Shown piece by piece: positions 1 to 26,059 of a stretch of 26,059 nt of DNA (the stretch's first letter is position 1; every line of letters starts with the position of its first letter). The stretch covers positions 1-26,059 of the IMG/VR virus record IMGVR_UViG_3300017708_000414; one strand, written 5' to 3'. The DNA is from a virus. A model generated the notes under the pieces. The model was given only the letters and a program-made list of their open reading frames with translations. It had not been told where the DNA came from and searched no databases. A program made the position numbers and the translations under genes.

Positions 1-143
1 CCGTTCACAACCTTCATTGCTTTTGACCTGGCGGGTCGCAAGACGCCCTTTTGGAAAAAAGTGTAGTAATCTGGGGTGCTTGGGTTGCTGTGATGGTAGT
101 AACCCTTCTTGTGCGCCCAGCTTAGATCGTTATCTAACCCCAT
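1..143 (-). CDS. Partial leftward gene of unknown function (5' end only)
   Basis: An open frame starts with ATG at 143 and reads leftward for 47 codons without a stop before leaving the window. A strong ribosome binding site, GGAGG, lies 7 bases before the ATG, which supports this start. The visible N-terminus is rich in Tyr, His, Lys and Ser, with a cluster of aromatic residues around residues 15-30 (GYYHH, PDYYTFF), and shows no motif I recognise. The gene diverges from the HTH gene at 216, and the 72 bases between them hold an inverted repeat that could control both. The good SD and open frame make it likely to be real; the function cannot be judged from this fragment. Confidence 0.62.
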   Translation of the reverse strand, partial: MGLDNDLSWAHKKGYYHHSNPSTPDYYTFFQKGVLRPARSKAMKVVN

Positions 144-158
144 GTCGTTACCTCCGTG

Positions 159-187
159 TTGACATCTTCTGTCTATTACTATTTAAC
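159..187 (+). promoter_or_regulatory. Candidate rightward promoter with operator-like inverted repeat
   Basis: A perfect TTGACA (159-164) is followed after 17 bases by TTTAAC (182-187), a weak -10 match, 29 bases ahead of the ATG at 216. The TTGACA is also the left arm of TTGACA-N5-TGTCTA (159-175), an inverted repeat with one mismatch. The same pattern occurs at 3177-3193 in the other divergent region. A protein bound here would cover the -35 element. The -35 and the repeat are seen directly; promoter activity is inferred. Confidence 0.5.
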
Positions 188-215
188 AGCACGAGACAAT
201 GCAAGGGGAAATTTT

Positions 216-419
216 ATGCAATTGGACGATTGGCGAAAAAAGAAGAATCTAAGCTATGTGCAGCTTGCTAAGAAACTTGGCGCAAGCCATGCAACGGTCG
301 TGCGCCGGTGGTGCTTGCCAGCGGATCACAAGGATAAGATGATCCCTTCACCGAAGTTTATGCGTATCATAAGCGAAAGCTCTCTTGGCGAGGTGTCACC
401 TAATGACTTTTACAAGTAG
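216..419 (+). CDS. Small Cro/XRE-like helix-turn-helix protein
   Basis: This 67-residue basic protein is a likely DNA-binding regulator. Residues 12-32 fit the lambda-repressor-type helix-turn-helix: a helix LSYVQLAKKLG, a turn around AS, then a recognition helix HATVVRRW. The frame is open further upstream (from 156), but ATG 216 is preceded by AAGGGGA about 6 bases away, so I chose it. The size is that of a Cro-like protein rather than a full CI repressor; there is no dimerisation or cleavage domain. It is the first gene after the divergent region carrying the TTGACA-N5-TGTCTA repeat, so autoregulation through that site is a natural hypothesis. Its 3' end overlaps the RuvC-like gene by 17 bases, implying translational coupling. 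Confidence 0.75.
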   Translation: MQLDDWRKKKNLSYVQLAKKLGASHATVVRRWCLPADHKDKMIPSPKFMRIISESSLGEVSPNDFYK

Positions 420-867
420 CGTCACGATCGGGATTGACTGCGGTTATCGCACCGGCGGCGTTGCGCTTATTAGTGAGGGCTGGGCAGAGGTGCATGATTT
501 GCCAGTGTACAGCGAGGGCGGTGTTGATGTGCGGGCATTGCTCGACATCATCGAGAGCGTTGAAAGTGTAAAGCACATTTACATCGAGGCTCAACAGGCC
601 ATGCCCCGCCAGGGTGTAGTGTCAGTATTCAAGCTAGGATATGGCTTTGCGCAGATAATGACCACGGCGGCTTTGTCCGGCAAGCCATACACTGCGATCA
701 GGCCTGCGGTCTGGAAAAAGTCAATGAACCTGCCGAAAGACAAGGATAGCGCGCGGCGCATGGCGCAACAGTGGTTCCCAGATTTATCCTCTCAGCTAAA
801 GCGAAAGAAGGATGAACATAGGGCGGAAGCCCTACTAATCGCCCTCTATGGGCAAGGCAAAACATAA
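403..867 (+). CDS. RuvC-like Holliday junction resolvase
   Basis: The 154-residue product has the layout of phage RuvC-type crossover junction endonucleases, which cut four-way DNA junctions and, in phages, resolve branched DNA during replication and before packaging. The acidic active-site residues expected of the RNase H-like fold are present: Asp12 in GIDCG, Glu62 in YIEAQQAM, and a C-terminal group in KKDEHRAEALLIA (Asp137, Glu138, Glu142). The segment PAVWKKSMNL followed by DKDSARRMAQQWFP is typical of the family. An upstream TTG at 385 would add six residues; I prefer ATG 403 because AGGTG lies 7 bases ahead of it. It overlaps the HTH gene and lies in the same operon. Confidence 0.88.
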   Translation: MTFTSSVTIGIDCGYRTGGVALISEGWAEVHDLPVYSEGGVDVRALLDIIESVESVKHIYIEAQQAMPRQGVVSVFKLGYGFAQIMTTAALSGKPYTAIRPAVWKKSMNLPKDKDSARRMAQQWFPDLSSQLKRKKDEHRAEALLIALYGQGKT

Positions 868-884
868 AAACGAAAGGTAACAAC

Positions 885-1178
885 ATGGGTTATACAAGCG
901 AAGGTATCGGATACCAATCAACAGAGACCAGCCGCCAGGCGATCAACGCAGAGCATCTGCTTACGGTTCGAGCAAAGGTGCTGCGTTTTCTGCGCATGGT
1001 TCCGCAATCAATGACAACAGAACAGATCTCGGAAGCTTTAGAGATCCCTTATGTCTCGGTGCAGCCGCGTCTAAGCGAGCTAAAGAATGACAACCTGGTT
1101 AAGATCTCTGAGGATCGAGGCCAGACTAAGTATGGTAAGACATGCGTGAAGTGGCGGGCGGTCGTTGGCAAAGCGTAA
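885..1178 (+). CDS. Winged helix-turn-helix protein
   Basis: This 97-residue protein contains a winged-helix DNA-binding fold over about residues 27-85. A first helix (RAKVLRFLRMVP) is followed by MTTEQISEALEIPYVSVQPRLSELKNDNLV, which matches the helix-turn-helix of MarR/ArsR-like and other wHTH proteins, and then a basic wing (ISEDRGQTKYGKTC). Residues 1-25 look disordered. AAAGG lies upstream of the ATG at a normal distance. The gap from the RuvC-like gene is 17 bases and the next gene overlaps, so it is in the same operon. It is the second candidate regulator in the early region and could act on the palindromes at 159 and 3177. Specificity cannot be read from the sequence. Confidence 0.72.
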   Translation: MGYTSEGIGYQSTETSRQAINAEHLLTVRAKVLRFLRMVPQSMTTEQISEALEIPYVSVQPRLSELKNDNLVKISEDRGQTKYGKTCVKWRAVVGKA

Positions 1179-1362
1179 GCCCCGGCCTGTCTCATGCCTG
1201 ACATGCGGGCGTCAGCACGACTACAACCTGGACGGATGGGTGATCCTGGGCGATGGTAAAACCCTAATCTGTAGCAGCCAGGAGAGTTGCTGGCGTCCGA
1301 TTTACGAGCGCAGCCTGGAGAAGATCCGGGCTGCAAAACCGCAGCGAAAGAAGCTTTATTAG
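1165..1362 (+). CDS. Small Cys-pair (zinc-ribbon-like) protein
   Basis: This 65-residue basic protein has two cysteine pairs, CLTC near residues 11-14 and a later C-x6-C (CSSQESC near residues 36-42), the spacing expected of a zinc-binding knuckle or ribbon. The C-terminus is a run of Lys and Arg, suiting nucleic-acid binding. The start is an uncommon TTG at 1165, overlapping the preceding gene by 14 bases; GGCGG a few bases upstream could be the binding site, and no in-frame ATG follows that would keep both Cys pairs. No family is recognised. Overlap with its neighbour and the conserved-looking Cys spacing favour a real gene. Confidence 0.6.
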   Translation: MAKRKPRPVSCLTCGRQHDYNLDGWVILGDGKTLICSSQESCWRPIYERSLEKIRAAKPQRKKLY

Positions 1363-1377
1363 AAAGGGGGTTGACGG

Positions 1378-1740
1378 ATGCGCAAACGGCTGTACTCTAA
1401 CGAGAGCCCGCCAGGGCGAAATAACAGTATAGTTAATAACTATAAAGTTAATAACAGTGAAGTTAATAACAACACAGCAGTAAATAACTCTATTAATAAC
1501 TATAACATTATAGCTATAAAGCGGATGCTCACCAAAATGTCACCGCAGTACAAAGCAGCTGGAAAGGCTGCGCGGGCCGATCCTTTGGCGTTTCGTATGC
1601 AAAAAACTATCAGGCTGCTGCGCAAAAAGTTAAGCCATCAAAACTTTCTTGAGGCTGTAAAGCACCTGGACCAACTACCACCAATGGAGCAGGCTCAGTT
1701 CTGCCAACAAATTGAGGATTACTATGAACGCGAAGTTTGA
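1378..1740 (+). CDS. Asn-rich hypothetical protein carrying tandem VNN repeats
   Basis: The 120-residue product begins with a basic stretch, then has a strikingly Asn-rich segment (about residues 15-43) in which VNN or INN recurs every 4-6 residues. The C-terminal 75 residues are basic and helical (MQKTIRLLRKKLSHQNFLEAVKHLDQLPPMEQAQFC) and could bind nucleic acid or a protein partner. AGGGGG precedes the ATG. The DNA under the Asn-rich part consists of repeated GTTAATAAC boxes, so the repeats may matter at DNA level as much as in the protein. The gene ends 17 bases inside the DUF3310 gene. I do not recognise the family; one speculative reading is an origin-associated replication protein whose binding sites lie within its own gene. 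Confidence 0.6.
   Translation: MRKRLYSNESPPGRNNSIVNNYKVNNSEVNNNTAVNNSINNYNIIAIKRMLTKMSPQYKAAGKAARADPLAFRMQKTIRLLRKKLSHQNFLEAVKHLDQLPPMEQAQFCQQIEDYYEREV
1432..1500. repeat. Tandem palindromic GTTAATAAC boxes (iteron-like)
   Basis: GTTAATAAC occurs exactly at 1432-1440, 1447-1455 and 1462-1470, with one-base variants at 1480-1488 (GTAAATAAC) and 1492-1500 (ATTAATAAC). Start-to-start spacings are 15, 15, 18 and 12 bases. Each exact box is an odd palindrome (GTTA-A-TAAC). A perfect 12-bp palindrome, TTATAGCTATAA, follows at 1508-1519. The stretch 1420-1520 is much more AT-rich than its surroundings. It lies in coding sequence, and spacings are multiples of three because it encodes VNN/INN. It resembles replication-origin iterons or multiple operator sites; function is inferred only. 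Confidence 0.6.
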
Positions 1741-1972
1741 CCCTGTTGACCAGCCAAAGCACTACGCAAGCTCTTCGATTGAGTGCATCGACGCAATGGC
1801 TGCGATGGTTGAGGGATCTGCATCTGATTTGCCAACAGATTTGCATGACGGGTATTGCTGGCAAAATGCTTTCAAGTACCTTTGGCGTTGGAAAAGCAAG
1901 AACGGCGTCGAGGATCTGCGCAAGTGCAGGTATTACCTTGATCGTTTAATTAGCCGTTTAGAAGAGCGGTAG
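1724..1972 (+). CDS. DUF3310 family protein (T7 gp1.7-like)
   Basis: The 82-residue protein matches the DUF3310 pattern: an N-terminal VDQPKHYASSSIECIDAM and a C-terminal YCWQNAFKYLWRWKSKNGVEDLRKCRYYLDRLI, both hallmark segments of this small phage family. T7 gp1.7, which carries this domain, is a nucleotide kinase acting on dTMP and dGMP. This protein is much shorter than gp1.7 and consists of little more than the DUF3310 core, so kinase activity is uncertain. ATG 1724 was chosen over an upstream TTG at 1712 because GAGG lies 6 bases before it. It overlaps the Asn-rich gene by 17 bases and is the last gene of the rightward early cluster; 24 bases further on lies the leftward terminator. Confidence 0.85.
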   Translation: MNAKFDPVDQPKHYASSSIECIDAMAAMVEGSASDLPTDLHDGYCWQNAFKYLWRWKSKNGVEDLRKCRYYLDRLISRLEER

Positions 1973-1996
1973 CTGCGTTTAGCTATGTCGGGTCAT

Positions 1997-2029
1997 AAAA
2001 AAGAGAGAGCAGCATCTAGCGGCTCTCTC
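1997..2029 (-). terminator. Rho-independent terminator for the leftward small-gene cluster
   Basis: Read on the minus strand, an 8-bp perfect stem (GAGAGAGC at 2029-2022 pairing with GCTCTCTC at 2010-2003) with an 11-base loop is followed directly by six T residues (2002-1997). It lies 28 bases beyond the stop of the last leftward gene. On the plus strand the hairpin has no T tract, so it should act mainly on leftward transcripts. Confidence 0.8.
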
Positions 2030-2057
2030 CGTGGCTCTCAGGCATGTTTTAGGGTTA

Positions 2058-2147
2058 TTATTGGAACAGGAATGGAATGAACAGCAATCCGTAGCCAATT
2101 CCGAACAGGCACAACACGCCGATCAGGTCTCCTATGATCTCTTTCAT
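2058..2147 (-). CDS. 29-residue membrane peptide
   Basis: This very short gene starts at ATG 2147, one base beyond the stop of the preceding leftward gene, with GGGAGAAG placed as a ribosome binding site. The peptide has a short polar start (MKEIIGD) and then about 20 hydrophobic residues (LIGVLCLFGIGYGLLFIPFLF) ending in Gln, which predicts one transmembrane helix. It is followed by two stop codons (TAA TAA) and then the leftward terminator, so it is the last gene of that unit. Small single-span peptides in phages can be lysis, superinfection-exclusion or host-inhibitor proteins; nothing in the sequence decides between these. Confidence 0.6.
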   Translation of the reverse strand: MKEIIGDLIGVLCLFGIGYGLLFIPFLFQ

Positions 2148-2148
2148 T

Positions 2149-2340
2149 TTACTTCTCCCACATTAAAAGAACTTTGCCGATCGCCTTGGTGGCTTTACCT
2201 GCCATGCCTGGGCTGCCGATTAGCTTCTGGATAAAGAACTCTTCCAGATCTTCCACGCTGTCAAAGTCCCACTTGAAGACCTTAACGCCGTACTCGTTGT
2301 CAAACTTTGTTAATTCATACTGCATGGCTGTATTAAACAT
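2149..2340 (-). CDS. Small hypothetical protein, leftward cluster
   Basis: The likely product is 63 residues from ATG 2340, which overlaps the stop of the upstream gene by 8 bases, a sign of translational coupling; no clear Shine-Dalgarno is seen there. A TTG at 2355 and an ATG at 2325 are alternatives. The N-terminal half is acidic and aromatic (YGVKVFKWDFDSVEDLEEFF) and looks like a small alpha/beta unit; the C-terminal half is basic (GKATKAIGKVLLMWEK). I recognise no family. It is the fourth gene of a five-gene leftward unit and ends one base before the membrane peptide gene. Confidence 0.6.
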   Translation of the reverse strand: MFNTAMQYELTKFDNEYGVKVFKWDFDSVEDLEEFFIQKLIGSPGMAGKATKAIGKVLLMWEK

Positions 2341-2608
2341 AACTGATCTGAACAAACTTAACCTGGGGCAAGCCTGGGATCATGCTGCTATATTCGTAGA
2401 TGTCTTCCATGCCGTTGAAGTGGCCGTATTGGTAAGGCATACAAATGTCGCTGATCTTTTCCTTGTTGGCCAAGTCAGACTCGTCGCAATAGATCCGCAC
2501 ACCGTTGCACATAGACGCGCTAAAACTGCTGACGCTGGCTTTGAACCCAGCCGCTTTCATCTTCGCTTTGATCTGGGCCGCTGCCTGTGCTTGTATTGAT
2601 TTCGCCAT
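2333..2608 (-). CDS. LPD29-like small protein
   Basis: The 91-residue product resembles the LPD29 domain (large polyvalent protein-associated domain 29): a helical start (AAAQIKAKMKAAGFKASVSSFS), a strand with VRIYCDESD, and the tail YQYGHFNGMEDIYEYSS...LPQVKFV, the most typical part. LPD29 domains are known from phage and plasmid polyvalent proteins and beside ArdC-like anti-restriction genes; their biochemical role is not settled to my knowledge. Here the domain stands alone. A strong AGGAGG lies 8 bases before ATG 2608, which fixes the start in preference to an upstream in-frame codon. The family assignment is from remembered sequence pattern and needs a profile search. Confidence 0.65.
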   Translation of the reverse strand: MAKSIQAQAAAQIKAKMKAAGFKASVSSFSASMCNGVRIYCDESDLANKEKISDICMPYQYGHFNGMEDIYEYSSMIPGLPQVKFVQISYV

Positions 2609-2619
2609 GTTCTTTCCTC

Positions 2620-2820
2620 CTAACAAATCCGCATTACTTGACCGGCTTTCGCCGCATCGCTCCAGGCTTGCTGACCAGCCTCGTCACCAGACTGAACCAA
2701 AGCCAACAAGCTTTTCTCGAAGATAATATCCTCGATGTCAGTCTGCCGCTCACCAGCCTGGCTGTTGCTGCCGTTGTCGAACAAATCAAACATAGCAGCA
2801 TCTTTTTGTATCTTAGCCAT
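2620..2820 (-). CDS. Small acidic hypothetical protein, leftward cluster
   Basis: A 66-residue protein begins at ATG 2820 with GAGGAG about 8 bases upstream. It is moderately acidic and predicted mostly helical (EDIIFEKSLLALVQSGDEAGQQAWSDAAKAG), with no membrane segment or Cys/His cluster. Its stop codon TAG is embedded in the AGGAGG ribosome binding site of the LPD29-like gene, so the two are tightly packed. A competing frame from 2825 to 2634 lacks its own binding site and is a shadow. No family is recognised. Confidence 0.65.
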   Translation of the reverse strand: MAKIQKDAAMFDLFDNGSNSQAGERQTDIEDIIFEKSLLALVQSGDEAGQQAWSDAAKAGQVMRIC

Positions 2821-2870
2821 CCCAATCTCCTCTTGGTTTAGTGATGCGCCCCGAAAGACGCACTGCTAAA

Positions 2871-3128
2871 TCAAGCCTCGCAAACACCCAAAACGCCAGG
2901 GTTGATCCATTCGGCCATCAAGCCATACTTGTCCAAGATCTTGTTGATCTTGTTGTTAACGCCGAAGTCATCTGCGCCACCTGGGAACTCGTTGTAATAG
3001 TCAGCCCAGCAAACAGGGTAATTCTTTTCGCCGCTGATAACGAACTCGTCAGGATCATCCCAACCTTCGATAACAGGACAACCGATCTTCTCTAAAGCGT
3101 TAAAGGCTTTCTGGAACTGCTGTTTCAT
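2871..3128 (-). CDS. Small acidic hypothetical protein, first gene of leftward cluster
   Basis: The 85-residue protein starts at ATG 3128 with AAGGAGA as a strong binding site 6-7 bases before it. It is acidic, with aromatic patches (EGWDDPDEF, WADYYNEF) and a C-terminus INKILDKYGLMAEWINPGVLGV of a kind seen in small uncharacterised phage proteins. It is the first gene behind the strong leftward promoter at 3165-3193 and is probably the most highly expressed of the cluster. Small acidic proteins expressed first from a strong promoter are often host-takeover or anti-defence proteins (DNA mimics such as Ocr are a precedent), but no such activity can be shown here. About 50 bases separate it from the next gene, with a weak 6-bp hairpin (2845-2862). 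Confidence 0.68.
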   Translation of the reverse strand: MKQQFQKAFNALEKIGCPVIEGWDDPDEFVISGEKNYPVCWADYYNEFPGGADDFGVNNKINKILDKYGLMAEWINPGVLGVCEA

Positions 3129-3164
3129 TGTTTGTCTCCTTGTTTTGTTACCTCTTACAAGACC

Positions 3165-3193
3165 TATATAATGACCTTGACAGATGCTGTCAA
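3165..3193 (-). promoter_or_regulatory. Strong leftward sigma70-type promoter
   Basis: On the minus strand a perfect TTGACA (3193-3188) is separated by exactly 17 bases from TATATA (3170-3165), which is close to consensus. The promoter lies 37 bases ahead of ATG 3128 and faces the leftward cluster. It implies transcription by host RNA polymerase. Confidence 0.78.
3177..3193. promoter_or_regulatory. Perfect operator-like palindrome over the leftward -35 box
   Basis: TTGACAG-ATG-CTGTCAA is a perfect inverted repeat with 7-bp arms. Its right arm is the -35 box of the leftward promoter, so a bound dimer would block it. The repeat shares its TTGACA-N5-TGTC(A/T)A layout with 159-175. The 216 HTH protein or the 885 winged-helix protein are candidate ligands by position only. 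Confidence 0.6.
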
Positions 3194-3205
3194 TAGGTAG
3201 GGAAG

Positions 3206-3230
3206 AAAAAAATTACGGCCTTCGGCCTAA
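3206..3230 (-). terminator. Leftward rho-independent terminator
   Basis: On the minus strand GGCC-GAA-GGCC, extended by TTA/TAA pairing around one bulged base, is followed by a run of seven T residues (3212-3206). It would stop leftward transcripts that enter from the packaging side before they reach the leftward promoter. The stem is short, so efficiency is uncertain. Confidence 0.55.
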
Positions 3231-3244
3231 CAATGCAGCCAAGC

Positions 3245-3273
3245 TTGATTAAGTGACCTACCTGGTCTAGTAT
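3245..3273 (+). promoter_or_regulatory. Candidate rightward promoter ahead of the packaging operon
   Basis: TTGATT (3245-3250), a 17-base spacer and TAGTAT (3268-3273) each match the sigma70 elements at four of six positions. Transcription would start near 3280, just ahead of a rightward terminator hairpin at 3310-3335. A GAGCG-TACT-CGCTC hairpin lies at 3275-3288. Inference from weak matches only. Confidence 0.38.
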
Positions 3274-3309
3274 GAGCGTACTCGCTCCACCTGTGAGTTA
3301 CCTCAACTA

Positions 3310-3335
3310 GCTCCGCCTTCGGGCGGGGCGCTTTT
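3310..3335 (+). terminator. UUCG-loop terminator or attenuator before terS
   Basis: GCTCCGCC and GGCGGGGC form an 8-bp stem (one G-T wobble) closed by a TTCG tetraloop, followed by GC and four T residues. It lies 14 bases upstream of the small terminase start, so it sits inside the leader of the late operon. It may cap an upstream transcript or act as an attenuator that late transcription must overcome. Confidence 0.6.
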
Positions 3336-3349
3336 ACTAGGAAGCAACA

Positions 3350-3808
3350 ATGCCAGCAAAGAAGGTCACAGTCCAAGTTATGCAAAAGATCTGCGATCGA
3401 CTGGCAGAAGGTGAGACCCTGGTAGAGATAGCCAAGGACGAGAGCTTGCCATCTTATCGCACGATCACGCGATCCGTGCAGGACAGCGACGAAATGTGGG
3501 AGATGTACCGCAAGGGCAGGATACTCCAGGCTGAATACTATGCAGACAAGCTGAACGGATTAGCAATGTCTCCGCTGCCCGAGAACGTAGACCCGCGCCA
3601 GCTCAATGCAGAGGTTCAACGCAGACGCCTAGAGATAGACACGCTCAAATGGACAAGCGCACGAAACCAGCCATTCGGCATCAGAGACAAGAAAGAAGAC
3701 CAACCACAAAACGCAGGCTTCACAATCAGCTGGGCAGGTAATGACCTGGAAGTATCACCAGCAGATCAGGCGATGAAGGCAGGCGAGAAGGAAGTGGTGA
3801 AGCATTGA
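3350..3808 (+). CDS. Terminase small subunit (putative)
   Basis: The 152-residue protein has the size and arrangement of phage small terminase subunits, which bind the packaging site and hand the DNA to TerL. Residues 5-40 form a helix-turn-helix-like unit (VMQKICDRLAEGETLVEIAKDESLPSYRTITRSV) of the type found in TerS. The middle, about residues 50-105, is helical and charged and ends with RLEIDTLKWTSARNQPFGIRDK, a segment typical of many TerS proteins just after their oligomerisation region. The C-terminus is Glu/Lys rich, likely the TerL contact. AGGA lies 8 bases before the ATG. It precedes the large terminase with a 271-base non-coding gap, unlike the tight spacing elsewhere. Confidence 0.8.
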   Translation: MPAKKVTVQVMQKICDRLAEGETLVEIAKDESLPSYRTITRSVQDSDEMWEMYRKGRILQAEYYADKLNGLAMSPLPENVDPRQLNAEVQRRRLEIDTLKWTSARNQPFGIRDKKEDQPQNAGFTISWAGNDLEVSPADQAMKAGEKEVVKH

Positions 3809-3913
3809 GGAACGGGGTGAAGAACGATCGACCTTACATCCTGCGTGTCCGAGCTACGCGCGCGAGGAGCCCGATCGGCGCATCAAGCGGAACAGCTAAA
3901 ACGCATAATAGCC

Positions 3914-3977
3914 ATTATGTTAAATTTTTGCAGGATCTGCCTGGCGCGGCCCTGGTCCAGCGGTATTATGTTAAATT
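3914..3977. repeat. 13-bp direct repeat ATTATGTTAAATT, 51 bp apart
   Basis: ATTATGTTAAATT occurs at 3914-3926 and 3965-3977, and similarity continues for several more bases (TTTTGCA against CTGGCA). The first copy overlaps the right arm of the inverted repeat at 3904-3919. Two copies five helical turns apart would suit cooperative binding of one protein, for example TerS or a transcription factor. Confidence 0.55.
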
Positions 3978-3990
3978 CTGGCAATGCCGA

Positions 3991-4016
3991 CCCCCCACCC
4001 TCCCCCAAAACCGCCC
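3991..4016 (-). other. G-quadruplex-forming motif on the minus strand
   Basis: The plus strand has C runs of 6, 3, 5 and 3 separated by 1, 1 and 7 bases. On the minus strand this satisfies G3+N1-7 repeated four times. It lies directly upstream of an AT-rich -10-like element and the start of the TerL gene pair. Formation in vivo is unproven. Confidence 0.45.
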
Positions 4017-4032
4017 GCACTTTCTACCTATA

Positions 4033-4038
4033 TATAAT
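4033..4038 (+). promoter_or_regulatory. TATAAT -10-like element upstream of the terL gene pair
   Basis: A consensus TATAAT within TATATATAATAC lies 42 bases before the ATG at 4080. No acceptable -35 is found 16-18 bases upstream, where the sequence is C-rich, so it would need an activator or a phage-modified polymerase. Confidence 0.3.
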
Positions 4039-4079
4039 ACCTGCCCATATAGTACCCTCACACACTCTGAGAGCCCTGT

Positions 4080-4256
4080 ATGAACCACGATAGCCTAGCC
4101 CTCATGTCTCACATCAACGTGCTACGAGAGGGCGTTGTAGGCGGCTCTACGGAGGCCTCACGGCTTGAGAGTGCTGTGTTGCTTATAGACATTTACGAGC
4201 AGATCTTGGAGAAGCTTGAGATAGTTGATTTCCCTGAGCCGGAGGTTAGGCACTGA
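4080..4256 (+). CDS. 58-residue hypothetical protein coupled to TerL
   Basis: An open frame from ATG 4080 to TGA 4256 encodes 58 residues. The stop overlaps the TerL start as TGATG, a strong sign of translational coupling, and the GGAGG that serves TerL lies inside this gene. The protein is acidic and helical (EASRLESAVLLIDIYEQILEKLEIV, likely a two-helix hairpin). No ribosome binding site is obvious at 4080; an internal ATG (residue 9) is an alternative. Small genes directly ahead of terL in podoviruses are often uncharacterised virion or packaging accessory genes; I cannot name this one. Confidence 0.6.
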   Translation: MNHDSLALMSHINVLREGVVGGSTEASRLESAVLLIDIYEQILEKLEIVDFPEPEVRH

Positions 4257-5530
4257 TGCACATTGAGATCCCTTATCAGCCGAGGCCATTGCAGCTGGCG
4301 TTGCACGATGAGATGCAGGAGAAGCGTTGGGGCGTTGTTGTTTGTCACCGTAGGTTTGGCAAAACTGTTTGGGCGATTAATCATATACTGCGCCATGCGT
4401 TAATGTCTGATAAGCCGAACCCCCGGTATGCCTACATGGCACCCACCTATAGGCAGGCGAAGAATGTTGCGTGGGATTATATAAAACAGTTTGCTGGCAA
4501 GATACCTGGCGTTAAGTTCCATGAGACTGAATTGCGTTGTGACCTGCCTAACGGGGCTAGGATTAGCTTGTTGGGCGCTGAGAACCCTGACAGTCTTCGT
4601 GGTATCTATCTTATGGGTTGTGTGATGGACGAGGTTGCTGACATGCCTGAGAGCGTGTTTCCAGAGATCTTGCGTCCTGCTCTTTCGGATCATAAGGGCT
4701 TTTGTATTTTCGTTGGAACCCCGAAGGGTCACAATGCTTTCTTTGATTATTATGAGCAGGCGGCTGCTAATGATGATTGGTTAGCTGCTGTGTACAAGGC
4801 TAGTGAGACTGGGATCTTAGATGATGAAGAGTTAACAGCTGCTCGGGATATGATGAGCGCGGATCAGTATGCGCAGGAATTTGAGTGCAGCTGGAACGCG
4901 AATGTGCCCGGTGCAATCTTTGGCAAGGAGCTTGAGGCTTCTCAGTTGGAGGGTCGGATAACCAATGTTCCGTATGATCCTTCTGTTAAGGTTGACACCT
5001 GGTGGGATCTTGGCGTTGGGGACTCTACAGCAATTTTCTTCACACAGACTGTTGGTCGTGCTATACATGTGATAGATTACTACGAAGCGAGGGGCGAGGG
5101 ACTGCCGCATTATTGCAAGGTTCTTAGCACAAAGCGGTATTTGTATGGCGATCACAATGCGCCTCACGACATCGAGGTGAGGGAGTTGGGATCTGGTAAG
5201 AGTAGAAGAGAAGTGGCTTGGGATCTTGGTTTGAATTTCAGAGTAGTGCCGAAGCTGCCGGTGGAGGATGGACTTCATGCGGCTAAACTTCTTATTCCCC
5301 GTGTATGGTTTGATCGTGAGAAGTGCAAACATGCTCTGGAGGCGTTGCGTCAGTACCATAGAGCGTATAACGAGCGGTCTAGGACGTTCCGTGCGTCACC
5401 TGTTCACGATTGGTCGAGCCACTGCGCGGATGCTTTTCGGTATCTGGCTGTTGGTCTTAGAGAGAGTAGGGGCGATAGTAGAGCGCCTCAGAGGCAAGCT
5501 TTGATGGATTACGATCCATTTGCGGCGTAG
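4256..5530 (+). CDS. Terminase large subunit (packaging ATPase/nuclease)
   Basis: The 424-residue protein is the motor that cuts concatemeric DNA and pumps it into the procapsid through the portal. The ATPase part shows a Walker A variant CHRRFGKT (residues 30-37), an adenine/Q-like segment YQPRPLQ near residue 7, Walker B CVMDE (Asp125, Glu126) and the coupling motif GTPKG (154-158). The nuclease part has an RNase H-like set of acids: Asp251 in WWDLGVGDST, Asp299 in YGDH and Asp392 in HCADAFRYLAVG. The length is slightly short but complete. The start is supported by GGAGG 10 bases ahead and by overlap with the 58-residue gene. Confidence 0.95.
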   Translation: MHIEIPYQPRPLQLALHDEMQEKRWGVVVCHRRFGKTVWAINHILRHALMSDKPNPRYAYMAPTYRQAKNVAWDYIKQFAGKIPGVKFHETELRCDLPNGARISLLGAENPDSLRGIYLMGCVMDEVADMPESVFPEILRPALSDHKGFCIFVGTPKGHNAFFDYYEQAAANDDWLAAVYKASETGILDDEELTAARDMMSADQYAQEFECSWNANVPGAIFGKELEASQLEGRITNVPYDPSVKVDTWWDLGVGDSTAIFFTQTVGRAIHVIDYYEARGEGLPHYCKVLSTKRYLYGDHNAPHDIEVRELGSGKSRREVAWDLGLNFRVVPKLPVEDGLHAAKLLIPRVWFDREKCKHALEALRQYHRAYNERSRTFRASPVHDWSSHCADAFRYLAVGLRESRGDSRAPQRQALMDYDPFAA

Positions 5531-5540
5531 GAGATAGAAA

Positions 5541-6233
5541 ATGGCAATCTTTGTTCCAATTCTAGCGGGCTTGGGTGGCGCGGCGGTAGCTACTGCTTTA
5601 GGGGCAACGGCAATCACGGCGGGCGTTGTCGGCGTTACAACGGCTGTTGTTACCAATTCTTTGATGAACCAGCCCCCGCCACAAGCAGTGGCTGTTCCAG
5701 ATGTTCCTGCTGTTGATACTGCTGCTACAGATACAACGGTGGTGGACACTAGCGGTGCTACTGGTGGCGCGGATACAACCATTAATGATGTTGTTGAAGT
5801 GCAAAAAACCGTACTCGAAACAGCAGAAACGACCACAGAGGAAGAAATCGTTGCTGAGGAAGTTGTTGGAACCACAGTTAAAACGGAGACTGGCGGGGAA
5901 GGCAAAATAACAGAGGTTGAAACTAAAACCGGCGAGGCTACTGTTGAAGTTACTCCAGGCACAACAACTTCGGGTGGCGTTCTTACTGGCGGAACAACCA
6001 CAACCAGCGCGGGAACGGCTGCTGGTGGCGTTGCTGAAGCTGTTGTTGCCACTACTCAGTCACAAGGACCGGCGGAAGACGAGGCTATTAGTTTCTATGA
6101 AAAAGGTCGCCGCTCCACTATACTAACAAGCGCCCAGGGTATTCAGGACACAGTTTCGGGTCTTCTTAGTGACACGGGCACTTCAATGCTGCGTAGGCGG
6201 CGTGGCCTTGTAGGCCAGGGGTTAATCGCATGA
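5541..6233 (+). CDS. Thr/Val-rich protein with hydrophobic N-terminus
   Basis: The 230-residue protein begins with about 40 residues rich in Gly, Ala, Val and Ile (LAGLGGAAVATALGATAITA, then GVVGVTTAVV), enough for one or two membrane-spanning or glycine-zipper helices. Residues 45-175 are low-complexity Thr, Val, Glu and Gly, probably extended or disordered. The C-terminus (GRRSTILTSAQGIQD, ending RRRRGLVGQG) resembles the tail of small uncharacterised proteins found beside the portal gene in other podoviruses. It lies 10 bases after terL, with GGAG upstream, and overlaps the next gene by 4 bases. It may be a minor virion or ejected protein; a role in lysis (holin-like) is a weaker alternative because of its length. 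Confidence 0.75.
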   Translation: MAIFVPILAGLGGAAVATALGATAITAGVVGVTTAVVTNSLMNQPPPQAVAVPDVPAVDTAATDTTVVDTSGATGGADTTINDVVEVQKTVLETAETTTEEEIVAEEVVGTTVKTETGGEGKITEVETKTGEATVEVTPGTTTSGGVLTGGTTTTSAGTAAGGVAEAVVATTQSQGPAEDEAISFYEKGRRSTILTSAQGIQDTVSGLLSDTGTSMLRRRRGLVGQGLIA

Positions 6234-6421
6234 TGAACCGAAAGCCAAAAAACATTGCTGGGCAGATGGGAAAACGCTCGTCACAGCCTGCAAAGATGAA
6301 TAAAGCTGCCTCTGTTGATCCGATCGAGCGCCTAAATCAGCGCATGTCTGGTCGCACTGAGGGCGGCAACAAGCCTAAAAAGCGCAAAAGTTTAATGAAC
6401 AATTACGGGATGGTAGCATAA
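6230..6421 (+). CDS. Small basic protein upstream of portal
   Basis: The 63-residue product is rich in Lys, Arg, Asn and Met with no hydrophobic core, so it is likely disordered or binds nucleic acid or capsid. Its ATG overlaps the previous stop (ATGA), and its own stop TAA shares a base with the portal ATG, placing it firmly in the head operon. ATG 6233 is an alternative start, one codon later. No family is recognised; it may be a minor head protein. Confidence 0.7.
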   Translation: MMNRKPKNIAGQMGKRSSQPAKMNKAASVDPIERLNQRMSGRTEGGNKPKKRKSLMNNYGMVA

Positions 6422-8034
6422 TGGCCCAGGTATTGCCAATGGTTGCTCAGTTAGACAGCAGATATAAGACTTTGCAGTCTCAGCGTTCCCAATGGGAAAG
6501 CCATTGGCAGGAGTTGGCAGATTATATGCTGCCGCGAAAAGCTGACATTACCAAGAAACGCACCCAAGGCGACAAGCGCACAGAGCTTTTGTACGATGGT
6601 ACAGCCGTTCATGCTGTTGAATTGCTTGCTTCAAGCCTTCATGGCATGTTGACCAGCCCTAGTACCCCCTGGTTTTCTATGCGTTTCCGTGACCCTATGC
6701 TCCAACAGAGTGACGCGGCAAACGAATGGCTAGAAACCTCTATAGATCAGATGTACCAGGCATTTCATCGCTCTAACTTTCAACAAGAGATCCACGAATT
6801 GTATTATGATCTCGTTGTTTTTGGTACAGCTGCGTTTTACGTCGAGGGTGCAGACGATGGTTTGCGTTTTTCTTCGCGTCATATCGCTGAGATTTGCATC
6901 TCTGAGAACGCCGAGGGCCGTGTTGATACTGTTTATCGCAAGTTCAAACTGACTGCGCGGGCCATTGCTATGCAATTTGGTGAGGAAAACTGCCCTAAAG
7001 AGATCAAAAAAGACTTAGAGAAAGAGCCTTATAAAGAACATTCCATCATTCATGTTGCTTATCCGCGCGCTGACGCCAAGGGCCGGGCCAAGAAAAGCAA
7101 GCCGATTGCTTCTGTTTACTATACGGCAGACACTCGCCAGCTTCTTTCCGAGAGCGGGTTTGATGAATTCCCGTTTATGGTTACTCGTTTTGTAAAGGAT
7201 AGCGTCTCAACGTATGGTCGAAGCCCTGCAATGAACGCGCTGCCTGATACCAAGATGCTGAACAAGATGTCTGAGACCACAATCCGTGCTGCTCAGAAAC
7301 AGATTGATCCACCCCTCATGGTTCCCGACGATGGGTTTATGCTGCCGGTGCGTACAACACCTGGCGCTTTAAACTTCTACCGCTCCGGCACACGCGATCG
7401 TCTTGAGCCGTTGCAGATTGGCGCGAACAACCCGCTTGGCCTAAACATGGAAGAGCAGCGCCGCAATGCAATTCGTCAGTCCTTCTTTGTGGATCAGCTG
7501 TTGATGTCTAATGGCCCAGCCATGACCGCAACAGAGGTGTTGCAGAGGAATGAAGAGAAAATGCGGCTACTTGGGCCAGTTCTCGGTAGGCTCCAGGCCG
7601 AGTTGCTGCAACCGCTAATCTCTCGATCCTTTGCACTGCTCCTTCGGTCTGGGCTCCTCCCGCCTGCCCCGGAGGAGCTACAAGGCCAAGACATTGATAT
7701 TGAGTATGTTTCTCCGCTGGCTAAGGCGCAGAAGATGACTGACTTGCAGTCTATGCTGCGTGGCTTTGAGGTGTTGTTGCAGATGCAGCAGATTGCTCCT
7801 GTTATGGATTATCTCGATGATGATAAGCTTGTGCAGTACCTGGTCGAAACGACTGGTATTCCAGCGCGTGTTATTCGCAGCGATACGGAAGTTAGCGATC
7901 TGCGGCGTCAGCGCGCGGAAGCTCAAGCCCAGCAAGCACAACAACAGCAGGAAATGATGCTTGCAGAGCAGGCTCAGAAGGTCGCGCCTATGGCAGAGGC
8001 TATCTCAACAGCTAGGGAGCGCGGTCAGGTATGA
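6421..8034 (+). CDS. Portal protein (T7 gp8-like head-tail connector)
   Basis: This 537-residue protein is the dodecameric ring at the capsid vertex through which DNA enters and leaves and to which the tail binds. It fits the T7 gp8 / podovirus head-tail connector family in length and in its motifs: the N-terminal helix RYKTLQSQRSQWESHWQELADYMLP, LLASSLHGMLTSPSTPWFSM near residue 75, the wing/stem region FVKDSVSTYGRSPAMNALPD, and NGPAMTATEVLQRNEEKMRLLGPVLGRLQAELLQPLI around residue 360. The last 60 residues are Gln/Ala rich (AQAQQAQQQQ) and probably coiled coil or disordered. It overlaps genes on both sides. Confidence 0.95.
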   Translation: MAQVLPMVAQLDSRYKTLQSQRSQWESHWQELADYMLPRKADITKKRTQGDKRTELLYDGTAVHAVELLASSLHGMLTSPSTPWFSMRFRDPMLQQSDAANEWLETSIDQMYQAFHRSNFQQEIHELYYDLVVFGTAAFYVEGADDGLRFSSRHIAEICISENAEGRVDTVYRKFKLTARAIAMQFGEENCPKEIKKDLEKEPYKEHSIIHVAYPRADAKGRAKKSKPIASVYYTADTRQLLSESGFDEFPFMVTRFVKDSVSTYGRSPAMNALPDTKMLNKMSETTIRAAQKQIDPPLMVPDDGFMLPVRTTPGALNFYRSGTRDRLEPLQIGANNPLGLNMEEQRRNAIRQSFFVDQLLMSNGPAMTATEVLQRNEEKMRLLGPVLGRLQAELLQPLISRSFALLLRSGLLPPAPEELQGQDIDIEYVSPLAKAQKMTDLQSMLRGFEVLLQMQQIAPVMDYLDDDKLVQYLVETTGIPARVIRSDTEVSDLRRQRAEAQAQQAQQQQEMMLAEQAQKVAPMAEAISTARERGQV

Positions 8035-8255
8035 ACAAGGTAGAGGAATTAAAGTTAGCTTATCGTCGGACCTTTGGGACAGATGATGGCGCGCAGGTTT
8101 TAGGTGATCTCAAAAAGCGGTTTAGCTTTGAGACAACCACTTTTGTTTCTGGCGATCCACATCAATCAGCGTTTGCAGAGGGTCAACGAGCAGCAGTGCT
8201 TACTATCGTCAGAATGTTGGCCGAAGAACGCAGTCCCGAACAGGAAATCAAATGA
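8031..8255 (+). CDS. Bbp19-like small protein
   Basis: This 74-residue protein resembles Bbp19 of Bordetella phage BPP-1 and its relatives, which lie between portal and scaffold genes. The pattern YRRTFGT-DGAQVLGDLKKRF near the start, then DPHQSAFAEGQRAAVLTIVRML, is characteristic. The role of the family is not known to me; the position suggests head assembly or a virion part. The gene overlaps the portal stop (ATGA) and the scaffold start (ATGA). Its presence links the head module to BPP-1/HMO-2011-type podoviruses rather than to T7 itself. Confidence 0.78.
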   Translation: MNKVEELKLAYRRTFGTDDGAQVLGDLKKRFSFETTTFVSGDPHQSAFAEGQRAAVLTIVRMLAEERSPEQEIK

Positions 8256-9091
8256 ACGAAGAGACAACCCTAGATACAGGATCTCAAGAAGTCGCGGAAC
8301 CCGTTGTAATGGAGGCAGCTGCGGCTGAACCTGTTGCGCAGCCTGTTAGTGAAAGCCACTGGCTAGACGGTCTTGATGAAACGTATCGGCAAAATCCACT
8401 TATTAACAAGTGGGAAACATTGAACGACTTTGCTAAAACTCACCTAAATGCTCAAAAGCTTATTGGCGCTGACAAGGTGGCGATACCCGGCAAGTCAGCA
8501 ACGGATGAAGAATGGCATAGCCTATATCAAAAGCTTGGCGCTCCAGAAGATCCGAACCAGTATACCCTTGAAAGGGCAGATGTTTTTGACGATAAGACGT
8601 TTGAAACTTTCAAAAATACAGCTTACGAGATTGGCTTATCTAACAAACAGGCTGAGAAGATTTCAAATTATTTTGAAAACCAGGTCCGAGAGGGCCAGGA
8701 AGTTTTATCTCAACGTGTGGAGGAAGCCAGGTTCAACGGTGAGCAGGAGTTGCGCCAAGAGTTCGGCCAGTATTTTGAGCAAAGGCTTACCCAGGCTCAA
8801 GCTGCTGCCCGCACAGTTATGGGCGACACTGCAATATTCGATGAAATACAGTTGTCAGACGGTCGCGTTCTAGGCGATCATCCTGCCATTGTTAAGGCAT
8901 TTTCCCGCATAGCAGAAATGATAGGGGAAGATGCTCTGGTCGGGGAACCGACCGATGTTGTTATGAGCGCAGGAGATGCTAAACAGCGTTACAATGAGAT
9001 TGTTTCACCTAAGACACCTTATTGGGACCGGCATCATCCAGAGCACCAAAGCTTCATAGAAGAGGCTCTGCACTTGCGGTCATACTTTTAG
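8252..9091 (+). CDS. Capsid assembly scaffolding protein (putative)
   Basis: The 279-residue acidic protein lies directly before the major capsid gene, the usual place of the scaffold that templates procapsid assembly and then leaves. The N-terminal 35 residues are Glu/Ala/Val rich and disordered. WLDGLDETYRQNPLINKWETLNDFAKTHLNAQKLIG followed by IPGKSATDEEWHSLYQKLGAPEDPNQY is a segment repeatedly seen in podovirus scaffold proteins. A long helix follows at about residues 115-195 (ISNYFENQVREGQEVLSQRVEEARF). AGGA lies 7 bases before the ATG. Confidence 0.85.
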   Translation: MNEETTLDTGSQEVAEPVVMEAAAAEPVAQPVSESHWLDGLDETYRQNPLINKWETLNDFAKTHLNAQKLIGADKVAIPGKSATDEEWHSLYQKLGAPEDPNQYTLERADVFDDKTFETFKNTAYEIGLSNKQAEKISNYFENQVREGQEVLSQRVEEARFNGEQELRQEFGQYFEQRLTQAQAAARTVMGDTAIFDEIQLSDGRVLGDHPAIVKAFSRIAEMIGEDALVGEPTDVVMSAGDAKQRYNEIVSPKTPYWDRHHPEHQSFIEEALHLRSYF

Positions 9092-9222
9092 TGGATAACC
9101 GATAGGCCCACGCCAACAAACCTGTGTGTCAGGTGGATTAGCTGCCCTAAGCAGCAGCAAGGCCTCTTAGGAGATAACCGAGCGCAGTAACATAAACTGA
9201 ACCAAAGCTAAGGAATGACACA
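9092..9222 (+). other. 131-base leader of the major capsid gene
   Basis: No gene is visible here. It contains a GCTGC-CCTAA-GCAGC hairpin (about 9141-9155) and a 9-bp direct repeat GATAACCGA (9094-9102 and 9173-9181). It is the only sizeable gap inside the head operon, so it may form a structured leader that boosts capsid translation or stabilises the message. No convincing promoter was found. Confidence 0.35.
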
Positions 9223-10086
9223 ATGTCTACTCAAGTAACTACAGCTTTCGTCAATCAGTTTTCGTCAAACATCCAGATGCTGTCACAGCAAATGGGTTCT
9301 CTGCTGCGCAACGCGGTAGATGTCGAATCTGTAAACGGCGAAAAAGCTTTCTTCGACCAAGTGGGTGCAGCGGCAGCACAGCTGCGTACAACCCGTCACG
9401 CGGATACTCCGCTTATCGACACGCCACATTCACGGCGCATGGTAACTATGTCAGACTACGAATATGCTGACTTGATCGACGATCAGGACAAAGTTCGTAT
9501 GCTTGTTGACCCGACATCCACATACTCCCGTGCAGCTGCTGCTGCTATGGGCCGTGCGATGGATGATGTTATCATCACTGCGGCCTTGGGCGACTCGCTC
9601 ACAGGCAAAGATGGCGGCACAACAACAGCGTTTGACACAACAAACAATCAAATCGCTGCGGCCACCTCGGGCTTGACACTTGCCAAGCTGATCCAAGCAA
9701 AAGAAATCTTGGACTCGGGCAATGTTGACCCTTCAATCAACCGTTATATTGCTGTGTCTCCTAAGCAGGTCACTGACTTGCTGAACAACACAACAGTAAC
9801 TTCTAGCGATTACAACACTGTAAAAGCTTTGGCGATGGGTGAAATCAACACATTTGTTGGGTTCAACTTTATTGTTTCAAACCGCTTGGGTGTTGATGCG
9901 TCAAGCGATCGTCGCTGCTTCGCATGGGCTGAAGACGGTATCAAAGTCGCTATGGGTAAAGAGCCTACAGCGCGCATTGATGAACGTGCAGACAAGTCTT
10001 ATGCGACTCAAGTTTACTACTGCCAGACTCTCGGTGCGACACGCATGGAAGAGACCAAGGTGGTAGAGGTCTTGTGCGAAGAGTAA
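9223..10086 (+). CDS. Major capsid protein
   Basis: The 287-residue protein fits the short HK97-fold capsid proteins of BPP-1-type podoviruses. Features seen: an N-arm with FVNQFSSNIQMLSQQMGSLLRNAV, ADTPLIDTPHSRRMVTMSDYEYADLIDDQDKVRMLVDPTS in the region of the E-loop and first P-domain strands, then SRAAAAAMGRAMDDVIITAALG, a spine-helix-type segment, and FVGFNFIVSNRL near residue 210. The C-terminus TQVYYCQTLGATRMEETKVV suits the final A/P-domain strands. Codon usage looks tuned, as expected for a highly expressed gene. It follows the scaffold gene and is followed by a very strong hairpin terminator. Confidence 0.93.
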   Translation: MSTQVTTAFVNQFSSNIQMLSQQMGSLLRNAVDVESVNGEKAFFDQVGAAAAQLRTTRHADTPLIDTPHSRRMVTMSDYEYADLIDDQDKVRMLVDPTSTYSRAAAAAMGRAMDDVIITAALGDSLTGKDGGTTTAFDTTNNQIAAATSGLTLAKLIQAKEILDSGNVDPSINRYIAVSPKQVTDLLNNTTVTSSDYNTVKALAMGEINTFVGFNFIVSNRLGVDASSDRRCFAWAEDGIKVAMGKEPTARIDERADKSYATQVYYCQTLGATRMEETKVVEVLCEE

Positions 10087-10093
10087 TAAAGTC

Positions 10094-10118
10094 GGGGGCG
10101 GTTCGCCGCCCCCTCTTT
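10094..10118 (+). terminator. Strong GC-rich UUCG-loop terminator after the capsid gene
   Basis: GGGGGCGG (10094-10101) pairs perfectly with CCGCCCCC (10106-10113) around a TTCG loop and is followed by TCTTT. It lies 7 bases after the capsid stop and 17 bases before the tail tubular A start. With its interrupted T tract it probably terminates partially, lowering tail gene transcription relative to capsid. Confidence 0.85.
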
Positions 10119-10134
10119 CACATGGAGAGAGCTG

Positions 10135-10740
10135 ATGACCAGCGTTGTAGATATTGCCAATTACGCCCTAAACTCTTTAGGTGCTTCTAACATTACGTCC
10201 CTTGGCGAGAACAGTAAGCCAGCCAGGATTGTTAATCAGCGTTATGAGGCAGTTCGGGACAGCGTGTTTCGGTCTCACCCCTGGAATTGTTTGATACGAA
10301 GAGCGGAGCTTGCGCAAGAAACAGCTGCGCCTGTCTACGGTTATGCCCGTCAGTATGCGTTACCGTCTGATCCATACTGCCTGCGTGTGCTACAGTTCAG
10401 CAATGGCTCGATGACTTTCCCGTATGACAACATGCGCAGCAACAGCGACACGCCTCCATTTATCATAGAGGGGCGAAAACTCCTTACGGATGAAAACACA
10501 GCAAAGATAAAGTACGTTGCTCGTATTACCGACCCGCAACAATATGACGCCGGTTTGATTGAGGTCTTGGCTTCCCGCCTGGCCTATGAAGTTTCCTATG
10601 CAATCACCGGATCAACTACTGTTCGGCAAATTGCTGCGGCTGACTTCGATCGTAAGCTAAAGGATGCTCGTTTCGAGGACGCAACAGAAGGCGCGCCAGA
10701 GCGGATTGAAGCTAGTGACTTTATTGAGGCGAGGTTCTAA
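10135..10740 (+). CDS. Tail tubular protein A (T7 gp11-like)
   Basis: The 201-residue protein corresponds to the T7 gp11 / P22 gp4 family of gatekeeper proteins, which bind under the portal and close the head. It begins with the family signature VVDIANYALNSLGASNITSL, continues with QRYEAVRDSVFRSHPWNCLIRRAEL and then GYARQYALPSDPYCLRVLQF, and ends with a helical DRKLKDARFEDATEG. Length is normal for gp11 (196 residues in T7). GGAGAGAG lies before the ATG. The gene ends directly against tail tubular B, whose ATG follows the stop without any gap. Confidence 0.93.
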   Translation: MTSVVDIANYALNSLGASNITSLGENSKPARIVNQRYEAVRDSVFRSHPWNCLIRRAELAQETAAPVYGYARQYALPSDPYCLRVLQFSNGSMTFPYDNMRSNSDTPPFIIEGRKLLTDENTAKIKYVARITDPQQYDAGLIEVLASRLAYEVSYAITGSTTVRQIAAADFDRKLKDARFEDATEGAPERIEASDFIEARF

Positions 10741-12744
10741 ATGGCTCGTTCTGCCCCAGCGATCAGCACGTTTACATCTGGCGAGATCTCTCCGCGCCTT
10801 GAGGGCCGTATTGAGATTGAAAAGTATCGCTCTGGGTTATCTGACTTGAGCAATATGATTGTGCAGCCACACGGGGGTTTGACACGCAGACCAGGCACAG
10901 AGTATCTGGGCGCTGTCAAGGATAGCTCCGTCAAGACACGGCTAATCCCCTTTCAGTTCAAAACCTCTGATACTTATATATTAGAGTTTGGCGATCAGTA
11001 CATGCGGGTTTTCCGCGACGGGTTGCAAGTTTTGACAGGATCGGCAAAGAGCATTACGGGTGCAACTAATGCAAGCCCTGTTGTTATTACGAGCAGCAGC
11101 CACGGCTACAGCAACGGTGATGAAATCTACCTGGATGGCGTAGGCGGCATGACTGAGCTAAACGGTCGCAACTACATTGTTGCCAACAGCACATCAAATA
11201 CTTATTCGCTGCAAGATCTGTTTGGCAATGACATTGATTCAACCAATTACACGGCCTACACTTCTGGCGGGTCTACTGACGAGATATACCAGCAAACAAC
11301 GCCGTATGCTGCTGCTGACATTTTTAATCTACGCTTTGCTCAGTCTGCGGATGTTATGTATTTCGCGCACCCCAGCTATGCTGTCCGTACATTATCCCGC
11401 ACCAATCACAATGCTTGGACGTTTGCCACTCCTACGATTAACGAGAACACTACGCCAGTTCTCACCAGCACTGACAACTATCCTAGCGTTGTTACTTTCT
11501 TTGAGCAGCGGTTGGTTTTTGCAGCAACGAATAACAATCCACAGACGTTGTGGTTTTCAAAAAGCGCTGACTATTTAAACTTTCACACCGGGACCAGTGC
11601 CGATGATGCGTTGATCTACACTATTGCATCAAACCAGGTGAATAGTATTCGTTATCTTTCGGCTACACGGGTGCTTACAATAGGCACTTCGGGCGGTGAA
11701 TACGTCCTGACAACAACAAACGATGGTCCGATCAGTCCAACAACTACTCAGATCCGCAAGTATTCCAACTATGGTTCTGCAAATATCGAGCCTGTCCAGG
11801 TTGCGGATGTTACGCTTTTCTTGCAACGCGGCAATCGAAAGGTTCGTGAGTTTAAGTATGTTGGTGAAGTTAATACATCTGGCTATCAAGCGCCTGATAT
11901 AACTGTTTTGGCGGAGCATATTACTGAGGGCGGCATTGAAGGGTTCGCTTACCAGCAAGAGCCAGAAAATATTGTTTGGTGTACCCGTGCCGATGGCACA
12001 CTTTTAGGCTTAACGTATCGCCGCGAAGAGGCTGTTGTTGCCTGGCACAAGCATGTAATCGGCGGCGCATTTAATGGCGGTCAGGCGGTTGTAGAAAGCA
12101 TCTCAACGCTTCCAACAGACACCGGCAACGACGAGCTTTACATGATTGTTAAGCGCACGATCAACGGTCAGACAATGCGTTATGTTGAGGTTATGAAGGA
12201 CTTTGACTTTGGCAGTGATACAACTTCTGCGTTTTTTGTCGATAGCGGGCTTGTGTATGCCGGTGGCGCAGTATCTGGGTTTGGCGCAATGTATCACCTG
12301 GAAGGCGACGATGTTTCTATCCTGGCTAATGGTGCAAGCCACCCTGATAAAACTGTATCCGGCGGTGCGATCTCACTAGATTTCCCCTCTACCAGCGCGG
12401 CGATTGGGTATGGCTATACATCAAGTATGCAGACCTTGCGCCTTGAAAGCGGGTCTCAAGATGGCACTTCCCAAGGTAAACCCAAACGAATTCACGGTAT
12501 TACAATGCGATTGTTTGAAACTGTTGGCGTTGAAATCGGAAATGATGCCGGTGAAATAGACCGCGTTTTCTTCCGCGATAGCTCAATGGCTATGGATGAA
12601 GCTGTGCCTTTGTTTACTGGCGACAAGGATATTGAATTCCAGGGTGGGTTTAATGACGATGATAGGATATACTTACAGCAGACCCAACCCTTGCCGCTTA
12701 CTATTTTGGCCCTGTATCCACGCATGAACACGTTTGACAAATGA
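10741..12744 (+). CDS. Tail tubular protein B (T7 gp12-like nozzle)
   Basis: This 667-residue protein is the nozzle of the short tail. It opens with the conserved FTSGEISPRLEGRIEIEKYRSGLSDLSNMIVQPHGGLTRRPGTEYLG, the hallmark of gp12-type proteins, followed by LIPFQFKTSDTYILEFGDQYMRVFRDG. The middle and C-terminal parts form the beta-propeller-like body, with EQRLVFAATNNNPQTLWFSKSADYLNF, TDDA-like segments and VREFKY. A Thr/Ser/Asn-rich insertion at about residues 100-180 contains a SPVVITSSSHGYSNGDEIYL beta domain common in marine phage nozzles. The ATG directly follows the tail tubular A stop. Confidence 0.93.
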   Translation: MARSAPAISTFTSGEISPRLEGRIEIEKYRSGLSDLSNMIVQPHGGLTRRPGTEYLGAVKDSSVKTRLIPFQFKTSDTYILEFGDQYMRVFRDGLQVLTGSAKSITGATNASPVVITSSSHGYSNGDEIYLDGVGGMTELNGRNYIVANSTSNTYSLQDLFGNDIDSTNYTAYTSGGSTDEIYQQTTPYAAADIFNLRFAQSADVMYFAHPSYAVRTLSRTNHNAWTFATPTINENTTPVLTSTDNYPSVVTFFEQRLVFAATNNNPQTLWFSKSADYLNFHTGTSADDALIYTIASNQVNSIRYLSATRVLTIGTSGGEYVLTTTNDGPISPTTTQIRKYSNYGSANIEPVQVADVTLFLQRGNRKVREFKYVGEVNTSGYQAPDITVLAEHITEGGIEGFAYQQEPENIVWCTRADGTLLGLTYRREEAVVAWHKHVIGGAFNGGQAVVESISTLPTDTGNDELYMIVKRTINGQTMRYVEVMKDFDFGSDTTSAFFVDSGLVYAGGAVSGFGAMYHLEGDDVSILANGASHPDKTVSGGAISLDFPSTSAAIGYGYTSSMQTLRLESGSQDGTSQGKPKRIHGITMRLFETVGVEIGNDAGEIDRVFFRDSSMAMDEAVPLFTGDKDIEFQGGFNDDDRIYLQQTQPLPLTILALYPRMNTFDK

Positions 12745-13178
12745 TGGCAGTAACACTTACCAGATCGCACGTTTTACACGCAGCTAAGAACGCTACGAAA
12801 GAGAATGATATGCAGGTAAAGTACGTTTTAAGCACGTTAGATGCGTTTACCGCCCCTGGGCGTGGGTTTGCTTTGATAGAGGACGGAGTGGTTTACGCTG
12901 TTGCTGGAATGGCGGAGCTTTGGGATGGTGTTGTCGAGGCTTGGATAATTCCCACCGAGGCTATTAAGGAAAAGAAGATGAAAACCTCACGCGCACTTTG
13001 GCGGGAATTCCACTCTATGGCTAAAAGGTTGAAGCCGAGAAGGATGCAGACTTCTGTGCGGCATGACTTTATTGAGGCTCACAGGTTGGTTAAGTTTCTG
13101 GGCTTTCAAAGCGAGGGCTTGATGAAACAGTATGGGCCTGACGGTCTTGACTATGAGAGGTACGCAAAATGTCTATAG
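12741..13178 (+). CDS. gp13-like GNAT-fold protein
   Basis: The 145-residue protein sits where T7 gene 13 does, between gp12 and gp14, and looks like the GNAT-fold DUF2833 family. Seen: strands with GFALIEDGVVYAVAGMAELWDGVVEAWIIP, a helix LWREFHSMAKRLKPRRMQ, then HDFIEAHRLVKFLGFQSEGLMKQYGPDGLDYERYAK, the GNAT-like final motif. T7 gp13 is needed for correct assembly of the internal core; no acetyltransferase activity is established for the family to my knowledge. The ATG overlaps the gp12-like stop (ATGA), and ATG 12744 is an alternative start one codon later. Confidence 0.85.
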   Translation: MMAVTLTRSHVLHAAKNATKENDMQVKYVLSTLDAFTAPGRGFALIEDGVVYAVAGMAELWDGVVEAWIIPTEAIKEKKMKTSRALWREFHSMAKRLKPRRMQTSVRHDFIEAHRLVKFLGFQSEGLMKQYGPDGLDYERYAKCL

Positions 13179-13699
13179 AATTAGCCATTGCACAAATGGG
13201 CCTGTCAATATTAGGCGGCATTAACGAGAAGTCTGCCGCAGATCGTGCAGCCGCTGCGCAACAGCGTATCGGTGAGTTTAACGCACAGATCATCGAGCGC
13301 GATGTAAACCTCTTAGAAAACCAGCGCACGATCATAAACAATAATACGTTGATCTCTAACACGCGAAAGCGGATGCAGTTTCGCAAGGTGCAGGGCGAGG
13401 TTGTGGCAAATTTTGCGTATGCCGGTATCGACATTGCTCAGGGCACTCCAATGGAGGTGTTGCGTGAGAACGCTAGAGAACTTGAGTATGAGATAACGGT
13501 TGATAAGTTTAACAACTACGTCACTAACATGCAGATCAACGATGCCCAGGAAGACGCCAAGCTTACTGCGCAAATGTCCCGCATGGAGGCGGGTGCAGGC
13601 GCAGCAGCAATGAGGGCGCAGGGCACAGCAAGCTTAATCTCAAGCTTTGGGCAAGCGGCTAAGGTGGGTTATAACAGCAATGTATTCAAGACAACGTAA
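13169..13699 (+). CDS. gp14-like internal virion protein
   Basis: The 176-residue protein is of the size and position of T7 gp14 (196 residues), an ejected core protein thought to insert in the outer membrane. A hydrophobic N-terminal helix (IELAIAQMGLSILGGI) is followed by a long Ala/Gln/Glu helix (AADRAAAAQQRIGEFNAQI), the segment VQGEVVANFAYAGIDIAQGTPMEVLRENARELEYEI, which is typical of this protein in many podoviruses, and another Ala-rich helix. It overlaps the gp13-like gene by 10 bases, so translation is probably coupled. Confidence 0.85.
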   Translation: MSIELAIAQMGLSILGGINEKSAADRAAAAQQRIGEFNAQIIERDVNLLENQRTIINNNTLISNTRKRMQFRKVQGEVVANFAYAGIDIAQGTPMEVLRENARELEYEITVDKFNNYVTNMQINDAQEDAKLTAQMSRMEAGAGAAAMRAQGTASLISSFGQAAKVGYNSNVFKTT

Positions 13700-13711
13700 C
13701 GGAGCCGGTAC

Positions 13712-16144
13712 ATGAGAATTCCTACATACACAGCCGGATCGCAAATGACCTCCGAAGCTCCTGGTCGTAGCTTTAGGACCAGGGCAAGCGCACAACCTTT
13801 TGTACAGCAGGCGCAGGCTCAGAGTGCTATAACTGGTGCGGTGATAGGACAAGCTGCCGAGTTTACGGCAATGCGCTACAAGGCTGCGCGTGAAACGCAG
13901 ATCAATGAAAAGCTTTTGGCTGGCGAAGAGGCGTTACGCCAAGAGGCTTTAAACCTGTCAAAGATCGAAACCGGCAAGCTTCGCAATGTCTTCAATGAAG
14001 GCGGGAAAGAAGAGGAAGGCCTTTGGTCTCAGGCAAGCAGGTCTACGCGCGAGAAGCTTCTTGAAGATGTAAATGACCGAGAGGCCCGGCGTGTTCTGAC
14101 GGATCGCTTCAACCAAATGGAATTGACCCAACGGTTTTCGTTGCGCAACACGATCGACCAAAAGATAGAGAGCGCCAACGCAGCAGCCCGCACAGCCCGT
14201 GCGCAGTCAACCATGCAGAACCTGGCCGCTGTAACTTCACCAGCTGAGTTTGACTTGATCGCTTCCAACTTTGGCGTTGATAGTATTCGCATGGGGCAGC
14301 TTGGACTAGGCAATCCAGACGCATTAAAGAAGCAAGAGCTTGCGGTTATTACCGGCGCGGTAACTAGCAATGTAATGCAAGCGATCCAAAACAGTGACAC
14401 TCCAAGCCGTGACCTTGAGAATATTCGCCTGGCTATTCGGGACAATGATCCAAACCTAGCAGGCAAAAACCAGCTGCAACTTGCTCTTCTCCAAAAGCTT
14501 CCCTTGCAAACGCAGGCCCAGATCCTGCAATCTCTTGGCACTGGCGCTGGGTTTATCGACGCGGCTTCTGCGGAAGAGCAAAAACAGATCCGCGTTAATA
14601 AACAGGTTGGCAAGAAAACCGGCGAACAGATTACAGCTTACACAAAGATACTCCAAGATGGCGGGACTTTGCCTGGTAACGGAGTTGCTGATCTGGAAAA
14701 TTTAGTTTCCCGGGTTGTTCCATTTATGGACAACATCGAGGCCACAGAGCTCCAAGAGGGCTTGGCTGACCTTCAGTACATACAGGATCTTTCTTCCTCA
14801 ATCAAAACTGTCACGAATCTTCAAGATCTCGACGGTATGATAATGAGCCTTGAGACCGGCGACACGATGGGTGGGCCAGGTCTTCAAGCTAGGGAGTTGC
14901 TAGGCCTGGATTTCCTGCGGGGCTTCCGCGCCAATATGGACAAACAACTAGCAGACGATCCTATAGGGTTTGCTTCCAAAACAGGCGCTGTAAAAGTTCA
15001 GCCGGTAGACCTGACCCCAGAAGCGATACAGCAAACGCAAGAGACAGGTGAGGATCAAACCGGCGTTCAAGGCCGAATCTTGGCTGCAATACAAACTCAA
15101 GGCCACTATAACTTTTCTGGTCCCTTAAAGATCCTCCGTCCGTCCGAGGCTGCGGATTATGCGCCAAGGATGAACAAAGGTACGGCTGTTGAGAAGATGC
15201 AGGCAATCAATGACATTACGCAGCTGTTTGGAGATTACGCTCCTGACGTTATGGCTCAGATTGCGCCCAATGCTCCTGTTACTGCGCATGTCGCAGGGCT
15301 TATGCAGGATGGCTTGCTCAATCAGGCTGAGATTATTTTAAATGGTATCGTTGAAATCGAGGAGAATGGTTCTCCGCTTGTCGGGGCTGACAAAGCCTTA
15401 GTCAAAGAAGAGATGTTCAAGGTGTTGGGAACGGCGTATGAAAACTTGCCTGGCGGGGTTAATGCAGAGCTTAAAAAGAATATCAGAGATACTGCTGAAG
15501 CTTACTATGCCGAAGTTCTTTCTCGCCGTGTCAGCAAGGATTTCGATGAAGATCTATGGTCTGAGGCTGTTTCTGTAGCTTCCGGCTACAACACTCAGAC
15601 AAGCACTGGTGGTGTTCAAGAGGTCTCCGGCAAGCCCACTCTTATACCATACAACCGCACCTCAGATGAAATTAACGATGCTATACAAAATGTTAGCTAT
15701 GAAAACTTTAATGATATAGCGGCAGATGGCGTTATTGATGAAGAGGTTTTCGAGAAGTTCCAGAACGAGACGTATAGCATACAGGTCTTAGGCAAAAGAA
15801 ACGGCCAAATGGTTTATGGTCTTTTTGAAGGTGAGTACGGGGCTGGCGAATATGCCATGCTGACGGACACCTCTGACATTGATATAACATTTACTATGGA
15901 AGACCTTGTTAGCGCCTCGCGCAAAGCTGGGGGCACTAAAAAATCTGGCGGTTACGGAGCGGGCAGGAGCGAGCGGGTTATTATTTCGGATCTGGCGCAA
16001 GATTTAAGTAGCAGCGATGTTGATTTAAATGACATCGAAAGCGTACGGGACTTTATTCGGCAGACTGAGGGAAGCAATAAGTTTACAAAAAGAGGTGTAT
16101 TCAATCTAATTAGAAATGAAGCCGTGCAGTTGAGGGGCCAGTAA
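13712..16144 (+). CDS. gp15-like internal virion/ejection protein
   Basis: The 810-residue protein is similar in length and place to T7 gp15 (747 residues), part of the inner core that is ejected and spans the periplasm. The N-terminus RIPTYTAGSQMTSEAPGRSFRTRASAQPFVQQA is characteristic of this gene in marine and other podoviruses. Residues 45-470 are almost wholly helical with heptad-like regions; the later part is more mixed, with VFNLIRNEAVQLRGQ at the end. I find no lysozyme or transglycosylase motif. GGAG lies 8 bases before the ATG. The stop shares a base with the next ATG. Confidence 0.82.
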   Translation: MRIPTYTAGSQMTSEAPGRSFRTRASAQPFVQQAQAQSAITGAVIGQAAEFTAMRYKAARETQINEKLLAGEEALRQEALNLSKIETGKLRNVFNEGGKEEEGLWSQASRSTREKLLEDVNDREARRVLTDRFNQMELTQRFSLRNTIDQKIESANAAARTARAQSTMQNLAAVTSPAEFDLIASNFGVDSIRMGQLGLGNPDALKKQELAVITGAVTSNVMQAIQNSDTPSRDLENIRLAIRDNDPNLAGKNQLQLALLQKLPLQTQAQILQSLGTGAGFIDAASAEEQKQIRVNKQVGKKTGEQITAYTKILQDGGTLPGNGVADLENLVSRVVPFMDNIEATELQEGLADLQYIQDLSSSIKTVTNLQDLDGMIMSLETGDTMGGPGLQARELLGLDFLRGFRANMDKQLADDPIGFASKTGAVKVQPVDLTPEAIQQTQETGEDQTGVQGRILAAIQTQGHYNFSGPLKILRPSEAADYAPRMNKGTAVEKMQAINDITQLFGDYAPDVMAQIAPNAPVTAHVAGLMQDGLLNQAEIILNGIVEIEENGSPLVGADKALVKEEMFKVLGTAYENLPGGVNAELKKNIRDTAEAYYAEVLSRRVSKDFDEDLWSEAVSVASGYNTQTSTGGVQEVSGKPTLIPYNRTSDEINDAIQNVSYENFNDIAADGVIDEEVFEKFQNETYSIQVLGKRNGQMVYGLFEGEYGAGEYAMLTDTSDIDITFTMEDLVSASRKAGGTKKSGGYGAGRSERVIISDLAQDLSSSDVDLNDIESVRDFIRQTEGSNKFTKRGVFNLIRNEAVQLRGQ

Positions 16145-19100
16145 TGAGTAGCTATCTCAGAGATGAAGTAAACCCCACCTCCTTTGCAACTGTTCCTCGC
16201 CGCAGCAAGCCCGAAGGTGGGTATATCGAAAACGTCAAGCAATCGTTTGACGCCGTTAAGATGCAAAGCGGATCCGCTCCTGAGCTTTATGTTGAAGACA
16301 CCTGGGAGCCGATCGTTGCTGAGATCGAAAGCATTACTGGCAAGTCATTTAAAAACCCAGCCTCTTATCTAAACCCTAATGTGTTTGCTATTCTGTCTGG
16401 CGAGGCTATGAACCGTTATGGCAAGGGCAGATATGATTACGAAGCGCGGCAAGTTGAAACCTATGTTCGTGCAAACCGTGACGCACTACCTCCAGAGCTT
16501 GTTGTTTCTGTTCTTGATCCAGATCGTGATGATGTTTGGGTGCAGGCTGCGCGTGACAAACACTTTACTGAGCAAAGCGAATTAGCGGAGCTTACATCGA
16601 GATCCCCAGGCATAGGTAAAACGATTGCCAGGTTTGTCGGGAGTACGGCGTTTTTTGCAACTGACCCAATAAACCAGGCTGCTATGTTGATTCCTGGTGG
16701 CTCTCTAGCAAAAGGTAGAGGCCTTATTGGTCTAGCTTTCCGCGAGGCAGCTGTGAACGCTACCGTTGAAGCAATACAGCAGCCCGATGTCGCCGCATGG
16801 TACAAGAGCTTAGGCTTGGAATATGGCTGGGAAGAGTTCCGCAACAATGTCGGAACGGCTGCGCTTATTGGTGGCGCGTTTCCTGTTGCAATTAAGATTG
16901 GCGGAGACACCATCAAGCTTACAGCAGAGCAGCTAAGGCAGGGCGCTAAGGTTCTAAACCGGGCAACAGGTCGGAAATCTCCAACGCAAGTGAGTGCCGA
17001 GGCGCTTGAAGATGTCTACACCTCAGCCGCAGAAAGCACTCCCCTGGTTAAAACTCAGGCCGCTGACATAGAGCACAACGCGCGTTTAACAGAGGCAGAG
17101 ATTGCTTTTACCAACGGCAAGCTTCCCAAGGTATCTGAGATCCCATCATCGCCTGTAGAGTTGCCGGAGAATGTGAACCGAGCGACAAACATTGGCGGTA
17201 TCGTTGACGAGTTTGATCCTAATGATATTGGCGTCGATGCAAAGACATTCCAGTTTAAAGAGGGTGGCGACGAGTTTGGCGTTACCGATCGGCTCCAGGG
17301 TGTAACCCAATGGGATCCTATTAAGGGTGGCATGGTTACTATCTATGAGTATGCGGATGGTCGCTTGTTCATTGCTGACGGACACCAAAGGCTAGGCCTT
17401 GCCAAGCGGATCTCTCAGCAAGATCCGTCACAGAATGTTAAAATGATTGGCTACCGTTTGCGGGAGGTTGACGGGATAACGCCAGAAGACGCTATGGTTA
17501 CAGCGGCTCTCAAGAATATCTCTGAGGGAACCGGCAGCGCGATCGACGCAGCAAAGGTTCTGCGCTCCAGCCCAGACCGTATCGGTGAGTTGCCGCCCAG
17601 GTCAGCGTTTGTTCGCCAGGCCACAGACCTTGCAAACCTAGTTGGCGATGCTTGGGGCATGGTGAAGAACGAAGTTGTTGCGCCAAACTTTGCGGCTATT
17701 GTTGGCCGTTTAATCCCTGGTGATGAAGGATTGCAGAAAGCAGCCCTCGATGTCCTGGCTAAGACAGAGCCAGCTAATGCTTTCCAGGCAGAGTCAATCG
17801 TGCGCCAGGTGAGAGAAACTAGCCTGGTATCAGAGACCCAGGAAAGCTTGTTCGGCGATGAAGTGCTGACAACAAGTCTGTTCATGGAGCGGGCAAAGGT
17901 TTTAGACCGGGCGCAAAAACAGCTGCGCAAAGACAAGTCTTCATTCCAAAACCTCATTAAGAACGCTACGCGGCTTGAGGATGAAGGCAACCTACTAGCA
18001 AGAGATGCAAACCAAAGAAGGGCTCAAGAAGATGGCAAAGCGGTCGCGCTCCTCCAAAGTCAAGCGAACAGAAAAGGCGCTCTCTCAGACGCCCTCACAG
18101 CAGCAGCAAGAAACGCAAAAGAAACCGGCAGCTATAACGCCGCTACAACTAGCTTTATCGAAGATGTCAGACGAGCAATTTCAGCAGGCGAGTTTGACCG
18201 CGCAGAAGTTGGCGATGCTGGACGCTCTTTCGATGCTCCAGATGAAATCGCGTCAATACGATCTAGCGCAGAGGAAGGCCAGCTAGACGCCTTCGATGAT
18301 GCTTTCGGTCAAGGATCGCTAGACCAGGCAAGCCAGTTAGAGGGCGATGTCCTGGGCAGTGTGATTGCAAACGATGCAGCTAAGGCAAAGATCGGCAAGC
18401 CTGCCGTTATGCCAGAAGATCGTATTGTTCGCTTGCAAGATATGGATCCTATCGAAAGCAAGGTTCTTGATAGCCAGATTAAAACAGAGCAAAATTTTGC
18501 TGATGTCGATGAAATCATGGCCCGCGCAGAACGAAACCATGCTGAACTGACGGATGAAATTTCTAAGGCAGCTAAGTTTGCTGGGGCAACGCAGAAGAAA
18601 GCGGCCCTTAAAAAACGTGCTAGGGTCGAAGAAAAGTTGCGTGACAAGTACGCTGGAGATCTTAACAGGATTACAGATGTTGCGCGCGGCGGAATTAGTG
18701 CAGACACAAATGATGCAGCAGAGGCCTTTGTGTCGGCACTGTCTCAGAGATACAAAGTAATTGACGAAGGTTATGGGTTTACTAGCGAAGGTTACTTTGA
18801 TCGCAAGCTTTCCGTTATATTCGATGATGGGCAGATTGGCGAAGTGCAGATCTGGCCTCCTGGAATGTTGGAGGCAAAGGTTGGCGGCGGTACAAAGCTT
18901 TACAATGTATCGAGAGATCTAAACCAGCCAGATGCGGCTAGGGCTCAAGCTGTTGAGGATATGAAGAAGCTATACGGAGAGGTTGCAGGCAATCTTTCTG
19001 AAAGCTGGTCGGCACTTATAAACCGTCAGCTTCCTTCTGGCATAGACCAGCCAAGCCTGGTTGTCAGTGACGCCACCATGTCGCGCGTAACCTCTGGGGA

Positions 19101-19425
19101 ACGTGTGTCAGAAAGTATCTCGCCAGAAGAGATCGGGTTCCAAGACCCGTCAGTTGCAAGCGACACCATTGCGCCTGGTTCTGTTTCGATTGCGGGTATA
19201 GACCCATCTACTAGAAAAAATCTCAATGTTGATACCTCCGACACCGATATACTGCTAGAAGAGCTACAAGTCAACTTCAGAGAAGATACCGAAATTCCTA
19301 TCGGTAGCCGCCTGGACGAAGAGACAAACGAAATCGTGCCGCAATACCAAACATTGCGTGACATGAAAGATGAATTTGACCAGGATGTTAAGATGCTGGA
19401 TCGTTTAAGAGGGTGCGCAAAATGA
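16144..19425 (+). CDS. Large ejection protein with ParB-like and RelA/SpoT-like domains
   Basis: This 1093-residue protein takes the place of T7 gp16. Residues about 1-150 are specific to such proteins; 155-260 contain amphipathic and hydrophobic stretches (FVGSTAFFATDPINQAAMLIPGG, GTAALIGGAFPVAIKIGG) that could enter membranes. At about 370-480 is a ParB/sulfiredoxin-like domain with FIADGHQRLGLAKRI (DGHQR at 412-416) followed by a segment like the DdrB-type extension. Residues 560-760 are helical and charged. At about 860-940, GYGFTSEGYFDRKLSVIFDDGQIGEVQIWPPGMLEAK then GGGTKLYNVSRD resembles RelA/SpoT-like domains in phage polyvalent proteins. No lytic transglycosylase motif is seen. It starts on the previous stop (TAATG). 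Confidence 0.75.
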   Translation: MSSYLRDEVNPTSFATVPRRSKPEGGYIENVKQSFDAVKMQSGSAPELYVEDTWEPIVAEIESITGKSFKNPASYLNPNVFAILSGEAMNRYGKGRYDYEARQVETYVRANRDALPPELVVSVLDPDRDDVWVQAARDKHFTEQSELAELTSRSPGIGKTIARFVGSTAFFATDPINQAAMLIPGGSLAKGRGLIGLAFREAAVNATVEAIQQPDVAAWYKSLGLEYGWEEFRNNVGTAALIGGAFPVAIKIGGDTIKLTAEQLRQGAKVLNRATGRKSPTQVSAEALEDVYTSAAESTPLVKTQAADIEHNARLTEAEIAFTNGKLPKVSEIPSSPVELPENVNRATNIGGIVDEFDPNDIGVDAKTFQFKEGGDEFGVTDRLQGVTQWDPIKGGMVTIYEYADGRLFIADGHQRLGLAKRISQQDPSQNVKMIGYRLREVDGITPEDAMVTAALKNISEGTGSAIDAAKVLRSSPDRIGELPPRSAFVRQATDLANLVGDAWGMVKNEVVAPNFAAIVGRLIPGDEGLQKAALDVLAKTEPANAFQAESIVRQVRETSLVSETQESLFGDEVLTTSLFMERAKVLDRAQKQLRKDKSSFQNLIKNATRLEDEGNLLARDANQRRAQEDGKAVALLQSQANRKGALSDALTAAARNAKETGSYNAATTSFIEDVRRAISAGEFDRAEVGDAGRSFDAPDEIASIRSSAEEGQLDAFDDAFGQGSLDQASQLEGDVLGSVIANDAAKAKIGKPAVMPEDRIVRLQDMDPIESKVLDSQIKTEQNFADVDEIMARAERNHAELTDEISKAAKFAGATQKKAALKKRARVEEKLRDKYAGDLNRITDVARGGISADTNDAAEAFVSALSQRYKVIDEGYGFTSEGYFDRKLSVIFDDGQIGEVQIWPPGMLEAKVGGGTKLYNVSRDLNQPDAARAQAVEDMKKLYGEVAGNLSESWSALINRQLPSGIDQPSLVVSDATMSRVTSGERVSESISPEEIGFQDPSVASDTIAPGSVSIAGIDPSTRKNLNVDTSDTDILLEELQVNFREDTEIPIGSRLDEETNEIVPQYQTLRDMKDEFDQDVKMLDRLRGCAK

Positions 19426-21905
19426 GCTTTAGGGAATGTATTGTTAACGCCCAGGCCGAGGGGACCATTACAGAAGCCCAGGCGAAAGAGGCGCGGGATC
19501 TTCTCGACGAGCTTGAAGAGCAGTACCAGGGCAAAATGGGTTCCGGCCAGGCGTCTAGCCAGGCAGCGCGTGACACCTTCGATGCACTTGAACGCCAAGC
19601 CTTTGAGCGCAAGCGCAAGAAGCTTTTAACTGCTAAAGCCTGGCAGCAAGTCAGTTTTAATATGAGCCAATACAAAGACCGGCTAGGTCGCAGCAATCCT
19701 TTCGCCGCTGCTGTAGCTCACCTTGAGCAAGACGGAATGTCTCGTTTCTCTAGCGTCACGCAAAGGGAAGACGCTATCAAAGGCATGGCCTTCGCTGAAA
19801 TGAACAAGGTTCTTGGTACGTTTCGGCGCAACCTGGTCGGAGAAGTTCGTCAAAAAGCCCAGCTTAAAAACATGACGCGCGAGATCTTTGGTGAAAGCAC
19901 GGGGGATACCAGCGCAAAAGAGATGGCGGCTGCGTGGACAAAGACCGCAGAGACATTGCGCAAAAAGTTTAACAGGGCCGGTGGGTCTATTCCAAAAAAT
20001 GAAAAGTGGTTCTTGCCTCAAAATCATCAAAGTTTAAAAATAAGCAAGGCTGGTTATGAAGCTTGGAGAAGCAACATTCTCCCCAAGCTTTCTCCTAATG
20101 ATATGATAGACCAAGTGACAGGTCTCGCCTTTACGCCTCAACGCTTAGAGTTGGCCCTTAAAGATGTTTATGAAACTATAACCACAGAGGGCGCAAACAA
20201 GATGACCCCTGGTTCCGGCGGGCGTGGTAAAAGCCTTGCAAACCAACGCCAGGATCATCGCTTTTTAGTTTTTAAGGACGCTGATAGCTGGCTTGAGTAC
20301 CAAAAAGAATTTGGCGACGATAACGTATTTGACGTTATGGTATCGCACATTTCTAATATGTCCCGTGATATTTCTATGATGGAAGTGCTTGGACCTAACC
20401 CAACGTCAACTATAACATTTATGAAAGACACGCTGACTAAGCAAGCCAAAATGGCAAAAGACGAAGCCCTAAAAGACAAGGCCCGATCGACTGGTAAGCG
20501 CCTTGATGATATGTATATGGCCGTATCTGGCCGTAACAACTCTCCTATCAACAGCAAGTTTGCATCGACAATGGCAGGAACGCGCCAGGTGTTGCAGTCT
20601 GCGCAACTTGGTGCGGCAGCGATCTCAGCGGTAACGGATGTCAACTTCCAGCGCCTCGCCCGTCAATTCGCAGGCTTGCCACAAACCGGCATACTTAAAG
20701 ACTACCTAAAGTATATGAGCCCTCTAGGGGCCAAGGCGAAGGGAGAGCTTGCTATCAGTTCCGGCCTTATTGCTGAAGGTTGGACTAGCTTGGCCGCTGG
20801 TCAAATGCGCTTTGTCGGAGATATGTCTGGCCCAGAAGTCACGCGCAGAATATCTGACTTTGTAATGAGAGCATCTTTCTTATCGCCTATGACTTCTGCT
20901 GGGCGATGGGCATTTGGCATGGAGTTCATGGGTACTGTAGCCCGCAACGCTGGCAAAACCTTTGACGAGCTTGACCCTAACTTTCGCTCAACAATGGAGC
21001 GGTACAATATCCAGGCTACGCAGTGGGACATAATCCGGCGCACAGAACCTTATGACGAGAAGGGTGCAAAGTTCATACGCCCTACCGACATCGCTGCGCG
21101 TACTGATATTGATGAGGCTCTGCGCGATAATATATCTACTCGCCTGCTTGAGATGATAAACACGGAGACCAACTTTGCGGTTCCGTCCACCTCTGTGCGT
21201 GGTGCTACATTCCTAACTGGCGGCACACAGCCTGGTACGCTTACCGGCGAAATGGCGCGATCGTTTGCAATGTATAAAAACTTCGGTGTTACCCTGGTTA
21301 ATACGCACTTGATGCGGGGTATGCAGCTGCCGCAGTCTTCCTCGAAAGGCGCTTATTATTCAAACCTGTTAATCTCCACAACGCTTATGGGCGCTCTGGC
21401 GTTGCAAATGAAAGAGATCTCTAAGGGCAGAGACCCGCGTGAAATGGTTGGAGACAGCGAAGAGACTGCAAAGTTCTGGTTTGCAGCATTTATGCAGGGC
21501 GGCGGCATAGGTATCTTTGGCGATTTCTTGACTTCCGCCACAAGCCGGTATGGGTCGGGGATAGCCGAAACAATAGCTGGTCCAGTCGCCGGGGCCGGTC
21601 AAGATGTTCTTGAGCTAACGGTGGGCAATCTATACCAGGCCGCTACAGGCCAGGATACTAACGCAGCTAGTGAGCTAGTTAAGTTTACACAGCGGTACAC
21701 TCCTGGGTCTTCTCTTTGGTATGGCAGATTAGCATTGGAGCGTGGGCTGTGGGACCAGATGCAGTTAATGACTGACCCAAAGGCTAAAACTAAGTTTCGC
21801 CGGTTGGAAAGTAGGGCCAGAAAACAAACAGGTCAGAAGTATTGGTGGGGGCCAGGTGACACAACGCCTAGTCGTTCACCAGAAATATCAAGAGCGTTTG
21901 AATAG
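19422..21905 (+). CDS. Large internal virion (ejection) protein
   Basis: The 827-residue protein follows the ParB-containing gene with ATGA overlap; GAGG lies about 10 bases before ATG 19422. A GTG at 19413 is less likely. The N-terminal 400 residues are helical and charged; then come several hydrophobic or amphipathic segments (QLGAAAISAVTDVNF near 395-410, SNLLISTTLMGALALQM and FWFAAFMQGGGIGIFGDFLTSA in the 645-710 region) that could line a membrane channel. The C-terminus FTQRYTPGSSLWYGRLALERGLWDQMQLMTDP then RARKQTGQKYWWGPGDTTPSR is a recurring signature of large core proteins in podoviruses and prophages. Together with the previous gene it probably does the job of T7 gp16, split in two. 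Confidence 0.78.
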   Translation: MSFRECIVNAQAEGTITEAQAKEARDLLDELEEQYQGKMGSGQASSQAARDTFDALERQAFERKRKKLLTAKAWQQVSFNMSQYKDRLGRSNPFAAAVAHLEQDGMSRFSSVTQREDAIKGMAFAEMNKVLGTFRRNLVGEVRQKAQLKNMTREIFGESTGDTSAKEMAAAWTKTAETLRKKFNRAGGSIPKNEKWFLPQNHQSLKISKAGYEAWRSNILPKLSPNDMIDQVTGLAFTPQRLELALKDVYETITTEGANKMTPGSGGRGKSLANQRQDHRFLVFKDADSWLEYQKEFGDDNVFDVMVSHISNMSRDISMMEVLGPNPTSTITFMKDTLTKQAKMAKDEALKDKARSTGKRLDDMYMAVSGRNNSPINSKFASTMAGTRQVLQSAQLGAAAISAVTDVNFQRLARQFAGLPQTGILKDYLKYMSPLGAKAKGELAISSGLIAEGWTSLAAGQMRFVGDMSGPEVTRRISDFVMRASFLSPMTSAGRWAFGMEFMGTVARNAGKTFDELDPNFRSTMERYNIQATQWDIIRRTEPYDEKGAKFIRPTDIAARTDIDEALRDNISTRLLEMINTETNFAVPSTSVRGATFLTGGTQPGTLTGEMARSFAMYKNFGVTLVNTHLMRGMQLPQSSSKGAYYSNLLISTTLMGALALQMKEISKGRDPREMVGDSEETAKFWFAAFMQGGGIGIFGDFLTSATSRYGSGIAETIAGPVAGAGQDVLELTVGNLYQAATGQDTNAASELVKFTQRYTPGSSLWYGRLALERGLWDQMQLMTDPKAKTKFRRLESRARKQTGQKYWWGPGDTTPSRSPEISRAFE

Positions 21906-21961
21906 CTCTCTAGGAAATGGGTGAGATATGTGGTACTTTTCGGCTGAGATAAGGATTTAAC

Positions 21962-23866
21962 ATGACAGTATCAAGCAGCACAAACCGAGCAAGTTATAGC
22001 GGCAATGGATCGTTAACCACCTTTGCTTATAGCTTCAAGGTTTTTGACCAGGATGATCTAACTGTCATCCTTCGCGCAAGTAACGGCACAGAGACCGTAC
22101 AAGCCATCATTACTGATTACACTGTTACAGGTGTCGGGGATGTTGGTGGCGGCAACGTGGTGTTCGGCACCGCACCGGCGTCAGGCGTTACTGTTGTTAT
22201 TCTGCGCGAGATGGACTTGGAGCAAGGGCTAGACCTGGTTCCTAACGATCCGTTCCCTGCGGGGTCTCTTGAGGATAGCTTAGACAAGCTTACCTTCATG
22301 GTGCAGCAGCACGACGAGCAGCTGGGCCGAGCGATCAAAGCTTCTCGTACCAACGTGCTTGCTGGTTCTGAGTTTGTAATCTCTGCGGCTGATCGTGCGA
22401 ACAAAGTGTTTTCGTTTGATGGCTCCGGCGATCTGGCGGTTACGCAAGAGCTTGGAACCTTCCAAGGCAATTGGGCCGCGTCAACTGTTTACAAGGTTCG
22501 GGACTTAGTTAAAGACACCAGCACCAATAATATTTTCCTTGTAAACTCTGAGCACACTTCTAGCGGCGCACAGCCACTTACAACAAATGCTAACAGCGCA
22601 AAGTATGATTTGATTGTTGACGCAGCGGCAGCGGCCACCAGCGCCACAGCGGCAGCATCGAGCGCCACAGATGCAGAGACGGCGCAGACAGCAGCAGAGA
22701 CCGCGCAAACGGCAGCGGAGACTGCGCAGGCGGCTGCTGAGACCGCAGAGACAAATGCAGAAACTTCGGAGACCAATGCCGAAACAGCGAAAACAGCGGC
22801 AGAAACAGCCCAGACCGCTGCGGAGCTTGCGCTTGACACATTCGATGATCGCTACTTAGGAGCCAAGTCGACCTCTGGCGGCGATCCGACTGTAGACAAT
22901 GACGGTGATGCGCTAATTGACGGGGCGCTGTTCTTTGATACTACGAACAACGTCACAAAGGTTTATAACCTCGGCACAACGTCCTGGCTGCGCACTACGC
23001 CCACAAGCGCAGAGCAGACAAACATTGACACAGTGTCGGGCATTTCAGCAAACGTCACAACTGTAGCTGGAATCAGCGCAAACGTGACAACAGTGGCAGG
23101 CATAAGCGCAGACGTTACAACAGTCGCGGCAGATGGCGCAGATATTGGAACCGTTGCGGGAATATCTGCGAATGTGACAACTGTTGCTGGTGTAAGCTCT
23201 GACGTTACTACCGTGGCCGGTATTAGTGCAGATGTTACTACTGTTGCGGCAGACGGAACTGACATTGGAGCGGTTGCTGGTATTAGCTCTGACGTTACTT
23301 CGGTTGCAGGGGTAAGCGCGAATGTGACAACGGTCGCTGGTATCTCTGCCAATGTAACCACGGTTGCAGGTATATCAGCTAACGTGACTACGGTTGCTGG
23401 TGATACTGCCAACATTGCAACGATTGCCACTGATCTATCTGGCTCTGACAATATAGGAACAGTCGCGGGATCAATCAGCAACGTAAATAATGTTGGTGGT
23501 TCTATAGCTAATGTTAATACTGTTGCGACTAATCTTACCTCAGTCAATAGCTTTGCAAATGTATATAGAACAGGGGCTACTGATCCAACAACGAGCCTTG
23601 ATGAAGGCGATTTGTTCTACAATAGTACCACTAATACACTAAAGGTTTACACTGGTTCGGTTTGGGAGGCTGGCGTTACTGCTGGATCTGGATTCCTAGC
23701 GCAATCGTCTAACCTCTCAGACTTGGACAGTGCTTCTATTGCCCGTACTAATTTAGGGCTTGGCTCTGCGGCTACTACAGCGGCAAGCGACTACGCAACT
23801 GTGGCGGCGGTAGACGCCAAAGCAACAAAAGGTTTTGCGATAGCTGCGGCAATCGTATTTGGATGA
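21962..23866 (+). CDS. Tail fiber protein with T7 gp17-like N-terminus
   Basis: This 634-residue fiber starts with the tail-binding domain of T7 gp17 type (about residues 1-150: NRASYSGNGSLTTFAYSFKVFDQDDLTVILR and DPFPAGSLEDSLDKLTFMVQQHDEQLGRAIK). A carbohydrate-type module follows (GTFQGNWAASTVYKVRDLVKDTSTNNIFLV). Residues 239-294 form an exact heptad coiled coil of eight units, and 361-490 form thirteen ten-residue repeats of the form ISANVTTVAG. The C-terminal part (VYRTGATDPTTSLDEGDLFYNSTTNTLKVYTGSVWE, and a final KATKGFAIAAAIVFG) matches fibers of marine phages. It lacks a large receptor-binding head, so it may be a shaft that carries other proteins. Confidence 0.92.
   Translation: MTVSSSTNRASYSGNGSLTTFAYSFKVFDQDDLTVILRASNGTETVQAIITDYTVTGVGDVGGGNVVFGTAPASGVTVVILREMDLEQGLDLVPNDPFPAGSLEDSLDKLTFMVQQHDEQLGRAIKASRTNVLAGSEFVISAADRANKVFSFDGSGDLAVTQELGTFQGNWAASTVYKVRDLVKDTSTNNIFLVNSEHTSSGAQPLTTNANSAKYDLIVDAAAAATSATAAASSATDAETAQTAAETAQTAAETAQAAAETAETNAETSETNAETAKTAAETAQTAAELALDTFDDRYLGAKSTSGGDPTVDNDGDALIDGALFFDTTNNVTKVYNLGTTSWLRTTPTSAEQTNIDTVSGISANVTTVAGISANVTTVAGISADVTTVAADGADIGTVAGISANVTTVAGVSSDVTTVAGISADVTTVAADGTDIGAVAGISSDVTSVAGVSANVTTVAGISANVTTVAGISANVTTVAGDTANIATIATDLSGSDNIGTVAGSISNVNNVGGSIANVNTVATNLTSVNSFANVYRTGATDPTTSLDEGDLFYNSTTNTLKVYTGSVWEAGVTAGSGFLAQSSNLSDLDSASIARTNLGLGSAATTAASDYATVAAVDAKATKGFAIAAAIVFG
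22676..22843 (+). repeat. 21-bp heptad repeat array in the fiber gene
   Basis: Eight consecutive seven-residue units beginning with Glu (ETAQTAA, ETAETNA, ETSETNA, ETAKTAA and a final ELALDTF) occupy residues 239-294 with no phase break. Glu then Ala positions give a trimeric coiled-coil stalk. Codons vary between units, so selection acts on the protein. Confidence 0.8.
23042..23431 (+). repeat. 30-bp / ten-residue repeat array in the fiber gene
   Basis: Thirteen units in strict register follow the pattern (I/V)S(A/S)(N/D)VTTVAG, with variants such as DGADIGTVAG and DTANIATIAT. Synonymous codons differ widely between units, including both Ser codon families. The period of ten with Ile and Val at positions 1, 5 and 8 suggests a regular fibrous fold. 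Confidence 0.8.
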
Positions 23867-23876
23867 GGACAAATAA

Positions 23877-24239
23877 ATGACCGTAGTAAATTTAATTAAC
23901 GTAGCAACAATAACTCCAGTTATGGCGGCGGGTGCGGTGACAACCAGCCGAGTTTCGATTGTTGATGTAGCCGCTGACAAGGTCGCCAAGATAAACTCGC
24001 TTATCATTGCTAATATTGACGGTACAAACGCCGCAGATGTGACGGTTGAAGTCAGTACGGATGACGGTGTGACTTACGTTCCGATTGCAAAAGATGTGTC
24101 CGTCCCTTCGGATGAAAGTTTGGTGGTCGTAAGTAAGGACAGCGGTTTTTACTTAGATGAGACAGACATCTTAGCGGTCACTGCTTCCGCAGCCAGTGAT
24201 CTCACCTACTTAGTCAGCTACGAGTTGATGACAGATTAA
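23877..24239 (+). CDS. Small beta-rich virion protein next to fiber
   Basis: The 120-residue protein is predicted all-beta: KINSLIIANIDGTNAADVTVEVSTDDGVTYVPIAKDVSVPSDESLVVV followed by GFYLDETDILAVTASAASDLTYLVSYELM reads as an Ig-like sandwich. Such small proteins occur beside fibers in marine podoviruses and myoviruses and may be fiber connectors or head decorations. It starts 10 bases after the fiber stop, with GAGGA about 6 bases before ATG 23877. No enzymatic motif is present. Confidence 0.7.
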   Translation: MTVVNLINVATITPVMAAGAVTTSRVSIVDVAADKVAKINSLIIANIDGTNAADVTVEVSTDDGVTYVPIAKDVSVPSDESLVVVSKDSGFYLDETDILAVTASAASDLTYLVSYELMTD

Positions 24240-24263
24240 TTCTGGCTATGAAAGGATAATGAA

Positions 24264-24542
24264 TTGAAAACTATTGTAGAAACGTCAACCGGCTTGAGCA
24301 AGTATTTACTTGATGATGACGTTGTTATCACCAGCACTGTCGATAGCATTACAGTAGGAAGCCCGCCTACTAACATAATCTGTGACCTAAACATTAACAC
24401 CGTCACTATTACTGAGAATATTAGTAATGCTCCGTCCGATTGGGCGGGAAACAAGTACACACTTGACGGCACGGCGTGGACACTAAACCCAGATTGGGCT
24501 GAGCCAGAATTTGCCGACAACCCAGACGATGTATCGGAGTGA
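24264..24542 (+). CDS. Small fiber-associated protein (TTG start)
   Basis: The 92-residue acidic protein begins at TTG 24264; AAGGA lies 8 bases upstream and the nearest ATG (24259) hits a stop after two codons, so the TTG start is favoured. The N-terminal half is beta-rich (SKYLLDDDVVITSTVDSITVGSP, ICDLNINTVTITENI), and the C-terminal PSDWAGNKYTLDGTAWTLNPDWAEPE is a recurrent motif of small proteins near fiber genes in marine phages. It probably belongs to the adhesion complex as a connector or chaperone; I cannot decide which. Many acidic residues end the chain. Confidence 0.65.
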   Translation: MKTIVETSTGLSKYLLDDDVVITSTVDSITVGSPPTNIICDLNINTVTITENISNAPSDWAGNKYTLDGTAWTLNPDWAEPEFADNPDDVSE

Positions 24543-24547
24543 CTGCT

Positions 24548-26059
24548 ATGAAATTTATCGGAAAAAACAAAAATGATAAAAGCGGTTTTAAGGCTGTAGC
24601 TTCTGGAACATTAAGTACAGGGGACACAATTGTTTTAAATTCTGATGGCACTGTTAGTGCGGTTGGTGTTTCTACTACCCCTCAAAGTATAGGTTCTCCA
24701 ATAACTTTTGACTCAGATTTAGTGAATTATGTCAATGTTGTCCACGACACCTACAATGACAGAATTGTAGTTTTGTATAAGGATTTTACAGGTTCCGACG
24801 ATGGTGTTGCTGTTGTCGGTACGGTTTCTGGTTCGACTATCACGTTTGGTTCTGAGACTCAGTTTGAATCTGGAACCACTAACTTCATAGCCGCTTGTTT
24901 TGATAGCTTTAATAACAAGGTCATAGTTTCTTTTACTGATGCCAGTAATAGCAACTATACAAAGGCGGTTGCTGGAACAGTCAATCCTGCCACAAACACA
25001 ATAAGTTTTAGCATCGCAAATACTTTAATTGCAGCAATGTCTTTTCAACAAGCACTTGCTTTTGATACCAATAGTAACAAAACTGTGTTTGTGGGTCGGG
25101 ATAGTAATGCGTCGAGACCACCTTACTACAAACTTGTTTCTAAAGTTCTTACGATAAACGGTTTTGGTGAAGTAGCTTGCGACGATGTGGGTGTTGGCTT
25201 AGGCACTAGCAGCAGTACATATATTGAAATCTGTTCGTGTTTTGACAGTAGCACTAACCGAGTTGTCGTAGCATGTAAAAACAATAGCGCAAGTAGCCGA
25301 GGGACTGCTTTTGTAGGTGAGGTTGGTGTAGGTAACAATATTACTTGGGGTAGTGGCGTTCAGTTTGAACTGGGTACAACTTCCGCTATTTCAATAGCGT
25401 TTGATAGTAACTCCAGCAAGGTAGTGATTGCGTATCAAGACGGTAGCGATTCTGGCTACGGAAAAGCAGTTGTAGGCACGGTTAATCCTTCTAATAATTC
25501 GATAAGTTTTGGTACTATTCGTACTTTTGCAAGTAAGTTCATAGACAAAACATCAATCGCCTTTGATAGCATTAATAACAAAATGGTTATCAATTATGTT
25601 GATCGTTCGGCAGCGCCACTTTACGCTGGAAAATACTTGGTAGCAACGGTCAGTGGTTCAGATATTACATTCGAAACAGAGCAATCATTTTCTGACACTA
25701 ACCCAATTTATCAAAACAACAGCACATTTCATGCTCCTTCCAAACAGGTAGTAATGGGGTACCAGTACGGCAATGCGTCAGGGAAAGTAAGTTTATTTAA
25801 AAATACTATCACAGCTACAAATCTTGAGAGCGATAACTTTATAGGAACAGTTTCAGACGGCTATACCTCTGGACAAACTGCAACTATAAATGTTTCTGGA
25901 TTCATAGATGATAGTCAATCTGGCCTCACTTTGGGTCAAAGTTACTATGCTCACGGTGATGGAACTATTAGTACAACTGCGTCAGACCCAGTTGTTTTTG
26001 TAGGCACTGCGGTATCAGGTACTGAACTTCGGATTAGTGAACCATCTGGTACTATTTTA
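24548..26059 (+). CDS. Propeller-like fiber / receptor-binding protein, 3' end cut off
   Basis: The frame from ATG 24548 stays open for 504 codons to the window edge; GGAG lies 8 bases before the ATG. After a 50-residue N-terminal domain, seven repeats of about 54 residues start near residues 64, 116, 170, 229, 283, 337 and 392. Each has a core like AFDSNSSKVVIAYQDGS, an exposed loop, then KAVVGTVNPSNNSISFG. Seven four-stranded units fit a seven-bladed beta-propeller, a fold often used to bind sugars or proteins. Residues 425-498 (GFIDDSQSGLTLGQSYYAHGDGTIST and FVGTAVSGTELRI) resemble the end domain of marine phage fibers. The gene is more T-rich than the rest of the operon, which may mark horizontal exchange. 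Confidence 0.85.
   Translation, partial: MKFIGKNKNDKSGFKAVASGTLSTGDTIVLNSDGTVSAVGVSTTPQSIGSPITFDSDLVNYVNVVHDTYNDRIVVLYKDFTGSDDGVAVVGTVSGSTITFGSETQFESGTTNFIAACFDSFNNKVIVSFTDASNSNYTKAVAGTVNPATNTISFSIANTLIAAMSFQQALAFDTNSNKTVFVGRDSNASRPPYYKLVSKVLTINGFGEVACDDVGVGLGTSSSTYIEICSCFDSSTNRVVVACKNNSASSRGTAFVGEVGVGNNITWGSGVQFELGTTSAISIAFDSNSSKVVIAYQDGSDSGYGKAVVGTVNPSNNSISFGTIRTFASKFIDKTSIAFDSINNKMVINYVDRSAAPLYAGKYLVATVSGSDITFETEQSFSDTNPIYQNNSTFHAPSKQVVMGYQYGNASGKVSLFKNTITATNLESDNFIGTVSDGYTSGQTATINVSGFIDDSQSGLTLGQSYYAHGDGTISTTASDPVVFVGTAVSGTELRISEPSGTIL

Follow-up and report, generated by a model that had tools for sequence, protein, structure and literature searches.

The window analysed here is the whole of the 26,059-base record IMGVR_UViG_3300017708_000414, which is a fragment. 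At its left end the minus strand encodes the first 47 residues of a nuclease-like protein (3..143), divergently from a plus-strand gene for a 67-aa Cro-like helix-turn-helix (HTH) protein (216..419, hereafter 216). A winged-helix-like protein of 97 aa (885..1178, hereafter 885) is encoded further along the plus strand, and about four small ORFs of unknown function form a leftward cluster on the minus strand (2149..3128). Since the minus-strand genes are those at 3-143 and about 2149-3128, the ORF list contains only two divergent junctions, 143/216 and 3128/3350. The N-terminus encoded at 3..143 is identical in full-length relatives; the full gene encodes 330 aa in one of them (L003) and has a weak nuclease-type PHROG match (E 0.0035). 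A scan for RNA families and tRNAs found none.

Each divergent junction carries a 17-bp palindrome, and we refer to these strandless putative sites as operator 1 (159-175, TTGACATCTTCTGTCTA) and operator 3 (3177-3193, TTGACAGATGCTGTCAA). As the preliminary description had reported, both are present, and they are the only exact matches to TTGACAN5TGTCWA among the 26,059 bases of the record; as a control the pattern was reversed, and it then matched exactly nowhere. In the copy at 3177-3193 the inverted repeat is perfect over 7 bp (TTGACAG-ATG-CTGTCAA), and that at 159-175 is imperfect, with TGTCTA as its right arm. When two mismatches were allowed, the simple pattern matched the window 11 times against 3.9 expected, a moderate excess which 2 of 100 shuffles reached.

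The strong evidence for these putative sites is external, and comes from a scoring matrix whose training sites were taken exclusively from HTH homologues of no more than 76% identity, the window and its close group being kept out of the training. This matrix ranked the sites at 3177 (20.0) and 159 (16.5) first and second in the window, the maximum in 60 simulated windows being 16.2. It also added a weaker third site that the preliminary description did not contain, operator 2 (183-199, no strand, TTAACAGCACGAGACAA; rank 3, 12.5), which lies 7 bp from operator 1. Weak matches at 409 (9.8) and 2297 (10.5) fell inside the simulated score range and were not counted as sites. In L218, which has an HTH protein of 54% identity and lies outside the training set, the matrix found a site scoring 21.2 at 61 bp upstream of the HTH gene.

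Conservation was observed for all three sites. In operator 1, 16 of the 17 positions are at 90% or more identity across 11 close sequences, and many distant relatives have its homologue at positions of about -56 to -62. Homologous copies of operator 2 in close relatives score 11.5-16.6, their arms being kept while the centre varies, and for operator 3 many relatives retain a site upstream of terS, its centre having diverged. A site within 160 bp upstream of the HTH gene was found in all 38 distinct distant homologues at up to two mismatches (shuffle mean 3.0, maximum 9) and in 34 of them at one mismatch or less (shuffle mean 0.2). The commonest dyad in an open dyad count was TTGAC-N7-GTCAA. 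Among relatives the right arm is as strongly conserved as the left and the centre drifts. Positions 6 and 12, which took no part in site selection, are symmetric in 27 of 45 cases against 14.9 after shuffling. The preliminary description had associated the motif with divergent intergenic regions; it is indeed conserved there, but 18 of the 58 matrix hits in 15 sequences fall inside called ORFs; many of the records are fragments. Operators also occur 5' of integrase genes in relatives. The centre spacings of operator pairs (24, 28-30 and 39-42 bp) fit no single rule of helical phasing. On these comparisons, we consider the two palindromes to be real conserved sites, most likely serving as docking sites for the small Cro-like protein.

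The overlap with a consensus -35 box, pointed out in the preliminary description, is true of both palindromes but automatic, because TTGACA is itself the consensus -35. At operator 3, one arm provides the -35 of a putative leftward promoter on the minus strand, TTGACA-N17-TATATA (3165-3193). The TA at the start of its -10 and its 17-bp spacing recur in many relatives, and the conserved promoter at this site is directed leftward; a general consensus scan of the sequence did not pick it up. As regards the possible control of late transcription raised in the preliminary description, a rightward TTGTTA-N16-TATAAT is also present at 3145-3172, but such matches occur at shuffle level. At operator 1 the left arm coincides with a putative rightward -35 (TTGACA) of the HTH gene, the -10 near 181-187 being weak, and promoter matches in the HTH control region were at shuffle level in the promoter scan. 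The first gene of the cluster at 2149..3128 varies between close relatives, and the best reading of this arrangement is that the predicted leftward promoter at operator 3 feeds a variable gene slot.

The predicted structure of 216 is a five-helix XRE fold (pLDDT 91), and the model matches P22 c2 with a Z of 8.0 and an rmsd of 2.2 over 59 residues. Its HTH_3 (PF01381) score of 19.9 bits is under the Pfam gathering cut-off of 23, but the fold is still XRE-like. The protein consists of a single HTH domain and has no evident activation domain. We found 124 homologues; since they were collected through short exact peptides including HATVVRRW, the invariance of the recognition helix in this family is partly a matter of ascertainment.

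The occurrence of the site follows that of the HTH gene. With at most one mismatch allowed, the 33 HTH-bearing records contain 129 sites and 27 matches to the reversed pattern, and the 12 HTH-less records contain 13 and 6, respectively. Four near-complete records of 32-34 kb without the HTH gene gave no matrix hit. Two of these four (G031 and G034) nevertheless have TerL, portal and capsid proteins 80-86% identical to those of the window. Together with the symmetric covariation, this joint presence and absence argues for the suggestion made earlier that one dimeric regulator, with 216 as the candidate, would act at both divergent regions. Because the early module as a whole has been exchanged in the HTH-less relatives, the binder could also be the product of some other gene that disappeared along with it. 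The other candidate put forward at that time, 885, does not track the operator and was rejected. Twelve HTH-bearing records have sites at one mismatch or less without an 885 homologue (G008, G011, G015-G017, G020, G022-G026 and G045), and the reverse is seen in a 34-kb record (G001), which has an 885 homologue at 52-53% and neither HTH gene nor site. A scan of bacterial genomes with the HTH alignment confirmed no prophage relatives. A capsid scan of bacterial genomes gave 18 loci, of which only L218 has the HTH gene and the operator; as this is a 38-kb contig inside a MAG and probably a phage contig, no host was identified.

In the window a nuclease-like gene, and not a CI gene, faces the HTH gene. 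The preliminary description was correct that no CI-type repressor is visible here; in relatives, however, a gene for a CI-like repressor occupies precisely that place. Among 46 distinct cases there are 14 in which it is encoded divergently from the HTH gene and sits in front of the nuclease-like gene, and the same nuclease gene comes after CI in these relatives. The switch therefore resembles one of the CI/Cro type that lacks its CI, and not one of a new kind. The CI-like proteins have a lambda-186/LexA-like C-terminal fold; they gave no Pfam match to Peptidase S24, and no conserved Ser-Lys pair is evident in their alignment. A natural pair is available in L077, which relative to L074 is without the ~680 bp that hold CI, the flanking operators being kept. 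CI-type and CI-less relatives have the same operator, which is only suggestive of CI and Cro binding the same operators. A tree of the HTH protein (67 columns, unrooted) requires 4-5 changes of CI state, and is compatible both with a loss of CI in the lineage of the window and with CI never having been present there. No annotated integrase was found in the 26-kb window, a fragment, or in near-complete nuclease-type relatives.

Based on these observations, it is quite probable that 216 acts as a dimeric repressor of the Cro type and represents the Cro half of a lambda-type CI/Cro switch, CI being absent from its place here. A dimer of 216 would bind 17-bp operators of the form TTGAC-N7-GTCAA, two of them (159-175 and 183-199) in its own divergent promoter region and a third (3177-3193), at a distance of 3 kb, covering the -35 of the predicted leftward promoter. 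We infer that it would thereby limit three transcripts, its own, the divergent one for nuclease/recombination and the leftward one for accessory genes, repressing rather than activating, probably early in infection. In relatives, CI occupies the place between the operators and the nuclease gene which is without it here.

It could be argued that the sites are strong sigma-70 promoters in which, by coincidence, a partial inverted copy comes after TTGACA, with no regulator involved. TTGACA is the consensus -35, and a possible -10 lies at a suitable distance at both sites. This is very unlikely, since the right arm is conserved like the left while the centre drifts, positions 6 and 12 covary, the sites are absent where the HTH gene is absent, the reversed-pattern control is low, and one operator differs between L077 and L074 by a symmetric substitution pair. 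On the grounds of conservation and covariation, chance or plain -35 boxes were rejected as the origin of the sites. That 885 binds the operators, alone or jointly with 216, is slightly less probable still; it is winged-helix-like, encoded downstream of the HTH gene and present in many HTH-bearing relatives, but both the 12 records with sites and without 885 and the converse case of G001 speak against it.

The remaining explanations concern the manner in which the operators are used. In lambda, CI activates PRM and the operators lie between divergent promoters. Operator pairs are likewise placed between divergent promoters here, and operators also precede integrase genes, so 216 might work primarily by activation or as a two-way switch. 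This is unlikely, since it is the -35 itself that operators 1 and 3 overlap, which would be the usual position for blocking polymerase, and 216 is a single HTH domain with no evident activation domain. Finally, the operators might be kept as targets of a CI supplied by temperate relatives, whether co-infecting or resident, or of a host regulator, with 216 playing a minor part. CI-type relatives have the same operators, which their CI probably binds, but selection would be expected to remove sites that a foreign repressor can bind, the CI-less clade retains the sites together with 216, and a host regulator leaves the absence of sites in HTH-less relatives unexplained; we regard this as the least probable of the alternatives.

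The repressor reading of 216 can be compared with known systems. As in lambda OR/OL and lambdoid Cro, the operators are 17-bp dyads with a pair 7 bp apart, the operator region encodes a small XRE-fold protein, and a further operator lies at a distant leftward promoter; a divergent CI-like repressor is found in relatives of the window. Unlike in lambda, the operator is TTGAC-N7-GTCAA, the autoregulatory region has two sites and not three, a nuclease-like gene stands in the place of CI, and binding by 216 is a prediction. Mycobacteriophage D29 and those other Cluster A phages in which the repressor gene has been lost are naturally occurring, obligately lytic phages related to temperate ones (PMC6550527). 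Cluster A repressors act as monomers on asymmetric 13-14-bp stoperators and have no Cro analogue (PMC6550527), whereas the window keeps a Cro-like protein and dyad operators. PhiCbK TgrL, like 216, is a small phage-encoded XRE regulator; expressed early by a lytic phage of an alphaproteobacterium, it was shown to act on host genes (PMC10688885), whereas the predicted sites of 216 lie in the phage's own control regions.

The gene order of the window (nuclease/annealing genes leftward, HTH rightward, small leftward genes, terminase) is the same in HTVC010P, HTVC034P and Skadi-1, and identity to HTVC010P-type phages is about 56% for TerL and about 58-61% for portal. The syntenic HTH protein of isolated HTVC010P-type pelagiphages has a different recognition helix from that of 216. 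The operator is absent from the control region of these isolates, and two of them carry TATAC-N9-GTATA in its place in the HTH control region. No regulator targets were described for Skadi-1 (PMC10504331).

HTVC010P-like marine podophages depend on the RNA polymerase of the host, and little has been described of how their transcription is controlled; here the sequence allows a predicted regulator to be named together with its operator code and three target sites. A bolder reading, rather less likely than not, would be that in this uncultured marine podophage clade CI has been repeatedly dropped from a lambda-type switch while selection has maintained Cro and its operators as an independent timing circuit for lytic growth, with one operator-promoter serving a slot for interchangeable accessory genes. 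If this is true, CI-less phages would still respond to the CI encoded by temperate relatives. The existence of natural CI-plus/CI-minus pairs makes testable both the role of Cro without CI and the immunity of temperate relatives over CI-less phages.

Both palindromes of the preliminary description, at 159-175 and 3177-3193, were confirmed in the window in sequence and position. A search by exact short peptides, the recognition helix among them, identified 124 homologues, in viral contigs, of the 67-residue Cro-like HTH protein encoded at 216-419 on the plus strand (the 216 protein), and 80 of these were retrieved. When all perfect 5-bp dyads upstream of the retrieved homologues were counted with no sequence assumed, TTGAC-N7-GTCAA was the commonest. 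Within 160 bp upstream, such a site with at most two mismatches was observed for all 38 distinct distant homologues (≤76% identity; shuffles, mean 3.0, maximum 9), and with at most one mismatch for 34 of the 38 (shuffle mean 0.2). A matrix of the 17-bp operator was trained on the distant sites only, with the window and its close group excluded. It ranked the site at 3177 first in the window (20.0) and that at 159 second (16.5), the best of 60 simulated windows reaching 16.2; the chance of both best sites falling in 293 bp of divergent spacer is about 1e-4.

In order of matrix rank, these are followed by a site at 183-199 (12.5), whose counterparts in close relatives score 11.5 to 16.6 with constant arms and a variable centre; in the relative L007 one arm is swapped for a different consensus-like arm. 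The gap to the site at 159-175 is 7 bp, the same as the OR1-OR2 spacing in lambda. Two sites are frequent in distant relatives too, their centres usually being 28-30 or 39-42 bp apart.

As to the protein that binds the sites, the 216 protein and the winged-helix-like protein encoded at 885-1178 had both been put forward. An HTH gene was present in 33 of 45 longer relatives and absent from 12, two of which (G028 and G036) look like fragments ending before it. The 33 HTH-bearing records contained 129 sites with at most one mismatch, against 27 for the reversed pattern, and the HTH-less records 13 against 6. In 15 HTH-bearing sequences scanned by matrix, the window included, 40 of 58 hits were intergenic in sequence that is 93-98% coding, and a site lay upstream of the HTH gene in every one. 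No matrix hit was found in four HTH-less records of 32-34 kb, of which G031 and G034 share 83-86% (TerL), 80% (portal) and 82% (capsid) identity with the window. In these two (L190/L191 and L192/L193, respectively), the virion proteins are about 80% identical and the entire early module, including the HTH gene and operators, is replaced by a different one. The 885 protein was rejected as the binder, since its distribution among relatives is out of step with the sites.

The window is a podophage contig of 26,059 bases from IMG/VR that carries terminase, portal, capsid and tail genes; among annotated phages, HTVC010P-type pelagiphages are closest to it (approximately 58-61% identity in portal, 56% in TerL). 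A GC content of 49% makes SAR11 an unlikely host. To judge from relatives of 34-35 kb, several kb of the genome may be absent from the contig; most records are fragments. In isolated pelagiphages the HTH gene is in the same place, but its recognition helix is different and the window-type operator is absent. In HTVC034P (L202) and HTVC010P (L203) a palindrome, TATAC-N9-GTATA, precedes the HTH gene, some 34 to 16 bp before its start, and is a candidate operator for this HTH version.

Positions 6 and 12, which played no part in site selection, mirrored each other in 27 of the 45 sites; 14.9 were expected, and none of 500 shuffles reached the observed value, which relatedness inflates. This symmetry, the co-occurrence of site and HTH gene, the mismatch of the 885 protein and the pelagiphage contrast favour a 216-protein dimer, one of the two candidates put forward, as the operator binder; the evidence for this system is entirely comparative. 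Structure prediction gave the 216 protein a five-helix XRE fold (pLDDT 91) near P22 c2, CylR2 and YdaS, with Z values of about 8, modest for a helical domain this small. A second HTH_3-domain protein over the cut-off (open frame of 137 aa) was seen in G005 (L168, 6354-6467) and not in the window. Several GTTAATAAC-like direct repeats, iteron-like, lie at 1426-1510 within a 120-aa ORF at 1378.

In the second divergent region, many relatives have a site upstream of terS whose centre has diverged, down to a TerS identity of approximately 60%. The site at 3177-3193 supplies, with one arm read on the minus strand, the -35 of a putative promoter, TTGACA-N17-TATATA. Even among close relatives the gene that comes first in the leftward direction is not constant, and a Pfam match was absent in nine of ten tested. 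As seen in the window (2149-3128), L007 and L091-L165, this gene is swapped between close relatives with operator and promoter constant, and the products are mostly small proteins of unknown kind. The arrangement looks like a variable accessory slot beneath a constant operator-promoter. Terminator-like, GC-rich TTCG-loop hairpins lie between this operator and terS, at 3310-3329 and at about 3213-3230, the one at 3310-3329 being followed by a short T run.

Two kinds of gene face the HTH gene across relatives. In the window, which has its first 47 residues, and in most relatives this is a nuclease-like gene; in 14 of 46 distinct cases (13 labelled, plus L055) a CI-like protein of 211-272 aa is encoded there, with the nuclease-like gene directly behind. 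All 11 CI-like proteins tested, L055 among them, have an N-terminal HTH_26 domain. The CI-like model (pLDDT 90) aligned over most of its length with a lambda-186 hybrid repressor, although the rmsd was high (9.6); its C-terminal part aligned with LexA (107 residues, Z 8.8, rmsd 3.1). Despite this LexA-like fold these repressors may not be RecA-cleavable; those of L049 (4184-4816) and its relatives gave no S24 match in Pfam, and a conserved Ser-Lys pair was not evident in alignment A4.

An integrase is present in all six of the CI-type records G013, G014, G015 and G024-G026; none was detected in G020, a 16-kb fragment with CI, and G022 has an integrase and no CI. Wherever sequence was examined, the integrase gene has an operator immediately on its 5' side, namely in G014 (L178, 10177-10215), G015 (L180, 10012-10028), G022 (L182, 5772-5788) and G026 (L196, 804-820). 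These operators, of the same type, suggest that the integrase is part of the same regulon. Neither CI nor integrase was found in nuclease-type relatives closer to the window, with records of up to 35 kb. A natural pair is formed by L074 (CI-type) and L077 (nuclease-type), whose DNA is 91-95% identical flanking the differing segment: approximately 680 bp with the CI gene is present in L074 and missing from L077 (L074 at 5000-6100 compared with L077 at 5700-6100), and the flanking operators are retained on both sides in L077. The operator before the nuclease gene shows a symmetric two-position change between the two (ATGACGCATTGCGTCAA versus ATGACGTATTACGTCAA). Loss of CI in L077 is the simpler reading, since L066 and other neighbours carry it; for the window's own clade, the HTH tree is compatible with CI loss as well as with original absence.

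Known natural lytic phages that lost a repressor gene include D29, of the Cluster A mycobacteriophages; in contrast to the window, the stoperators of that system are asymmetric and a Cro analogue is lacking (PMC6550527). TgrL of PhiCbK is an XRE regulator of a lytic alphaproteobacterial phage and acts on host genes (PMC10688885), and in the relative Skadi-1 two transcriptional regulators were noted without targets (PMC10504331). No published description of the window operator was found in literature that covers HTVC010P-type genomes only in part.

Since CI, one of the features tested for membership of a CI/Cro switch, was not found in the window, the claim made here is confined to the Cro half. 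We propose that the 216 protein acts like lambda Cro, and infer repression, timing and dimerisation. Through the sites at 159-175 and 183-199 it would repress its own promoter and also the divergent nuclease/recombination promoter, and through the site at 3177-3193 the leftward accessory promoter. The outcome would be a self-terminating pulse of early expression.
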